Notes under the pieces: generated by a model | What the model was told of the DNA's origin: nothing | Databases searched by the model: none | Seen by the model: the letters and a program-made list of their open reading frames with translations, nothing else | Shown here: piece by piece, positions 1 through 64,000 of the stretch | How the letters are laid out: each line of letters begins with the position of its first letter | Numbering within the stretch: position 1 is the stretch's first letter | Assembly (NCBI GenBank): GCA_031292145.1 | Contig: JARLHR010000204.1 | Coordinates: 1-64,000 of the forward strand | DNA length: 64,000 nucleotides | DNA from: Clostridium sp. | GTDB taxonomy: Bacteria > Bacillota > Clostridia > Clostridiales > Clostridiaceae | Direction of reading: 5' to 3' | Translations under genes and position numbers: made by a program

Positions 1-50
1 TATAATTTTTAATGTATGATTTATTTAGTAGCATAAGTTAATTATACAAT

Positions 51-82
51 GAATGTGAGTTCTTCGGAATTCACATTTTTTT
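51..82 (+). terminator. Intrinsic terminator of a gene left of the window
   Basis: An 11-bp stem (AATGTGAGTTC / GAATTCACATT) closes on a TTCG tetraloop and is followed by a run of T. It reads on the plus strand, so it ends a transcript entering from outside the window. Confidence 0.85.
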
Positions 83-90
83 ATTTCTAT

Positions 91-138
91 AAAAAATGAG
101 CCGCTACAAAACTAACTATGTTAGTTTTGCAACAGCCC
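91..138 (-). terminator. Terminator of the methyltransferase gene
   Basis: CAAAACTAAC / GTTAGTTTTG form a 10-bp stem inside a weaker outer GCC/GGC pairing. On the minus strand the hairpin is followed by ATTTTTT. It lies just past the stop codon of the minus-strand methyltransferase gene. Confidence 0.7.
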
Positions 139-147
139 CTTATTAGT

Positions 148-801
148 TTATATTAGCCTTGCTTCAACATAGTAATGCTTACTATTCTGTTTTTTTCCAT
201 CAAAATAACAATCATCAATATGTCTAATCCGTTTTATTGTAAAGTTCTTAAAAAGCCTCTCAATATCATTTAAATCCACAAAGTAATGTGGAACATCCTT
301 CTCAGCCCCATCTGTTTTTATAACAGTATTATTATCGATATGTTCAAATTTGGGTTCTGAAAATGACCATGTCTCTTTTGAACATAACGTAAAATAAATA
401 CATCCATTTGGTTTTAATACTCTTTCAATTTCAGTTAATATTTTTATGAACCCCTCTGTATCTGTATGAGAAATTACATGATATGCCCAGATACAATCAA
501 ACGCATTATCTTGAAAAGGTAATTTATTCATATCACATACTCTTGTTAAAATATCTACGTTTTCTCTTATCTGCCATTCTTTTAGATAATTTACACCATA
601 ATCTGATAAATCTACAGCTGTAACCTCAAATCCATTCTTTGCAAATAATATTGAGTGTCTACCTAAGCCACACCCCAAATCAAGTATTGATTTTCTACCT
701 TCCTCCTGCCACTTATACATATAATAATAACTTTCTTCGCAAGGAGTTGTCCATATAGATTTATTTGCTATTTCCCAATCCCATTCTTTTGACTCTACCA
801 T
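148..801 (-). CDS. Class I SAM-dependent methyltransferase
   Basis: Predicted cytosolic methyltransferase of about 217 residues with a Rossmann fold of the Methyltransf_11/UbiE type. Motif I is visible as ILDLGCGLGRH, followed by the acidic ribose-binding loop TAVDLS and the post-motif FDCIWAYHVISH, then VLKPNGCIYF. I place the start at the ATG at 801, which has GGAGG five bases upstream; a TTG four codons earlier overlaps that ribosome binding site. The substrate cannot be told from sequence. It stands alone, with a terminator behind it and a small membrane protein gene ahead of it on the same strand. Confidence 0.85.
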   Translation of the reverse strand: MVESKEWDWEIANKSIWTTPCEESYYYMYKWQEEGRKSILDLGCGLGRHSILFAKNGFEVTAVDLSDYGVNYLKEWQIRENVDILTRVCDMNKLPFQDNAFDCIWAYHVISHTDTEGFIKILTEIERVLKPNGCIYFTLCSKETWSFSEPKFEHIDNNTVIKTDGAEKDVPHYFVDLNDIERLFKNFTIKRIRHIDDCYFDGKKQNSKHYYVEARLI

Positions 802-841
802 AAAATCCTCCAATTATAACATATCCTTAACTCTAATACTG

Positions 842-1039
842 TTAATACCAAGAGCAGCTCTTCGCCCCATCAATGAATCCATCTATAACCCCTTTTAAAA
901 CATTCGGAACTACATAAATTAAACATATAATAATCACAAATATCCCTATCTTCTTAAGTATCTTATTTTGTTTTTTAGACGCATATGTAATAAGAATAAT
1001 TCCTAAAACAATACCTATTAAAGTAATAATATCAAGCAT
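842..1039 (-). CDS. Small two-helix membrane protein
   Basis: 65-residue protein of unknown function with two hydrophobic segments (about residues 3-20 and 31-50) separated by a short basic turn (SKKQNKILKK). The start is supported by GGAGGGTG about 7 bases upstream of the ATG. It lies 40 bases upstream of the methyltransferase gene on the same strand and may be cotranscribed. I do not recognise the family. Confidence 0.6.
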   Translation of the reverse strand: MLDIITLIGIVLGIILITYASKKQNKILKKIGIFVIIICLIYVVPNVLKGVIDGFIDGAKSCSWY

Positions 1040-1512
1040 ACAACACCCTCCATAAAAATCATTTACCTTTATTTTTCAATTTAATGCTATTATATCACAT
1101 TATGTAAATATATTACTATCAAATAGTTTTTTTATGATTAAAAGTGAACTTGTGACATTAATATAATCCTCTTAATTATAAATTCATCTATCTTGAAAGG
1201 AGGTTTAAAACCCTCGGGTACTTATATCGAATTATCAATGGAGATCATTCCGCCCTCGATCCGCTTTGCTATGATACTATATCTACTATGCCAAATAGTA
1301 ATTTGAATAATTATTTAATTTTTGAACATAATAATATTGAATTAATAACTATGCTCATTCTTTATAAAAAACTTTTAGTTTTTTGCCCCTTTATTGGGGC
1401 TTTTTTGCTGGTTTATATAGGTATAAGAATCCATCAACCTTGAGCATTTAATATCATTTAATGTATATATTTTCAACAAAGCTAAACAAAACATTAGAGA
1501 GAGGTATACTGA
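1040..1512 (+). other. Intergenic stretch with a terminated short reading frame lacking a start
   Basis: From about 1195 to 1435 one plus-strand frame stays open (it contains YLYRIINGDHSALDP and NNYLIFEHNNIEL) but has no convincing start codon behind the AGGAGG at 1199. It runs into a GCCCC-TTTATT-GGGGC hairpin with a T tail (1384-1406). This looks like a gene remnant or a short leader RNA; I cannot name it. Confidence 0.3.
1384..1407 (+). terminator. Intrinsic terminator
   Basis: GCCCC / GGGGC stem with a TTTATT loop followed by six T. It precedes the gene at 1513 and closes the unidentified upstream unit. Confidence 0.75.
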
Positions 1513-1848
1513 ATGAAACTAAAAATATTTTTAATAATTCTTTTAATCTCTGCAATATCCTTTACAGAAACATCAAGCGCAATTTTTGATTCAAATACAT
1601 ATTTGCAGTCAAATACCTATAGAGAAGGAGTATACGATATTACAAGTTTGCCCCAAGTTAAGGCCACAGCTATGCTTACAACCCCAAACACCATTGCAAG
1701 TTTAATAATAATTGATCCAAATGGTAATGAAGTTTTTTATAAAAAATTTGATACTGCAAATGAATCTATAAATTTAGGCACTATCTTAGACGATGATAGA
1801 ATAGCAATAATTGGTAAAGGTGAAATAGCTATTACAATTAATCAATAG
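1513..1848 (+). CDS. Small secreted protein
   Basis: 111-residue protein with an N-terminal signal peptide: basic start, hydrophobic core to about residue 18, and a likely signal-peptidase I site after TSSA near residue 23. The mature part is short and beta-rich (TAMLTTPNTIASLIIIDPNGNEVFYKKF), suggesting a small extracellular beta-sandwich. AGAGAGG lies upstream of the ATG. There is no cysteine and no anchor. The function is unknown. Confidence 0.6.
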   Translation: MKLKIFLIILLISAISFTETSSAIFDSNTYLQSNTYREGVYDITSLPQVKATAMLTTPNTIASLIIIDPNGNEVFYKKFDTANESINLGTILDDDRIAIIGKGEIAITINQ

Positions 1849-1910
1849 AGATATTAATAGTTGGATGTAGATCTGCATCCGTGTTTAGAATTGCGTAGTA
1901 CTTTAAATAT

Positions 1911-1954
1911 AAAAAAACACCTCAAATTCAATTTTTCTTTGAATAATGCGGTAC
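1911..1954 (-). terminator. Terminator of the HEPN-protein gene
   Basis: On the minus strand, CCGCATTATTCAA pairs imperfectly with TTGAATTTGAGG and is followed by GTGTTTTTTTA, 23 bases past the stop codon of the HEPN gene. Nearly the same hairpin recurs at 31731-31772. Confidence 0.65.
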
Positions 1955-1976
1955 TTATAATAAAATTTAGAATAAC

Positions 1977-2831
1977 TTATTTATCCGTTGAATTTTTCTG
2001 TTTTAAACGTCGCGTAATCATATTTCTGGCTATTTTACAACATAATGCTAGTTGCTCATCAGTTATATTCTTTTTGCTACTCCCATGTGCAGCAATTTTA
2101 TTTCTATCATTTACAATCTTGCCTATTTGATTAATATACTCATGCAAGCTTAAATCACATATTGCCAATTTAATTTTTTCCTTAAGCTCAATATAACCTA
2201 ACTTATGTACATCAGAACACAAGCTTTTTACATTTTCAATGTTTAATTCATCATTATTAAGTGATTCTTTTAATTCTTCTAATAGATCGTCATATTTTTT
2301 TTGAGTTTTCTTAAGTCTTTCCTCTTTTCCTTTTTCCAAATATTCATTAGCTATAACTTCAATGCTTTTAAAGAAATTAAGAAAGGCCTCATTATTCCAT
2401 TGATAAACTTCAATTCCCTTAATATAGCTTTCGTAGGCTATTCTTGTTATTTTATCTGAACACTCTATTTGTTTTAAATGTTCTTCTAATCCATTATAAT
2501 TTTCATCTGTAAAGTTACTATATACATTTATAGTAGCATTCCACTCTTCAGATGCAACTCTTGTAAATGCAAAAGGAAAATTAGAACTTTTTGCACGAGC
2601 TTCGCAAAAATCAAAATTGAATCTCTCATTTAAATTGAATTCCATTCCACTTAGGATATTTTTTAATTTTTCATCAGAAACCTCACGAGCTTCTTCTAAT
2701 GAATTTGCACATACTTTCCCTTGTGCATAACTTTTATTCTCACTTTCCCAAAAGTCAAATTCATTAATTCGTATACGATTATAGAATTTTGTGTAAGAAT
2801 GCACATTATATTTTATTAACCATGTTTTCAT
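1977..2831 (-). CDS. HEPN-domain (ApeA-like) protein
   Basis: About 284 residues. The C-terminal third is helical and carries RNKIAAH (R243 to H249), matching the R-X4-6-H motif of HEPN ribonuclease-like domains, after a lysine-rich coiled coil (about residues 160-185). The N-terminal half is not recognisable. ATG at 2831 is chosen because GGTGG lies five bases upstream; a GTG three codons earlier is poorer. HEPN proteins act as RNases in toxin-antitoxin and antiphage systems, but no nucleotidyltransferase antitoxin gene is adjacent, so a defence role is only inference. Confidence 0.6.
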   Translation of the reverse strand: MKTWLIKYNVHSYTKFYNRIRINEFDFWESENKSYAQGKVCANSLEEAREVSDEKLKNILSGMEFNLNERFNFDFCEARAKSSNFPFAFTRVASEEWNATINVYSNFTDENYNGLEEHLKQIECSDKITRIAYESYIKGIEVYQWNNEAFLNFFKSIEVIANEYLEKGKEERLKKTQKKYDDLLEELKESLNNDELNIENVKSLCSDVHKLGYIELKEKIKLAICDLSLHEYINQIGKIVNDRNKIAAHGSSKKNITDEQLALCCKIARNMITRRLKQKNSTDK

Positions 2832-3135
2832 TATATCCACCCCATTACAATCTTAGTTATTATTGATCTTATAGAAAGTATTATAACATACCTTTCCAGT
2901 GCCACATTATTCAATTTTCAAAGAACATTATTTTCATTAATTGCTGCGCACTTGCTACATATGGTTCATTTTAATTTAAATCTGCCCCAATTCTGACACA
3001 TTAACACATTATAATAAACGTATAAAATTGATAATAATCTTCATATTACCCCTATGTATGCTGCTTTTTCTTGATGCTAGGATGAGTTTAAGTCATACAT
3101 AATTGAAGGAGATCTCGAACAAGTGTCTAATATTA

Positions 3136-3522
3136 TTATATTACTTCATATCTTTCTTTAATCAGTGAATCTATAGCATTATCTATATCCTTATTTTTAA
3201 CAAGTATGTAATCTGTATCATAGGTGGAGATAGCAAATATACTTATTCCTTTTTTTGCTAATATTGTACTAATTGAAGCAAGAATTCCTATTAGAGAAAA
3301 ATCTAACGGACCTTCAATTTTTAAAGCTCTCCAGTTCTTTTCGCATTTTATATCATTAGGAATATTATCTTCGAAGCATACGATTGATAATTCATCTGAT
3401 GTTTTTGTTATAGAAAAAAAATCACTATTTTTTGCCCATTCAGGAATCAATTCAGTTTTATTTAATCTGCAAACTCCATATTTTTCTTTTAATAATTTCA
3501 TTGTTAATATTTTTTCTACCAT
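3136..3522 (-). CDS. ACT-domain protein under riboswitch control
   Basis: 128-residue protein made of two small alpha/beta modules. The second (about residues 65-128) has the ACT_7-type pattern GPLDFSLIGILASIS...ISIFAISTYDTDYILVK. Such proteins are thought to bind amino acids and resemble the CASTOR-like ACT family; no enzymatic domain is attached. AAAGGA lies upstream of the ATG at a rather long spacing of 12-13 bases. A ykkC-class riboswitch with its terminator lies about 70 bases ahead, so expression is probably ligand dependent. Confidence 0.75.
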   Translation of the reverse strand: MVEKILTMKLLKEKYGVCRLNKTELIPEWAKNSDFFSITKTSDELSIVCFEDNIPNDIKCEKNWRALKIEGPLDFSLIGILASISTILAKKGISIFAISTYDTDYILVKNKDIDNAIDSLIKERYEVI

Positions 3523-3596
3523 CTTTTATTTTCATCCTTTCTTTTTATAAGTAATACACTAACCATTTTTTTACATAATTCTAAAATGAGTAAAAA

Positions 3597-3723
3597 TAAA
3601 AAAAGCCTATAGAAATATTATCAAAATATCTCCCAGGCTTTTATCCTTCCGTGTACACAGTAAGCTGTGCGTTTTCTCTCGGACCTGCCAATTATAAATT
3701 GCGGAACCCTAGAAAACTAAACT
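3597..3723 (-). promoter_or_regulatory. ykkC-class riboswitch (guanidine-I or related subtype) with terminator platform
   Basis: Read on the minus strand, the RNA has the ykkC consensus blocks in order: CTAGGGTTCCGC, GGTCCGAGAGAAAAC, ACGGAAGGATAAAAGCC and TGGGAGA. The last block doubles as the 5' arm of an intrinsic terminator (AAGCCT ... AGGCTT, then TTTTTTT), the usual ON-switch layout in which ligand binding blocks termination. ykkC subtypes sense guanidine, ppGpp or PRPP, and I cannot assign the subtype by eye. It precedes the ACT-domain gene rather than a guanidine exporter or carboxylase. Confidence 0.8.
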
Positions 3724-3845
3724 ATATATTTTTTGATTTATAAGATAAAATATATATGAATTTTAGCATAGCCAAATAGTTAAATCAACACAATATTATT
3801 TCTTCTACCAATGAAAAACCACCTTCTAGTTAATCATTTATATCT

Positions 3846-4898
3846 TTACAAGATTTTTTTATATTCTTTAGAAGGTATACGAACTTCAATTCCAGTATCC
3901 TCAATCTTATAATTTGTACCTTCAATAGGATTTTTACCCGAAGTTAAATTCATCCCTACTGTGTAAAGAGCATCTGCAAGAGCACGAGGTTCATGACCAA
4001 CAGTACCAGTCATAAATCCCTTATCAATTAAATCTATAGCTTCTTGTGTTCTATCAATTCCAACAACAATGATATTTTTTGATTTATCCCCCTGGTTATA
4101 GCCATATGTTTGTAATGCTTTAATAGCACCTATTGCCATAGCGTCATTATTTGAAATTATTGCTTCAATATTACCATTATACTTAAGAAATAATGAATTT
4201 ACAGCCTCTTTAGCTAATTCCTCATCAAAATTAGCATTCACGAGTGCAAGTTCCTCTGTTCTGATTCCTGCATTATTAATTGTTGAAATAGCATTTTTTG
4301 TTCTTGTAACTGCTATTGGCATATTATTTGAAGCTTGTAACATAATGTATTGTAATACATTATCATTATTTTTATCTAAACTTGATTTATCAGCATTCCA
4401 TGCGTCAACAATTATCTTTCCCTCTAAAATTCCTGATTCTTTCTCATCTCTTGATACAACGAAAGCTTTATTATACGTTTTAATAATATCTATTGTATCA
4501 GGTTGCACGGAACTAAAAAAAATTACTGGGATTTCATTTTGTTTTGCTTTATCAATAATGTTTCTTACTGAATCCACTTCCTTATTCACTAAATTGGCCA
4601 ATAACAAATCTATATTGTTACCTTGTATTAAGTTGTTAATAGTAGTTTCTTGTGTAGCTTGATTATCATTAGCGTCATAAAATGTAAATTGGACTTTATC
4701 CATATTTTCTCTTTGAATATCTTCTAAAGATTTTTGAATTGAGGATAGATATGGATTATTAACGTTAGAAAGTAATACACCTACTCTAATTGGTCTTCTC
4801 ATAGTAAGAGTCGAACTGGTGGACCTGTCTCCTATTGATGCATATGTCATTATAACTAAAAGTATAACAAGAGTGGTTATTCTTTTGAAAATCCCCAT
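3846..4898 (-). CDS. Orphan galactose/methylgalactoside-binding protein (MglB-like)
   Basis: 350-residue periplasmic-binding-protein type I (LacI/RbsB fold). After a hydrophobic N-terminal segment (about 6-22) without lipobox cysteine, the fold starts at RPIRVGVLLSNVNNPYLSS. The sugar-contacting ISNNDAMAIGAI and VVGIDRTQEAIDLI are present, as is a lobe-closing DANDNQATQE. GGAGG lies 6 bases from the ATG. No ABC ATPase or permease gene is near, so it may feed a distant Mgl system or act as a sugar sensor for a kinase. A close paralogue lies at 13742-14797. Confidence 0.85.
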   Translation of the reverse strand: MGIFKRITTLVILLVIMTYASIGDRSTSSTLTMRRPIRVGVLLSNVNNPYLSSIQKSLEDIQRENMDKVQFTFYDANDNQATQETTINNLIQGNNIDLLLANLVNKEVDSVRNIIDKAKQNEIPVIFFSSVQPDTIDIIKTYNKAFVVSRDEKESGILEGKIIVDAWNADKSSLDKNNDNVLQYIMLQASNNMPIAVTRTKNAISTINNAGIRTEELALVNANFDEELAKEAVNSLFLKYNGNIEAIISNNDAMAIGAIKALQTYGYNQGDKSKNIIVVGIDRTQEAIDLIDKGFMTGTVGHEPRALADALYTVGMNLTSGKNPIEGTNYKIEDTGIEVRIPSKEYKKIL

Positions 4899-5189
4899 TG
4901 TAATCCTCCAAATAATTATCTTAATTATAGTTTACATTTCTATTATGTACATCTATAAAAAAAATATGATAATAACAATGGCAAGCAAAAAAAAACGAAA
5001 CGATTATATAACTTTTCTCAAAACCTAATTTTTCTTTGTTACTCATCCCTGCTTACTGCCATATAATCTATTTTCTAATCCTCTGCTGATCCTTAACGAA
5101 TTGTTTTTTTCTCAATTTTCAATATATCCTATCAGCAATTATATATTTATATTTCTTATCATTCTTATAATTCTTATCATTCTTGTTAG

Positions 5190-5251
5190 TGGTTAGGTGT
5201 TGGTTGGGTGATGGTGACCCCTTGGTTACTTTCTGGTTAACAGCATGGTTA
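5190..5251. repeat. Helically phased TGGTTA direct repeats
   Basis: Six TGGTTA-like hexamers start at 5190, 5201, 5212, 5223, 5234 and 5246, that is spacings of 11, 11, 11, 11 and 12 bp. Two further GGTTA copies follow at 5312 and 5325. The array lies in the 573-bp gap upstream of the minus-strand MglB-like gene; the rest of the gap is plain AT-rich DNA. One-turn spacing suggests a regulator binding one helix face, but no protein is assigned. Confidence 0.6.
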
Positions 5252-5471
5252 CCATCTGCATTTTTATATTGGCAAAGTTCCAAATTTACTATTGTTATAT
5301 AATTTCTGTGTTGGTTAATTCACAGGTTAAAAAATGTCTTTTTTGTATATGTTAAGTGTTTTAATTCAGTTTATTTTTCAAAAATCACGTTAACGGATAT
5401 TTATCTAATTATTCGATTTTAAGTTAGGACGTAAGATAACAAATTCTGTATGATCCTTATATTAATACTTA

Positions 5472-6035
5472 TTATTTAGGATTAGCGGTACTCATGGTAC
5501 TATATGTTTTAAATAATGTACCAACTTTATCCTTTAGATCATAGTACCCTGGATACATCATAATTGTTGGTTTAACCTCAAGGGCATTTGGTGTTCCATT
5601 TTCCAGACAGTCTTCATTCGCATATACTGCAACAATTTCTCCAATAAACATCGTAAAATCAAATATAGGAATTGTCTGTATTACCTTACAAAGATAATTT
5701 ACAGGACATTCTTTTATCATTGGTGCATTTCCTGCATCATCATAAAACGAATCAAAAACATTCGATTTATCTTCTTTATTACCAGAGACGCACCCACAAA
5801 GATCAGTCTTATAAATAGATTCAGATGATGGTATGTTTACACTAAAGAATCCATTTTCCACTACGCCTGAAGTTGTATAGTGGGAATTTTTCAATGAAAT
5901 ATACAATACAGGCTTCTCACTTACAACACCATATGCACCTATTGTGGCATAGTTTGGTTTTCCATTAACCATGGCCCCTGCTAAAACTGTAATAAATGGT
6001 CCAAAAGGGATATTTGCTATTTTCTTCTTTATCAT
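5472..6035 (-). CDS. Flavin reductase-like protein
   Basis: About 187 residues of the flavin reductase like (FMN-binding split barrel) family. Typical signs are IPFGPFITVLAGAMVNGKPN, KPVLYISLKNSHYT and VENGFFSVNIP. These proteins bind FMN and either reduce flavin with NAD(P)H or act as flavoproteins. The ATG at 6035 has GGAG seven bases upstream and is preferred over an upstream TTG in frame. It is monocistronic, between two AT-rich gaps. Confidence 0.85.
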   Translation of the reverse strand: MIKKKIANIPFGPFITVLAGAMVNGKPNYATIGAYGVVSEKPVLYISLKNSHYTTSGVVENGFFSVNIPSSESIYKTDLCGCVSGNKEDKSNVFDSFYDDAGNAPMIKECPVNYLCKVIQTIPIFDFTMFIGEIVAVYANEDCLENGTPNALEVKPTIMMYPGYYDLKDKVGTLFKTYSTMSTANPK

Positions 6036-6171
6036 ATTCTTTCTCCAATTCAATTATTTATTTGTTGCAACAATATTAATTATATGGATAAATTGAAAAA
6101 AATATAGACTGTTTCTTTTCTATGAGTTATTATATAGATAGATTACGCCCAAAAGTATTTTACATATTACT

Positions 6172-6222
6172 CAACAAATTAAAATGCCGCACCACTCTGA
6201 ATAGTACGGCTTTTTATAATTT
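6172..6222 (+). terminator. Possible hairpin terminator
   Basis: GCCG and CGGC flank a 17-base loop, then TTTTTATAATTTT follows. The stem is short, so function is uncertain. The surrounding 6054-6318 gap shows no reading frame of interest. Confidence 0.3.
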
Positions 6223-6318
6223 TAGGGTTTCGTTATTGCTTTTCTTTTATCTATATTTACAATTGCATCTCTATTTTCTTCCGTAATTCTTAATTTCTTT
6301 GTCTAACGTGTAGAAAAT

Positions 6319-6732
6319 TTAAACATCTTGTATTTTGATACCCACCCAATACTCCACATTATCGTAATTTCTATTCTCGTTATTGCCAGCTTTCAATGTG
6401 CCATTAAATCCTATTTGCCCATTTCTTTTATAAAAATTAAATATAAATATTCCATGTACACAAGGGCATTCATCAGATAAATAACTATCCCATGACGGCC
6501 TCCATGTTCCTGTTAAAGTTGATGTATTGGGATCATAATAACCAATAAGATAAGCATAATCTCCATAAACTACATTGGTATCTACTTTTGTTAATTTCAT
6601 GGTGATTCTTGTAACATCAGATATAGCTTTAGCCACGTTGCATGAATACTGTCCTGAAATTTCCGTGAATTCTATCTTATCCGATGAATCTTTAGTTTTT
6701 TCTATTTCTTGTATATCATAAGGATATTGCAT
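6319..6732 (-). CDS. Uncharacterised beta-rich protein
   Basis: 137 residues, acidic, no signal peptide and no membrane segment. Alternating polar/hydrophobic strands (DYAYLIGYYDPNTSTLTGTWRP, split here from HGIFIFNFYKR) suggest a small beta barrel. Two cysteines (ECPC) sit in the middle. AAAGGAAG precedes the ATG. It lies between the hydrogenase operon and the flavin reductase gene on the same strand, but 112 bases past the hydrogenase protease gene. I do not recognise a family. Confidence 0.55.
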   Translation of the reverse strand: MQYPYDIQEIEKTKDSSDKIEFTEISGQYSCNVAKAISDVTRITMKLTKVDTNVVYGDYAYLIGYYDPNTSTLTGTWRPSWDSYLSDECPCVHGIFIFNFYKRNGQIGFNGTLKAGNNENRNYDNVEYWVGIKIQDV

Positions 6733-6844
6733 TATTATCTTCCTTTGACATTTCTTATTCTAATTGATATTATATGTGGCAAAATTCGATAAAGTTATTC
6801 TTTTCTGATGATTTTTACTTATGTAAAATCTTATACTTCACTAT

Positions 6845-7297
6845 TCAATTTTCATATAAAAATATTTTTTCCATATCATTTAATATTTCCTTGGAAATAT
6901 TGTCCGACCTATTTTGTAATGCACAACTTAACCCCAATCCAAACCCAACTTCTTCGACTTCAATTCCATAAATTTTTCCTTTAATATTGGGATAATAAAG
7001 CTTTATTAAATCTAAAAAACTATAGCTATGTTGAAAACCTTCTTTTTTATTTGACACAAAATCCTCTAGCGAAATATAAGTGATTTCACCTGGAGCTTTT
7101 TCATAGCATGCTGCATCTATGACAAATATATAATCCTCTTCTTTTATTTTTGAAATGCAATATTGCGCATCAGTTTCTCCCAAAATAACTTCAATGTTTT
7201 TTTCTGAAAGTTCTTTTTCTATTTTCCTTGCCACTTCAATTGCCACACCATCATCTTTCATAAGTACATTTCCTAAAGCAATAACCTTTATACTCAT
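6845..7297 (-). CDS. hyaD: NiFe hydrogenase maturation protease
   Basis: 150-residue endopeptidase of the HyaD/HybD (M52) family that clips the C-terminal tail of the large subunit after nickel insertion. The N-terminal IALGNVLMKDDGVAIEVARK holds the conserved metal-binding acidic residue, and FVIDAACYEKAPGEI the second one. Its ATG overlaps the stop codon of the large-subunit gene by 4 bases, indicating translational coupling. The large subunit still carries a 16-residue tail for it to remove. Confidence 0.9.
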   Translation of the reverse strand: MSIKVIALGNVLMKDDGVAIEVARKIEKELSEKNIEVILGETDAQYCISKIKEEDYIFVIDAACYEKAPGEITYISLEDFVSNKKEGFQHSYSFLDLIKLYYPNIKGKIYGIEVEEVGFGLGLSCALQNRSDNISKEILNDMEKIFLYEN

Positions 7298-8688
7298 ATC
7301 AAAACCTCTATTATCTCTTCTTTCTCTCCCCCATTTCTAAATAAATGAGTAGCACAAGATACACAAGGATCAAAGGATCTTACTATACGTCCAATTTCTA
7401 TAGGTTCTTTAATATTATTTATAGTTGATCCAATTAATGATTTCTCTGCAGTTCCTGGGTTATTCTGATCATCTTTAGGTGAAAGATTCCATACACTAGG
7501 GGTTATAATATTGTAATGTTTAATAACTTTATTTTCTATTTCAATCCAATGTCCAAGGGCACCTCTTGTGGTATCAACAAGTCCTTCTCCATATGCCTTT
7601 TCTGGAATATCATAAACCTTTTGATTATTTTCTTTTAACTCTATTCTTTTAGATAAATTATCCATTATGTTTAATATTTTTTCTGTTTCCAATACCCTTG
7701 CAATAGTTCTATCCATGCAGGAGTTACCATTTGTATATTCTCCGCTGACAATCATTCTTGCTAGAGGGCCAACTTCCATAGGCAAATTTGAATAACGAGG
7801 AGCCTTTATAAAAGTATAAGCGTCGGATTTTGATAAATCCACATCTTCTGAAGAATTGTCTTTTTTATACCAGGCATAATGAATCTGCTCTGTTATTTTG
7901 TTAGGATCTAGAGACTGTTTTACTCCATTCTGCATTATTCCAGCCTTAACATAAGTAATATCAGGCTCATCATATTTATCAAAAACTCCATAACTCATAA
8001 AATTAGGATAAGATTGTCCCTTCTTAAAGTAATCATCATAATATTTAGCAACTACAAATGCATCTTCTTTCATTATAATTGTTACAAATGCCTTGATGCT
8101 TTTTATTATACTTTTTACTTTTTCCAATTTATATGCATCTATACTCACTGTAACTCCCCCAACAAAAATCCCATGATTGTGAGGCGCTTTGCCACCTAAA
8201 AGTGCTAGCCCTTCATGGGCAAGCCTGCTAAGTTCAATACTTTTAATATAATGCTCTTCTATATCCTTATTTATTTTTTCTGGAAGCCTATAATCACTGT
8301 ATTGACTTTCTTCAATTAATCTTATACTATTTATTTTTGCATAACTTGGCATAGATAATAAATAAAAATGCCTTAAATGATTTTGTATAAATTCAAAACC
8401 ATGAATAATATCCCTAATATAATTATCATTTAAGCTAGGTGTAATCTTTAATGCATCCTCTAAAGCTAAAGTTGATGCTGCAGCATGAGCTGTTGAACAT
8501 ATGCCACAAATTCTTTCTGTAAAATATATAGCATCTAAAGGTGATCTTCCTAGCAACATTTTTTCAAAACCTCTAAAAAGCAGTCCACTAGAATTTGCAT
8601 TTATAATTGTATTTTTATCAACTTCTGCCTTTATTTCTAAAAAGCCGCTAATCCTTGTAATTGGATCAATAGTAAATGTCTTTGCCAT
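7294..8688 (-). CDS. NiFe hydrogenase large subunit
   Basis: 464-residue catalytic subunit that splits or forms H2 at a NiFe(CN)2CO centre. Both nickel-binding motifs are intact: RICGICSTAH at residues 59-68 and DPCVSCATH at 440-448, followed by a 16-residue cleavable tail. The start at 8688 is set by AGGAGGGG two bases upstream; an in-frame start further up would run into the small-subunit gene. It is 8 bases downstream of the small-subunit stop. Sequence type resembles clostridial uptake-like group 1 enzymes; the direction of catalysis cannot be read from sequence. Confidence 0.93.
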   Translation of the reverse strand: MAKTFTIDPITRISGFLEIKAEVDKNTIINANSSGLLFRGFEKMLLGRSPLDAIYFTERICGICSTAHAAASTLALEDALKITPSLNDNYIRDIIHGFEFIQNHLRHFYLLSMPSYAKINSIRLIEESQYSDYRLPEKINKDIEEHYIKSIELSRLAHEGLALLGGKAPHNHGIFVGGVTVSIDAYKLEKVKSIIKSIKAFVTIIMKEDAFVVAKYYDDYFKKGQSYPNFMSYGVFDKYDEPDITYVKAGIMQNGVKQSLDPNKITEQIHYAWYKKDNSSEDVDLSKSDAYTFIKAPRYSNLPMEVGPLARMIVSGEYTNGNSCMDRTIARVLETEKILNIMDNLSKRIELKENNQKVYDIPEKAYGEGLVDTTRGALGHWIEIENKVIKHYNIITPSVWNLSPKDDQNNPGTAEKSLIGSTINNIKEPIEIGRIVRSFDPCVSCATHLFRNGGEKEEIIEVLI

Positions 8689-8696
8689 AACCCCTC

Positions 8697-9653
8697 CTAA
8701 TACTTCACAAATGGTTCCATTCCATCTGGAAAATGCTCTTGTGCACATCCAATGCAGTTTGTGTTATCTCCAATAGGCCAATTCACATATCCATTCCACT
8801 TTCTCCTCGGACAATCTGTTTTAGTGACTGGTCCTCTGCAGCCCATGTAAAACATACACCCTTCATCTCCAAACTTTTTTGCAAAAATTCCTTTATCGAA
8901 AAAGCCTCTTCTTGTACAAGTGTCATGAATTGTGACTCCATAAAAAAGAAGCGGTCTTCCCTGCTCATCTAGCTTTGGCATTCCATTGTATATCAGATGA
9001 GCTAAAGTTCCAACTACCCAATCAGGATGGCACGGACAACCTGGTAATTTTATAACTTCACGATTTAAAACCTCCTGCACACTTTTACATTCTGAAGGAT
9101 TTGGCTTTGCAGCTGATATTCCTCCATAAGAAGCACAAGTTCCAACTGCCAACACATATTTCGCTTTTCCTCCAGCTAATTGTACAGCCTGAAGTGCCGT
9201 AATATTTTGTCCATTGTAATTAGCTACAATATTATACTTTCCATCATCTTTTGTAGAAACTGCTCCATCTATAAGTAATATAAATTCTGTATCCAAGGTT
9301 TCCATAAACTTTTCAAAAGCATACTGTCCCTCTGAACCCATAAGAGTATTATTATAAGTTAAATTCACCATATCAGTTAATATGTCATAAAGCCCAGGAT
9401 TTTCACTATTAAGCAGAGAAATTATATTCCCTGAGCATCCCGTTACTTCAAGCCAAATTGCATTTAATTTTTTAGTACCTTGATTCTTTGTTGTCTCAAT
9501 AGCTCCTTGCACAAGTCTCTTTGATGTATTGATTTTGCCTTCTTTAATTAAACATCCTTGCTTCCTTTTCAATTCCATCCTCCATATAGCATTAATCATT
9601 AAGTAATATCTTTTATTAATTTTAATTCTACAAAAGGACATGATATCACTCAC
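8697..9653 (-). CDS. NiFe hydrogenase small subunit
   Basis: About 318 residues; iron-sulfur electron-transfer subunit. The proximal cluster ligands are seen in EVTGCSGN, GTCASYGG and GCPCHPDW; distal and medial cluster ligands in HDTCTRRGFFDKG, GCMFYMGCRGPV, CPRRKWN and NCIGCAQEHFPDG. There is no twin-arginine signal peptide and no C-terminal anchor, so the enzyme should be cytoplasmic. The start is uncertain: GTG 9653, ATG 9641 and ATG 9578 are in frame and none has ideal spacing to a ribosome binding site. The conserved part begins near LNAIWLEVTG. Confidence 0.92.
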   Translation of the reverse strand: MSDIMSFCRIKINKRYYLMINAIWRMELKRKQGCLIKEGKINTSKRLVQGAIETTKNQGTKKLNAIWLEVTGCSGNIISLLNSENPGLYDILTDMVNLTYNNTLMGSEGQYAFEKFMETLDTEFILLIDGAVSTKDDGKYNIVANYNGQNITALQAVQLAGGKAKYVLAVGTCASYGGISAAKPNPSECKSVQEVLNREVIKLPGCPCHPDWVVGTLAHLIYNGMPKLDEQGRPLLFYGVTIHDTCTRRGFFDKGIFAKKFGDEGCMFYMGCRGPVTKTDCPRRKWNGYVNWPIGDNTNCIGCAQEHFPDGMEPFVKY

Positions 9654-9677
9654 ATCCTTTAATAGTTTTTATTTAAT

Positions 9678-10670
9678 TTAATCAATAATTAGTCTATCGC
9701 TTGTTTTTCCACATGTTTCATCATCATCATCTATACCTCTAGTTGTCCCTGTAGTCCCCGTAGTAGTTCCTGTTGTACCAGTAGTTCCAGTGGTTCCTGG
9801 TGTTCCACCAAATCCAAATCCTCCAGGGATTCCTGTTCCAAAGCCTGTTCCAGCTCCTCCTGTTGTTCCGGTTCCTGGTGGTGTTCCAAATCCTATTCCA
9901 CCAGGCATTCCAGTTCCTCCACCTGTTCCAAATAATCCACCAAATGTCCCTATTCCACCAGTTGTCCCTGTAGTTACTCCTTGAGTTCCCGTAGTTCCCA
10001 TTGTAGTTCCTGTGGTTCCTGTAGTTCCTGTAGTTCCTGTGGTTCCTATGGTTACTCCTTGAGTTCCTGTAGGTAATACTGTGGTTCCTGTTGTTGTCCC
10101 AGTAGTTGTAGGCTGCAATAAATTAAGTTTACCTGTATTTTCCCATTCTTGAACCTGATCAACAGCTTCCCTAGGAGTTTTTCCTAGTCCTACTAACACG
10201 CCCATTAAAGCAACTCTCTGATACATATTATTGCCAATATTGCTTCCAGCTGGAGATTTAGTTATTGCATAATTAATTATTGGAGTAATATACCTAACCC
10301 AATCATCAGGAGTAAAATTCGTTGTGCTTTTTGGAGCTCTACTCTCAAACCTAGTAAACCCATCATTCATATTAATTTCTTGCCTAAGTACTCCAACCCT
10401 AGGTGCATTATTAAGAATTTGAATCATTTCTTGACAAGAATTAAACTGATCTGTTAAATCTTCTCCTGCTGCAAAATTAAAAGGTGTTTCCCTGTACCAG
10501 TCTTCAAGATTACTTACATCATAAACTATACCTTCAACTGCCACATAGGCACGGCTTCCATTCCTCCCATTGTATTGTGCTAATTCATTTACTGTAAACT
10601 TTCTTTCTTGACGATTAAAATTATTTCCTGCAAGTTCATTAATAGTTTCAAAATCAAAATATAAAGACAT
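9678..10670 (-). CDS. Cytochrome b5-like heme/steroid-binding protein with Gly-Thr-rich tail
   Basis: 330 residues. Residues about 20-95 form a cytochrome b5-like domain (FTVNELAQYNGRNGSRAYVAVEGIVYDVSN, split at NGRNG) of the type that binds heme or hydrophobic ligands. Residues about 120-185 match a helical module also present in the next gene (ALMGVLVGLGKTPREAV). From about residue 190 to 315 the chain is low-complexity TTGTTGTT and GGFGFGG repeats, ending in a charged tail. There is no signal peptide. It lies directly upstream of the hydrogenase genes on the same strand, suggesting a role in hydrogenase electron transfer or assembly. Confidence 0.8.
   Translation of the reverse strand: MSLYFDFETINELAGNNFNRQERKFTVNELAQYNGRNGSRAYVAVEGIVYDVSNLEDWYRETPFNFAAGEDLTDQFNSCQEMIQILNNAPRVGVLRQEINMNDGFTRFESRAPKSTTNFTPDDWVRYITPIINYAITKSPAGSNIGNNMYQRVALMGVLVGLGKTPREAVDQVQEWENTGKLNLLQPTTTGTTTGTTVLPTGTQGVTIGTTGTTGTTGTTGTTMGTTGTQGVTTGTTGGIGTFGGLFGTGGGTGMPGGIGFGTPPGTGTTGGAGTGFGTGIPGGFGFGGTPGTTGTTGTTGTTTGTTGTTRGIDDDDETCGKTSDRLIID
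9740..10110. repeat. Low-complexity Thr/Gly codon repeat
   Basis: Tandem imperfect copies of a GTTCCTGTA/GTTCCAG-like unit on the plus strand encode the TTG and GGFG repeats of the minus-strand protein. The region is strikingly GC-richer than its surroundings and also leaves an open Pro-rich frame on the plus strand that is an artefact of the repeat. Confidence 0.75.
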
Positions 10671-10747
10671 AATTACCTCTCAAACATTTCTACTTATAAA
10701 ATGTATGATTCATCTAACAAAAAATTGCCTAATAATTTAACTTTTTA

Positions 10748-11311
10748 CTAATTCTTTCTCATACTAGCATCTAACAATTGAGCTATACCTGTATTTTCCC
10801 ATACATTAACTTGCTGAATAGCATCTTCTGGGCTCATCCCCTGCCCTACAAGCACACCAGCTAAAATATATTTTTGAAATAAATGCTCATCATCAATACC
10901 TTCATCAGCTTCTGCTAAAGCATTATCAATTAGTGGTGTAAGATAATTAATCCAATCATCAGGGCTAAAATCATAAGTATCTTCTTCAATTCTAGCCACA
11001 CCCGCCATAATATTTTTATTATCTTGTAATAAAATTCCAATTTTATTTAATTTAGTAAGAATTTTCAGCATTCCATGGCACGCCATAAACTCTTCAGTTA
11101 AATCTTTGCCAGCCATGAGATTAAAATGCTTACCTCCACTCCAAGTTATTTCTTTGCTCATATCATAAACAATACCGTTTACTGCAACATAAGCAGGTCT
11201 ACCATAGCTACCATCATACTGAGCCAATTCACTTAATGTAAATTGTTTTTGTTCTCTATAGTATTTTCCTATAAGTTCTTTAATAGTTTTAAATTCAAAA
11301 TATATAGACAT
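10748..11311 (-). CDS. Cytochrome b5-like heme/steroid-binding protein
   Basis: 187-residue paralogue of the neighbouring gene: the same b5-like domain (FTLSELAQYDGSYGRPAYV, then NGIVYDMSKE) and helical module (AGVLVGQGMSPEDAIQQVNV), but without the Gly-Thr tail. There is no signal peptide or membrane helix. It is probably the first gene of the hydrogenase operon, 77 bases ahead of the second b5-like gene. Heme binding is inferred from family membership; I do not see an obvious HPGG heme ligand, so a steroid-binding-type MAPR fold is equally possible. Confidence 0.8.
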   Translation of the reverse strand: MSIYFEFKTIKELIGKYYREQKQFTLSELAQYDGSYGRPAYVAVNGIVYDMSKEITWSGGKHFNLMAGKDLTEEFMACHGMLKILTKLNKIGILLQDNKNIMAGVARIEEDTYDFSPDDWINYLTPLIDNALAEADEGIDDEHLFQKYILAGVLVGQGMSPEDAIQQVNVWENTGIAQLLDASMRKN

Positions 11312-11425
11312 GAGCCTCCCTTATAATATATCTACATACTAAAATCTATGATTAGATTAATCCAAAAATGTATAGAATAAAAATCTGTAGATACCCAACA
11401 TGTATCCTAGACTTAATCGCAATCA

Positions 11426-11615
11426 ACCGAAATTAGCTACATGTGTGTTCCAAAGGACTATGAAAATTTTGCTGAAATGTTCTAAATAGGAGGTTGCACC
11501 CATTTCTACTTGCTCCAAATATTCATTTAGACAAGTAAAAATGGAACAACCTCCTATTAAGAACATTTAACAGCTTATTTTCAAATGCCTTCTTCACACA
11601 CATGTAGCTAATTTC
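11426..11615 (+). repeat. Family 1 hairpin element (copy A)
   Basis: Begins ACCGAAAT and ends ATTTC. Outer arm GAAATTAGCTACATGTGTGT pairs perfectly with its complement at the right end. Then comes the constant GGACTATGAAAATTTTGCTGA, a second paired arm (ATAGGAGGTTG / CAACCTCCTAT), and an inner stem (TACTTG / CAAGTA) around a loop. It fills most of the 11312-11718 gap. Confidence 0.8.
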
Positions 11616-11718
11616 TTTGTTTAGATATTCTTTTAAGTACAGTATATGTGTATATGCTCCAACCATATGTTCAACATAGAAAATGTTTATCTATAATCAA
11701 AAAACAGATTAGTATTCA

Positions 11719-12792
11719 TCATTTTAACTTTGTTAAGTCTATAGTAAATGGTTCACCTACTTGTTTATACTTTACTTCATACTTCTCACCTTCACCTACA
11801 TCACCTGGAATTTCTTCTGCATAAGGTGTTAAATTTAATTTTGCTGCCTTTTCATTAAGATTCCCATCAATATTTTCTATTTTAAATAATGCTTTTTCTT
11901 CATTACTATGCGAAGCATAAAATACCACTTTATTTCCTAAATCATCAGTTCCTTTTAAACACAAAGTGCCCATTTTATTCATATTAAAATTTGATATTGA
12001 CGCATAGATTTTTTGTCCCATTGAATTATCTGTATATTTTTCTAGAGTATATTCTGTACCATTTTCAAGTGTAACTTTCTTATTAATAACTATTTCCTTA
12101 GTATCTATTTTTAATTTATCTCCATTAGTTTTAAATTCAAAGCCCCAATCATCACTTTCTTTACTTCCTTTTACAGGAGAACATGAAAGTTTTATATCCA
12201 AGTCTCCGCTTAAATCAATATTTCCTAATTCATAAGTCATTACTGATTGAATTGTGTACTCATCGATATTCCTAGAACCGCCTCCGTTTCCAGTGTTTAA
12301 TCCTTTCCCATTTATTGAAATACCATTAAATCCATGCCAAACTTCATCAACTTCACTTTGTTTTTCATTATAAATTTCACTTAGCTTTTTATCATAAGTT
12401 ACATTATATGAAACAGTTAATTCATTCCCATCCAATATAACTTCATTCAATTGTACTGTTACTCCATTATTGGTTATAGCTTTATTAATTACAGTTTTAT
12501 AATCATCTAAATTCTTTTGTATCCCCATGAACTTACCAATTTCCTCTACTCCAGCTATTTGCAATGCTTTTGTTAATGCTTGTGCTCCAACATTTGTTCC
12601 AAATAGTGTTGCAATTAATACTAAAGCCACTCCTGCTGTTATAACATTCCTTTTATGAGTTTTCTTTTTTGAAATTGATTTTCTAAGCTTAGCTTTAATA
12701 TTCTTCTTTTCAATATCATTAAAATCTAATTTTTCATAAGCTTCTAAATTTATATTCGCATCATTTAACATGCTATATATATCATTTACCAT
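11719..12792 (-). CDS. DUF4179-type anti-sigma factor
   Basis: 357 residues. A cytoplasmic N-terminus of about 48 residues binds sigma, a single membrane helix follows (VITAGVALVLIATLFGTNVG, about 50-69), and the long extracellular part is of the DUF4179/DUF5643 type. The gene starts 4 bases after the ECF sigma gene stop, the usual sigma/anti-sigma arrangement. Signals and protease sites are unknown. Confidence 0.8.
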   Translation of the reverse strand: MVNDIYSMLNDANINLEAYEKLDFNDIEKKNIKAKLRKSISKKKTHKRNVITAGVALVLIATLFGTNVGAQALTKALQIAGVEEIGKFMGIQKNLDDYKTVINKAITNNGVTVQLNEVILDGNELTVSYNVTYDKKLSEIYNEKQSEVDEVWHGFNGISINGKGLNTGNGGGSRNIDEYTIQSVMTYELGNIDLSGDLDIKLSCSPVKGSKESDDWGFEFKTNGDKLKIDTKEIVINKKVTLENGTEYTLEKYTDNSMGQKIYASISNFNMNKMGTLCLKGTDDLGNKVVFYASHSNEEKALFKIENIDGNLNEKAAKLNLTPYAEEIPGDVGEGEKYEVKYKQVGEPFTIDLTKLK

Positions 12793-12796
12793 ATCA

Positions 12797-13351
12797 CTAA
12801 CCTCTACTTTCTGAAATTTTAAATATTTTTTGTATTTTTTTCTTTCCTCTGGCTAATCTATTGTAAATAACATCTCTCTTAAGGCCTGTCTCATTGCTAA
12901 CATCCTTAACTTCTTTTTCCTCCACATATAACTTGTAAAACAAGTCTCTATCCTGTTCTTTTAAACAGCTTAACATTTCACTGACTTCACCATCTAGCTC
13001 TTTTTTAATAATGTCTTCATGTGCATTATCTGGTACCATTATGTTTAAATCTTCAATATTTTCATATTCTAGCCCTTTTAAATATTTTCTTTTATAATCA
13101 ATAGATTTAAATTTAGATATTCCAGCTATCCAATTTTTAAATTCACTTTTGCTTTCATCAAACTTATCAATGTTATTCCAAATTCCAAGTAATATATCAT
13201 TGATACATTCATCCTGAACACTGCTTAAATTATAAAGATGCTTCTTTACAATAGATTTAATAATCCATCCATACGTATCAATAACATAATCTAAAGCTTT
13301 TTCATTTCTTTTTCTTAATTGCTGAATAAAATTATCTTCTTGAATTTTCAT
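12797..13351 (-). CDS. ECF RNA polymerase sigma factor
   Basis: 184 residues with region 2 (about 10-80, including SEFKNWIAGISKFKSIDYKR for -10 recognition) and region 4 (about 125-175, helix-turn-helix VKDVSNETGLKRDVIYNRLARG). It is probably held inactive by the membrane anti-sigma factor encoded 4 bases downstream. The 13352-13741 gap ahead shows AT-rich DNA only and probably holds its promoter and that of the divergent sugar-binding protein gene. Confidence 0.88.
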   Translation of the reverse strand: MKIQEDNFIQQLRKRNEKALDYVIDTYGWIIKSIVKKHLYNLSSVQDECINDILLGIWNNIDKFDESKSEFKNWIAGISKFKSIDYKRKYLKGLEYENIEDLNIMVPDNAHEDIIKKELDGEVSEMLSCLKEQDRDLFYKLYVEEKEVKDVSNETGLKRDVIYNRLARGKKKIQKIFKISESRG

Positions 13352-13741
13352 TTTGATCCTTCTCTCTATTTTCCTTCTTTCATAAGCAAGCTTGCATATT
13401 AATTTATTTTATCCTACACTTAATACTTCGTTTATTAAAATAGTCTTTCTATCAATAATTTATATAAAAATATATAAATTTGTATTATCAGTTCCAACTA
13501 ACTTTCAGTTTTTCATAAATACAACCACCATATAAAAACACTTTATCATAATTATGCATATATCCAGACTGACAAACTAGATATCTATTTGAGGAAATGA
13601 TTTATATAAAAAATACTTCTTCAAAATATAAACAATGTGGTAGATTAGTACCTAACTCTAGATATTGCGTTGAATAAATTATTTATTAAAACACAATCTA
13701 ATATTAATAATTATAATTAAGGCAACACTGGGAGGGTAATA

Positions 13742-14797
13742 ATGAAAATATTCAAAAAAATATTAGCACTTATCATGATTACAATTATAATGACTGTTAC
13801 CTCTATAAATAGTGCTAAAAATAGAGTATATGCAATTCCAAACGCTACTTCAAAACAACCAGTTAAAGTGGGAGTATTCATATCCTCCTTTACCGATCCA
13901 TACCTTTCATTAGTTAAGCAAAATTTAGAAGATATTCAAAAAGAAAATGAAAATAACGTTGAGTTCACTTTTTATAATGCAAATGGAAATCAAGCTACCC
14001 AAAATGAAAGTATTGATAAAGCACTTAAAAACGATTTTGACCTTTTCGTAGTAGTTTTAGTTGATGCAGCTGTAAAATCAGTAGAAGACATTTTTAATAA
14101 AATCAATGAGAAAAATATTCCATTAATCATATATTTAGATCCAACTACAGATTTAATAAATTTAGTCAAATCTTATAATAACACTATTATTATCGGTACA
14201 GATATTCAACAATCAGGTATTTTGGAAGGAAAGATTATTGTGAATGTATGGAATACTGATAAAAAAGATATAGATAAAAATAACGACAACATACTGCAGT
14301 ACATATTGTTACATGGTGAAACTTATAATCCAACAGCAATGGGAAGAACAAAATATTCTATTCAAGCAATTAATGATGCTGGTATAAAAACAGATCAGCT
14401 TTCGTTGGTATATTGTAATTGGGATCAGGAATGTGCGAGAATTAACACTGAATCACTATTATTAAAGTATGGTAATAAAATTGAAGCTATAATTTCAAAT
14501 AATGATGCTATGGCAATAGGTGCTATTGAAACACTTCAGAAATATGGTTATAACAAAGGCGATAAATCAAGTTATATTCCAGTTGTTGGAGTTGATGCAA
14601 TACCAGAAGCTAGAGAATTAATCAAAAAAGGATTTATGACAGGAACTGTTCTTCAAGACCCACATGCTGCAGCTGAAGCTATTTATACTGTGGGAATGAA
14701 TATGGTTTCTGGAAAATATCCTCTTGATAGTACAAATTATAAATTTGATTCTACAGGAATTGTAATCCACCTGCCTTACTATGAATATGTAAAATAG
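13742..14797 (+). CDS. Orphan galactose/methylgalactoside-binding protein (MglB-like)
   Basis: 351-residue paralogue of the protein encoded at 3846-4898, alike along the whole length (both have IISNNDAMAIGAI and GYNKGDKS-like stretches). A hydrophobic N-terminal segment (about 6-24) lacks a lipobox cysteine, so the protein is secreted or held by an uncleaved anchor. GGGAGGG lies 6 bases before the ATG. There are no transporter genes nearby. Confidence 0.85.
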   Translation: MKIFKKILALIMITIIMTVTSINSAKNRVYAIPNATSKQPVKVGVFISSFTDPYLSLVKQNLEDIQKENENNVEFTFYNANGNQATQNESIDKALKNDFDLFVVVLVDAAVKSVEDIFNKINEKNIPLIIYLDPTTDLINLVKSYNNTIIIGTDIQQSGILEGKIIVNVWNTDKKDIDKNNDNILQYILLHGETYNPTAMGRTKYSIQAINDAGIKTDQLSLVYCNWDQECARINTESLLLKYGNKIEAIISNNDAMAIGAIETLQKYGYNKGDKSSYIPVVGVDAIPEARELIKKGFMTGTVLQDPHAAAEAIYTVGMNMVSGKYPLDSTNYKFDSTGIVIHLPYYEYVK

Positions 14798-14841
14798 TGT
14801 GAAATTATATGGTTAATTTAGTTATATAATTATATTGAAAC

Positions 14842-14870
14842 TTGACTAGCTTTTACAATAATTATATAGT
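14842..14870 (+). promoter_or_regulatory. SigA-type promoter of the DAHP synthase gene
   Basis: TTGACT and TATAGT are separated by 17 bp, 100 bases ahead of the DAHP synthase ATG. I see no T-box or tryptophan-type attenuator in the leader. Confidence 0.6.
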
Positions 14871-14970
14871 TATATAAATACCTAAAATTAAAATTGTAAT
14901 ATTATTGAGGCATATAACCAATTTTAATTAATATTAGGATATCTATATATTATTTCAAGGGGGCATTATA

Positions 14971-15999
14971 ATGAGTTTTTTAACAGTAAGAAAAATACCA
15001 TCACCAGAGGAAATTAAGGAATTAACTCCTCTAGCAGATAGTCTAAAAAAGATTAAGGCAGAAAGAGATGCGGAGATTAGAGATATCTTTGCTGGAAATA
15101 GCAACAAATTTGTTGTTATCATAGGACCTTGCTCAGCAGATGATGAAAATTCAGTTTGCGACTATGTTAGCAGATTAGCAAAGGTAAATGAAAAGGTAAA
15201 AGATAAGCTTTTTATTGTACCTAGAATTTACACAAATAAACCTAGAACTACTGGTGAAGGATACAAAGGAATGTTCCATCAACCAGATCCTGAAAAATCA
15301 CCTAATATCCTTGAAGGATTAATTTCTATCAGAAAAATGTTCATTCGTGCAATAGAAGAATCAGGACTTACTCCTGCTGATGAAATGCTTTATCCTTCTA
15401 ATTACATGTATTGTGATGATTTATTAAGCTATGTAGCAGTTGGTGCAAGAAGTGTTGAAAATCAACAACATAGACTTACAGCTAGTGGAATTGATGTTCC
15501 TGTTGGTATGAAGAATCCAACAAGTGGAGACATATCAGTAATGTTTAATTCAATTCAAGCTGCTCATGCAAAACATAACTTCTTATATAGACATAATGAA
15601 GTAAATACAACTGGTAATCCATATGCACATGCTATTATGCGTGGTTCAGTTAATACGCATGGTAATAATATTCCTAACTATCATTATGAAGATTTAATGA
15701 GAGTTGCAGAAGCTTATGGTGAATTTGATTTCCCATATCCATCAATAATTGTGGATGCAAATCATGCTAATTCAATGAAAAAATTTGCTGAGCAACCTCG
15801 TATAGTAAAAGAAATACTTTATAGCAGAAATTATAATAATGACCTTAAAAAATTAGTTAAAGGTGTTATGATAGAAAGTTACATAGAAGAAGGTACTCAA
15901 AAAGTTGATGAACATATTTATGGTAAATCAATCACTGACCCTTGCCTAGGCTGGGAAGCTACTGAAGAACTACTTTATTATATAGCAGAACAAGTTTAA
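14971..15999 (+). CDS. aroF: 3-deoxy-7-phosphoheptulonate synthase (DAHP synthase)
   Basis: 342-residue type I-alpha DAHP synthase, the first enzyme of the shikimate pathway, which condenses phosphoenolpyruvate and erythrose 4-phosphate. Diagnostic stretches are IIGPCSADDENSV, PRTTGEGYKG, GARSVENQQHR, GMKNPTSGD and IVDANHANSMK. Length matches AroF/G/H enzymes. GGGGG precedes the ATG, a promoter lies upstream, and a terminator follows at once, so the gene is monocistronic. Which aromatic amino acid inhibits it cannot be told. Confidence 0.93.
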   Translation: MSFLTVRKIPSPEEIKELTPLADSLKKIKAERDAEIRDIFAGNSNKFVVIIGPCSADDENSVCDYVSRLAKVNEKVKDKLFIVPRIYTNKPRTTGEGYKGMFHQPDPEKSPNILEGLISIRKMFIRAIEESGLTPADEMLYPSNYMYCDDLLSYVAVGARSVENQQHRLTASGIDVPVGMKNPTSGDISVMFNSIQAAHAKHNFLYRHNEVNTTGNPYAHAIMRGSVNTHGNNIPNYHYEDLMRVAEAYGEFDFPYPSIIVDANHANSMKKFAEQPRIVKEILYSRNYNNDLKKLVKGVMIESYIEEGTQKVDEHIYGKSITDPCLGWEATEELLYYIAEQV

Positions 16000-16025
16000 A
16001 TCAGTTAGAAGTTAATAGTTATATA

Positions 16026-16050
16026 AGAAAAGCCTTCGGGCTTTTCTTTA
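16026..16050 (+). terminator. Terminator of the DAHP synthase gene
   Basis: AAGAAAAGCC-TTCG-GGCTTTTCTTT is a perfect stem with a stable tetraloop and T tail. Confidence 0.9.
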
Positions 16051-16148
16051 ATATCTTCTTAAACCACATTAATATATTTTTTTAATAAATATATTCTATA
16101 TTAAACTTATTATATAAACATATTTGTTACATTAAAGTGAATATCTTC

Positions 16149-16212
16149 ACTAGAAATAATAAATATTTTCATAGTCTTTCGTAATAAAAATATTTATTAT
16201 TTCGGTAAGTTA
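16149..16212 (-). repeat. Family 1 hairpin element (short copy G)
   Basis: ACTAGAAAT ... ATTTCGGTAAGTTA ends with arm AATAAATATTTT paired to its complement and only the constant CATAGTCTTTCG in between. It looks like an internally deleted copy. It lies just ahead of the PHP gene. Confidence 0.7.
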
Positions 16213-16249
16213 CAGCTATATATTTAATAACGGAGATGATAAATTACAA

Positions 16250-17038
16250 ATGAAATATTTAAGTGATTACCATTTACATTCAAAATATTCTTTTGATTCT
16301 AATCAAACTATTGAAGAAATCATATTAAAAGCTATTTCTATGGAATTAAACGAAATATGTTTAACAGAACATATCAGCTTTGATCCTACGGATAGCAGTT
16401 ATAATTTTTTTAATTTCAATGATTATGAAAATGAAATACGAAAACTTTCAGAAAAATATTATAAAAGAATTAATATAAAAAAAGGCTTAGAAATTGGAGA
16501 ATACCATCTTTACAAAGAAGATTTTGATAAGTACCTTCAAGAAAATAATTTAGATTTTGTAATAGGATCAGTACATAATCTTAATGGAAAAGGCTTAAGA
16601 GTAAATATTTCTGAAAATGGAGTTAATTATACTTATGAAACTTACTTTAAAGAACTTTTAAAATTTGTGCAAATAGGTGATTTTGACGTGCTTGGGCATC
16701 TTGATATTGTTCAGCGTTATGCCTTTAATGAAGGCGGAATTTATAACTTTGAAGATTACAAAGATTACATATATGATATTTTAAAAATAATAATTTCAAG
16801 AGGAAAAGGAATTGAAATTAATACCTCAGGTTTAAACAATAATTTACTTTTTCCAAAATTAGAAATACTACATATGTACAAAGATTTAAGCGGTGAAATC
16901 TTAACTGTTGGTTCCGATGCTCATACTACAAATAGAGTTGGTGAAGGAATAAATTATACATATGAACTATTAAAAAATGTAGGTTTCAAATATATATTTA
17001 CATATGAGAATAGACAAATGCATGGCATACTTTTATAA
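16250..17038 (+). CDS. PHP-domain phosphatase, histidinol-phosphatase-like
   Basis: 262 residues of the HisJ/HisK-type PHP family. Metal-binding signatures are seen as DYHLHSKYSFD near the N-terminus, TEHISFD, GSVHNL, LGHLDIVQR and GSDAHTTNRVGEG near the C-terminus. Members hydrolyse histidinol phosphate in histidine synthesis, though some paralogues act on other phosphoesters, and no his genes are nearby. CGGAGATGATAA precedes the ATG. Confidence 0.8.
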   Translation: MKYLSDYHLHSKYSFDSNQTIEEIILKAISMELNEICLTEHISFDPTDSSYNFFNFNDYENEIRKLSEKYYKRINIKKGLEIGEYHLYKEDFDKYLQENNLDFVIGSVHNLNGKGLRVNISENGVNYTYETYFKELLKFVQIGDFDVLGHLDIVQRYAFNEGGIYNFEDYKDYIYDILKIIISRGKGIEINTSGLNNNLLFPKLEILHMYKDLSGEILTVGSDAHTTNRVGEGINYTYELLKNVGFKYIFTYENRQMHGILL

Positions 17039-17055
17039 ACATATAAAGTGTGCCA

Positions 17056-17234
17056 TAACTAACCGAAATCAGTAATATGGTAATTCACTTAAATTATGTT
17101 TATTTGCCATTTACTATATCTATAAGTGTACTTGATAATTTTTGTATCTATACTAGAAATAAAATACATTTTGGTGAAGCAGGAATTTTCATAGTCCTGC
17201 GGAACCAAAATGTATTTTATTTCGGTCAGTTTAT
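17056..17234 (-). repeat. Family 1 hairpin element (copy H) with an extra half-site
   Basis: At 17152-17234, ACTAGAAAT and ATTTCGGTCAGTT flank the arm AAAATACATTTTGGT and its exact complement; between them is AGGAATTTTCATAGTCCTGCGG. A separate half-site, ACTAACCGAAAT, lies at 17056. The element ends in the 3' flank of the DUF503 gene. Confidence 0.7.
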
Positions 17235-17241
17235 CACAAAT

Positions 17242-17529
17242 TTACCTTCTGATATTTTCTTTTTCAATGTCTATTATTTCAGCATCTGTATTGCTTTCTA
17301 TAAAAGTTAGGATATGCTCCATTGTTGAATCACATTGAGCTGAATTTGCACATATCCCTGCAATACCTATAACTATTGTTTTATGTATATCCTGCTCCTC
17401 TACTTCTGATACTGATATGTTAAATTTATTTTTTAACTTTTGAACTATACTTTTTACAACCATTCTTTTTTCTTTTAACGAGTGTACCCATTCCGCTCTT
17501 AATGTTACTCTAATAAATAAAATAATCAT
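17242..17529 (-). CDS. DUF503 family protein (YlxP-like)
   Basis: 95-residue small protein matching the DUF503/YlxP family: EWVHSLKEKRMVVKSIVQKLKNKF split over residues 14-37, then ISVSEVEEQD. YlxP proteins are linked with ribosome-associated factors; their role is unclear. It lies 19 bases downstream of the YhaM-type gene and is probably cotranscribed. Confidence 0.85.
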   Translation of the reverse strand: MIILFIRVTLRAEWVHSLKEKRMVVKSIVQKLKNKFNISVSEVEEQDIHKTIVIGIAGICANSAQCDSTMEHILTFIESNTDAEIIDIEKENIRR

Positions 17530-17548
17530 CTTTCTTCACATTCCTTAA

Positions 17549-18451
17549 TTACAAATATAATTTTGTTTCAATTCTTTTATCATATTCTGACCAGCTGCCT
17601 GATTCTGTTTTATTCTTTATTTGAGAGATTTTATTCATAGTTGCATCTATTGAATCAGCATAATTTATTATAAATGATTCTTCCATATTCATTTCCCTAG
17701 GAGAACCATATTCTAGTTTTCCGTGATGCTGAGCAATACATCCTTTTATCCTCACAGCAAAATCTTCGGAGTAAAATTCAGTTTTTTCTCTAATAGCCTT
17801 ATCAATTAACTCTACACCTATAACAATATGACCTTCCATTTGACCTCTAAGAGTATATTTAAATGGTCCATCAAAATACAATTCATAAACCTTTCCAATG
17901 TCATGCAGTTTTGCTCCAAGGACTGCTGTTTCCGTTCTTCTACAATCATACTTTTCACAAAGTATTGCAGTGAGTTCCATGACATTTAATGTATGTTCTG
18001 CAAGTCCTCCTATATAATTATGATGCATAGATACTCCACCTATACCTCTTTTAAATTTATCTAAAAATTCTTCATCTTTAAAGAAATAGTCATTTAAAGC
18101 TTTGGCTTCCCTTGAAATTATATATCTATTTGTATAATAATCTATGTCCTTCATTATATCTTCAATTGGCCTATTAACTGTTGGAAGATAATCTAAGACA
18201 TTATAATCTGAAATAAACTCATATGATTTTATATCTAAATTATTATCTTTAATTCCTTCTATTTGTATTACTCTTCCTTCAGTAATATCATCTTTTTTAT
18301 TTGGCATATTAGCCTTTATTTCTCCACTTTTATCTGCTAATATACATACAATTTTACCAGGATCTTTATATAATATTTTCATTACCATTAATGATATCTT
18401 AATAGTTTCCCCAGTTTTTACATCACTTAAAAAATTCTCCTTTGTGCTCAT
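17549..18451 (-). CDS. yhaM: 3'-5' exoribonuclease YhaM-type
   Basis: About 300 residues with an N-terminal OB-fold nucleic-acid binding domain (about 10-90, KIVCILADKSGEIKANMP) and a C-terminal HD phosphohydrolase domain (HHNYIGGLAEHTLNV, AKLHDIGK, QHHGKLEYGSP). YhaM degrades RNA and DNA from the 3' end. ATG at 18451 is chosen because GGAGG lies five bases upstream, and an ATG seven codons earlier has none. Confidence 0.9.
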   Translation of the reverse strand: MSTKENFLSDVKTGETIKISLMVMKILYKDPGKIVCILADKSGEIKANMPNKKDDITEGRVIQIEGIKDNNLDIKSYEFISDYNVLDYLPTVNRPIEDIMKDIDYYTNRYIISREAKALNDYFFKDEEFLDKFKRGIGGVSMHHNYIGGLAEHTLNVMELTAILCEKYDCRRTETAVLGAKLHDIGKVYELYFDGPFKYTLRGQMEGHIVIGVELIDKAIREKTEFYSEDFAVRIKGCIAQHHGKLEYGSPREMNMEESFIINYADSIDATMNKISQIKNKTESGSWSEYDKRIETKLYL

Positions 18452-18669
18452 ATATTCCTCCAAATCAAACATAATTTTTAAGTATAGTATATGTAAAAAA
18501 AATATTTCTACTTATTTATAGACTATATTCTTAAAACTCTTATAATCTATACTTAAAAAAACTAAAAAAATGGATAAATTTATGGAATCCAATAAAAAAA
18601 TGGTTTACAATGTAATTACATTTATAAATTTTGATGAAATAATTTTTCTTTTAGATTGGATGGGACAAC

Positions 18670-20544
18670 ATGGAAAATAATTTAGGTATAGTAATATGTG
18701 AGAATTTTATTGAAGAAATAAAATATATACTGGAAGATATCAATGAGGGAAATGTTATAATTTCACCTTTTGCTTCAGTGTGTACAAGTTTAAAAAATGG
18801 GTTAAGTGATAGTATTATAGAAGCTATCAAACGTTGCGAAACAAAATGTGATAAAATTATAATTATTGTAGAAAATTCCTATGATGTAGACTTAACAGAA
18901 TTTATTACTAACGGGAAAAAATATGAAATATGTAACCTCGAAAACTACTTTGATTTATTTGTTAACAAACATATTATTTCTAATTTTCTTAATGAAAAAT
19001 TATATCTTGTTACATCAGGTTATCTTAAAAACTTGAAAGATAATACCAATTACTTAACCCTCACTAAAGAATATAATAAAATTAGGCTTTTAGATACGGG
19101 CATATATGAAGGAGCCTTAGAAAAACTTCAGGAATTAGCAAAATATTTAAACCTTCCTTATGATTCAATTTTTATAGGATTTGATTTTTTTCGCATGTTT
19201 ATAGAAAAAATTATATTAGAATGGAAATTAGAATGTGAAACTAAAGAAAAATTAATTAATCTAGAAACGCCTTTTTATAGTCAGTATAAAGAACTTAAGA
19301 CCAGAGAAAAAATTATTGAGAACAAAAAAAGACAACTCTTATATATTTTAGATAGTATTTATGAAGGTGTATTTATTCTAGATTCAAATTATAAAATACT
19401 TTTTATAAATAGAGGTGTAGAAAGACTATTATGTCTTGAAAGTTTAAAAAGCATTCTAGGAAAAAATTTATTTGATATTAATATTATTCATAATGATTAT
19501 CGTAAAATTGTATTTAATAGGCTCACGAAAGTAATTAAGGATAACGTATCAGCGCCTATACATGAAGAAAAGCTTATAACATATGATGGAAACATTATTA
19601 CTGTAAATATATATTCTGAAGCTATTGAATATGAAGGAAATATGTGTATATTAAGCGTTGTTCGAGATATTACAGAAGAAAAAAAAGCTGAAAATCTTAA
19701 ATTAAAAATTCAAGAACAAAGCGAATTATTAGATAAGGCCGCAGAATATGATAAGCTAAAAACTGAGTTTTTTGCAAATTTATCACACGAATTTAGAACA
19801 CCATTAAATGTAATGCTTAGTTCATTGCAATTATTAAATGTGATTGAAGTAAACGAAGCTCCTATGGAAAATAAGGCTAAAATAAAGAAATATTATCATA
19901 TTATGAAACAAAATTGTTATAGATTACTAAGACTCGTAAATAATTTAATTGATATTACTAAAATTGAAGCTAAATATTTTAAACTGAATTTAAAGAATGA
20001 AGATATTATAGCTATTGTAGAGGATATAACTTTATCAGTAACAGATTATGCTAAAAATAAAGGTTTGAATATTATTTTTGATACAGATACTGAGGAAAGA
20101 ATAATAGCTTGTGATGCAGATAAGATCGAAAGGATTGTACTTAATCTTCTTTCAAACGCAATAAAATTCACTCCAGTTGGAGGAAATATATTTGTAAGCA
20201 TTGCAGGTAAAGATTCAACTATAATAATATATGTAAAAGATAATGGGGTCGGGATTCCCCTTGATAATCAAGCCTCTATTTTCAAAAGATTTATTCAGGT
20301 AGATAAATCGCTTTCAAGAAATAGAGAAGGAAGTGGTATAGGTCTTTCACTTGTAAAATCTCTTGTTGAACTTCACAATGGCACAATTAAACTTGTAAGT
20401 GAAGATGGCAAGGGCAGTGAATTTATAATAGAATTGCCTGCCACGATTTTGCCTGAAAGCGAAAATACTATTTCAGATGAAAATTTAGCTAAAGAAAATA
20501 ATATACAAAGAATAAACATAGAATTTTCTGATATATATGATTAA
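18670..20544 (+). CDS. PAS-domain sensor histidine kinase
   Basis: 624 residues, no membrane segment. Residues 1-200 form an unassigned sensor module (ICENFIEEIKYILEDI; LVTSGYLKNL) faintly reminiscent of DUF1638. A PAS domain spans about 225-340, a coiled coil follows, then the HisKA box LSHEFRTPLN with H373. The ATPase domain shows NLLSNAIKFTP, DNGVGIP and GSGIGLSLVKS. It ends in NIEFSDIYD, a tail shared with the kinase at the right edge of the window. No response-regulator gene is adjacent. Confidence 0.9.
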   Translation: MENNLGIVICENFIEEIKYILEDINEGNVIISPFASVCTSLKNGLSDSIIEAIKRCETKCDKIIIIVENSYDVDLTEFITNGKKYEICNLENYFDLFVNKHIISNFLNEKLYLVTSGYLKNLKDNTNYLTLTKEYNKIRLLDTGIYEGALEKLQELAKYLNLPYDSIFIGFDFFRMFIEKIILEWKLECETKEKLINLETPFYSQYKELKTREKIIENKKRQLLYILDSIYEGVFILDSNYKILFINRGVERLLCLESLKSILGKNLFDINIIHNDYRKIVFNRLTKVIKDNVSAPIHEEKLITYDGNIITVNIYSEAIEYEGNMCILSVVRDITEEKKAENLKLKIQEQSELLDKAAEYDKLKTEFFANLSHEFRTPLNVMLSSLQLLNVIEVNEAPMENKAKIKKYYHIMKQNCYRLLRLVNNLIDITKIEAKYFKLNLKNEDIIAIVEDITLSVTDYAKNKGLNIIFDTDTEERIIACDADKIERIVLNLLSNAIKFTPVGGNIFVSIAGKDSTIIIYVKDNGVGIPLDNQASIFKRFIQVDKSLSRNREGSGIGLSLVKSLVELHNGTIKLVSEDGKGSEFIIELPATILPESENTISDENLAKENNIQRINIEFSDIYD

Positions 20545-20812
20545 AAATAGTTTGCCATATGAAGTAATAAAAATGCTTATATTCACATTGGTTTTTCTAA
20601 AAACTCTATCATTTTTATAATTCTTGAAGTAATTTATGTACTTAATTACTATTAATACAAAAGTTACTACAATCTTCATATATATATGGAAATATTTATA
20701 AATTAATTTAATAAACTATCATTTTTGGCAAGATGTAATTTTTTTATTTATGCATTATATTAAGAGTATAGAAATAAGTATTATAACTCTTTTCAAATTA
20801 GGAGGGATTATT

Positions 20813-21082
20813 ATGAACTCTAGAACTCTTAAAACTTCTAAATCTAACGTGATAAAATATCATTTTCGTAAGTATACCATCCATGATATAGTTTTAAAAA
20901 ACCCATTAAATCTCTCAAAGAATTTTGTCAACGGATTTAAATCAATTTTAAATTGGCTGCTCACTCCTACAAGCTATGTGTATGATGAAGCTTCTGATAC
21001 CTGTAAACCTTGCAATGACAATTATTACTTTAGAGATACTACTAATTTAAAATTAAAAGCTTCTCAAAGAACTTTTTTATAA
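20813..21082 (+). CDS. Small uncharacterised protein
   Basis: 89 residues, basic N-terminal half, no signal peptide; a CxxC pair (CKPCND) lies near the C-terminus. ATG at 20813 has AGGAGGG seven bases upstream and is clearly better than the in-frame ATG 21 codons earlier. A family 1 repeat begins just past the stop. I do not recognise a family. Confidence 0.6.
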   Translation: MNSRTLKTSKSNVIKYHFRKYTIHDIVLKNPLNLSKNFVNGFKSILNWLLTPTSYVYDEASDTCKPCNDNYYFRDTTNLKLKASQRTFL

Positions 21083-21097
21083 TATACAAAATAGATA

Positions 21098-21339
21098 ATA
21101 GCTTAAATTTAGGCATATAACTTACCGAAATAAGGAGCATGTTTTATTCCGGTTTCTAAGAAATTTTGATGGGTGATTCTAAGATTAGAAGTTGTACCCA
21201 AAATGCTAGCCTCAAAGACACGCTTTGAACAAGCATTTTGGAACAACTTCTAATCAAGAATCATAACCATCAAAATTCCTAATGAAACACTCCACAAAAC
21301 ATGCTCCTTATTTCTAGTTGAGATATAACTTTAAGCTAT
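21098..21339 (+). repeat. Family 1 hairpin element (copy B)
   Basis: Outer flanks ATAGCTTAAA and TTTAAGCTAT are inverted repeats. Inside them ACTTACCGAAAT and ATTTCTAGTTGAG flank the arm AAGGAGCATGTTTT and its complement, then AATTTTGATGG / CCATCAAAATT, TTAGAAGTTGT / ACAACTTCTAA and CCAAAATGCT / AGCATTTTGG. The whole could fold into one interrupted hairpin. Confidence 0.8.
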
Positions 21340-21400
21340 AAGTACACACCATGCTAACCTATTTATAATATATCTAGATTCAAGCGTATATCAAAACAAA

Positions 21401-21586
21401 GAAATTAGATATATGTGTGTGAAATAGGCATTTGAAAATAAGCTGTTAAAAGCACTTAATGAAAGGTTGTTCCACTTTAGCTTGTCTAACTGAATAGTTG
21501 GAGCAAGCTAAAGTGGGTGCAACCTTTCATTTAGCGCTTTCAGCGAAATTTTCATAGTCCTATGGGACACACATATATCTAATTTC
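21401..21586 (-). repeat. Family 1 hairpin element (copy C)
   Basis: GAAATTAGATATATGTGTG pairs with CACACATATATCTAATTTC. Constant segments GGCATTTGAAAATAAGCTGTTAA and TTCAGCGAAATTTTCATAGTCC, given here as parts of 20 bases or fewer (TTTGAAAATAAGCTGTTAA; TCAGCGAAATTTTCATAGTC), flank arms CTTAATGAAAGGTTG and CACTTTAGCTTG with their complements. Confidence 0.8.
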
Positions 21587-21615
21587 GCTTGATTTCACAT
21601 AAACTTAAGTTGCAA

Positions 21616-22614
21616 TTAGTTTAGAACTCTTCCCGCGTATTTCATACCTGAGGTACTTAGTTTGCTTATTTTAACAACATCCCCAGTGTGAGGCGCTTGA
21701 ATATACATATCGTATCCTATATACATCCCTACGTGTGTTGCATCTGAAATTTGGTTAAATACCAAATCTCCTGGTTTAATTTCTGCCATATTGATAGGCT
21801 TCGCAAAGCTTTGTTGTTCTTGTGATGTTCTTGGTATATCTATTCCTTGAGATTTGAAGATATATTGCATAAGACCAGAACAGTCAAAACCTTCTGGCGA
21901 TTCCCCTCCCCACAAGTATGGAACTTTCAAATATTTTTCCGATTCTTCTATTACTGCTTTAGCTTGACCTGTAATATCAGAAGACAATGTTACTGGAATA
22001 GTAATTCCTGTATCACTATTTAACAATACGCTATTTTCTTGTACATACTTTAAAAGATTATTTTTTTGATCTTCTAAATCATTAATTTGTTTTTCAACAT
22101 CATCCTTGTTTTTTTGCAATTCATCATTCTCTTTTTCTATATTGTTTTTAATGTCTAAAAGTTGTTCTTTTGATTGCTTTGCTTCTAATATAAGATTTTT
22201 ATCGCTTGTACAAATTTGAGTAATTAGGGATACTTTTTTTATTGCATCTAAAATATCACCCGAAGAAAATATTGCATCTAAATATTGCATCGGTGTAACT
22301 TCAAGACCGCCATTCATTTCAATTCCCTTTAATCTTTCTGATAATTGGTTATCCCTTTCATTAACCTCTACTTGTGCGTCTTCAAGTTTCTTTTCATTAT
22401 CCTTTATATCATTTTCCTTTTGAACAATTTGCTCTTTCAATTGATTTAACTTGTCCATATTATATTCGATTTTATTATCACACTCTTGTATATTTTGTAC
22501 TGCTTGTTCAAGTGATACTTCATTAGGTTCTGCGGATGCCGGCAACGTGTTACTTGTTGACGTAATTAAAAATAGTAAAGTTGCTGCCACAGCAATTTTA
22601 TGACTTCTTTTCAT
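21616..22614 (-). CDS. Secreted NlpC/P60 peptidoglycan endopeptidase
   Basis: 332 residues. A signal peptide (to about residue 28, NTLPASAEP) is followed by a long coiled coil (about 35-195, CwlO/PcsB-like) and an NlpC/P60 catalytic domain. The catalytic triad is visible: C245 in FDCSGL, H294 in THVGMYIG and H309 in APHTGD. These enzymes cut stem-peptide bonds in cell-wall growth and division; in CwlO-type proteins activity is controlled by FtsEX through the coiled coil. Confidence 0.92.
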   Translation of the reverse strand: MKRSHKIAVAATLLFLITSTSNTLPASAEPNEVSLEQAVQNIQECDNKIEYNMDKLNQLKEQIVQKENDIKDNEKKLEDAQVEVNERDNQLSERLKGIEMNGGLEVTPMQYLDAIFSSGDILDAIKKVSLITQICTSDKNLILEAKQSKEQLLDIKNNIEKENDELQKNKDDVEKQINDLEDQKNNLLKYVQENSVLLNSDTGITIPVTLSSDITGQAKAVIEESEKYLKVPYLWGGESPEGFDCSGLMQYIFKSQGIDIPRTSQEQQSFAKPINMAEIKPGDLVFNQISDATHVGMYIGYDMYIQAPHTGDVVKISKLSTSGMKYAGRVLN

Positions 22615-22682
22615 CTTATCCTCCTTTAGTGACTATCCTATAGATATCATTTTCCAAAAGTAGAATCGATTATTTCCCCTAT

Positions 22683-22780
22683 TTAGGCACATGAAATAAA
22701 ATAATAGATCAAAGATGCGACGCAGTATGGTGCAAAATAGGCAAGCATACTGGTCTATTATTTTTTTGATTGTGCCTTAA
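22683..22780. repeat. Family 2 MITE-like element (medium copy)
   Basis: Bounded by TTAGGCACATGAAATAAAAT and TTTTTTGATTGTGCCTTAA with inner ATAGATCA / TGGTCTAT. The 98-bp body can fold on itself and has no reading frame. Confidence 0.75.
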
Positions 22781-22969
22781 CTATATATATTTCAATTATC
22801 ACGTAAAATTCAAACTAAAATATATATATTAAAAAAACACAATTTTTATGTCCATCTTGATTTTAAAATAATATCTGTATGTAAGATGTAATTCCTGTAT
22901 GAAATCTCGGTCACTTATTATTATACTACAAACAACTTTTCAATTCCGTGTCATTTATTAATATTTTAT

Positions 22970-23006
22970 TAAAAAACAGCAAGAGTTGCTTTTTACTCTT
23001 GCTGTT
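22970..23006 (-). terminator. Terminator of the PRPP synthetase gene
   Basis: ACAGCAAGAGT / ACTCTTGCTGT is a perfect 11-bp stem followed on the minus strand by TTTTTTAAT, 25 bases past the stop codon. Confidence 0.9.
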
Positions 23007-23030
23007 TTTCTAATTTATGTACCTTTAATA

Positions 23031-24122
23031 CTATTTACTTAATAAACTTTGTATTATTCTTGTTGCATCCATATATTTAGCTATAGATCTGCCATGATTT
23101 AATCTATTGATTACTCTAGATACAAATTCTGACATATCAGCATGTTCAAACCATTCAGCATCTTCTAAATTTTGTGGTATAAATGTTAAGTTAGTAGAAT
23201 AAATCTTCTTAATTACGCCTTCTTCATAAGCTTTATTGAATTTTTCGAGACCTTCTGTAAAGAAAGCAAATGTTGCAGCAACATAAACATTTCTAACATT
23301 TCTCTTTTTTAATTCTTTTGCAATATCAAGAACAGACTCTCCAGATGCTATCATATCATCAACAATTAAAACATCTTTGTCTTCAACAGATCTTCCCATA
23401 TATTCATGTTGAACAATAGGATTTTTCCCATTGATTACTGTAGAATGATCTCTTCTTTTATAAAATAACCCAACATCAACGCCTAAAACACTTGAATAAT
23501 AAATTGCTCTATCCATAGCGCCAGTATCAGGACTGATTACTAATAATTTTTCTTTATCAAGTTCTAATGATTTTTCTTTTGATATAAGTGCTTTTACTAT
23601 ATCATATGTTGGATAAATATTTTCAAAGGACATTAAAGGAATAGCATTTTGAATATTTGGATCATGTACGTCAAATGTAAGAATTTCATCTACACCTAAT
23701 CTTTCAAGTTCTTGAAGTGATAAAGCACAGTCCAAAGATTCTCTACCTTTACGTCTGTGTTGTCTTGATTCATATAGAAGCGGCATGATAACAGTTATTC
23801 TTGCAGCTTTACCTCTAATTGCTGCAACTGTTCTCTTTATATCTTGGAAATGCTCATCTGGTCCCTTATGATTTTCAAATCCAAACATTTTATATGTACA
23901 GCTATAATTTCCAACATCACATAAAATGTAAATGTCCTTTCCTCTAACAGTTTCAGAAATTTTAACCTTCCCTTCTCCGTTAGAAAATCTAATTTCCTCA
24001 ATTGGCACTAAGAAAGACTCAGTACACTCTCTGCTTTTTTGGATATACTTGTCTATAGCATTTCCTAATTCCGTGCAGCTTTCTAATGCTATAATTCCAA
24101 GTTCATGATTTAATTCACTCAT
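23031..24122 (-). CDS. prs: Ribose-phosphate pyrophosphokinase (PRPP synthetase)
   Basis: 363 residues. Makes PRPP from ribose 5-phosphate and ATP for nucleotide, histidine and tryptophan synthesis. The flexible-loop/ATP region YESRQHRRKGRESLDC, the FDVHDPNIQNAIP segment and the PRPP loop VLIVDDMIASGES are clear. It is about 45 residues longer than the standard 315-residue enzyme, as in a clostridial subgroup with extra N- and C-terminal parts. It is monocistronic with a terminator. Confidence 0.9.
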   Translation of the reverse strand: MSELNHELGIIALESCTELGNAIDKYIQKSRECTESFLVPIEEIRFSNGEGKVKISETVRGKDIYILCDVGNYSCTYKMFGFENHKGPDEHFQDIKRTVAAIRGKAARITVIMPLLYESRQHRRKGRESLDCALSLQELERLGVDEILTFDVHDPNIQNAIPLMSFENIYPTYDIVKALISKEKSLELDKEKLLVISPDTGAMDRAIYYSSVLGVDVGLFYKRRDHSTVINGKNPIVQHEYMGRSVEDKDVLIVDDMIASGESVLDIAKELKKRNVRNVYVAATFAFFTEGLEKFNKAYEEGVIKKIYSTNLTFIPQNLEDAEWFEHADMSEFVSRVINRLNHGRSIAKYMDATRIIQSLLSK

Positions 24123-24323
24123 TTGCGTTCCCCTTTTTTTAAATATTTTATAGTACTTATCGTTGTTATAAAAAACTCAAACAATTTAAGTATAACCTAA
24201 AATTTCATATATATAAATATTTTATTATAAATTTCAATAAATTTTCATACTATATTTTAACTTAAACGTTTTAATAAAGTTCTAATTTGTAAATTACCAC
24301 AATTAGGCATATATTCAAACAGA

Positions 24324-24383
24324 AAAATTAGATAAATGTTTGTAAAATTTTCATAATTCTCCGAAATAAACATCTATCTAATC
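24324..24383 (-). repeat. Degenerate family 1 hairpin remnant
   Basis: AAATTAGATAAATGTTT faces an imperfect complement, with AAAATTTTCATAATTCTCCG in between, matching the constant core of family 1. It is eroded and shorter than the others. Confidence 0.5.
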
Positions 24384-24399
24384 TAAGTCAATCATTATA

Positions 24400-24564
24400 T
24401 AAGGCACAATCAAATAAATAACAAGTCCATTTGCCAGACTATTTTCCATCATCCTACGTCGGCGAATTGACCTAATAGGCCCACTATGAGGGCAATTCGC
24501 CTCCTTGCCTGATGAAAAATATTCATGGCAACTTTGGACTTGTTATTTATTTTCATGTGCCTAA
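24400..24564. repeat. Family 2 MITE-like element (full copy)
   Basis: Ends TAAGGCACAATCAAATAAAT and TATTTTCATGTGCCTAA, inner repeats AACAAGTCCA and TGGACTTGTT, and an inner stem GGCGAATTG / CAATTCGCC. No transposase frame. The body is the reverse complement relative of the copy at 25538. Confidence 0.8.
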
Positions 24565-24573
24565 TTACATATC

Positions 24574-25278
24574 TCAAATTTTATGGTAGTTACTTTTATC
24601 TCCTACTATTTCTCCATCCTTTAGAGTAATTATTCGTTGTGTCTCATTTGCCAAATCTTTATCATGAGTTATTAATATTATAGTTCTCCCTTGCTCTTCG
24701 TGGATTTTATGAAATATGTTCATAACTACTCTTCCAGTTTGAGAGTCAAGAGCACCTGTTGGCTCGTCTGCAAGTATAATATCAGGATCATTTGCAAGAG
24801 CACGCGCAATTGCAACTCTTTGCTTTTGTCCTCCAGATAACTCACTTGGAATATGGGTTAATCTATCTTCCATTCCAACCAATTCTAATAGCTCTTTAGC
24901 TCTATTTATTCTTGTATTTTTATCTGTACCATGATACAGCATTGGTAATTCAACATTTTTTAATGAATTTGTTCTAGCTATCAAATTAGAAGTTTGAAAT
25001 ACAAACCCAATCTTGTTATTTCTTATTTGAGCTAACTTATTATCATTGATTGCACTGATATCTACATCATCTAGAATATATTGTCCTGATGTCTGCCTAT
25101 CAAGAACTCCTATAATGTTCATTAATGTACTTTTGCCTGATCCTGATGCACCGATAATTGCTACAAATTCCCCTCTTTTTATAGTAATATTAATGTTTTT
25201 TAGGATATCTAGCTGATTTGGTTTTCCTACAAAAAAACTTTTTGAAATATTAGTCATTTCAATTATATTATTTTCCAA
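24574..25278 (-). CDS. ABC transporter ATP-binding protein (MacB/LolD type)
   Basis: 234 residues with Walker A GASGSGKST, Q-loop VFQTSN, signature LSGGQKQR, Walker B DIILADEPTGALD and switch histidine ITHDKD. This group normally partners with a MacB/FtsX-type permease in peptide or lipoprotein export. No permease gene is adjacent; both flanks hold repeats, so the partner may be elsewhere or lost. Confidence 0.88.
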   Translation of the reverse strand: MENNIIEMTNISKSFFVGKPNQLDILKNINITIKRGEFVAIIGASGSGKSTLMNIIGVLDRQTSGQYILDDVDISAINDNKLAQIRNNKIGFVFQTSNLIARTNSLKNVELPMLYHGTDKNTRINRAKELLELVGMEDRLTHIPSELSGGQKQRVAIARALANDPDIILADEPTGALDSQTGRVVMNIFHKIHEEQGRTIILITHDKDLANETQRIITLKDGEIVGDKSNYHKI

Positions 25279-25537
25279 TTAACTCCCCTCCCCATCTCAT
25301 CAAAAATAAAAATCAATATTAGTTTATTCATGTGATGTTATACTGTAAGTTTCCAATATCATACTATTGTACACAATAATATTTTGTTACTAACTTTGAA
25401 GATCCCTTAGGTTGCTAATTTTATGTTTTACTTGTAGTATTTTCTTAATTTTATTTTACCATAAAGCAGTCTATAATCCAATGTAAACTTTTTCATCAGT
25501 CAATATAATTATATTATTTAATTTTTCTATATATATC

Positions 25538-25702
25538 TAAGGCACATGAAAGAAAATAACAAGTCCAAAATGCCCTGATTATTTTTCATCAGACAAGGAA
25601 GTAGATTGGTCTCATAGCGAGCCTATTAGGGCAATCTGCTGACGCAGTATGATGGAAAATAAGCTTGGCAGATGGACTTGTTATTTTTTTGATTGTGCCT
25701 AA
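25538..25702. repeat. Family 2 MITE-like element (full copy)
   Basis: TAAGGCACATGAAAGAAAAT and ATTTTTTTGATTGTGCCTAA form terminal inverted repeats with inner AACAAGTCC / GGACTTGTT and an internal imperfect palindrome around CTCATAGCGAGCC. TA flanks both ends. Confidence 0.8.
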
Positions 25703-25712
25703 ATAAAATAGT

Positions 25713-25878
25713 GGACATATAAAAAATAACAAGTCAGTATGCTAGCTTATTTCCTGCTATACGACGTCAGTATGTTCACCAATAACAAACACAAACATCT
25801 ATTATTGAAACACACTTTTTCGTCTAACACTAAATATACATAGCAACTTTGACTTGTTATTTTCTTTCATATGCCTAA
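25713..25878. repeat. Family 2 MITE-like element (diverged copy)
   Basis: Left end GGACATATAAAAAATAACAA and right end TTGTTATTTTCTTTCATATG with inner AAGTCA / TGACTT. The middle has unrelated sequence. It abuts the previous copy with a 10-bp gap. The rest of the 25279-25882 gap is AT-rich with no gene. Confidence 0.65.
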
Positions 25879-25882
25879 TCTC

Positions 25883-27640
25883 TTAAATTCTTACTAATAT
25901 CTCATTTATTTCTTCACTTACGTTAATTCTTTCATCATATACCCATTTTGAATCAAATTTTAAGTTAAATATTTTAGAAAAAGAATAATACATATTTATC
26001 TTTTGATAATATATTTCTAAATCATCTAAGCCGCCTTTAAAACATTGTGGCTTTAATAATTCATCTTGCTTATTTACAAATAACTCATCTACATAATTTA
26101 AAAATGTATCCATTAATTCATCACTTTTTACATCAAATGGAACTTTTAACAAATCCCACTGAACCTCTTCAATAAGTGTATATTTTTTTAGCCTATCCAA
26201 AATATAAAGATACTCACTAACATCCATTTTAGTATAATAATCTAATTTTTCTTCCCTGGTACTCCAAAGAGCAAGCTTTTCACTTAAAGGTAAACTTCTA
26301 ATCTTAAGAATTGCTTCTGATGGCCCAATAACGGCTTGTTGAATCCTCTGGTCTTCTACTTCTAGTTTATCTTTAATTATACTAGAATTACCACCAACAC
26401 TAGCAATGTATCCTACATCATAAATTCCGATCCTTCCAGCACGCCCACCAACTTGCTTTATTTCTTGTGAAGTTAATTCCCTTACTTCCTCACCATCAAA
26501 CTTTCTTATGCTCATAAATATTATTCTTCTAATAGGTAAATTTACTCCCATGCCTATTGCATCAGTAGTCACAAGGATCTTGTTTTCTTTATTAACAAAC
26601 TGTTCATATTGCATTTTTCTTACTTCTGGAGGTAAGTCACCATATATGACGCTTGCTTTAATATTTCTGCTTGAATACTCTTCAGCTATCTCTAGTACTC
26701 TCTTTTTAGAAAAAACCACAATTGCATCGCCTTCTTGAACATTATCATAGCTGAAATTTTTATCTTCAACTTCCAATGGTATTGCTCTTTTATATTCCTT
26801 TATTTCATATTCATCTTTGCAGTCCTTTAGTATTGTTTCCAATACAAATTTTGCATTAGCTGCTCCGCATATGTGTATTTCATCACATTGAAGTCCAAGT
26901 ACCGCTTTACTCCATGCCATTCCCCGGAAAGGATCACTAATCATTTGAATTTCATCAATTACAGCAATATCATAATGTTCCTTCAAGTTCACTTTTTCAA
27001 TGGTACACGAAGTATGCGTTGCACCTTCCGTCATTATTTCTTCTTCTCCAGTTAAAAGATCACAGATAACTCCCTCTTTGTTTAATTTCTCAAAATTTTC
27101 TAAAGCTAAAATTCTAAGTGGAGATAAATACACACCTTTTTGGGCAGTTTTTAAACGTTCTAATGCATTATAAGTTTTACCAGTATTAGTATCACCTAAA
27201 TGAATGTAGAATTTTCTCCTCATGCTCCTAGCTTTAAGATATTCATCTTTTGGGTTCTTTGGAAAGTTTTCTTCAAATTCTTTTGCAACTAGCTTTGGTA
27301 TGTGTAATTTTGTAAGTATTGTCATTAACCCTTGATTTAAATAACTATTATAATTTCCACGAACTACTTCATAAAAATCAAAATCCGTATTATTTTTTTT
27401 ATTATAATAATCAAGCATTTTCTTAGAGACATCTTCCAATAATTCTTCATATCTCTCATATACTTCTTCGTAGCCCTTTAAGCTTTGATCTTCTAATTCT
27501 TTAAGTTTTTTAATTTTCTTTCTTATTGCACTCTCATGTTCTATAAGGGCTCCTGGCTTTGAATGTTCCACTATTTCTGATATTTGATTTATTTGACTTT
27601 TGTATTTTTTAAATTCTCTTAGTGCTGCATTATTCTTCAT
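25883..27640 (-). CDS. Suv3-like DEAH-box RNA helicase
   Basis: 585 residues. An N-terminal helical region (about 1-140, several coiled stretches) is followed by a helicase core like mitochondrial SUV3: Walker A GDTNTGKT, SPLRILALE, Walker B DEIQM in place of DEAD, motif IV/V region KILVTTDAIGMGVNLPI and motif VI QVGGRAGRIG. Suv3 unwinds RNA ahead of exonucleolytic decay. Bacterial copies are found in Clostridia; the partner nuclease is unknown. Confidence 0.85.
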   Translation of the reverse strand: MKNNAALREFKKYKSQINQISEIVEHSKPGALIEHESAIRKKIKKLKELEDQSLKGYEEVYERYEELLEDVSKKMLDYYNKKNNTDFDFYEVVRGNYNSYLNQGLMTILTKLHIPKLVAKEFEENFPKNPKDEYLKARSMRRKFYIHLGDTNTGKTYNALERLKTAQKGVYLSPLRILALENFEKLNKEGVICDLLTGEEEIMTEGATHTSCTIEKVNLKEHYDIAVIDEIQMISDPFRGMAWSKAVLGLQCDEIHICGAANAKFVLETILKDCKDEYEIKEYKRAIPLEVEDKNFSYDNVQEGDAIVVFSKKRVLEIAEEYSSRNIKASVIYGDLPPEVRKMQYEQFVNKENKILVTTDAIGMGVNLPIRRIIFMSIRKFDGEEVRELTSQEIKQVGGRAGRIGIYDVGYIASVGGNSSIIKDKLEVEDQRIQQAVIGPSEAILKIRSLPLSEKLALWSTREEKLDYYTKMDVSEYLYILDRLKKYTLIEEVQWDLLKVPFDVKSDELMDTFLNYVDELFVNKQDELLKPQCFKGGLDDLEIYYQKINMYYSFSKIFNLKFDSKWVYDERINVSEEINEILVRI

Positions 27641-27963
27641 TTATCCCACTCCATTCTTTGGTCAGTTAACAGTTATGACTTAACAATTAACAGTTAGTTA
27701 CGAAACCCGTTCAGGATTTCCAAGAAATTAAAAGGTATAAGGCGATACTCTAAAAGTGAGAATCAAAATGTAATTAAATCTATCTATTATTTTATATAAT
27801 TACATGAAAATTATACCATACTCTTATGCTGCTAAATAAAAAATACAAAAATTAATTATGTAATATTCGAAAATTCAACTTCATATACTTAGACATATAG
27901 AAATTAAGATTAACCAATTTTGTCACTAAATAAATAGAAAACATGTATAAGGCGGTGTACTTT
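27641..27963. other. Intergenic region without recognised feature
   Basis: AT-rich divergent spacer between the helicase gene and the small plus-strand gene. A short repeated AACAGTTA motif occurs at about 27667 and 27686. I see no gene or stable hairpin. Confidence 0.4.
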
Positions 27964-28221
27964 ATGGAAATAATGTATGTAAAATATGTTAATGGACAAA
28001 GACATTCTATTATAAAGGAAGGCGAAAACATTATAATGAATAATTCAAAAATAATACCCTTTGATTCTATAAATAAAGTAAAAGAAAACAGAAATACCCC
28101 TTATTCCAATAATATACAACAAAAAAATGATTCAAAGTCTAGTGATAAGATTAATGAAGAAATTACTAATTTTTTCTTTAATGCTATACACAAAAATTAC
28201 TTATCAAATAGAAAAAAATAG
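27964..28221 (+). CDS. Small uncharacterised protein
   Basis: 85 residues, polar and Asn/Lys-rich, no signal peptide; ends in a basic tail NYLSNRKK. The ATG at 27964 follows AAGGCGGTG at good spacing. A bidirectional terminator follows the stop codon immediately, which supports a real transcribed gene. The family is unknown. Confidence 0.5.
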   Translation: MEIMYVKYVNGQRHSIIKEGENIIMNNSKIIPFDSINKVKENRNTPYSNNIQQKNDSKSSDKINEEITNFFFNAIHKNYLSNRKK

Positions 28222-28269
28222 TCTGAGAGATTCTTAAACATTATAGTTTAGGAACCCTCAGACTTTTTC
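28214..28269. terminator. Bidirectional terminator
   Basis: AGTCTGAG and CTCAGACT close a long hairpin with inner TTAAAC / GTTTAG pairing. A run of A precedes and a run of T follows, so it can end both the small plus-strand gene and the convergent ABC permease operon. Confidence 0.85.
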
Positions 28270-28272
28270 AAT

Positions 28273-29124
28273 TTATAAGTCTCTTTTATTAAATTTTCTA
28301 ATTGCCATGAAAAGAAAAATAAAAATATATACCACAATGTAAAATATCATAGTATTACTTGGTTCTACTGATCCTCCTAATGCCATTTCTAAGTTTAAAT
28401 TTAAACCTGAAGAAGTAGTAAATAACAATGAAGATGCTTTTCTATATACTGTATCCGTTGGCATAACCAAACTTGTCAAAATCCCTATGTTAGTAAGTAT
28501 TTCTTTTACATTTGAAACTTCAATCACTTTTCCTACTTGTTCTATAATCCCACCTATCATGCCACAAAAATATAATATAGTCAGAAATATTCCAGATCCT
28601 ACAGTAGACATGCATGTACTGAAGAAAATTCCCACTGATGATAAAGTTAATGGTAAAAGATATAACATAAGTAAAGATTTTATAAGAGATAAAAATGTAA
28701 AGTGAACAGTAAATCCTTTTCCCATAATTACATTTAAGCCTATAATACAGCTAAAGAATATTGTTACATATAAAAGTAACATAAGTACTATTCCTATCCA
28801 TCTCCCCAAGACCATCTCAAAGCGATGAATAGGTTTTGAAAGTACTGCTAAATAGTTTCCTTGCTCAATTTCAGAAGAAATTGAACCTACACTTGCAAAA
28901 ACAGATAAAAATGCAATTATAAATCCAGCTACATACATTCCAAGAGAAAGAAACTGGCTAGACATCACGGCTCTCATCATAACATCCACTTCTCCCAAAG
29001 ATTCATATACATAATGCAGTGCTATTCCATAAAGGGCTAAAAAGCCAATTGTCATAGCAGTACAAATATAGATAATCTTCTTCTTAAACATTTCTAAAAA
29101 AGTAAGTCTTATAATCGCATTCAT
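28273..29124 (-). CDS. ABC-2 type transporter permease
   Basis: 283 residues with six predicted membrane helices (first at about 17-37, last at 258-275). FASVGSISSEIEQGNYLAVLS is the typical loop of ABC-2 permeases of the NatB/NosY type. Its start overlaps the ATPase gene stop by 4 bases. It is the last gene of the sigma/anti-sigma/exporter operon; the exported substrate is unknown. Confidence 0.88.
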   Translation of the reverse strand: MNAIIRLTFLEMFKKKIIYICTAMTIGFLALYGIALHYVYESLGEVDVMMRAVMSSQFLSLGMYVAGFIIAFLSVFASVGSISSEIEQGNYLAVLSKPIHRFEMVLGRWIGIVLMLLLYVTIFFSCIIGLNVIMGKGFTVHFTFLSLIKSLLMLYLLPLTLSSVGIFFSTCMSTVGSGIFLTILYFCGMIGGIIEQVGKVIEVSNVKEILTNIGILTSLVMPTDTVYRKASSLLFTTSSGLNLNLEMALGGSVEPSNTMIFYIVVYIFIFLFMAIRKFNKRDL

Positions 29125-30017
29125 CGTACATCATCCTCCCCAACAACATCAATGAATAAACTTTCTAATGCATTTTCTTTTCTTTTTAATTCATATAGTC
29201 GTCCTTTATTTTGTATGATTTTTTCTGCAATGTCAGGTATGATTTCATCTTCTATGCTAATTTCAAAACCGTTAGAAGTTCTCTTTAGGTTTGGATCAAA
29301 AGCTGCTAATGCCTTAACCAATTCCTCATTAATATTATTAACAGTTATCAAAAGAGGAGAATGTAATAATTCTTTCATTGTACCTATTTTTTGTATTCTT
29401 CCTTTATCTAAAATTGCTACTCTATCAGATATCAATTCAACTTCACTTAACAAGTGTGTATTTAAAAAAATAGTTTTCCCTTGTTTCTTCAAATTCAAAA
29501 TAATATCTCTTACTTGTTTACGACCTACAGGATCTAATGCACTTGTAGGCTCATCTAAAAACAACAGTGATGGATCCGATATAATAGCACATCCCAGTCC
29601 TATTCGCTGCTGCATCCCTTTACTATATTCTTTTATTTTTTTATTTTCATGGCCTGTAAGTCCTATAATTTGAAGAACTTCAGGAATTCTCTTTTTAATT
29701 TCTAATGGTGACATTTTATAAAGCTTACCATGAAAATTCAAAAGCTCATATCCTGTAAGCCAGGAATGATATTGAAATAATTCTGGAAGATACCCTATCT
29801 TTTTTCTTGCTTCAACATCTCCTATAGGTCTTCCCAAAAGCTCTGCTTTTCCATCTGTAGGCTTTAAAAGTCCTAATAATGTTTTTATAAAAGTACTTTT
29901 TCCTGCTCCATTTTTTCCAAGGAAGCTAAACACCTCTCCCTCCTTTATAGAAAGGGAAATGTCTATAAATCCCCCTCTTCCATTAAATTGTTTAGTAAAA
30001 TGAGAAGTTTCAATCAT
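29121..30017 (-). CDS. ABC transporter ATP-binding protein (CcmA/NatA type)
   Basis: 298 residues. Walker A LGKNGAGKST, signature YSKGMQQR, Walker B LLFLDEPTSALD and switch NTHLL are intact. A C-terminal extension of about 85 residues follows, as in NatA-type exporters. It pairs with the overlapping permease gene downstream and lies 7 bases after the anti-sigma gene. Confidence 0.9.
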   Translation of the reverse strand: MIETSHFTKQFNGRGGFIDISLSIKEGEVFSFLGKNGAGKSTFIKTLLGLLKPTDGKAELLGRPIGDVEARKKIGYLPELFQYHSWLTGYELLNFHGKLYKMSPLEIKKRIPEVLQIIGLTGHENKKIKEYSKGMQQRIGLGCAIISDPSLLFLDEPTSALDPVGRKQVRDIILNLKKQGKTIFLNTHLLSEVELISDRVAILDKGRIQKIGTMKELLHSPLLITVNNINEELVKALAAFDPNLKRTSNGFEISIEDEIIPDIAEKIIQNKGRLYELKRKENALESLFIDVVGEDDVR

Positions 30018-30024
30018 AATCTGC

Positions 30025-31152
30025 TTACTCCATACTTTCCAATAATGTAGTTAATTTTTGTAAAGAATATCCATGTGCTGTGATAATGAACAAAGAATCT
30101 CCTTTTTTAAATACAACAGTAGAATCTTTATCTTCTTTATCTTTAGATTCAATTAAAATAGCTTTTTCCCCTTTAATTGTAATATCTGTTTTTGTATTTT
30201 TCTCTTCTAAATAAGGAACTGGCAAAGTTGTGGATAAATCCCCCATATTGGCTAATTGCTCTTTTACATTTTGCGGTAATAAATTTAAAGATAGAAGTAT
30301 ATCTATCATCTGTTTTTGGTTCACCCCCTCTGGAAGTGTAAGTGTAGGTGTACCAACCTGTGTAACATTAATATACTTATTTCCGTTTTCATCATTTTTA
30401 GAATTAATTCCATAGGAAATAGATTTACCACAGTGAATCACAAAATCTTTTTGATCTATTTCTTTAGGAAGCTTTACACTTTCTCCTAAATACTCTAGAA
30501 AGTCATTTACCTTTGGAACATTAAATTTTAAAGTCAAATCTGATTCTGGAGTAATAGTCATATAATTATATGCTAAAGAATCATTAACTGGAATAAGCTC
30601 TGCGTCTTCTTTATACTTTTTCACGGCTTCTTTTGAAATTTCTCCTTGTGATAAATTTATAGGTTTCTCCTCTGATTTTACATCAGCAGATATAAAATCT
30701 TTTAACTCCACATTACCTTCACCTTTTTCAATTGCCTGCTCTATTTTATTAATATTGTTTTCAGTAATAGAAATACCTGTTACATTATTTACTCTAAATA
30801 TATTTAAAAGCTCTGCTGCCTTTACTCTTATTGGTTCATAACTCATAGTTCCTACCACAATTGCTAATGCAGCTGCTGCAGCTGCTAATTTTCTTGCTTT
30901 TGAATTCATATTCCTTCTTCCCTTCTTCTTTTTATAAAATTTAAATAATTGATATTCCAAATCGACTTTTCTCATTTCAGATATTTTAAACTCTTCATTT
31001 AGTTTTTCACTCACAAATATTTCTGAGCTTTGCAATTCTTCAAATTTTCTTTTACACTTTTCACAATTTGCTATATGCTCTTTTACTTTATCTACGTTAC
31101 CCTCATACTCCCCATCGATAATTTGCTGAAAAACGCCCTCATCATAACACAT
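30025..31152 (-). CDS. Zinc-finger anti-sigma factor with DUF4367-like domain
   Basis: About 375 residues. The N-terminal anti-sigma zinc finger is seen as HIANCEKC (about 25-32), then one membrane helix (about 86-105, KLAAAAAALAIVVG) and an extracellular domain. ATG at 31152 is chosen for its AAGGTGA ribosome binding site; it overlaps the end of the sigma gene by 11 bases. The predicted role is to hold the sigma factor at the membrane until an envelope signal arrives. Confidence 0.85.
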   Translation of the reverse strand: MCYDEGVFQQIIDGEYEGNVDKVKEHIANCEKCKRKFEELQSSEIFVSEKLNEEFKISEMRKVDLEYQLFKFYKKKKGRRNMNSKARKLAAAAAALAIVVGTMSYEPIRVKAAELLNIFRVNNVTGISITENNINKIEQAIEKGEGNVELKDFISADVKSEEKPINLSQGEISKEAVKKYKEDAELIPVNDSLAYNYMTITPESDLTLKFNVPKVNDFLEYLGESVKLPKEIDQKDFVIHCGKSISYGINSKNDENGNKYINVTQVGTPTLTLPEGVNQKQMIDILLSLNLLPQNVKEQLANMGDLSTTLPVPYLEEKNTKTDITIKGEKAILIESKDKEDKDSTVVFKKGDSLFIITAHGYSLQKLTTLLESME

Positions 31153-31678
31153 ATTTTTCACCTTCTTTTTTATAGATTTCCTTAAACTTCTCTTTTCCTC
31201 TTGCAATATATTGACCTATATTATTCTTAGGGATATTTGTAATTTGGTGAATCTCATCATAAGAATATCCTGAAAACTTAAGAAGTAAACAGATTTTTTG
31301 ATTTTCATTTAAAATAGACAGAGTTTTTCTTACTCTTTTAATTTCTTCATTCCTTATAAAATCATCTTCCATAATGAATATCTCCTCTATTTCTTTATAA
31401 ACATTTTCCTCTCTTTGAATTCTTCTATTTTCACCACGTATATGATTAAGTGCTATATTAGTAGCCACTTTAGAAAACCAAGCTCCTAAAAATTCTATTT
31501 CTTGACTTTCTAAATCATAATATTTTATAAAAATTTCTTGTGCTAAGTCCTCTGCAAGCATCTGGTTTCCAAGAAGATAACTTATCTGCTTCCATACAAT
31601 AGGATAATATTTCATGTAAATTTCTTCGAATTGTTTCTTTTTATTTTTGTGTTTCGGGATCCCAAAAATAATTATCAC
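31142..31678 (-). CDS. ECF RNA polymerase sigma factor
   Basis: 178 residues or fewer. Region 2 (AEDLAQEIFIKYY, GAWFSKVATNIALNHIR) and region 4 (KICLLLKFSGYSYDEIHQIT, then NIGQYIARGK) are clear. It is the first gene of a four-gene operon with anti-sigma factor, ABC ATPase and permease. The start is odd: the GTG at 31678 lies inside the AGGAGGTGAT ribosome binding site, and at normal spacing the first codon would be ATT at 31669. Confidence 0.88.
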   Translation of the reverse strand: MIIIFGIPKHKNKKKQFEEIYMKYYPIVWKQISYLLGNQMLAEDLAQEIFIKYYDLESQEIEFLGAWFSKVATNIALNHIRGENRRIQREENVYKEIEEIFIMEDDFIRNEEIKRVRKTLSILNENQKICLLLKFSGYSYDEIHQITNIPKNNIGQYIARGKEKFKEIYKKEGEKYVL

Positions 31679-31730
31679 CTCCTACCATTTATATAACACC
31701 ACTGGAAAAATTTTTTTGACATTCTTTAAT

Positions 31731-31772
31731 AAAAAATACCGCAAATTCATTTTATTGAATAATGCGGCACAA
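31731..31772 (-). terminator. Intrinsic terminator upstream of the sigma operon
   Basis: GCCGCATTATTCA / TGAATTTGCGGT stem then ATTTTTTATT on the minus strand. It resembles the hairpin at 1911-1954. No gene ends here, so it may be an attenuator in the leader of the sigma operon or a leftover. Confidence 0.6.
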
Positions 31773-31793
31773 TTTTCATCCTTTTAATTATTG

Positions 31794-32076
31794 TAGATAT
31801 CAAAATTTGAACTTATACTTATGTGGTAGCCTACCGAAATTCCATACATTTTTGTTCCACAGGGCTATGAAATTTTCACTGGAAGGTTCTAAGCACAAGG
31901 TTGTGCCCATTTCTGCATGTTCCAAATATGAAATTTTGACAAGCAGTAAATGGTACAACCTTGAGCTAAGAACCTTCACAGTTCAATTTCAAATGCCTGT
32001 TTCACAAAAATGTATGGAATTTCTAGTATGGAAACACATTCTAATTATGAATCAAACTTATAATTTAGATATCTAT
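31794..32076 (+). repeat. Family 1 hairpin element (copy D)
   Basis: Outer TAGATATC inverted repeats, then CTACCGAAAT ... ATTTCTAGTATG with arm TCCATACATTTTTGT and its complement, constant GGGCTATGAAATTTTCACTG, arms AAGGTTGT / ACAACCTT and CCATTTCTGC / GCAGTAAATGG. An open frame across it is a by-product. Confidence 0.8.
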
Positions 32077-32124
32077 GTAGATAAACAATTTATGAATTAG
32101 ATTTATACTTTGAAATAATACCAC

Positions 32125-32441
32125 ACTAGAAATGGAGTGAGCTCTTTTGTGCAGTGTTGCATTTAGAATGGGGGTGTAGGTATTTCTTCATTAGAAGTTG
32201 TTCCATTTTTGCTTGTCACAAGCTTGTCTTGGGAACAAGCTGAAATGGGTGCAACTTCTAATGTTAAGTGAGAGTCCAAATCTTGTATTTGGTTCCTCGA
32301 ACTTACTCAGCGAACGAATGTGAGTCGAGTTTCCTTTTTTACTACATAGTCAAAAGTTCTTAATTGTGCTATCGCACTTTTTTTATATGTGCCTATTCTA
32401 TAGCAACCGAAACAACAGAGCTCACTCCATTTCGGTTAGTT
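32125..32441 (-). repeat. Family 1 hairpin element (mosaic copy E)
   Basis: ACTAGAAATGGAGTGAGCTC pairs with GAGCTCACTCCATTTC at the far end, which continues CGGTTAGTTA. Inside are paired AGAAGTTGT / CAACTTCT and GCTTGT / ACAAGC arms. It also contains a 70-bp insert (32267-32338) shared with copy F. Confidence 0.75.
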
Positions 32442-32480
32442 ACAGCATAAGTCTAGAATATTATGTTCTTTATCTATATA

Positions 32481-34487
32481 TTATTTAAGTTTAAATTTAG
32501 ATATTTGAGTATCTAATTGCTCAGCTAACACATTAAGATTAATTGAGTGCTTAGTAAGTTCCTCCATGGTGGCGTTTATTTCTTCTACTGAAGCAGTTAC
32601 TTCTTCTGAAGCTGATGCTGTTTGCTCTGATACAAATGAAATATTGCTAATTTTTGATACTGTAGCTTCCTTTTTCTTATCCATATCACTAACGGATACT
32701 TTTATCTCATTAACTTTATTAATCATAAGTTCAATAGACTTTAATATTTCACCAAATATCTGCTTAGCTTCATTTACTACTAGCTCTTGTTCAGTTACTG
32801 CATTTTCAGTTGATTTAATTGCTTTTGCTGCTATAACTGATTTTTCTTGTATACTTTCTATAATTATCTTTATTTCTCCTGTTGAAGTTTTTGACTCTTC
32901 AGCAAGCTTTCTTATTTCTTCTGCAACTACTGCAAATCCTTTTCCTGCTTCACCTGCACGTGCGGATTCTATACTTGCATTTAATGATAAAAGATTTGTT
33001 TGCTCAGTTATACTTGCTATAGTCTCGGAAATAGCATTTATTTGCTTAGTACTTTCATTCATATTATGAACTATATGGCTAACTTCTGTTGCAGCTAATT
33101 TAGTTTCATTAGATTTTTCACTTAAACTATCTATCATATATAATCCTTTTGAGCTTAAATCTTTTGTTTCGGTTGAAATTTTATTCATTTCCATAGAATT
33201 AGAACTAATTTTATCTAATTTTTTTGACAGATCTTCCATTTGAGTTACACCATTTTGGGCATTTTCTACTTGTTCTGTTGCACCTGATGAGACATCCTCA
33301 ATTGCTTTTGCTACTTCACTTATTGATGCTGTAATCTCTTCAGACATACTAGAAAGGCTTGTTGATGTTTCAATCACTGTCTCAGATGATTCTGTTACAC
33401 TTTTCATAAGCGCTAATATATTTTCCATCATCGAATTAAATGATAATGCTAAATCGTGAAATTCATCTTTAGTAGTAGCTTGAACTGTTACCGTTAAATC
33501 TCCATTTGATGCCTTAGTAAATACTTCTTTTAACATTTTAATATTACGAGATATTCCCCTGCTTAATAATATTGACATTCCAAAAGAAATCAATGCTATA
33601 ACCGTTATTATTCCAAGCGTAGTTAATAATATAGATTTTGTATCGTTGGATATTTCGCTCTCATCTAGGATAGCTACTAATTTCCAACCTGTTAATTTAT
33701 TTGTTTCATATACACCAAACTTCTTAGCTCCATTATAATCATAAGACATAAAACCTTTATCTTCAGATTTTACCTTATCCCAAATTGGCAATTTAGCTGC
33801 TCCATCAGTATTTAAAACATCTTTATCAGGATGAGCGATAATATTTCCTGATGGTTCTGAAATAAATATGTATCCTGTATTGCCAATTTTCTTTGAGCCC
33901 ACTTTTTCTGCAAGAGTTTGTAGTGAACAATCTAATCCTATAACACCTACAACTTGACCATTTCTCTCTACTGCCTTTGCAATTCCAACAACCATACTTC
34001 CTGTTCCTGCATCTTGATATGGTTCAGTTACCACAACTTGTCCTTTATGCTGTAACGCTAATTTATACCATCCTCTTTGCCTTGCATCATATCCATCGGG
34101 TAATTTAGTCTCTGGATACATGCAAAACTTCCCTGATTCTGTTCCATAATAAACATCAAGAATATCTTTATCACTTTCTTTAATATTCTTTATTAAATCC
34201 GGTACATAACCAAAATTATTTCCATCATCAGCATTTACCGCATCATAATTATTTGATGCCATAGTAGTCATCGTAATAAACTCTTTAAAGTAGTCGTTCA
34301 ATCCGCTATTTACTTCAGCAACCGTTTGCGAACTTGTAACTGTTAATTTATTATTAAGAATTAGCTTTGATTGAATATATGAACCAAATCCAAGTATATT
34401 TAATGGAATTATACAAATTGCTATCAATGAGATAATTAATTTAGCTCTTATACTATTTAATTTTAAGCCTTTATTCATTAATTTCAT
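32481..34487 (-). CDS. Methyl-accepting chemotaxis protein with Cache sensor
   Basis: 668 residues. A membrane helix at about 15-35, an extracellular double Cache domain (about 40-280, with DVYYGTESGKFCMYPE, PDGYDARQRGWYKLA and VGVIGLDCSL), a second membrane helix (about 285-308), a HAMP domain and a cytoplasmic signalling domain. The hairpin tip is EQTNLLSLNASIESARAGEAGKGFAVVAEE (given as residues around 500-530). dCache_1 domains commonly bind amino acids or small organic ligands. It is a single gene; no che genes are nearby. Confidence 0.92.
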   Translation of the reverse strand: MKLMNKGLKLNSIRAKLIISLIAICIIPLNILGFGSYIQSKLILNNKLTVTSSQTVAEVNSGLNDYFKEFITMTTMASNNYDAVNADDGNNFGYVPDLIKNIKESDKDILDVYYGTESGKFCMYPETKLPDGYDARQRGWYKLALQHKGQVVVTEPYQDAGTGSMVVGIAKAVERNGQVVGVIGLDCSLQTLAEKVGSKKIGNTGYIFISEPSGNIIAHPDKDVLNTDGAAKLPIWDKVKSEDKGFMSYDYNGAKKFGVYETNKLTGWKLVAILDESEISNDTKSILLTTLGIITVIALISFGMSILLSRGISRNIKMLKEVFTKASNGDLTVTVQATTKDEFHDLALSFNSMMENILALMKSVTESSETVIETSTSLSSMSEEITASISEVAKAIEDVSSGATEQVENAQNGVTQMEDLSKKLDKISSNSMEMNKISTETKDLSSKGLYMIDSLSEKSNETKLAATEVSHIVHNMNESTKQINAISETIASITEQTNLLSLNASIESARAGEAGKGFAVVAEEIRKLAEESKTSTGEIKIIIESIQEKSVIAAKAIKSTENAVTEQELVVNEAKQIFGEILKSIELMINKVNEIKVSVSDMDKKKEATVSKISNISFVSEQTASASEEVTASVEEINATMEELTKHSINLNVLAEQLDTQISKFKLK

Positions 34488-34828
34488 TCCCCCAAAATTT
34501 ATTTATAATTTAATACACTATAATATTTAATTGAAATTCCTAATTTAAGCTAGTCCAAAATTATTAATTATCCTTATATCCCCTCCTTAGCATACATAAG
34601 CTTTTAATATATTCTTAATAACAAATTATTGCTTAAAAAGCATACCTCCTTTATATATACTTAATTTACTAAAGCACCCTTTTATATAATAATTCTACAT
34701 ATAATGATAAAATCCTGTAATTTAACGAATATTTTATTATTGTTTCGACATAAACTAATAAATTGACTTTTATTTATGTCTAGTTTTAATTTCTCAATAT
34801 TTCACAGTTTCCGATAAAAATTAAAATA
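34488..34828. other. Intergenic region without recognised feature
   Basis: AT-rich spacer between the chemoreceptor start and the peptidase T terminator. It presumably holds the chemoreceptor promoter; I cannot pick one with confidence. No reading frame or repeat is seen. Confidence 0.4.
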
Positions 34829-34862
34829 GTTTAACCCACGATTCACAAATCATGGGTTAAAC
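34829..34862 (-). terminator. Terminator of the peptidase T gene
   Basis: GTTTAACCCACGATT / AATCATGGGTTAAAC form a 14-15 bp stem with one wobble, followed on the minus strand by a T-rich stretch. Confidence 0.75.
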
Positions 34863-34881
34863 TTAATCTAATCCTATTTTA

Positions 34882-36099
34882 TTATTTTGCATATCTCTTT
34901 ATTATTTCAATAATAATATTTGTACAAATATCCATGCCTTCAACTGTTATATGTTCAAATTCTCCATGATATGCAAATCCACCTGTTCCAAGGTTAGGAC
35001 ATGGTAATCCCATATAACTTAAGGTTGCTCCATCAGTACCGCCACGAATTGGTTCTACTACTGGTGTAACATTTAAAGCTTTCATGGCATCTATTGCATT
35101 ATCAATTAAATGCATACAAGGCTTAATATTTTCAAGCATATTCTTATATTGATCTCTTAAATTAACTCGTACTGTTCCATCACCATATTTTTCATTTAAT
35201 AATTTTTCTATTAATAGCATTGTAGACTTCTTATTTTCAAATTTATCACTATTGTGATCTCTTAAAATATATTTTAATGTTGCATGTTCTGTATTTCCAT
35301 TAAAGCTGTCTAAGTAATAAAACCCTTCATATCCCTCTGTATGTTCTGGTCTTTCACATGCAGGTAACATTGAGTTAAATTCAATTCCTATATTTGCTGC
35401 ATTAATCATTGTATTTTTTGCAGAACCTGGATGAACAGATACACCATGAATTACTACTTCAGCAGCTGCAGCATTGAAGTTTTCATAACAAATTTCCCCT
35501 TCAATTCCACCGTCAATTGTATAAGCAAAATCTGCACCAAAGTTTTTTACATCAAATAAATGAGCTCCAAGACCTACTTCTTCATCTGGCGTAAATCCAA
35601 TACAAATCTTACCATGAGGAATATTTTCTTTTATGATAGTTTCACAAGCTGTTAATATTTCAGCAATACCAGCCTTATCATCAGCGCCTAAAAGTGTAGT
35701 TCCATCAGTAGTAATAAGGGTTCTGCCCTTTAGCTCCTTTAGATGTGGGAATTTTTTAGGTGATAATACACTATTATTACCTTTTAAAATAACATCTCCA
35801 CCATCATAATTCTCAATAATTTGTGGATTAACATTTTCTCCACAAGCTGCTGGAGCAGTATCTATATGAGCTATAAGTCCTATACTTGGTTTATTTTCAT
35901 AGCCTTTAGTTGCAGGTATAACTCCATATACATAACAATGTTCATCAACTCTGCATTCTTGAAGTCCAATTTCCTTCATCTCTTCAACTAATATATTGGC
36001 TAAATCAAATTGCCTTTTTGTTGTAGGATGAGTACTTGAATCTTCATCTGACTTAGTATGCACCTTTACATATTTTAACAAACGTTCATAAGCTTTCAT
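34882..36099 (-). CDS. pepT: Peptidase T (tripeptide aminopeptidase)
   Basis: 405-residue M20B zinc peptidase that removes the N-terminal residue of tripeptides. Metal-ligand motifs are seen as IGLIAHIDTAPA, TTLLGADDKAGIAE, TPDEEVGLGA and the C-terminal NLGTGGFAYHGEFEH. Length and motif order match PepT along the chain. It is a single gene with its own terminator. Confidence 0.95.
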   Translation of the reverse strand: MKAYERLLKYVKVHTKSDEDSSTHPTTKRQFDLANILVEEMKEIGLQECRVDEHCYVYGVIPATKGYENKPSIGLIAHIDTAPAACGENVNPQIIENYDGGDVILKGNNSVLSPKKFPHLKELKGRTLITTDGTTLLGADDKAGIAEILTACETIIKENIPHGKICIGFTPDEEVGLGAHLFDVKNFGADFAYTIDGGIEGEICYENFNAAAAEVVIHGVSVHPGSAKNTMINAANIGIEFNSMLPACERPEHTEGYEGFYYLDSFNGNTEHATLKYILRDHNSDKFENKKSTMLLIEKLLNEKYGDGTVRVNLRDQYKNMLENIKPCMHLIDNAIDAMKALNVTPVVEPIRGGTDGATLSYMGLPCPNLGTGGFAYHGEFEHITVEGMDICTNIIIEIIKRYAK

Positions 36100-36143
36100 A
36101 ATTTTTTCTCCTTCTTTATTACTATAGTTCTCAAAAACAATGT

Positions 36144-36176
36144 TTTGCCTAATTAAGGCAAAATCAAAAAATAATT
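36144..36176. repeat. Eroded family 2 end
   Basis: TTTTGCC-TAATTAA-GGCAAAA is a perfect inverted repeat and runs on into AAGGCAAAATCAAAAAATAA, which matches the family 2 left end with one change. It probably is a remnant of an insertion. Confidence 0.45.
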
Positions 36177-36335
36177 ACATAACTATTTTACTTATTCCTC
36201 TTTTATAAATCAACAATTGCTTAAATATAATCTTAGTATTTTCTTTTAACTCCCTCTTTACTCATTCATAAATTGAAGTTAATAATTGTATGATATTTTA
36301 ATAATATAACTATTATATTAGAAGGATGGTGCAAA

Positions 36336-36923
36336 ATGCAGACTAAAAATTTAGAGGTTTGTGTTTACAATTTAAATTTCAAATCAATAAAGAAATCACA
36401 TCTATTTATAGGTTTATTAATCTCTTTATTGATAACTATTTCTTTTTCAATCATTAGTGATTTCATGGAGATTTTAAACAATGCTAACAGCAACATCATT
36501 TATGTCTCAAATTTCAAATCAGATATTACCAAGCTTAGTGAAACAGTTCTTTTTATTGAAAATGAGAGAAAAACTATGGGCGATCCATCAATAAATAGTT
36601 TTGGCTCTGATGGGCAAGCAATGAATTCAAAGGAAATTACACCTGATTTAACTACTGCATTAATAAGTATCGCAGACACAAACATGGATGAAAAAATATC
36701 CAATGACGAAATATTAGAACTTAAAGTCATGAGATTAGATAAAGATACTTTAAAAGAAAAACTAAAAACTCTTAATCTAAGATTACAATCAACAGATTGC
36801 AATTTAAATCATTATCTTGTCATAACTCAAGGAAAATATGCAGGTACAGTTATTTACAATGGCCCTTTTAAATTTATTGATAGTAATAATAAAAGATATT
36901 TTGGACTTGACCTATACGTTTAA
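36336..36923 (+). CDS. Membrane-anchored protein with EF-hand-like motif
   Basis: 195 residues. One N-terminal membrane helix (about 22-42) and an extracytoplasmic domain. DTNMDEKISNDE (about 109-120) fits the calcium-binding EF-hand loop at positions 1, 3, 5, 8 and 12, but the usual Gly at position 6 is Glu. No catalytic domain is recognised. The ATG has AGAAGGATGG upstream. It may be a calcium-responsive surface protein; that is inference. Confidence 0.6.
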   Translation: MQTKNLEVCVYNLNFKSIKKSHLFIGLLISLLITISFSIISDFMEILNNANSNIIYVSNFKSDITKLSETVLFIENERKTMGDPSINSFGSDGQAMNSKEITPDLTTALISIADTNMDEKISNDEILELKVMRLDKDTLKEKLKTLNLRLQSTDCNLNHYLVITQGKYAGTVIYNGPFKFIDSNNKRYFGLDLYV

Positions 36924-36963
36924 ATGAGTTTAGGTATTTAATTATTTTTTAACAAATTAAAAA

Positions 36964-36995
36964 AGGTAGATTAAACCACTTTGTTTAACCTACCT
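36964..36995 (-). terminator. Terminator of the agr-like operon
   Basis: AGGTAGATTAAAC / GTTTAACCTACCT stem, followed on the minus strand by TTTTTAATTTG. It lies 13 bases past the stop of the 55-residue protein gene and is the first terminator after the AgrD-like gene. Confidence 0.8.
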
Positions 36996-37008
36996 TCATT
37001 GCATATTG

Positions 37009-37176
37009 TTATGCTCGCAAAAACTCTTCATAATTCTCTATTTTATCCTCTCTATTGGTTTGTTTTAACCAATTATTATATTTTAAAATAGTTTTTTCTA
37101 GAGACTTAAGTTTAATTTCTCTACTTTTCTCCTTTTTCATTTCTGCGTACATATTTATTTTAATTATATTTCCCAT
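37009..37176 (-). CDS. Small charged protein, third gene of the agr-like cassette
   Basis: 55 residues, found by reading the minus strand below the kinase gene. AGGAGGTGG lies seven bases before the ATG. It starts MGNIIKINMYAEMKKEK and ends NREDKIENYEEFLRA, with a conserved NNWLKQTN in the middle; it should be mostly helical and soluble. A paralogue with the same layout is encoded at 45599-45769. The gene lies 104 bases after the kinase stop on the same strand, before the first terminator. Function unknown. Confidence 0.75.
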   Translation of the reverse strand: MGNIIKINMYAEMKKEKSREIKLKSLEKTILKYNNWLKQTNREDKIENYEEFLRA

Positions 37177-37280
37177 TAATTCCACCTCCTTCTAATTTAT
37201 AATACAAATAAACTTTAAAATTTCGGTACTAAAATTAGTCAAGAGTTAATACTTAATGAAAAATATCCTTCAGTCTTTAT

Positions 37281-38552
37281 TTAATTAATAACAGCTAAAT
37301 TTTCAAATTTTTCTATAGGAAAATCAATAATAAATTTAGTTCTAATTTCATTACTTTCAACAAATATTTTCCCATCATAACTTTCTATTAGTTCTTTAAC
37401 TATACTTAATCCATATCCATGATTTTTATCATTATCTTTTTTAGTAGTAAATCCCGACTGAAAAATCTTATCAATATGTTCCTTTGGTATCATTTCTCCA
37501 TCATTTTCTACTTCAATAATTATATTTTCATATTTATAATAAGAAGAAATAGTCAAAGTACCCTTATCCTTCATGGCTTTTACAGCGTTATTAACTATGT
37601 TTACAACTATTCGATATATTTCTATTTCAGATATTGCTAATAACGCTAAATTAGTGTTATCATTCACTATTATCTTTATATCCTTTGATTTAATATGTCT
37701 AGTTGCATATAATAACATGGATTGTTGATTTTTATTATTTACACTTAAATTTGCGTTAGTAGCTTCATTTATAATACTTTTTAGTAAATTTGATAAATCC
37801 TTATATTGACCCATCATACACAATTGATATAATGCTAACATTTGCGTTTCATAAGAATTTTTTATTTTTCTTAGCTCACTATTTTTAATTTCTAGTGCTC
37901 TATTTAATTTAAATATTTTATCTGCTCTTTCCTTTATTTTTATAAAGGAAATTATGCTAGTTATCATAAACATTACTAACAGTATGATTAAACTATATAC
38001 AAGAAATGACGATTCTTTCTTGTATGTGATGGAATAAAAAGAGACTAAAAAATCCGGAATTAATCCTGCTAAAGCAATATGATAAATGGATAAATTCTGA
38101 GATAATAATATTTTATAAACTCGCTCAAATGTCTTCACCTTTTTTATGACAAAAATGCATAATATCACTTGTAAAATATAAAGAAATATTATATTTAATA
38201 TTTCCATATGATCCTTAATAATAATTTTTTCTAATATCCCGCTTAAAATATTTCCAACTATTGTAATCCAAACAAGTAATACTGAATATACTAAATTAAA
38301 TGCTATCAATGCTTCTGTTATTTTCTTATAAAAAAATAGACTAACTACAAGCATAGCTAAAACATGTGTAATAAATACGTTTAGAGAAACATTTCCAAAT
38401 ATATTAGGAATAAAATATGCATCACACGATAATAATATTCCGCATAATACTAATTTACTAGTAATTCTTTTTTGATATCCCAAGCAATAATTTACAAAAT
38501 AAACAAAAAACACACTTTGAATTATTGTCATAATAATGTCTATGTAATTCAT
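37281..38552 (-). CDS. AgrC-like GHKL membrane kinase lacking the phospho-acceptor histidine
   Basis: 423 residues. Six or seven membrane helices fill residues 1-210, as in AgrC peptide receptors, followed by a coiled coil and a GHKL ATPase domain with N-box VNIVNNAVKAM, G1 VENDGEMIP and G2 NHGYGLSIVKEL. In the DHp segment (about 235-275, YETQMLALYQLCMMGQYKDL) the usual HD.xN box has no histidine. It lies 36 bases downstream of an AgrD-like peptide gene. It may signal without His phosphorylation or hand over to another protein. Confidence 0.85.
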   Translation of the reverse strand: MNYIDIIMTIIQSVFFVYFVNYCLGYQKRITSKLVLCGILLSCDAYFIPNIFGNVSLNVFITHVLAMLVVSLFFYKKITEALIAFNLVYSVLLVWITIVGNILSGILEKIIIKDHMEILNIIFLYILQVILCIFVIKKVKTFERVYKILLSQNLSIYHIALAGLIPDFLVSFYSITYKKESSFLVYSLIILLVMFMITSIISFIKIKERADKIFKLNRALEIKNSELRKIKNSYETQMLALYQLCMMGQYKDLSNLLKSIINEATNANLSVNNKNQQSMLLYATRHIKSKDIKIIVNDNTNLALLAISEIEIYRIVVNIVNNAVKAMKDKGTLTISSYYKYENIIIEVENDGEMIPKEHIDKIFQSGFTTKKDNDKNHGYGLSIVKELIESYDGKIFVESNEIRTKFIIDFPIEKFENLAVIN

Positions 38553-38588
38553 TCTAATTCACATCCCTCTATATTTATGGGTTTGCTT

Positions 38589-38717
38589 TTATCTTAATTT
38601 TTTCATTGATTCTGGCATATCTTCTACACCAGTTGTTCCAAATGATGCTGTGCAATATTTAATCATACCACCTGAAAGTTTAAATAATAATTTTCCAAAT
38701 ACTCTTTTAATTAACAT
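38589..38717 (-). CDS. AgrD-like cyclic autoinducer prepeptide
   Basis: 42 residues. An amphipathic basic N-terminal helix (MLIKRVFGKLLFKLSGG) leads to IKYCTASF, where the single cysteine and the four residues after it could form a thiolactone ring, and an acidic C-terminal tail EDMPESMKKL like the recognition tail of AgrD (PxE...L). GAGGTG lies six bases before the ATG. It has its own promoter and is followed directly by the AgrC-like kinase. No AgrB protease gene is in the window, so processing would need one elsewhere. Confidence 0.75.
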   Translation of the reverse strand: MLIKRVFGKLLFKLSGGMIKYCTASFGTTGVEDMPESMKKLR

Positions 38718-38904
38718 AAAAATCACCTCAAAAATTATTTGTTTTTTGATAGCAAAAAATAATCTCATATTCTAAAAACTTTTATTAGGGATGTGAATTA
38801 TAACTTTTTCTTGATCACTAGGAATAAAAAACTAAAAGTGTATATTGTTTTTTACAATGTTTGTTCAAAACTTTTCTCATATTACCTTTTACTACCATGT
38901 CCAA

Positions 38905-38933
38905 ATTATAGCAAAACATTCCATATCTTTCAA
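38905..38933 (-). promoter_or_regulatory. SigA promoter of the agr-like operon
   Basis: TTGAAA and TATAAT with exactly 17 bp between them read on the minus strand; the predicted start is near 38898. This gives a leader of about 180 bases before the AgrD-like ATG. Confidence 0.75.
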
Positions 38934-38985
38934 TGTAATTTTGAAAAAAATGTAGAAATTATAGTTAACTATGGTTTAATTTGCA

Positions 38986-39015
38986 CAAAAAAGCCTCAAC
39001 TCTTAAGTTAAGACT
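38986..39015 (-). terminator. Terminator of the FMN-binding protein gene
   Basis: On the minus strand AGTCTTAACT / AGTTGAGGCT pair with two G-U wobbles around a TAAG loop and are followed by TTTTTT. The stem is good only on this strand, so it insulates the agr-like promoter from the upstream gene. Confidence 0.75.
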
Positions 39016-39096
39016 TTTTACTTCAAATATTATTTTTTATTTTGCTATAGTTTTTTCTAATAAATTTTTTTCACTTTATTTTAGGGCATTTTTAAG

Positions 39097-39483
39097 TTAT
39101 TTATCCAATGCATTTTGTATTGCTTTTAGGATAACTTTGCTACTATTTGTTGCCCCTGAAACTGCATCTACCTTTAAGCTTTGTGCCTTTACTACCCTTT
39201 CCGGAATCACTTCTGCTTTGGCACCTCTTTCATTTTTATGTTCTATTAGTTTTATATTACTTATTTTTTTGTCCTTAATATCTACCTCTACCTTTGCAGC
39301 AATAAAATCCACATCAAATTCCCCAAAGTATTCCCCATCTTCTTTATTTTCTAAATTCACGTCATTAATAACTATGTTCTTTACCTTTTCTTTATAATCA
39401 TGTACACTCTTTAAATATTTAATTCCTAATATGCAGGCAGCCACTACTATAACTATTACTGCAACAATAATGTATTTTTTCAT
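39097..39483 (-). CDS. FMN-binding domain protein, membrane anchored
   Basis: 128 residues. An N-terminal membrane helix (about 4-23) is followed by an FMN_bind domain of the RnfG/NqrC type, with the flavin-attachment-like stretch VSGATNSSKVI near residue 110. It may bind FMN covalently through the Thr of SGAT and carry electrons at the outer membrane face. It is a short stand-alone version, with no rnf genes nearby. Confidence 0.85.
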   Translation of the reverse strand: MKKYIIVAVIVIVVAACILGIKYLKSVHDYKEKVKNIVINDVNLENKEDGEYFGEFDVDFIAAKVEVDIKDKKISNIKLIEHKNERGAKAEVIPERVVKAQSLKVDAVSGATNSSKVILKAIQNALDK

Positions 39484-39594
39484 TTTTCATATCCCTCCCA
39501 AATTAATTTAAAAATTAAGCACTTTTCCTTTATACTACAGATAACTCTTTCTCTCTATTTTTTCTCAGCTTACTTCACACTATCAAATTTATAA

Positions 39595-40215
39595 TTATTT
39601 TCCATGGGCTTTGATTGAATTTAAAATAAAATCCAAACCATTTTCAATTACATCCTTAACCTCCTTTTTAAAATGATCTTTTATATATGCTTCCTTTCTT
39701 ATGAATGTAGTAACAAACCCCATAAGTGTTGACCAAAGTATTAAAGAAATACTTGCCTCATCAACTGTATCTATGATTTCTCCTTTTCTAATTCCTTCCC
39801 TAATACAGTTTTGTAAAAGCTCTATAATTGTTTGCTCTAGCTCTTCACTTCCTACATATGAATATTCACTTTCAAAAATTGCTTTAAAATACCCTCTATT
39901 TTCTGCTTCAAACTCAAGAAATGAATATCCTAATGCTCGAATTTTAAAAATCTCAGAAGAATTTTTCTTTTTGTTCAAAACTTCTAAAAATAATTTATTT
40001 AAAATTATATAACCTCGCTCCACAATTTTTTCATACATTTCTTCTTTGCTCGTAAAATAACTATACAATGTCCTTTTCGTAAATCCAGCTTCTTTTGCTA
40101 TTTCATCCATTGTAGAATTGCTGTATCCTTTGCTAAAGAATAACTTTTCCGCCGCATCTATTATTTCACTTTTATTCATATTTTTTCTCTTTTCCTTTTT
40201 ACTTATGTCTTCCAT
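39595..40215 (-). CDS. TetR family transcriptional regulator
   Basis: 206 residues. The N-terminal helix-turn-helix is typical: AEKLFFSKGYSNSTMDEIAK followed by GFTKRTLYSYFTSKEEMY. The C-terminal ligand domain is not informative. A 51-bp palindrome directly upstream suggests autoregulation. The FMN-binding protein gene 111 bases downstream on the same strand may be part of its regulon. Confidence 0.9.
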   Translation of the reverse strand: MEDISKKEKRKNMNKSEIIDAAEKLFFSKGYSNSTMDEIAKEAGFTKRTLYSYFTSKEEMYEKIVERGYIILNKLFLEVLNKKKNSSEIFKIRALGYSFLEFEAENRGYFKAIFESEYSYVGSEELEQTIIELLQNCIREGIRKGEIIDTVDEASISLILWSTLMGFVTTFIRKEAYIKDHFKKEVKDVIENGLDFILNSIKAHGK

Positions 40216-40229
40216 ATTGTATTCTCCTT

Positions 40230-40280
40230 AAATAAATTACACTTACAGTATACAAAGTATACTATAAGTGTAATTTATTT
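40230..40280. promoter_or_regulatory. Palindromic operator for the TetR regulator
   Basis: AAATAAATTACACTTA and TAAGTGTAATTTATTT are exact inverted repeats around AGTATAC-aaa-GTATACT; only one pair (40246/40264) is mismatched in 51 bp. It lies 15 bases ahead of the regulator ATG. Confidence 0.8.
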
Positions 40281-40520
40281 CTTATGCTTTTGTCAATTCT
40301 AATTTATAATTTACCATAATTACTTTTTATGTGGTAATTAAAAAATGTATTTTTTATAATATTTGATATGTTATTTTTTTTATATTCACATAACATTCTT
40401 TGTATAGTATAATCATTTATATAAAAATCACCCGATTGCTAATATATATATCCGAATTAGTAGTTTGACTTATTAGATGACCATGTTTACATATTTTCTA
40501 ACTCTTAATAGGGATATCTT

Positions 40521-40788
40521 CACCAGAAATAATAAATATTTTTGTGCAGAAGGCATTTGAAAATGAGCTGTTAAAGGTTCTTAAGTAGTGAGCCCAAATC
40601 TATGATTTGGTGTGAATCACTTACTCAGCGAACGAATGTGAGTCGAGTTTCCTTTTAAATTATCCAATTTAGCTTGTCACGCTGAAAGCGGGAGCATGCT
40701 GAATTGGGTGCAACTTGCAACTTAGAACCTTCAGCGATATTTTCATAGTCCTTCGAAATAAAAATATTTATAATTTCGGTAAGTTACC
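40521..40788 (-). repeat. Family 1 hairpin element (copy F)
   Basis: CCAGAAAT ... ATTTCGGTAAGTTA ends, arm AATAAATATTTTT with its complement, constant TTTGAAAATGAGCTGTTAA and TCAGCGATATTTTCATAGTC, arms AGGTTCTTAAG / CTTAGAACCT and CAATTTAGCTTG / CATGCTGAATTG. A 65-bp insert (40593-40655) is shared with copy E. Confidence 0.8.
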
Positions 40789-40855
40789 ACATAAGTCTAG
40801 ATTATAAGAATTTGGTTTATCTATATCTTATTTTGATTCAAAACGGAGGAAACAT

Positions 40856-41914
40856 ATGAAATTAAATATTAAAGCAAACAATGAAAACGTTAGAATATTA
40901 GGAAGAACAAAAATTATCGATGATATAAGGTATATTAACTATTCTTGTTCTGGAATAGAATTTGTATTTACAGGAACAGAGGCTAGTGTACTTTTGTGTA
41001 CTGACGGTTCAAAATGGGATGAAATGTTAAAAGCATGGGTTGCGGTTTTCATAGATGATGAATTAGTACCTAGCAAGAGATTTCTTTTAGATTGTGATGA
41101 AAAAGTTTATAACTTATTCGAATCTACTGAACCACGTACTGTTAAAATAAAATTAATGAAAATGTCAGAAGCAGCTTTTGCAAAAGTAGGCATTAAAGAA
41201 ATAATATTAAATGGAAAAGATGTACAACCTACTGAAAGTAAAAATCGTTCCATTGAATTTATAGGTGATTCAATAACCTGTGGATATGGAAATGAAGGCG
41301 TTTGGGAAGTTGATACCTTTAATACAGCTCAAGAAAATCCTTGGGAAGCATATGCAGCTAAAACAGCACGTTATTTTAATGCTGATTTCAATTGCGTTTC
41401 ATGGAGTGGAATAGGCATCATATCATCATGGACAGAAGTAGATACTCCAAATACTGAATGGCTTATGCCAATGCTTTATAAATATACTGATGCTGGAATA
41501 GATCAAGATTTCAAGAAAACAGAATATGAGCTTTGGAATAATAATTTATTTATACCTCAGGTAATTGTTATTAATTTAGGTACAAATGATGCAAGTTATA
41601 CAAAAAATATTAAAGAAAGACTAGATGAATTTACAGATGGTTACCATAAACTCTTAAAACAAGTCAGACATTGCAATCCAAATGCAGAAATAATCTGTTC
41701 ATTAGGTGCTATGGGACAAAATTTGTGTCCATCTGTTGAAGAAGCTGTACTAGCCTTTAAAAATGAGACTCACGATCTCAAAATACACACAATGCGTTTT
41801 GATGTTCAGTTAGAAACCGATGGCATCGGATCCGATTGGCATCCAAGCTTAAAAACTCATGATAAAATGTCAAAGCAACTAATTAGCAAAATAAACGAAG
41901 TAACTGGTTGGTAA
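40856..41914 (+). CDS. SGNH/GDSL carbohydrate esterase (CE2-like)
   Basis: 352 residues: an N-terminal jelly-roll-like domain (about 1-125) and a C-terminal SGNH hydrolase domain, the CE2 acetyl esterase layout. Catalytic Ser is in IEFIGDSITCGYG (about residue 144), the block III Asn in NLGTNDASY, and the Asp/His pair in GIGSDWHPSLKTH. There is no signal peptide, so it should act on acetylated sugars in the cytoplasm. GGAGG precedes the ATG. Confidence 0.88.
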   Translation: MKLNIKANNENVRILGRTKIIDDIRYINYSCSGIEFVFTGTEASVLLCTDGSKWDEMLKAWVAVFIDDELVPSKRFLLDCDEKVYNLFESTEPRTVKIKLMKMSEAAFAKVGIKEIILNGKDVQPTESKNRSIEFIGDSITCGYGNEGVWEVDTFNTAQENPWEAYAAKTARYFNADFNCVSWSGIGIISSWTEVDTPNTEWLMPMLYKYTDAGIDQDFKKTEYELWNNNLFIPQVIVINLGTNDASYTKNIKERLDEFTDGYHKLLKQVRHCNPNAEIICSLGAMGQNLCPSVEEAVLAFKNETHDLKIHTMRFDVQLETDGIGSDWHPSLKTHDKMSKQLISKINEVTGW

Positions 41915-41931
41915 TTTAATAACAAATTAAA

Positions 41932-41971
41932 AACCACCAATTAGCTAAAATATATTAACTAATTGGTGGTT
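41932..41971 (+). terminator. Terminator of the esterase gene
   Basis: AACCACCAATTAG / CTAATTGGTGGTT form a 13-bp stem with further pairing inside. The T tail is weak. Confidence 0.7.
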
Positions 41972-42530
41972 AATCAAATCCTAACCCTCTTCTACAGTGA
42001 AACGGTTCTACTTGAATTATCATCACCCTTTTTTTGTATGATTGTTTTTTCAAACGCTACAATTATCTTTTTAACACACTAGATATCTCTAGAAATACTT
42101 AAATTGTTTAATGTATAATTTAAATTTTTTTGCTAACATCAATAGATATATTCCATTAAATAGCTTATTCTTTCTCAGTAATATAACAACCATGCACTTT
42201 AATAGCTAGAATAATTACTAATCCCCCCTTCGATAATCTGTTGTTTATAGTTACAATATATATTTTAATAAGCTTGTCCTTAATTACTAATCAAACACCT
42301 CAAATAGGTATTGGTTATATCTATTCAATGTTTGCTATAATATATTAATTTCAAAATTGATTTGGTAATTTATTTTATTTTTTAATAGGGTTAGGACTAT
42401 TAAGTGATGTCCTCCTTCCTTGTAACTATTATAACATTTAAATTATCAGAAAACAATATATTTTCTGATAATTCACGCAGAATTATATAAGATAATTTTA
42501 TACCATACTTATATATTTATTAAGGCACTA
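41972..42530. other. Intergenic region with a possible eroded membrane-protein gene
   Basis: On the plus strand around 42187-42345 a frame without start codon encodes a hydrophobic stretch (FDNLLFIVTIYILISLSL, then IGYIYSMFAIIY) ended by a stop, and another frame continues GNLFYFLIGLGLLSD. This may be what is left of a membrane protein gene. No family can be named and chance is possible in such AT-rich DNA. Confidence 0.3.
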
Positions 42531-42531
42531 T

Positions 42532-42567
42532 AAAAAAAGAAGCCTTTATGTTTTCAGCCTCTTTAAC
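42532..42567 (-). terminator. Terminator of the soluble chemoreceptor gene
   Basis: AAAGAGGCTG and GGCTTCTTT pair with wobbles around an A-rich loop, followed by TTTTTTTATAG on the minus strand, 28 bases past the stop. Confidence 0.6.
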
Positions 42568-42594
42568 ATTTTAATCTTTCCTAATAGAAATTAA

Positions 42595-43422
42595 TCATAG
42601 CTCTTCTGACAATTGCCCAAGTAACTTTGCAGTAGAATTTAAATTTTCAATTGATTCTGTTATTTTTTCTAATGCTGTTAATTGTTTATCTGATACTCTA
42701 TCAACATCTGATACTTTCTCATTTATCTTACTTATTGCTTCTGATATATCTTTTATAACTGTTTCTATTGTCCCTATAGATTTACGAGATTCATTAGATA
42801 ATTTTCTAATCTCTTTTGCAACAACATTAAAACCTTTCCCTTGCTCTCCCGCTCTTGCTGCCTCAATAGCTGCATTTAATCCCAAAAGATTTGTTTGAGA
42901 TGAGATACCTTTTATGAATCCAACTATTTCATCAGTATTAGAAGCCATTTCATTAGCAATATTTGTTTTAACAACTATTTCTGAATTCATGCTTGCTAAC
43001 TCCTGAAAACTAGCAGAAATATCATTTATTCCTGATGATATTTGAGACATTGATTGAATTAGATTTTCTGTAATATCAGTTACTGAAATTTTTTTAGTTA
43101 AACTTTTTCCTATTGCTATTGAACCTATTACACCAGTTTCATCTTTCATTGGAATAATATATGATTTAAAAGCTACACCTAAGAATTCTTTTGGGATTAC
43201 TTCAACTACAGTTTTTCCATGCTTCATAGCTTCTTTCACAAAATCTCCAACAGCATCCCCTTCTTTAATATTAAACTCTATCTCCTTGCTTCCTCTATAA
43301 TATAATACTTTTTCCCTATCAGTTAGCATAATTTCTATATCATTATCAAAAAAAGCCTCAATATATGGAATAGCATTATAAATACTATTTAATTCATTAT
43401 TCCCAAAATCATTTTTTAACAT
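42595..43422 (-). CDS. Soluble methyl-accepting chemotaxis-like protein
   Basis: About 275 residues, no membrane helix. Residues 1-115 form a sensor part ([38 protein letters not shown]) resembling a PAS/Cache-like fold. The rest is a shortened MCP signalling domain with the tip [20 protein letters not shown]. Such proteins bind a ligand in the cytoplasm and pass it to CheA/CheW. ATG at 43422 is preferred for AGGTGG eight bases upstream; a GTG four codons earlier overlaps that site. Confidence 0.85.
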
Positions 43423-43535
43423 TTTTAATTCCACCTTTTCTACTTATAAAATATCATTATTATTTTGATTTAAAATTACAAACAACTTTTTAATTATATT
43501 TCATTTCTTTTTTAATTGAAAGACTTAACTTGCGA

Positions 43536-43574
43536 TAAGGCACATGCAAAAAAATAACAAGTCCATGTGCCTTA
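43536..43574. repeat. Family 2 mini copy
   Basis: TAAGGCACATGCAAAAAAAT then AACAAGTCC then ATGTGCCTTA: the left end joined almost directly to the right end, with the body missing. It lies just past the DUF3810 gene stop. Confidence 0.7.
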
Positions 43575-43589
43575 GTTAAATTCACTACA

Positions 43590-44699
43590 TTAAAACTGAA
43601 TTTCATATCCTGAAATCAACAATTTCACAACAGCATTATAGCTCTTAATCCCATTTTCTTGACCACTCATTTTTAGCAACTGATCATATGCATCATTGTG
43701 TAACTTTGATATTCCCCCTCTATATTTATTCCAGTATAATGAATCATTTTTTAATTCTATTTTAATATTATCAGAAAGTTCACTATTTATTTTTTTAAAA
43801 GCATCTAAATCAAAATTATACAAATCATTCATGCAATATGAATAGGCCATTAGCAGTCCGCTATATTGATATTCATAATTTTTAGAATTAATACATGCTA
43901 AAAAGCTTATATAATTTGCTTCATCTTCATTATTAAATCCTCTTACATGGCTTAATTCGTGACAAATGGTACTTGGAACATTCCATTTTGGCATATCATT
44001 ATTATAATTAGCTTCCATTGTAAAGTCAGTCTCACCCTCCAATAATTGATAAGACATTACTTTAGAAAAAATATATGGTTTAGGACGTGGATAAAATCCT
44101 TTTAGACATGGATAAATTTCCCCTAAACTATCCATGTTTTCTACGCCTTCTTCTTTTACATTCTCATCTAATTTTAAAAGCCCATCTTCATTCTTATTCA
44201 CCTTTCCATCCAATCCATTTAGTTTTTCCTTAAGATAATCACAAAGCTTAATTAGCTTTTCTTCAGAACTATCTTGAATTTTTAAACCTGTTAGTGTGAC
44301 AAAGCTTGGTCTAAATGCATTGACCCCTAAAGTCACCATATTTAAAAATATAAATATTGATATGCACAAAATTATATTAGCAGTAGACCTTGCAGCTATC
44401 TCTTTCAATGAGAGTTTTTTAGTCCAACCTAAAAATATATACATGATTATCTTGAGAAAAATAAATATGATAAATCCAGTTACTATCATCTCATATATTG
44501 AAAATGGAATTAAAGAAAATACTCTTGAAACAGTGTTAACTAATGATAAATATATATATTTATAGTAAAAATTCGCAAATCCATACATGTATTTTGAAGC
44601 AAAAAATAGAGCTGCACTAATTATTAGCAGCGTAACACTTATACCTAATTTTCTTTTATTTGTGAACTTCTTTTCTCGTCTCTTTAAAAAATCCCCCAT
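43590..44699 (-). CDS. DUF3810 membrane metallopeptidase-like protein
   Basis: 369 residues. Three N-terminal membrane helices (about 18-38, 66-88, 108-130) precede an extracytoplasmic or cytoplasmic domain with CHELSHVRGFNNEDEANYIS, a zinc-protease-like HExxH followed by a downstream Glu. This matches DUF3810. Proteolytic activity is inferred from the motif only; the substrate is unknown. Confidence 0.85.
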   Translation of the reverse strand: MGDFLKRREKKFTNKRKLGISVTLLIISAALFFASKYMYGFANFYYKYIYLSLVNTVSRVFSLIPFSIYEMIVTGFIIFIFLKIIMYIFLGWTKKLSLKEIAARSTANIILCISIFIFLNMVTLGVNAFRPSFVTLTGLKIQDSSEEKLIKLCDYLKEKLNGLDGKVNKNEDGLLKLDENVKEEGVENMDSLGEIYPCLKGFYPRPKPYIFSKVMSYQLLEGETDFTMEANYNNDMPKWNVPSTICHELSHVRGFNNEDEANYISFLACINSKNYEYQYSGLLMAYSYCMNDLYNFDLDAFKKINSELSDNIKIELKNDSLYWNKYRGGISKLHNDAYDQLLKMSGQENGIKSYNAVVKLLISGYEIQF

Positions 44700-44748
44700 G
44701 ATAATCTATACCTTTCATTAATATTATTATTGTCTTCTAAAATGCTAA

Positions 44749-44808
44749 TTAGGCACATGAAAGATCTAAATAAATTCATTTATTAAAACACTTATTTAGA
44801 TCTTTTTT
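44749..44808 (+). repeat. Family 2 end fused to a terminator-like hairpin
   Basis: TTAGGCACATGAAAGATCT matches the family 2 end; AAAGATCTAAATAA then pairs with TTATTTAGATCTTT, followed by T. The region to 44960 holds nothing else I can name. Confidence 0.5.
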
Positions 44809-44960
44809 TATTTTAAAAAACAGTTTTAAAGTTAACATCTATTTTCTATACTTTTTATACATAAATCATACTACATTTCATCAAAAAAACATAGATATCC
44901 TAAAAGTCACTTTCCAATAATTAGTCTCTGGCAGCATTACTTAAGTTATATATATCAAAT

Positions 44961-45419
44961 CTAACTCTTATCCATATTATTTATCATATCAGTAACCAAA
45001 TCTTCTATTGATGTGTTTTCTAATCCTTTTGGTATTTTAAAATTAGGATCATCTAATTCTCCACCCATTTTGGCAATGATTTGTTTTGCCTTCTCTGCAT
45101 TTTGATCATCTGCATTTACAATAACCCTATAATTTACATCTGCAATTTCTTCAAATCTGCCATAACCACTCACCATGGGACTTGCAGCTGCCAATGATCC
45201 AAGCATTGGATCACCTAAAGGACTATCACTTGTGAGCACATAATTAGCTAAACTATTTGTGCTACTGGCAGTACCCGGAATATTTTTCCCAGGATTGGTA
45301 TTTCCAGTATAATGTTCATTTATATCTGCAACAGCATCTTTAATTCCTGCTCTTTTTAATGTATCTACAACTTCATTTGCAGCTTTAATTCCACTAAAGT
45401 AACCTTCTATCTTCATCAA
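44961..45419 (-). CDS. Uncharacterised conserved protein, stress-protein-like
   Basis: 152 residues. The N-terminal part (YFSGIKAANEVVDTLKRAGI) and YRVIVNADDQNAEKAKQIIAK resemble the ferredoxin-like fold of general-stress-protein-17M-like (YflT-type) proteins that modulate membrane or redox stress. The middle (SPLGDPMLGSLAAASPMVSG) is Gly/Ala/Ser-rich. There is no signal peptide. The start has GAGGTAT upstream. Function unknown. Confidence 0.6.
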   Translation of the reverse strand: MMKIEGYFSGIKAANEVVDTLKRAGIKDAVADINEHYTGNTNPGKNIPGTASSTNSLANYVLTSDSPLGDPMLGSLAAASPMVSGYGRFEEIADVNYRVIVNADDQNAEKAKQIIAKMGGELDDPNFKIPKGLENTSIEDLVTDMINNMDKS

Positions 45420-45598
45420 ATATACCTCCTCATTTAGTTGATTAATTTAGATGTATTTTTTCACTATGCTGCAACTATTATTCCTAAATATATCTTATAT
45501 TTTTTTTATGTTTTTATGCAAATAAAAGAATTGAATATGCCTTAATAAAAAATGAGTAGCAAACAATATTTCTACTGTCTACTACTCTTCAAAAATAA

Positions 45599-45769
45599 TT
45601 ATTGAGCATGTAAAAATTCCTCATAAGTTTCTATTCTATCCTCCTTGTTAGTCTTCCTTAACCAACTATTATATTCTAAAATAACTTCTTCAATTGTTTT
45701 TAGCATTAATTTATTATTCTTTTCTCTTTTCATTCTAACATACAGATTAATTTTAATTATATTTCCCAT
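45599..45769 (-). CDS. Small charged protein, paralogue of the agr-cassette protein
   Basis: 56 residues, starting MGNIIKINLYVRMKREK and ending KEDRIETYEEFLHAQ with a central NSWLRKTN. It matches the protein at 37009-37176 position for position over its whole length. ATG at 45769 has AAGG eight bases upstream. It is not next to any peptide or kinase gene, but an IS200-like remnant lies just upstream. Confidence 0.7.
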   Translation of the reverse strand: MGNIIKINLYVRMKREKNNKLMLKTIEEVILEYNSWLRKTNKEDRIETYEEFLHAQ

Positions 45770-45854
45770 ATACATCACCTTCTTTCTATTTATACTTATC
45801 ATACAACTAAATTGTTAAATTTATGTACATATAACCTTAATTAAACATTAAAAT

Positions 45855-46150
45855 AAAGTCAGGACCACCAGTCGAACTGGTGGCTTGCTCTGCGCCTATA
45901 AGGCTAAAAAATATATAGGACAGTCTTTTCTCCCTGTTAGACTTGCTATATATTTTTTATTGTGTGGTTATTCCTTATTTAAAATGTAATTGTGAACCTT
46001 AAATTTTTTAGTACCTTATACTCTTGTATTACCAGTATTAGTTTTGTGGTAATACGAAGTTTGTGGTAAAAATATTTTTTAAAAATACTCATAGTTTTTT
46101 AACGGTATAACCAACTGCCCACCACCCGCTTAGCAGGTGGTTTTCTTTTA
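45855..46150. mobile_element. Transposase-less IS200/IS605-like element
   Basis: The left end has the hairpin CCACCAGT-CGA-ACTGGTGG followed by GCCT-ATA-AGGC; the right end has ACCACC-CGCTTAGC-AGGTGGT. Such subterminal hairpins mark IS200/IS605-type single-strand transposons. No TnpA or TnpB frame lies between them, so this is a non-autonomous or deleted copy. A further inverted repeat (AAAAAATATATAG / CTATATATTTTTT) lies near the left end. Confidence 0.55.
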
Positions 46151-46241
46151 GCGCTAAAGCATATAATAAAAAGAAACATATCTAAATTAGCTTAGATATG
46201 CTTCCTAAAGGTGATGCTCATTCGTTGTTGCATAAGCAAAC

Positions 46242-47435
46242 TTATACCTTAGCAAGTTTTAAAATTGATGTTAGAGCAGTTAAAATAAATAATGCACATA
46301 TTAGAAAAATCGAAATCATACCAACAACTCCGCTCCATCCATATGTGGACCAAAATACTCCACCAGATGTTCCACCTATACTTGAACCTACATAGTAAAA
46401 TAACAAATATAAAGATGAAGCTTGGGCATTATCATGGGTTGAGACTTTTCCAATCCAACTGCTGACAATTGAATGACTTGCAAAAAAACCGAAGGTTAAG
46501 AGTGCTATTCCAGTAATCTTTAAAAATAGATTTAAATTTAAGGTTATCCCTACCCCAATTAACATTATAAATATGGAAATACAAAGCATTTTATGCTGAC
46601 CATGTCTATCAGCTAAACGTCCCATAAATGTGGAACTAAAGGTTCCAACAATATAAATTATAAAAATAAAACTTACTAAAGTTTGGCTTAAATTATATGG
46701 AGGGGCAATTAGTTGATATCCAATAAAGTTATATAACGAAACAAAACTTCCCATAATTAAAAAACCAATACAATATAAACAAAGCAATTTGGGATTTTTC
46801 AAATGATTCATACTTGATTGCATCAACTGCTTAACTTCAAATTTTCGTGCTTTAAAATGTTTTGAGGGGGGTAACTTTGACCAAAATAATAAGCTTGCCA
46901 TAACACCTAAAAAACCTATGCAACCTAATGCCAGTCTCCAATTAAAAAAATCTGTAATGATCCCTATTATAATACGGCCACTCATTCCACCTATAGAATT
47001 TCCACTAATATACAATCCCATTACCATTCCTAGGCTTGACCTATCTACTTCCTCACTAATATAAGCCATTGCAATTGCAGGCAGTCCTGCTAAAACAAAC
47101 CCTTGTAAGCACCGTAATAACAATAGAATATGAAAATTTGGAGCAAAAGCTGTTAATACTGCTAAAATTGATGTAGCAAAAAGAGAAAAGCACATGATTG
47201 GTTTTCTTCCTAATACTTCTGATATTGAACCAAAAAGTAACATACTAACTGCTAAAGTACAAGTTGTCACCGATAATGACAAGCTAGCCATTGCAGGTGA
47301 AATTCCAAATTCCTTGGATAAATAAGGCATTAAAGGTTGTGTACTGTATAAAATTGCAAATGTATTAAAACCACCTGCAAACAAGGCAATACTTGTTAAC
47401 TTAAATTCACGTGTGCCTTTTTGAATATAACTCAT
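46242..47435 (-). CDS. MFS transporter (YnfM-like)
   Basis: 397 residues with twelve predicted membrane helices. The family loop FGSISEVLGRKPIM between helices 2 and 3 and its second-half copy FMGRLADRHGQHKML are present. Related YnfM/AraJ-type carriers export drugs, sugars or amino acids; the substrate cannot be told here. It is divergent from the agmatine operon. Confidence 0.88.
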   Translation of the reverse strand: MSYIQKGTREFKLTSIALFAGGFNTFAILYSTQPLMPYLSKEFGISPAMASLSLSVTTCTLAVSMLLFGSISEVLGRKPIMCFSLFATSILAVLTAFAPNFHILLLLRCLQGFVLAGLPAIAMAYISEEVDRSSLGMVMGLYISGNSIGGMSGRIIIGIITDFFNWRLALGCIGFLGVMASLLFWSKLPPSKHFKARKFEVKQLMQSSMNHLKNPKLLCLYCIGFLIMGSFVSLYNFIGYQLIAPPYNLSQTLVSFIFIIYIVGTFSSTFMGRLADRHGQHKMLCISIFIMLIGVGITLNLNLFLKITGIALLTFGFFASHSIVSSWIGKVSTHDNAQASSLYLLFYYVGSSIGGTSGGVFWSTYGWSGVVGMISIFLICALFILTALTSILKLAKV

Positions 47436-47635
47436 AAATGATCACTCCAGACTATATATTAACATCATACAAATAACTCAACGACCTCGGAACTTATATA
47501 ATCTAACGTCGATTAATTTGTTCATACTATAATTTTATCATATTATTATATATGTTAAACTTATAAAAACGTGTAATACTTCATAATATACTTATGATAA
47601 CGTTTGGATGTGCAAATTATGACTTTTTTCATATA

Positions 47636-47673
47636 TAAGGCACATTCAAAAAATAACAAGTCCATCTGCCTAA
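47636..47673. repeat. Family 2 mini copy
   Basis: TAAGGCACATTCAAAAAAT then AACAAGTCCATCTGCCTAA: left and right ends joined with no body. Confidence 0.65.
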
Positions 47674-47732
47674 CTTAATTTTTCTTGATTGTTAATTTAA
47701 TTTTAAAATTAATATGATGAATTCCTTGAATC

Positions 47733-47761
47733 TTGACATTGAAGTAAGGCGCAGTTATTAT
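47733..47761 (+). promoter_or_regulatory. SigA promoter of the agmatine operon
   Basis: TTGACA and TATTAT are 17 bp apart, about 68 bases before the agmatine deiminase ATG. Confidence 0.6.
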
Positions 47762-47828
47762 ATGATAGATACTATAAAGTGTATAAAAACAATCTTAAAA
47801 TATAATCATAAAGAAATGGGGTATTTAT

Positions 47829-48872
47829 ATGTATCCAAAAGATTTAAATTATAAAATGCCTGCAGAATGGACTACTCATGAACGTACGTTCATTTCATGG
47901 CCTGTCAGAGAATCTATGTGCTTTCCTGAAAACCATGAAAGCGTCTGCCTTGGTTATGCTGAATATATTAATGCAATTTCTGAATTTGAGCCAGTAACAG
48001 TTATTGTAAATCCTAAGGATTTAAATCATGTACAAAAGCTTTTTCAAGCTTCTAACATAGAGTTTCTTCCTATTGATCATAGTGATGCATGGCTTAGAGA
48101 TAATGGTCCAACATTTATAAAGGATGAAAAAGATAATTTAGCTGGTGTTAATTGGCACTTCAATGCTTGGGGAGGAAAATATGCACCCTGGGATTTAGAT
48201 GATAAAGTAGCTCCTAAAATCCTGCAACACTTTAATATTAAGAAATTTGATGCACCTTTTATTTTAGAAGGAGGCTCTATTCATATTGATGGCGAAGGAA
48301 CCTTAATCACAACTGAAGAATGCTTATTAAATCCTAATAGAAATCCTAACCTTACTAAAGAACAACTTGAAGATTATTTAAAGCAATACTTGAACATAGA
48401 AAAAGTTATCTGGCTAAAGAATGGCTTAGATGGCGATGAAACTGATGGACACGTTGATAACATTGCATGTTTTGCTGCACCTGGTAAAATTATTATCCAA
48501 ACTTGTGATGATGCTGATGATGAAAATTATAGAATCACTTTAGAAAATCTTGAAATACTAAAAAATTCAACAGATGCAAGAGGAAGAAATTTCGAAATTA
48601 TTCCTATTGGTCAGCCACCTAGAGCTGAGTATGAAGGTCAAAGACTTACATTAAGTTATTTAAACTTCTATTTTGTAAATGGAGGAATTATCTTACCTAT
48701 CTTTGGTGGTACTGCTGAAGAATCTGATAAAATGGCTAAAAAAGTATTAAGTGAAACTTTTCCTAATAGAAAAGTTAGAACAGTAGATGGAATGACTGTT
48801 ATTAAAGAAGGAGGCAATGTACACTGTACTACTCAACAAATGCCTGCTTCTAAGAACTCCGCGAAATGTTAA
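47829..48872 (+). CDS. aguA: Agmatine deiminase
   Basis: 347 residues; hydrolyses agmatine to N-carbamoylputrescine and ammonia. Family stretches are MPAEWTTHERTFISWP at the N-terminus, SDAWLRDNGPTF, EGGSIHIDGEGT, LDGDETDGHVDN and the catalytic cysteine in EGGNVHCTTQQMP at the C-terminus. The gene for the next step of the putrescine pathway follows 22 bases later. Confidence 0.95.
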   Translation: MYPKDLNYKMPAEWTTHERTFISWPVRESMCFPENHESVCLGYAEYINAISEFEPVTVIVNPKDLNHVQKLFQASNIEFLPIDHSDAWLRDNGPTFIKDEKDNLAGVNWHFNAWGGKYAPWDLDDKVAPKILQHFNIKKFDAPFILEGGSIHIDGEGTLITTEECLLNPNRNPNLTKEQLEDYLKQYLNIEKVIWLKNGLDGDETDGHVDNIACFAAPGKIIIQTCDDADDENYRITLENLEILKNSTDARGRNFEIIPIGQPPRAEYEGQRLTLSYLNFYFVNGGIILPIFGGTAEESDKMAKKVLSETFPNRKVRTVDGMTVIKEGGNVHCTTQQMPASKNSAKC

Positions 48873-48894
48873 TAATAAAATGAGGTGATTAATC

Positions 48895-49770
48895 ATGAGA
48901 AAAGTTAAAGTAGCCGCTACCCAAATGAGTTGCTCTTCTAATATTGATAAAAATATTTTTAAAGCCGAAAAATTTGTAAGAGAAGCTGCAAATAAAGGTG
49001 CCCAAATTATTCTTCTTCAAGAGTTATTTGAAACACCATATTTCTGTCAAAAGGAAAAATCTGATTATTACATATATGCTTCAGAAGTAGAACAAAACAA
49101 AGCAATCAATCATTTTAAGAAAATTGCTCAAGAACTTAAGGTTGTACTACCAATTAGTTTTTATGAAAAGAAAAACTACGCTAGATATAATTCCATAGCA
49201 ATAATAGATGCTACTGGTGAAGTACTTGGAACCTATAGAAAGAGCCACATTCCTGATGGGCCTGGCTATGAAGAAAAATTCTACTTTAATCCTGGTGATA
49301 CTGGTTTTAAGGTATGGAATACGCGCTATGGTAAAATTGGTGTAGGTATCTGCTGGGATCAATGGTACCCTGAAGCTGCTAGATGTATGACTTTAATGGG
49401 AGCTGAAATGATCTTCTACCCTACAGCTATTGGTTCTGAACCACAAGATGGATCAATTGATTCAAAAGATCATTGGCAAGCTTGCATGTTAGGCCATGCT
49501 GCTGCTAATTTAATTCCTGTAATTGCATCAAATCGTGTTGGCGCTGAAGAAGATGAAGACTCAAAAATAACATTCTATGGTTCTTCCTTTATAGCGGGAC
49601 CACAAGGAAATAAAATCGTTGAAGCTAACCGCACAGAAGAAACAGTACTTGTTGCTGAATTGGATCTAGATCAATTAGAAACTCAACGTATTGAATGGGG
49701 CATATTCAGAGATCGCCGTCCTGATTTATATAAGATTATTACATCATACGACGGAAATTTAATGATTTAA
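48895..49770 (+). CDS. aguB: N-carbamoylputrescine amidase
   Basis: 291-residue nitrilase-superfamily amidase that converts N-carbamoylputrescine to putrescine, CO2 and ammonia. The Glu-Lys-Cys triad is seen in LLQELFETPYF, YRKSHIPDGPGY and GVGICWDQWYPE. GAGGTGATTA lies ahead of the ATG. Together with aguA it completes the agmatine-to-putrescine route; a family 2 repeat follows the stop codon directly. Confidence 0.95.
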   Translation: MRKVKVAATQMSCSSNIDKNIFKAEKFVREAANKGAQIILLQELFETPYFCQKEKSDYYIYASEVEQNKAINHFKKIAQELKVVLPISFYEKKNYARYNSIAIIDATGEVLGTYRKSHIPDGPGYEEKFYFNPGDTGFKVWNTRYGKIGVGICWDQWYPEAARCMTLMGAEMIFYPTAIGSEPQDGSIDSKDHWQACMLGHAAANLIPVIASNRVGAEEDEDSKITFYGSSFIAGPQGNKIVEANRTEETVLVAELDLDQLETQRIEWGIFRDRRPDLYKIITSYDGNLMI

Positions 49771-49969
49771 GGCACAATCAAAAAAATAAATACTTCCGTT
49801 CTATAATTCGTTTAATAAGAAAGTATACAACCTAATATTTCATTTTTATTAAATTATAAATAAAGCGTTTAAAGGAAATATTACTTTAAGCGCTTTTAGG
49901 CACAATCAAGAAAATAATAGACCAGTATGCTCGTATATTTGGTCTATTATTTTCTTTCATGTGCCTTAT
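49769..49969. repeat. Family 2 elements downstream of aguB
   Basis: An end TAAGGCACAATCAAAAAAAT starts at the aguB stop codon. A complete medium copy spans 49896-49969 (TTAGGCACAATCAAGAAAAT, AATAGACCA / TGGTCTATT, TTTCATGTGCCTTA). The aguB terminator lies between them. Confidence 0.7.
49862..49898 (+). terminator. Terminator of the agmatine operon
   Basis: AAAGCG-TT-TAAAG pairs with CTTTA-AG-CGCTTTT around an A/T loop. The T tail is only four bases before a family 2 end begins. Confidence 0.55.
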
Positions 49970-50023
49970 TTTATTTGGAATTTAGAGAATCTCTCTGAAA
50001 TAAGCCTTCGTTATAAATCTTTA

Positions 50024-51658
50024 TTATTTCTGATACTTAGATTTCCAAGACTCTAAATATGTTTCTAATATTTTATGAAGAGCTTCCCCAATTTTAGAAT
50101 AAGCTTCATCATTAAGGTTTGCTAGAGATATTCTAATAGACCATTCAGGACCATGAAAACCTCCACCACTTAACAGTACTATGGAGGATTCTTCAGCTAG
50201 TTGATATAAAATATCTACTGGCTTATAGTTATTTTTCAAATACTCTCCGAACTCATTTCCATAATTACAGACAGCCCATTCTAACAAATCAAATTCTGTG
50301 TAGTAAGCAGCATCATAAGGATCCTTCCTTAAATCTAAGCCTAATCCTTCAAATAAAAGCTTTTGCCTGCGTTTACAAATTTCCTTTGTTTGATTCTTGT
50401 ATTTATTTTCCTTGTCAAGTAACGCAAATGCACAGAAGAAAGCCATTTGAACCTGTTGAGGAGTTGATAAGCCAGCTGTATGATTAAGTGCAACCTGACG
50501 GCTATCTGCTACTATTCTATCTATAAATTTTATATCATCTGGCTTAGTAGAAAGTGCTCCATAGCGCTGCCTTAACTCAACTTTTTTATCTTCTGGCAGT
50601 TCCTTCAATAATTTATCGAAAATATTATCTTCATAAAGTGCAATTGTTCCAAGTCTCCAGCCAGTCACTCCAAAATATTTTGAAAATGAATAAACTCCTA
50701 TCGTATTATAGGACAAATCAGCCATAAGTGAACGGAAATTATCAACAAAAGTACTATATACATCATCAGAAATAATCATTAATTTTGAGTTATAATTCTT
50801 TACAATATTCACTAGTTGATTAACACTTTCTAGCTTAATTGCAACAGAAGGCGGATTGCTTGGATTTACAACAAACAGAGCCTTTATGCTTGAATCCTTA
50901 AGCTTATTAAGTTCTGACTCAGGATATTGCCAAGTGTGAGTTCCATCCTTGGTTACCTCTGATGCATTAATATGTACAACCTCAAAATTATAACGAGGCA
51001 AATGCGGTATTTCAAGATAAGGTGTAAAAACCGGAACCATTAGTGCTATTTTATCTCCTCTTGCCAGCAATTCATTAGCTATAAGACTGTCAAATATATA
51101 GCACATTGCAGCAGTAGCGCCTTCTACAGCAAAAATATTAAATTTACCTTTAGGGGGTTTGTTGTAGCAAAGCTCTTGAACAAGATATTCATGAACAATG
51201 TTCTCTATATGAATCAGCATTCTATCTGGTACCGGATAATTATCACCTATAATTGCATCAGCTAATTCAAATACCCATTTATCGGCATCAAAACCCTGGC
51301 GCTTAATTCCATAATCAATTATATTTTCTAAAAGGGCAGCTCCTGGCATTTCCTTATGATCCTTCAAGTATGAATATAATCTTTCTGCAATGCCTTCTTT
51401 TCTTGGCATACCAGCCAAATCACCATCATTCCAAACTCTTCTTGTTTCCTCCACCGCAAATATACCAAACATAAAAAAAGCCTCTCTAGGGGTTGCTGCC
51501 GTCCAATTGGGGTTACCTCTCCCCGCATCTAATAGTGTATGAGCACTTTTTTCTCTTTGCCCTTTTGCAAGATTTATTAATTTATTTTTGAATTCAAAGG
51601 GACTAATCTTTCCATAAATTTTTTCTATTTCTTCGCGCTGAACATTCTTAATATCCAT
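50024..51658 (-). CDS. aspD: Aspartate 4-decarboxylase
   Basis: 544-residue PLP enzyme of the large bifunctional aspartate aminotransferase / L-aspartate beta-decarboxylase family, which makes alanine and CO2 from aspartate. The N-terminal SPFEFKNKLINLAKG and DAGRGNPNWTA, the SNPPS-type NPSNPPSVAI and the PLP lysine in SFSKYFGVTGWRLG are characteristic. In some bacteria aspartate decarboxylation with an antiporter generates a proton gradient; no such antiporter gene is adjacent. Confidence 0.93.
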   Translation of the reverse strand: MDIKNVQREEIEKIYGKISPFEFKNKLINLAKGQREKSAHTLLDAGRGNPNWTAATPREAFFMFGIFAVEETRRVWNDGDLAGMPRKEGIAERLYSYLKDHKEMPGAALLENIIDYGIKRQGFDADKWVFELADAIIGDNYPVPDRMLIHIENIVHEYLVQELCYNKPPKGKFNIFAVEGATAAMCYIFDSLIANELLARGDKIALMVPVFTPYLEIPHLPRYNFEVVHINASEVTKDGTHTWQYPESELNKLKDSSIKALFVVNPSNPPSVAIKLESVNQLVNIVKNYNSKLMIISDDVYSTFVDNFRSLMADLSYNTIGVYSFSKYFGVTGWRLGTIALYEDNIFDKLLKELPEDKKVELRQRYGALSTKPDDIKFIDRIVADSRQVALNHTAGLSTPQQVQMAFFCAFALLDKENKYKNQTKEICKRRQKLLFEGLGLDLRKDPYDAAYYTEFDLLEWAVCNYGNEFGEYLKNNYKPVDILYQLAEESSIVLLSGGGFHGPEWSIRISLANLNDEAYSKIGEALHKILETYLESWKSKYQK

Positions 51659-51852
51659 AACTAATACTCCTTATCTAAGTTAAATAAATATCATTCACAT
51701 AATTTTAACCTCAACTATTACTTTATAAGTCCAAAATTTGCTTAAATTTGAGTGATTTGTATCATATATAACTTCAATTTTGGTAAAAAAATATTACCAT
51801 TTATAGTATTTGATAAGTTTTAATAATTTATTCTTAAAAACACTCTGATCAA

Positions 51853-51893
51853 TAAAAAACACACCATGAATATTATTTTCATGATGTGATCAT
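51853..51893 (-). terminator. Intrinsic terminator
   Basis: CACATCATGAA / TTCATGGTGTG stem followed on the minus strand by TTTTTTATTG. It lies 33 bases past the end of the VOC remnant and ahead of the aspD start, so it would end transcription coming from yjdM. Confidence 0.75.
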
Positions 51894-51925
51894 TTTATTG
51901 TCAAATATGAGCTTTACGCTGTTAT

Positions 51926-52078
51926 CTATATTCGATTTTCATCAGGATCTAAAATGCAACTCTCATAGTATCCATCCCCAGTATAACGGGGTTCACTTAC
52001 TACAAAGTATCCTGCATTTCTTATGGTTTCAGTGAGATAATTATACGAATTTAATGGAGATTTATAATTTTCTTTTGT
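51926..52078 (-). pseudogene. C-terminal remnant of a VOC/glyoxalase-fold protein
   Basis: A 50-codon frame between stops reads IRNAGYFVVSEPRYTGDGY and SCILDPDENRI, the usual C-terminal end of vicinal-oxygen-chelate family enzymes (EPRxTGDGYYE..xLDPDGNRIE). There is no start codon and the N-terminal two thirds are missing. The gene's terminator seems to survive downstream. Confidence 0.7.
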
Positions 52079-52094
52079 TCATATATACAAGCTT

Positions 52095-52436
52095 TTATGC
52101 CTTCTTAACAAATTCAGATTTTAATTTCATAGCTCCAAAACCGTCAATTTTACAATCAATATTATGATCCCCATCAACTAAACGTATATTTTTTACTTTT
52201 GTCCCTATTTTTATTGATGATGAGCTTCCTTTTACCTTAAGGTCTTTGATTACAGTTACTGTATCACCATCATTTAATACATTTCCGTTTGCATCTTTAA
52301 CAATCTTTGTATCTTCAGTATTTGAGTTTTCTGATTCTAAAGTCCACTCATGACTGCATTCTGGACAAATCAATATATTTCCATCTTCATAAGTATATTC
52401 TGAATTACATTTTGGACAACTTGGTAAACTTAACAT
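52095..52436 (-). CDS. yjdM: Zinc-ribbon protein YjdM (PhnA family)
   Basis: 113 residues. An N-terminal four-cysteine zinc ribbon (CPKCNSEY ... CPECSHEW, about 7-28) is followed by the conserved core [20 protein letters not shown] and [20 protein letters not shown]. Once annotated as alkylphosphonate utilisation protein PhnA, YjdM's real role is unclear. ATG at 52436 has GGAGG ten bases upstream; the longer frame upstream is hydrophobic and unrelated. Confidence 0.9.
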
Positions 52437-52916
52437 AATTTCATTTCCTCCATTTGTTATTGTTAATTTTAATATATTAGAAATTACTCTATAATTTGTT
52501 ATTATAACTATAATAATAGCCATAAAGAACTTGAAATTAAAAAATATATAGTCAATCACTTATACAGGTTATATACTATCATAGTATTATCATACTGGCA
52601 AACCTTCCTCCAAATCCTACCTTTCAATAATCATACAAAGCACTACCTCATAATAATCTCTTTAGTATTATTAGTAACACTCTACTTATATGTAATTTCC
52701 TCCACAATCGATCGATTCATAAAACTCCTAATGGATTATATGTAAAATATTATTTTAAAAGTGCTGCTTCTTTAATAAAAATTCCTGTAACAAAATTAAA
52801 TTGCATATGAAAAATATCACAGATTTTCTCACTCTTAAGCGGCTATAAATTATTGCTTTAAATTTCCATGTATAATTTCCTTGTGTATGAACCTTAAATA
52901 TGTTATTATAATTTCG
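52437..52916. other. Intergenic region without recognised gene
   Basis: AT-rich DNA upstream of yjdM. TATTATAAT-like boxes at about 52898-52911 could form a plus-strand promoter for the RNA that ends at 53292. No reading frame or repeat is seen. Confidence 0.35.
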
Positions 52917-53039
52917 CAGCACAGAATAAATTACTTATTTTAGGTAATTGCGCTGAACTAATTATGTGATAGAATTACTTACTTAATTAACTAAAGTCAG
53001 TATGTAGAAACTTCACTTATGGACAAGTATGTATGATTT

Positions 53040-53292
53040 ATATAGAATATACTTTCTGGAATATTCGTTAAGCTCTTATTTTGAACCTACATATTAATTA
53101 CGGGAGTTCAATATTTAGATGAAGAAATGTACTTTCATGTGAGTCCTTTAACGGCTTTGAAGGCGATTGAAACCTCTGTGAGGACACCCACCTATCGGGA
53201 GATAGGTGTCAAAATTGGAGTACCGGTATTTTGGATATAATATTTGTAAATTTTAAGCCAATGCTTATTTTAATTAAGCATTGGCTTTTTTC
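53040..53292 (+). ncRNA. Structured non-coding RNA, 6S RNA candidate
   Basis: No reading frame, but ordered stems: TTGAAC / GTTCAA enclosing CTACATATTAATTACGGGA, a GTCC ... GGAC pairing around CCTC-TGT-GAGG, and the perfect hairpin CACCTATC-GGGA-GATAGGTG. It ends in AAGCCAATGCTTA / TAAGCATTGGCTT with a T tail. The TTGAACC ... GGGAGTT pair and the ACACCCACCT segment resemble what I recall of firmicute 6S RNAs (RNA polymerase regulators). The 5' end is not certain and the family call is tentative. Confidence 0.5.
53257..53292 (+). terminator. Terminator of the structured RNA
   Basis: AAGCCAATGCTTA / TAAGCATTGGCTT is a 12-13 bp stem with an A/T loop and a TTTTTT tail. Confidence 0.9.
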
Positions 53293-53305
53293 CTTACTAA
53301 GGTTA

Positions 53306-53376
53306 ATGTACAATCAATAAAATAACAGACCAGTATGCTTGCCTATTTGGTCTATTATTTTCTTTCATGTTCCTAA
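53306..53376. repeat. Family 2 medium copy
   Basis: Diverged left end GTACAATCAATAAAATAAC, inner CAGACCAGTATGC and TGGTCTATT, right end TTTTCTTTCATGTTCCTAA. It lies between the RNA terminator and the SIMPL gene stop. Confidence 0.65.
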
Positions 53377-53397
53377 ATTTCACTATAAAAAAATTTA

Positions 53398-54075
53398 CTA
53401 ATCAGCATATATAAATATAGCTTCAATACTTGCAGTTATCTTATTTTCTCCTGCTTCAATAGGAGTAGCTCCAACTGCCGATTTAAATGCCATTGTCGTT
53501 AATGGAGCTATTGTTCCCCTATCCTGCTCAGTAATTTGTATTGGAGTAATATTTAAGTCTACTTTAAGTTTATTAGCCATAACGCTAGCCTTATTTTGAG
53601 CATCTGTAATAGCTAAACTTAACGCTTCGTAATAATACCTTGTTACATCTGAAACAATAAAATTAATACCACTTACAGAATTTGCACCATTTCTTACAGC
53701 CGTATCGATTATTTCACCTGCAGAATTAATTTCAGTAATAGTAACTTTTAAATTATTGCTTACCTCATAGCCTTTAAAAACTTGTTTTCCATTAATGTAA
53801 TCATAATCTGCTCTGACATTATAATTTTGAGTTTGTATATATTCAGGCAATACTCCTATTTCTATTATACTATTTATAACTTGTTGTGTTATCTTTGCAT
53901 TTTCTTCTTGAGCTGCCTCTAATTGTACATTTTCTGTTATAACTCCAATTACCACCTCTGCTACATCGGGTTTTGCATTTACTGTTCCCTTTCCAAAAAT
54001 TTTGAGTTTCTTGCCGCCTTTAATGCCATAATAATCCCTTAAACTATAATTATCAATATCTTCAAATCGATACAT
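53398..54075 (-). CDS. SIMPL (DUF541) domain protein
   Basis: About 225 residues of the SIMPL/DUF541 family: IFGKGTVNAKPDVAEVVIGV, then QNYNVRADYDY, KGYEVSNNLKVTI and ALSLAITDAQNKASVMANKL. Homologues are often secreted and form large assemblies, but this one has no signal peptide. ATG at 54075 has AGGG nine bases upstream; an ATG three codons earlier abuts it. Function not known. Confidence 0.88.
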   Translation of the reverse strand: MYRFEDIDNYSLRDYYGIKGGKKLKIFGKGTVNAKPDVAEVVIGVITENVQLEAAQEENAKITQQVINSIIEIGVLPEYIQTQNYNVRADYDYINGKQVFKGYEVSNNLKVTITEINSAGEIIDTAVRNGANSVSGINFIVSDVTRYYYEALSLAITDAQNKASVMANKLKVDLNITPIQITEQDRGTIAPLTTMAFKSAVGATPIEAGENKITASIEAIFIYAD

Positions 54076-54183
54076 GTTTTTCATCCCTTCACAAAGAAAT
54101 TAATTACTTCATAGTATGATTTCTTTTGATAAATGTCTCTAAGTTATATATGGAAATTTAACTCTAACTTCTGACTTTAAAAT

Positions 54184-54237
54184 TTGTTAACCACCGATTA
54201 TCTTAAGGTTGACAATATATAAAATAAATAATATACT
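54184..54237 (+). promoter_or_regulatory. BirA box overlapping the bioB promoter
   Basis: TTGTTAACC and GGTTGACAA are inverted half-sites separated by 14 bp (54184-54215), the layout bound by biotinoyl-AMP-BirA. The right half-site contains the -35 TTGACA (54209-54214), followed after 17 bp by TATACT. Binding would block RNA polymerase directly when biotin is sufficient. Confidence 0.85.
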
Positions 54238-54281
54238 AAATTTAAATTTATTTTGGCAATCTTATGGGGGCGTGAACTAAT

Positions 54282-55238
54282 ATGGAAAATTTAACTGAAG
54301 AAATTATAGGTGGAAGACGATTAACCAGAAATGATAATTTAAAATTTCTATTAACTACAAATTTAGAAGAACTTTGCAACGGAGCTAATAAAATTCGCCA
54401 AGAACTATGTGGCGAAAAAGTGGACCTTTGCACAATTATCAATGGTCGAAGCGGAAAATGCAGTGAAAACTGTAAATTCTGTGCCCAATCAGGTCATCAT
54501 AATACAAACGTTAAGCAATATGATTTCTTAGATCCAAATATAATACTAAGGGATTGTAAAAGAAATGAAGTAAATGGCGTACATCGTTATTCTATTGTTA
54601 CAGCTGGAAGATCATTAACCGGTGCTGATTTTGATAAAGCAGTACAAGCCTATAAAATCATGCATGAAGAATGTTCAGTAAACTTATGCGCATCACATGG
54701 TCTTTTGAGCAAAGAAGAATTTATACGCTTAAAGGAAGTTGGCGTAACAATGTATCATGCAAATATTGAAACTTCAAAAAACAACTTTCCTAACATATGC
54801 ACTACACATTCATATGAGGACAAAATCAAAATAATTAAACTTGCTCAAAAAGTAGGATTAAATGTTTGCTCAGGTGGAATTATAGGAATGGGAGAAACAT
54901 GGGAAGATAGAATTGATATGGCCATTAGTTTATCTGAACTTGAAGTTATGTCAATCCCTATCAATGTATTAATGCCAATAAAAGGCACTCCACTTGGCAA
55001 TTTAGAAAGAATTTCTGATGAAGATATTTTAAGAACAATCGCAATTTTTCGTTATTTAAATCCAACTGCTTATATTCGTATGGCTGCTGGAAGAACTTAT
55101 TTTTCAGATGGGGGTACACAAATTTTCTTATCTGGCGCCAATGCAACAATTACCGGTGATATGCTAACTACTGTAGGCAATAACACTGAGCAAGATAAAA
55201 TTATGCTTACTAAGCTTGGTTTTAATATTCTAAAATAA
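54282..55238 (+). CDS. bioB: Biotin synthase
   Basis: 318-residue radical SAM enzyme that inserts sulfur into dethiobiotin. The radical-SAM cysteines are C60, C64 and C67 (GKCSENCKFCAQSGHH). Further family motifs are NLCASHGLLS, YHANIETSKN and INVLMPIKGTPLGN. It is followed 46 bases later by bioY, and both sit behind a BirA box. bioA, bioD and bioF are not in the window, so synthesis may start from imported dethiobiotin or from genes elsewhere. Confidence 0.96.
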   Translation: MENLTEEIIGGRRLTRNDNLKFLLTTNLEELCNGANKIRQELCGEKVDLCTIINGRSGKCSENCKFCAQSGHHNTNVKQYDFLDPNIILRDCKRNEVNGVHRYSIVTAGRSLTGADFDKAVQAYKIMHEECSVNLCASHGLLSKEEFIRLKEVGVTMYHANIETSKNNFPNICTTHSYEDKIKIIKLAQKVGLNVCSGGIIGMGETWEDRIDMAISLSELEVMSIPINVLMPIKGTPLGNLERISDEDILRTIAIFRYLNPTAYIRMAAGRTYFSDGGTQIFLSGANATITGDMLTTVGNNTEQDKIMLTKLGFNILK

Positions 55239-55284
55239 ATTCATGTAATAAAATCATACGATATATTAAAAGGAGAATTATATT

Positions 55285-55836
55285 ATGGAAAATACACAAA
55301 AAATTAGTACTCGTCAATTAACATTAATAGCAGTAATGACAGCTGTTACATGCATCTTAGGACCACTATCACTTCCTATTGGAATAGTACCAATTTCATT
55401 AACTAATCTAGCAATTTATTTTGCAATATATGCATTAGGTGGAAAAAGAGGAACTCTAAGTTATATTGTTTATCTTTTCATAGGTCTTGTGGGACTACCA
55501 GTATTTTCAGGATTTTCTGGAGGTTTTACAAAATTAATTGGGCCAACAGGTGGATACTTGATTGGATTTGCCTTCATGGCATTTATCAGTGGTATTTTCA
55601 TTGATAAATTTTCAAGTAAAATTTATATGTGTTTCTTAGGAATGGTACTAGGTACAATAGTAACATATATGCTCGGAACAGCATGGCTTGCATATGAAAC
55701 AAAGATGACATTTAATGCAGCACTATATGCTGGCGTTATTCCATTTATTCCAGGGGACCTAGCAAAAATGGTAATAACATCACTTATTGGACCGCAAATT
55801 AGAAAGAGACTTATAGCCGCTGGAATATATCAGTAA
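55285..55836 (+). CDS. bioY: Biotin transporter BioY (ECF S component)
   Basis: 183 residues with six membrane helices. The BioY signature is present: LTNLAIYFAIYALGGKRGTL split after ALG, and GLVGLPVFSGFSGGF plus GPTGGYLIGF. BioY captures biotin and works with a shared energising module (EcfAA'T) encoded elsewhere. It forms an operon with bioB ended by a strong terminator. Confidence 0.95.
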   Translation: MENTQKISTRQLTLIAVMTAVTCILGPLSLPIGIVPISLTNLAIYFAIYALGGKRGTLSYIVYLFIGLVGLPVFSGFSGGFTKLIGPTGGYLIGFAFMAFISGIFIDKFSSKIYMCFLGMVLGTIVTYMLGTAWLAYETKMTFNAALYAGVIPFIPGDLAKMVITSLIGPQIRKRLIAAGIYQ

Positions 55837-55838
55837 TA

Positions 55839-55883
55839 AAAAGATTGCTCAAAACATAACTTAATTTTGAGCAATCTTTTTAT
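55839..55883 (+). terminator. Terminator of bioB-bioY
   Basis: AAGATTGCTCAAAA / TTTTGAGCAATCTT is a 14-bp perfect stem with A before and T after, so it may also serve the convergent flavodoxin gene. Confidence 0.9.
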
Positions 55884-55919
55884 TCTAACTTATTCCTTAC
55901 ACTTAAACTACTGCAAATT

Positions 55920-56552
55920 TTAACGAATAAAATTTGTAAATATTTTACCTTCACCTTCAGGTTCTTGAATTTTCCCTTTTCCAAATTCAATTAGCTTCAT
56001 AAGCCAGGCCATATTTTTACCAAGAACTCGCATGATTTGTCTTCCCTCTTCATCCTCTTTAGCTTCACCTGGCGCTGTCCCATGTATTACATTCCAATAG
56101 TTTGAAGTTGGCATAAGCATTTCCGAATAATTAAGATAATTATTTAATTGTTCAAAAGTAGGTACACCACCAGAACGTCTCACTGCAACAACTGAAGCTC
56201 CTACCTTATGTCTTAACATAGACTTATTTACGCTTGTCACATAAAACGCCCTATCCAAGAATGCTTTCATAGTAGCTCCTAGTGATGCATAATGAACTGG
56301 AGAGCCTAATATTATACCATCTGCCTCCTTCATTTTTTGAATCCATTCATTAACTTCATCTTGAATAACACATTTTTCATTTTGATTTCTTACGCAACCG
56401 TTACAAGCAAGGCATCCTCTTATGCTCTTATTGCCTACATGAATAATTTCAACTTCTATCCCTTCCTTTTCTAACTCCTCTGCAACCATTTTTATTCCAT
56501 GAAATGTATTCCCTTCTTTTTTAGGACTACCGTTAAACGCAACTACTTTCAT
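55920..56552 (-). CDS. Flavodoxin-family FMN oxidoreductase (iron-sulfur flavoprotein-like)
   Basis: 210 residues of the NADPH-dependent FMN reductase/WrbA type. The phosphate loop FNGSPKKEGNTFHGI binds FMN, and GSPVHYASLGATMKAFLDR is the second FMN-contacting loop. CLACNGCVRNQNEKC holds a compact cysteine motif of the kind that carries an iron-sulfur cluster in Isf proteins. A divergent HxlR regulator gene suggests control by electrophiles or redox stress. Confidence 0.88.
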   Translation of the reverse strand: MKVVAFNGSPKKEGNTFHGIKMVAEELEKEGIEVEIIHVGNKSIRGCLACNGCVRNQNEKCVIQDEVNEWIQKMKEADGIILGSPVHYASLGATMKAFLDRAFYVTSVNKSMLRHKVGASVVAVRRSGGVPTFEQLNNYLNYSEMLMPTSNYWNVIHGTAPGEAKEDEEGRQIMRVLGKNMAWLMKLIEFGKGKIQEPEGEGKIFTNFIR

Positions 56553-56824
56553 TTATTTCACCTCTAATTTTAGTTTTTTAAATAATTCATATGATGTATG
56601 CCGTTATTCCTTAGCACAAAATAGAGTATAATGTACACAAACTCCTGTAACAAGTACGCACTTTAAAGTTAGATAGGTTACTTTAAAGTAGGAATTGTGA
56701 TTTGCTTTATATTTTTAAGAATACATTAAAATTAATTTTTGCAATGCTTACATCTTCCATTTTAAATTTTTCATTTTTATAATATAATGATTTATAAAAT
56801 ATATTTTAATGTGGAGATGATATT

Positions 56825-57160
56825 TTGATAGAATATAATGGCAAATCATACATATGCGCTTTGGATTTGGGCTTTGAAATCATAAGAGGAAAATGGAAAG
56901 CTGTAATACTATGCCATTTATCTGATAGTCCAAAGAGATTTTTGGAATTACAGCGAATTACTTGTGGTGTAAGTCAAAAAGTATTAAGTGAATCTTTAAA
57001 ACAACTTGAAAATGACGAAATAATAACTAAACATATATATGCAGAAATACCTCCAAAAGTTGAATACTTGTTAACTGAGAAAGGGCAAGAATTAGTTCCT
57101 GCCTTAAAAATTATTGAACAATGGTCCAAAAAACAATTTTCTCATGTATTAAATAAATAG
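56825..57160 (+). CDS. HxlR family transcriptional regulator
   Basis: 111 residues, winged helix-turn-helix of the HxlR/YodB type: LGFEIIRGKWKAVILCHLSD, RFLELQRITCGVSQKVLSE and PPKVEYLLTEKGQELVP. One cysteine lies near the N-terminus (ICALDL), where YodB-like members sense thiol-reactive compounds. The gene diverges from the flavodoxin gene, its likely target; the shared 270-bp spacer holds AT-rich DNA. Confidence 0.88.
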   Translation: MIEYNGKSYICALDLGFEIIRGKWKAVILCHLSDSPKRFLELQRITCGVSQKVLSESLKQLENDEIITKHIYAEIPPKVEYLLTEKGQELVPALKIIEQWSKKQFSHVLNK

Positions 57161-57197
57161 TACATGAGACTTTTCATGGTATTCGTTAACTAATTTA

Positions 57198-57497
57198 CTA
57201 TAAATCATCCCAATGAATTTTCTCAGCATTTTCATCTTTTTTTGCGGATTTGTCAAATAATTTTATTATTACTGCTGACACTGCAAAACCTACGATTCCT
57301 CCAATAATTCTCGAAATTATAATAGAAACTTCAATATATGTCCCAATATATCCTCCTACGAATACTCCCAGAAATATGGAAGTTATTGGGAAAATAAAAA
57401 TCATAAAAGCTGCCAATAGCATATTGGTATTCTTTTTGCCCGCCATTGATTTATTATTGTTTTCATTTATATTTTCTTTTTGAGGCTCTATTTTCAT
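57198..57497 (-). CDS. Small two-helix membrane protein (RseC/MucC-like?)
   Basis: 99 residues: a hydrophilic N-terminus of about 25, two membrane helices (about 27-50 and 57-80) and an acidic tail ending HWDDL. The helix pair recalls RseC/MucC proteins, but the N-terminal cysteine-containing domain of that family is missing, so the link is weak. ATG at 57497 has AAAGGGG six bases upstream; the longer frame before it is not supported. Confidence 0.5.
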   Translation of the reverse strand: MKIEPQKENINENNNKSMAGKKNTNMLLAAFMIFIFPITSIFLGVFVGGYIGTYIEVSIIISRIIGGIVGFAVSAVIIKLFDKSAKKDENAEKIHWDDL

Positions 57498-57789
57498 ACT
57501 TATCCCCTTTCCCAGTTCTAAATTTAAAACTTCCAGATAGCTTATGAGAAATATACGTTTAGGACTAAATAATATCAATGATTTTCTTGGATTTTCTTTC
57601 CATACATTAATTATATCAATTGCTAATTTCATAGTAAAGCTCAACTATCTTTACTTTTATTGTTGTAAATTAGTCACTAGCATAAATCTATAACTTTTAC
57701 ATAAAAATAACCATTAAAATCAACAATTAGATCTTAATGGTTTGGTAATTTCATTATTTCATTTTTTGATGGATCATTTAAAATTATAA

Positions 57790-58395
57790 TTAATTGTGAG
57801 TCATTTTTCCTACTGGTAATAATAATCCTGATTTCTTTAATATTGGTTTTATTGCATTATAAATAAGGCTTACTAATATTACAGATACCACAGCATTAAT
57901 AGAAGTAGCAAACACACTTACTTTTGCTAGGAGAGATGCCATTTGTTGAGGTTGTCCAAGAATGAATTGATTATAAAAATATCCACCAAGAGGATCAAAG
58001 ACAACATTAAATGCTAATCCACCAATTGAAGCAATAATAGTCCATTTAGCTACATATTTTTTATCATTACTTTCATCTATTTTTGCAAACTTGTGAGCAA
58101 TTAATCCAGTTATTAAACCAATGCATAATTTTAATACAAAAGTTTTTGGTGCTCCTATAGCATATGTTGGATCAAGTAAATCTGATATTGTCATACCTAT
58201 AGCCCCAGAAAGTCCTCCATACCATCCACCAAGAAGTAAAGCAGCTAATACACAAAAAGCATTTCCAATATGCAAAGAAACTGCATCTCCACCTACAGGT
58301 ATTTTTATTGAAAGAAAAGTAAATGATACAAAGCATAATGCGGCAAGGACTCCTGTTTGTATCAATTTTAAAATCCTTGAATTTTTATTTTCCAT
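57790..58395 (-). CDS. ECF transporter S component
   Basis: 201 residues with five to six membrane helices. KIPVGGDAVSLHIGNAFCVL and LLLGGWYGGLSGAIGMTISD are typical of substrate-capture subunits of energy-coupling-factor vitamin transporters (COG4684 type). The vitamin cannot be identified; no riboswitch lies upstream. It would rely on a shared EcfAA'T module as BioY does. Confidence 0.85.
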   Translation of the reverse strand: MENKNSRILKLIQTGVLAALCFVSFTFLSIKIPVGGDAVSLHIGNAFCVLAALLLGGWYGGLSGAIGMTISDLLDPTYAIGAPKTFVLKLCIGLITGLIAHKFAKIDESNDKKYVAKWTIIASIGGLAFNVVFDPLGGYFYNQFILGQPQQMASLLAKVSVFATSINAVVSVILVSLIYNAIKPILKKSGLLLPVGKMTHN

Positions 58396-58520
58396 ATAAT
58401 TTGCCCCCTTAGTAATTTTTGTTTATATATGAAAATACTGTGATTATTATATCACTTGAAAAATACCGTGGCAATTGTATGGGTACACATATTGTTGAGT
58501 AATAGAATTTCGTGTTCTAA

Positions 58521-59099
58521 TCACAACTGAAATATTTGTTCATTATATTCTTTAATATGAGGGCATATGTTTTCATCATGAATTTCAACTTTTCTATTAT
58601 AATTTATGGATGTTGCGATTAATATTTTTAATTCTCCATTAATCCATCTTTCATAATCCTTAAAAGGTACTTTCACTATATTCTCAACTTCTTCTCCTAA
58701 AGTAAAAATAGTATTTTTATTTACTTCTAAAATATACATCTCGCATATTTCATTATCCCAAAATCCATTCTTTTCTAAAGTCTCAAATTTTCTTCCTATA
58801 TATTTTAAATCATTTCTACTTACGTTTAATCCAATTTCTTCTTTTAGTTCACGTATCATTGCATTTTTTGTTTCTTCTCCAGCATCAATATGCCCTGCAC
58901 AAGCTATGTCGTACATACCTGGAAAATCTGCCTTATTATCGGATCTTTGTTGGAAATATATTAGTGTATCATTTTTATCTCTTTCTATTATCCAACAATG
59001 AACTACTTTATGTTTTAATCCCTTTTTATGAATTTCTTCTCTTGACATAATTCCTATTTCTTTTAAGTCTTCATTATATATATTTAATAATTCTTTCAT
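58521..59099 (-). CDS. NUDIX hydrolase
   Basis: About 192 residues. The Nudix box is seen as GHIDAGEETKNAMIRELKEE followed by IG. The N-terminal HKGLKHKVVHCWII and the overall size resemble the isopentenyl-diphosphate-isomerase-like Nudix subgroup found in firmicutes. Substrate unknown. ATG at 59099 with GGAGA six bases upstream is chosen; an ATG two codons earlier abuts the binding site. A family 2 mini element lies 15 bases upstream. Confidence 0.88.
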   Translation of the reverse strand: MKELLNIYNEDLKEIGIMSREEIHKKGLKHKVVHCWIIERDKNDTLIYFQQRSDNKADFPGMYDIACAGHIDAGEETKNAMIRELKEEIGLNVSRNDLKYIGRKFETLEKNGFWDNEICEMYILEVNKNTIFTLGEEVENIVKVPFKDYERWINGELKILIATSINYNRKVEIHDENICPHIKEYNEQIFQL

Positions 59100-59113
59100 T
59101 TCCATTCTCCATA

Positions 59114-59160
59114 TAAGGCACAATCATAAAAATAACAAATCCATCTTTCATGTGCCTAAT
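59114..59160. repeat. Family 2 mini copy
   Basis: TAAGGCACAATCATAAAAAT, AACAAATCCA, then TCTTTCATGTGCCTAAT: left and right ends joined without a body, directly in the NUDIX gene leader. The rest of the gap to 59549 is AT-rich with no gene. Confidence 0.7.
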
Positions 59161-59549
59161 TATATTTACTTTATAAACTTTCGTTATCTGGCTCTAATTT
59201 TCTAAATTCCACTTGTTACAATATGTATATTATACCATAACGCATTTATTGATAAGCACAAATTATATTAAGTAACTGTTTTTTACTTTTGATACCAAAT
59301 CTTTGCAGCCATAAATTTACTCTTTATTATTTCCCATTACTTAACAAATAATCCTCTGCATAATATCTGATACTAATATTCAAAAAGTGTCATTTTATTT
59401 ACAAGTCACTTGGTATATATTGTAGAAATTTGTAATAATATTTGTTTATAACAATATTTACTTTTAATCGTAAAAGTACTACACTACTATCTATACAAAA
59501 GCAAACAGTGCTTTTGATATTTAACAAAACGAATTTCGGAGGGAAATTT

Positions 59550-61805
59550 ATGAATTCAACTACAATATCAATTTTAATTTTCGCAGGTTTAGGACTTGCA
59601 GCCTTATTATTACTACTCTACGGAGTAGGATTCACAAGTATTGGAACAGATGAAGTAGGTATAGTTGAAAAATGGTGGAGTTTAAAAGGTTCTGTACCTT
59701 CAGATGGTCTTATTGCATTAAAAGGTGAAGCTGGTTATCAACCACATGTACTTAGAGCTGGTGTACATTTTAAAACTCCTTTTAAGTATAAAGTTAAAAA
59801 GGTAAGGCTTGTAACTATACCGCAAGGTCAAATAGGTTATGTTTTTGCAAGATCTGGCGAAAGTCTTGCTGATGGACAAACTTTAGGAAGAGTCGTTAGG
59901 GAGTGCAAATCTTATCAAGATGTGGTTTCCTTTTTAAATAATGGTGGACAAAAAGGTCCTCAAAGACAAATTCTTCGTGAAGGTACTTACGCCTTTAACT
60001 TAGCCCAGTTCATCATAATTACAAAAGATAAAGTTCATTCCATATTTACATCAAAAGATGAATCAGCACAGATAGAAACAATGAGAAGTGATTTACTTAG
60101 GGTTAATGGCTTTCTTCCTGTAGTTATATCAAGCTCAAAAAATCTTGAGGAAGATGAGTTTGGCAATACCCTAAAAAATAAGGACACAATTGGAATTGTT
60201 ACTGTTAATGAAGGTCCTACTCCAGATAATGGAGCTATTATTGCTCCTATAGTTGGTGAAGGTATCGCAAATGAGTTTTATCATAACAATTTCCAAGAAC
60301 CAGAAAAATTCCTAGCTGCCAATGGTAGAAAAGGTAAGCAAATGCAAGTATTAACCGATGGTATTTACTTTATTAATAGGTTGTTTGCAAATGTCGATAT
60401 AGTTCCAAAGAGTATCATAGATATTGGATATGTTGGTGTAGTTGTAAGTTACTTTGGTGACAAAGGTGAAGATGTATCTGGATCAAACTACTCTCATGGA
60501 GAACTTGTAGAACAAGGTAAAAAAGGTATTTGGAGAGAGTGTATGATGCCAGGTAAATATCCTTTCAATACTTATGCTGGTAAGATTATTCCAGTACCTA
60601 CTACAAATGTTATATTGAAATGGATCAGTGGTCAGGCAGGTGATCATAAATTAGATGATAATTTAAAAGAAATAAGCCTTATAACTAAAGATGCTTTCGA
60701 ACCAAATTTACCTCTTACTGTGGTATTTAATATTGATTATAGAAAAGCTTCTTCAGTAATTCAAAGATTTGGTGATATTAAAATACTTATTGAACAATCA
60801 CTTGATCCTATGATTGCTGGTTATTTCAAAAATATTGGACAAACTAAAACCCTTATTGAATTGGTTCAAGACAGAAGCTCTATTCAAGAACAAGCATCAA
60901 GTGAAATGAAAGAAAAATTTAAGTTATATGACTTAGAATTGCAAGAAGTATTGATTGGTACCCCTGCTGCTTCTTCAACTGATAAGAGAATTGACCTTAT
61001 ACTCGCACAATTAAGGGACAGGCAGGTTGCTTTAGAAGAGATTAAAACTAATGAAGCTAAACAAAAATCAGCTGAAAAGCAAAGAGAGCTAAATGAAGCG
61101 ATTGCAAAAAGTGCGGCTCAAGCAGCTCTTACTCAATCAAGTATTGATATAGAAGTTGCAGATAACAAGGGTAAATCCGAATTAAAATTAGCTGAACAGT
61201 TAGCATTAAAAACCCAAAAGCTTGCTGAAGCTGACAAATATAAAAGAACTCAAGAAGCAGATGCTTCAAGATATACAAAGGAAGCTGAAGCTGCTGCTAA
61301 TGCAAAAGCCACTGAACTTAATGCGCAGGCTAATGCTAAGCAAGTAGAGTTACAAGCTGGCGCTGAAGCCTTCAAACTTGAAAAAGTCGGTGCAGCACAA
61401 GCCTTAAATATTAAAGCAGTTGCAGAAGCTACCGCTGAACAAGAAACAAAAGTTGGTCTTGCAAAAGGTACTGCTGCTAAAGCCTTAGTTGATGCTTATG
61501 GTGGGCCTGAATTACAAGTACAACAAAGTGTCTTGACAGCTTTTGCTGAGGCGCTAAAGATAAGTAAATCTCCACTTGTGCCACAAACTGTAATTATGAG
61601 TGGTGCTGATGGAAACGCACCTAATGCAATGGAAGGTATTTTGAGCATGGTTCTTGCAAATATGGTTAATTCTAAAGAATCTGTAATTAATATGACCAAT
61701 TCAAATCAATCATCAGCAACTAGTCAAGAAGATAATATTTCTGCTAAAGAACCCGAATTAACCAAACAATCAAATGCCATCTCTGATACTAAGACAAAAA
61801 AATAA
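59550..61805 (+). CDS. SPFH-domain (flotillin-like) membrane protein
   Basis: 751 residues. One N-terminal membrane helix (about 5-25) is followed by SPFH/band-7 segments (FTSIGTDEVGIVEKWW; DIVPKSIIDIGYVGVVVSY; LPLTVVFNIDYRKA) and a long Ala/Glu/Lys-rich coiled coil (about 480-640, KAAAEA-type repeats), then a Gly/Pro-free polar tail. Flotillins scaffold membrane microdomains. It is longer than the usual 500 residues owing to insertions in the SPFH part. ATG at 59550 has GGAGGG seven bases upstream. Confidence 0.88.
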   Translation: MNSTTISILIFAGLGLAALLLLLYGVGFTSIGTDEVGIVEKWWSLKGSVPSDGLIALKGEAGYQPHVLRAGVHFKTPFKYKVKKVRLVTIPQGQIGYVFARSGESLADGQTLGRVVRECKSYQDVVSFLNNGGQKGPQRQILREGTYAFNLAQFIIITKDKVHSIFTSKDESAQIETMRSDLLRVNGFLPVVISSSKNLEEDEFGNTLKNKDTIGIVTVNEGPTPDNGAIIAPIVGEGIANEFYHNNFQEPEKFLAANGRKGKQMQVLTDGIYFINRLFANVDIVPKSIIDIGYVGVVVSYFGDKGEDVSGSNYSHGELVEQGKKGIWRECMMPGKYPFNTYAGKIIPVPTTNVILKWISGQAGDHKLDDNLKEISLITKDAFEPNLPLTVVFNIDYRKASSVIQRFGDIKILIEQSLDPMIAGYFKNIGQTKTLIELVQDRSSIQEQASSEMKEKFKLYDLELQEVLIGTPAASSTDKRIDLILAQLRDRQVALEEIKTNEAKQKSAEKQRELNEAIAKSAAQAALTQSSIDIEVADNKGKSELKLAEQLALKTQKLAEADKYKRTQEADASRYTKEAEAAANAKATELNAQANAKQVELQAGAEAFKLEKVGAAQALNIKAVAEATAEQETKVGLAKGTAAKALVDAYGGPELQVQQSVLTAFAEALKISKSPLVPQTVIMSGADGNAPNAMEGILSMVLANMVNSKESVINMTNSNQSSATSQEDNISAKEPELTKQSNAISDTKTKK

Positions 61806-61853
61806 ATGATTATTTCATGATAAATACAAAACAGCAATCCTAGATTTAATAAC

Positions 61854-61914
61854 ACTCACCGAAATAAGATGTTTCTTATTTCGGTGAGTTATATACTTTT
61901 TGATTGTGCCTTAA
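61854..61914. repeat. Minimal family 1 palindrome next to a family 2 end
   Basis: ACTCACCGAAATAAG-ATGTTT-CTTATTTCGGTGAGT is a perfect 15-bp stem with two right-type (CGGT) ends of family 1. TTTTGATTGTGCCTTAA at 61897-61913 is a family 2 end without partner. Together they fill the gap between the flotillin and GNAT genes and may also act as a terminator. Confidence 0.65.
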
Positions 61915-61916
61915 TC

Positions 61917-62507
61917 CTAGATTTCGTTCTTGGTATCCATTCGACTTATTTTCACGTACTTTGTGTAAAGCATACTTGGGGTTATATCCTTATAGATAGC
62001 CTGTAATGCTTCGAATACATCTAAGTCTTCTATCTTCATGTTACATAAACACATAATAGAAAAGTTTACACCAAATAACTCGCATGAAATGTTTGTCATT
62101 ATCATTCCATTCCTTTTATAAAAATCTATTCTTCTTTTACGTATAGATTTTTCAGTTTCATCAGGAGCACATTCAATTTTTTCTACTTCCACCATGATTC
62201 CATGATAATCTTTGCATTTTTCTTTTAAAATATTTAAAAATTTACTTCCTATTCCCTTATTTCTATATTCTTCACACACTGAATAATAGTCAATCAATAT
62301 ATATGATTTTGAAGATACTAAAAATGCATAAGCTAACAATTGTCCATTATCATACAAGCCATAACATATATAATTTTCCTTCTTTACAAGCTTTTGTATT
62401 ACATCAACTGGCTTTAATTCTTCAATTGGAAAATCCCTTCGCATATGGTTATTATACACATTAATAATATCTTCATCATTTAGTTTTTTTAAATCCATTA
62501 TATTCAT
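61917..62507 (-). CDS. GNAT family N-acetyltransferase
   Basis: 196 residues. The acetyl-CoA binding motif A is VCEEYRNKGIGSKFLNIL (R/Q-x-x-G-x-G/A). YGLYDNGQLLAYAFLVSS and the C-terminal RRIDFYKRNGMI fit the fold. Substrate not predictable. AAGG lies ahead of the ATG. Confidence 0.85.
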   Translation of the reverse strand: MNIMDLKKLNDEDIINVYNNHMRRDFPIEELKPVDVIQKLVKKENYICYGLYDNGQLLAYAFLVSSKSYILIDYYSVCEEYRNKGIGSKFLNILKEKCKDYHGIMVEVEKIECAPDETEKSIRKRRIDFYKRNGMIMTNISCELFGVNFSIMCLCNMKIEDLDVFEALQAIYKDITPSMLYTKYVKISRMDTKNEI

Positions 62508-62661
62508 CCTAACCTTCTAATTTCACTATAAGCTTTTTTCTATATTAGTGTTAGGTATATTTTATCACTATACACTAACTTTTTAATAATGAAAATTTCT
62601 TTTAATTTATATATCTTACCTTTACCAATTTTCGTGTTTATTATATCATAACTTTGCCTTA

Positions 62662-62681
62662 ATTAAGGCACATGAAAATAA
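62662..62681. repeat. Solo family 2 end
   Basis: TTAAGGCACATGAAAATAAG matches the family 2 terminal repeat, with no second end nearby. Confidence 0.5.
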
Positions 62682-62706
62682 GTATATCTTAAAAGTATAT
62701 ATAACC

Positions 62707-64000
62707 TTAATCAAAGTAGATATCTGAAAATTCTATATTAAGAGTATCTACTAAGCTGCTAGAATTTTCAGTTTGATTCTGTGGCTTTTGAAGTTGATTT
62801 TCATGTAGCTTTTTCACTGGGAACTCGATAATGAATTTGCTGCCCTTTCCAAGTTCACTAGTTAATGAAATTTTCCCATCATGCAATTCAACAAATGATT
62901 TTACAATAGAAAGTCCTATACCAGTTCCTTCATTTTTTCTTGTAAATGTGTTATCAATTTGCTGAAATTTTTCAAAAATCATTTCTTTCTTTTCTGCAGG
63001 TACTCCAATCCCTGTATCTTCGATAGAAACTATAACACTATCGGTTTTATTTAAAATTTTTACAAATATGCATCCCTTCTTTGGTGTAAACTTTATTGCA
63101 TTAGAAAGTAAGTTTAGTAATATTCTTTCAATCTTATCCGGATCTACAGCTATAATTTTCTCTTCCTCATCTGTATCAAATATTATCGTTATTCCCTTTA
63201 ATTTAGCATACTCTACTACAGAAATTGTTATATCCTCAACTAAACTTACAATATTAAGATTTTTAAGGTCAAGTTTTCTAAAACCAGCATCAAATTTTGT
63301 TACATCAATAATATTATTAACGAGTCTTAGCAATCGATAGCAATTCTGCTTAATTGTCCTAATATGATTAGATAGATTTTGTTTATTTTCAGATTCATTA
63401 CTATTAATGTTAACTTCAATTAACTGTATTCCACTTAAAATAACGGCAATAGGAGTTCTAAGTTCATGGCTTATATTTGCAATAAAATTACTCTTCGCTA
63501 TATTTGCATTGTCAGCTTCTGCCTTTGCATTTTTAAGTTCTAGTTCAGTCTTACTGTATCGCTCTATTTCTCCTTCAAGAATCCCATTTACCTCCTGGAG
63601 GATAAGGTTCGTTCTCTCAAGCTCCTTAGCTTTATCAGTATTAACTATTAGATTACTAGTTTCACCAATTTTACTCATCAAAGCCGACTCTTCACTAGAT
63701 GTATTAACAAGAAACTGATTTTTTAAAATATTTACTTCCTCTATTGTCTGCTTTGCTATTTTTAGCTCATCTTCAGATTTTTTTCTTTCAGATATATTCA
63801 TATGAATTCCAGACATTCGGATTGGTTTATCGTGTTCGTCCCACTCAATTACCCTGCCTCTATCTTTTATCCATACCCAATCTCCACTTTTATGTTTTAA
63901 TCTCAGCTCACATTCATACCAATATATTTTTTTTGAAAAACATTGTTCTATACATTCCATCACTCTAGAAGTATCCTCAGGATGGATTAATTTTATCCAT
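62707..64000 (-). CDS. PAS-domain sensor histidine kinase (5' end outside the window)
   Basis: The last ~430 residues; the frame stays open to the window edge (WIKLIHPEDTSRVMEC continues the PAS fold), so the start lies beyond 64000. A PAS/PAC domain (GDWVWIKDRGRVIEWDEHDK) is followed by a coiled coil, the HisKA box ISHELRTPIAV and an ATPase domain with NLLSNAIKFTP, EDTGIGVP and GTGIGLSIVKS. It ends in LNIEFSDIYFD, like the kinase at 18670-20544, and the two share most of their core sequence. Confidence 0.9.
   Translation of the reverse strand, partial: WIKLIHPEDTSRVMECIEQCFSKKIYWYECELRLKHKSGDWVWIKDRGRVIEWDEHDKPIRMSGIHMNISERKKSEDELKIAKQTIEEVNILKNQFLVNTSSEESALMSKIGETSNLIVNTDKAKELERTNLILQEVNGILEGEIERYSKTELELKNAKAEADNANIAKSNFIANISHELRTPIAVILSGIQLIEVNINSNESENKQNLSNHIRTIKQNCYRLLRLVNNIIDVTKFDAGFRKLDLKNLNIVSLVEDITISVVEYAKLKGITIIFDTDEEEKIIAVDPDKIERILLNLLSNAIKFTPKKGCIFVKILNKTDSVIVSIEDTGIGVPAEKKEMIFEKFQQIDNTFTRKNEGTGIGLSIVKSFVELHDGKISLTSELGKGSKFIIEFPVKKLHENQLQKPQNQTENSSSLVDTLNIEFSDIYFD

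Follow-up and report, generated by a model that had tools for sequence, protein, structure and literature searches.

On the minus strand of a 64,000-nt stretch of Clostridium sp. DNA (contig JARLHR010000204.1; hereafter "the window"), positions 38933 to 36962 hold, in this order, a promoter match, a 42-aa prepeptide, a 423-aa receptor, a 55-aa protein, and a terminator match. The AgrD-like prepeptide (38589..38717, RBS GAGGTGATTTTT-ATG), assigned from homologous peptides, is separated by 36 nt from the AgrC-like receptor (37281..38552), which was recognized from its Pfam domains, hydrophobic segments, and family alignment. A gap of 104 nt leads to the gene for the 55-aa charged protein, a member of a dispersed multicopy family (37009..37176, ATG at 37176, RBS GAAGGAGGTGGAATTA), and a further 11 nt to the terminator match; an RBS-like stretch precedes the ATG of all three genes. 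The sigma-70-type promoter match (38905..38933, TTGAAA-17-TATAAT with a TG extension, 11/12 positions) has the top minus-strand score in the scanned 3.4 kb, where one plus-strand site ties with it, and promoter matches as a class do not exceed shuffle expectation there (32 vs a shuffle mean of 28). Similarly, the intrinsic-terminator match (36962..36997, a 15-pair stem followed by a T run) is the only one found, against a shuffle mean of 0.6, and is not significant by count alone. The promoter-to-terminator placement proposed in a prior sequence-only reading of this locus holds to the extent that both matches are present, though neither class stands out from shuffled sequence by count.

That reading had also described an agr-like peptide and receptor unaccompanied by agrB or agrA, and the genes do lie as it placed them: among the ORFs of 35000-41000, inspection by eye recognized no agrB or LytTR-type agrA beside the pair, and the sole regulator recognized in this interval (by Pfam) is of the TetR type (39595-40215). 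No second kinase was found adjoining the receptor, and Rfam returned no RNA family at the locus. Elsewhere in the window, Rfam detected a Guanidine-I riboswitch (3628-3723, minus strand, 85 bits) and a 6S RNA gene (53050-53241, plus strand, 55 bits). Judged from its sequence, the locus carries an orphan agrD-agrC pair of the serine type, whose receptor lacks the acceptor His.

The window prepeptide comprises a leader, a predicted ring S25-F-G-T-T29 (codons 38631..38645, minus strand, placed through an alignment of 48 peptides), and an acidic tail, GVEDMPESMKKLR. It had no library match in Pfam or NCBIfam, and its layout is that of homologues adjoining AgrB, i.e., a leader, a ring residue, and an acidic Pro-containing tail. 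Overall, 48 distinct family peptides were found upstream of 50 of the 86 same-family receptors described below, which marks the 42-residue frame as no chance ORF. Recording of a peptide required a match of its tail to a permissive Pro pattern, one that asks for neither Ser nor Glu, and unrecorded ones may reflect contig ends or divergent tails. All 48 carry a Ser ten residues and a Glu three residues before the tail Pro; none has a Cys at the ring-Ser position, and 15 have one elsewhere in the last 34 residues. In the window peptide, Cys22 lies three residues upstream of the ring position and outside it. A thiolactone formed through this Cys was considered and is unlikely, as its offset from the Pro is 13, where 2/48 peptides have Cys, while Ser occupies offset 10 in 48/48. 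The Ser-to-Pro spacing of 10 equals the Cys spacing in two of the three AgrD peptides of this genome's own, and the last Cys of the third is at 9 from the tail Pro (both by eye). Because Ser is at the ring position in every family peptide, lactones are predicted for the family, and a five-residue Ser lactone, SFGTT, is the natural prediction for the window signal.

The receptor matches the Pfam families HATPase_c (E 4.6e-21) and GHKL (E 1.9e-10), with no other domain above cut-off, and shows seven hydrophobic segments before residue 202, along with a weak profile hit on S. aureus AgrC (4bxi; E 1.3e-4). The labels AgrC-type, DHp, and HPK are applied to this protein and its parts. Its DHp-like region has no phospho-acceptor His, and its GHKL ATP-binding domain is intact. 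The usual family motif is KIKHDYGAQISYLYG or a close form, and the window receptor carries KIKNSYETQMLALYQ, with Asn232 (codon 37857..37859, minus strand) at the acceptor site in an alignment column of 66 receptors. Within this set, whose 66 rows include named records and overlap in part with the 86-receptor table below, the column is His in 46/46 complete and 5/5 ATP-less receptors and in 0/15 His-less ones, which have N (8), D (4), C (1), G (1), or Y (1) instead. The ATP-site columns N322, N350, G352, G379, and G381 are intact in all 15 His-less receptors, and the last three of these are kept in none of the five ATP-less receptors. The receptor is therefore more unusual than the sequence-only reading had claimed: lacking the phospho-acceptor His, it would support no canonical phosphorelay by itself.

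We then placed the receptor within its family. Searches with a profile built from the ATP-less receptors (E <= 1e-20) detected the family in 59/206 genomes of the bacterial family, spanning 13/46 genera. From the loci and regions of these 59 genomes, ORFs of 330-520 aa were tabulated, with duplicates within a genome removed; of 88 profile matches, three were left out (one fragment in G025 and two in G038), and one G037 receptor was added via its neighbor. The resulting 86 distinct receptors include 66 complete ones, 15 that are His-less with an intact ATP site, and 5 that are ATP-less with an intact His; none lacks both. Complete receptors have agrB within 1.5 kb in 44/66 cases and a peptide upstream in 39/66, contig ends not being allowed for, and no agrA was seen by eye in the gene lists around family receptors. 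The AgrBs of one complete locus (L101) and one split-pair locus (L097) both scored above the Pfam AgrB cut-off. What is conserved is the pair of peptide and receptor, an orphan branch of this wider family, whose complete members often follow agrB.

The two deficient classes are found together. Each of the five ATP-less receptors directly adjoins a His-less one (genomes G001, G065, G067, G032, and G037). In the first three, agrB and the peptide gene come first, followed by the His-less and then the ATP-less receptor; in G032 and G037, the adjacent pair lies next to the gene flanking the ancestral locus, and neither agrB nor a peptide accompanies it. At these split-pair loci (L097, L098, L099, L198, and L199, in five Clostridium genomes), the His-less kinase with the ATP site comes first and the ATP-less kinase with the His second. 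Separate His-less receptors that still have their own agrB and peptide were also observed in G012 (L094) and G021 (L126 and L204), two genomes that hold complete family receptors as well. His-less receptors are present in 13 of the 21 genomes with at least two family receptors vs 1 of the 38 with a single one (Fisher p 6e-7, relatedness ignored); the search scored up to eight candidates per genome, so that some copies may have been missed and the single-receptor group (n=38) may be too large, and all receptor candidates were scored in ten key genomes. Of the 14 genomes with His-less receptors, 13 contain a His-bearing relative too; the window genome is the sole exception. By sequence, there is a gene pair, a loss of His with retention of the ATP site, and adjacent half-kinases in five related genomes; this complementary loss pattern is what a division of labor would be expected to leave.

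Phylogenies suggest that these losses recurred. At least four His-loss events are needed on the full tree, and four also on a tree of the membrane part. A single origin of His loss was tested and rejected (p-AU 0.00065 on the membrane-part tree, for a group named after the first tree was seen), and well-supported branches alone force at least two losses. On the full tree the ATP-less receptors fall into a single group, whereas the membrane-part tree requires two events for them, so that the split may have had one or two origins. All of these were quick trees with long branches flagged. As for selection, dN/dS between G003 and G002 is 0.18 over the whole His-less receptor and 0.087 for the complete receptors of both genomes, and the receptors are, on these ratios, under purifying selection. 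Between the window genome (G000) and its nearest relative G023, dN/dS is 0.08 in the ATP domain vs 0.37 in the DHp part, with synonymous sites near saturation, whereas the G003/G002 comparison shows a reversed contrast or none (DHp part 0.11, ATP domain 0.17). The G000/G023 contrast would suit a subunit that holds ATP.

The window receptor belongs to a clade of eight His-less receptors from seven genomes (SH-aLRT 100). In this clade, positions 240 and 243, near-invariant in the motif, never match the complete class, and motif positions 233, 235, and 239 agree with it only partly; invariant positions number 45/131 in the ATP domain, 22/82 in the DHp part, and 18/210 in the membrane part. None of the eight has an adjoining agrB in the sequence available, with two contigs ending 422 and 153 nt downstream. 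An intact peptide lies upstream at 6/8 loci, and at 2/8 it is eroded or unrecognizable: in the syntenic cassette of G023 the peptide has stops in all frames, and at one G029 locus it is eroded (by eye). The ancestral locus keeps agrB, the peptide, and a complete receptor in G002, G003, G031, and G033. In G029, agrB and the complete receptor persist there beside an eroded peptide (by eye), and the only intact family peptide seen in that genome sits in an orphan cassette; in G023 only the complete receptor is left. We looked for the ancestral B-D-C locus in the window genome and located one of its flanking genes, with no agr gene beside it and no tblastn match below E 0.1 to AgrB or the receptor in the 16-kb stretch at that flank.

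With all candidates scored, the window genome yielded neither a second family receptor nor an ATP-less partner. Its three AgrB genes, all on other contigs, reach 21-34% in local alignments vs 52-80% within the cognate type, and a cognate-type AgrB was found in none of the window genome, G023, G032, and G037. The window assembly is a draft of 282 contigs (95.85% complete), and the absence of partner and cognate AgrB is accordingly provisional. By eye, L112 holds agrB together with genes for an AgrD, a regulator, and an AgrC-like protein, and at L113 (G000:C276, 4507-8576) agrB and an AgrD lie opposite in direction to a tandem of two receptor-like ORFs and a regulator-like ORF. At L111 (G000:C152), a Cys-type AgrD (...SACFYSSYQPEEPKCLREE) comes after agrB, no receptor was recognized alongside by eye, and this agrB is a possible processing source for orphan peptides.

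Histidine kinases are usually described as homodimers in which each copy has its own ATP site and His. We favor a reading, to which we would give slightly less than an even chance, in which the window holds an orphan pair whose His-less receptor acts through the His of a partner. The pair would be an offshoot of an agrB-agrD-agrC system whose signal peptides have serine rings and which occurs widely across Clostridium and related genera. Its prepeptide would probably be cut and cyclized by an AgrB encoded elsewhere, giving the lactone Ser-Phe-Gly-Thr-Thr. The receptor, which retains the membrane sensor and the ATP-binding domain without the acceptor His, would most likely contribute the ATP-holding half of a mixed receptor dimer. 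The His of a putative partner kinase would then be phosphorylated in trans, or the partner modulated, as proposed for FasB with FasC; the response regulator, like the partner, is putative. In favor of this reading are the class counts, with no receptor deficient in both parts, the adjacency of every ATP-less receptor to a His-less one, the recurrent loss of His, the concentration of His-less receptors in genomes with several family receptors, the dN/dS values, and the intact peptide of the G029 orphan cassette. Trans-autophosphorylation has been described for AgrC (PMC12312760). More broadly, clostridial agr receptors may have been repeatedly divided into complementary half-kinases, with orphan cassettes supplying a peptide and an ATP-half for a receptor elsewhere, although we regard this generalization as somewhat doubtful.

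Several observations weigh against a mixed dimer. The draft window genome offers no same-family partner or cognate-type AgrB that we could find, which leaves room for the roles of eavesdropper or relic. The complete class is the commonest, so that its co-occurrence with His-less receptors would often be expected for unrelated reasons. In addition, agrB and peptide are both absent beside the G032 and G037 split pairs, the peptide is eroded in the syntenic cassette of G023 and at the G029 locus, and the one ancestral flank located in the window genome has no agr genes next to it. In the G003/G002 comparison, moreover, the DHp part is no less constrained than the ATP domain, and the complete receptors are under stronger constraint overall.

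An unlikely alternative is that the receptor binds peptide and ATP but transfers no phosphate, as an allosteric or decoy receptor like DivL or RetS. In that role it would tune or block a complete AgrC through mixed dimers, or soak up its own or a neighbor's peptide. The alteration of the His and of positions 240 and 243 in 8/8 members of the window clade, with the ATP site kept, fits such a function, and DivL provides an example of a pseudo-histidine kinase with its other motifs retained (PMC4211667). This explanation nevertheless does not account for the adjacency of all five ATP-less relatives to a His-less receptor, and the window genome yielded no complete family member that it could tune.

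We also consider it rather unlikely that the pair is a leftover, slowly decaying after agrB and the complete receptor were lost from the window genome. A relic would be consistent with the failure to find either of these genes in that genome, with the peptide erosion at 2/8 clade loci, and with the lack of agr genes at the single ancestral flank located. It is harder to reconcile with the intact peptide and receptor frames and RBSs, accompanied by promoter and terminator matches, with the intact peptide at 6/8 clade loci, and with the constraint on the ATP domain between G000 and G023 (dN/dS 0.08, though dS is high).

Alternatively, the window clade could phosphorylate a relocated acceptor, His286 (codon 37695..37697, minus strand), near the end of the DHp, and still be an ordinary homodimeric kinase. 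This His is one of four columns fixed specifically in the clade, present in 8/8 of its receptors and 0/46 complete relatives, and the later His284 of FasB has been called a possible site by its authors (PMC12675982). We judge this improbable: it would cover only one of four His-less lineages, with a His at this position in 1/7 of the other His-less receptors, and the residues beside the old acceptor are changed as well.

Finally, the sequence-only reading had proposed a new three-gene cassette with the 55-aa protein as its output or partner, and the adjacency of receptor and small gene in both the window and the syntenic G023 locus, the 104 nt between them, and the terminator match after the small gene do point that way, but the proposal appears highly improbable and is largely refuted by the distribution of the small-protein family, which lies near a family receptor at only 2/75 fetched loci, is dispersed among varied neighbors, and is missing from the other six window-clade loci (at one of which, L088 in G033, the contig ends 153 nt after the receptor). 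Outside the window, only G023 among the fetched loci shows the small gene near the receptor. We accordingly rejected the small protein as a cassette member; its gene may share a transcript with the pair by position and is not part of the conserved signaling pair. The family (consensus MGNIIKINMY...YNxWLKKTNREDKIENYExFLQA) has nine strong copies in the window genome and strong matches (E <= 1.5e-10) in 21/68 genomes of the genus, and neither Pfam nor NCBIfam assigns the protein to a family above a curated cut-off.

Other small-family copies have neighbors of their own. A second copy in the window (45605-45769, minus strand, 62% identical) lies away from family receptors. A family of ~86-102-aa proteins (e.g., ...INGWRFSPIAIITNGKEDYYFI) was seen by eye within ~1.6 kb of several copies and recurs at L057, L059, L060, L063, L065, and L107. 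In the window, a 195-aa protein that begins with a hydrophobic stretch in its N-terminal part (36336-36923, plus strand) is convergent with the small gene, and at L062 a protein with a similar start (MQTKKLTIYTYNIN...) is convergent with another small-family copy.

The preferred reading of a His-less receptor working through a partner bears on signaling more widely. In clostridia, sporulation and butanol production are said to be under agr control (PMC12312760). If receptors are indeed divided in this way, quorum sensing would be read by mixed receptors joining two peptide inputs, and the family would show how quorum-sensing receptors become modular. The family displays natural loss of the His or of the ATP site in more than one lineage, in small two-kinase gene pairs that lend themselves to direct testing, and it also contributes predicted serine-ring signals from clostridia. 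Both orphan agrDC pairs (PMC8748961) and one split sensor-kinase pair (PMC12675982) are already known, and no description of this clostridial receptor class or of its split pairs was found among open-licence papers, covered mostly through titles and the starts of abstracts. Relative to that open-licence literature, the combination of an orphan pair with an acceptor-less receptor, and complementary loss across a clostridial agr family, would be new.

Among the closest known systems is agr of staphylococci and clostridia (AgrBDCA), with which the window locus shares an AgrC-like polytopic receptor with a GHKL domain and an AgrD-like prepeptide made up of a leader, a ring position, and a tail of acidic character; relatives also carry Pfam AgrB. 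It differs in having no agrB or agrA, a Ser in place of the ring Cys, and a receptor without the phospho-acceptor His. In C. autoethanogenum, orphan agrD-agrC pairs that lack both agrB and agrA have been reported, and the agrD2-agrC2 pair is likewise proposed to share an AgrB encoded elsewhere; its peptides are described as having a Pro-X-X-Pro motif (PMC8748961), and, unlike what is proposed there, a cognate-type AgrB was not found in the window genome. Serine-lactone AIPs are represented by those of S. pseudintermedius, E. faecalis (GBAP), and C. difficile Agr2, as cited in PMC12312760, which have Ser as the ring residue as here, whereas in the clostridial family Ser is the rule across all 48 peptides. 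DivL of Caulobacter resembles the window receptor in having a histidine-kinase fold in which another residue stands in for the acceptor His and the remaining motifs persist, and differs from it in its PAS-type sensor part, in the Tyr at its acceptor site, and in regulating the CckA pathway (PMC4211667). The FasB/FasC heterodimer of group A Streptococcus, described in 2025, is reported to require the His of FasC (H246) and the kinase domain of FasB (PMC12675982). The window receptor, with ATP-site residues and no acceptor His, may play a comparable subunit role, and differs in having no adjacent partner, which its relatives in G001, G065, G067, G032, and G037 do have. In contrast to FasB and FasC, the clostridial pairs have lost these parts from the sequence itself, and in more than one lineage.
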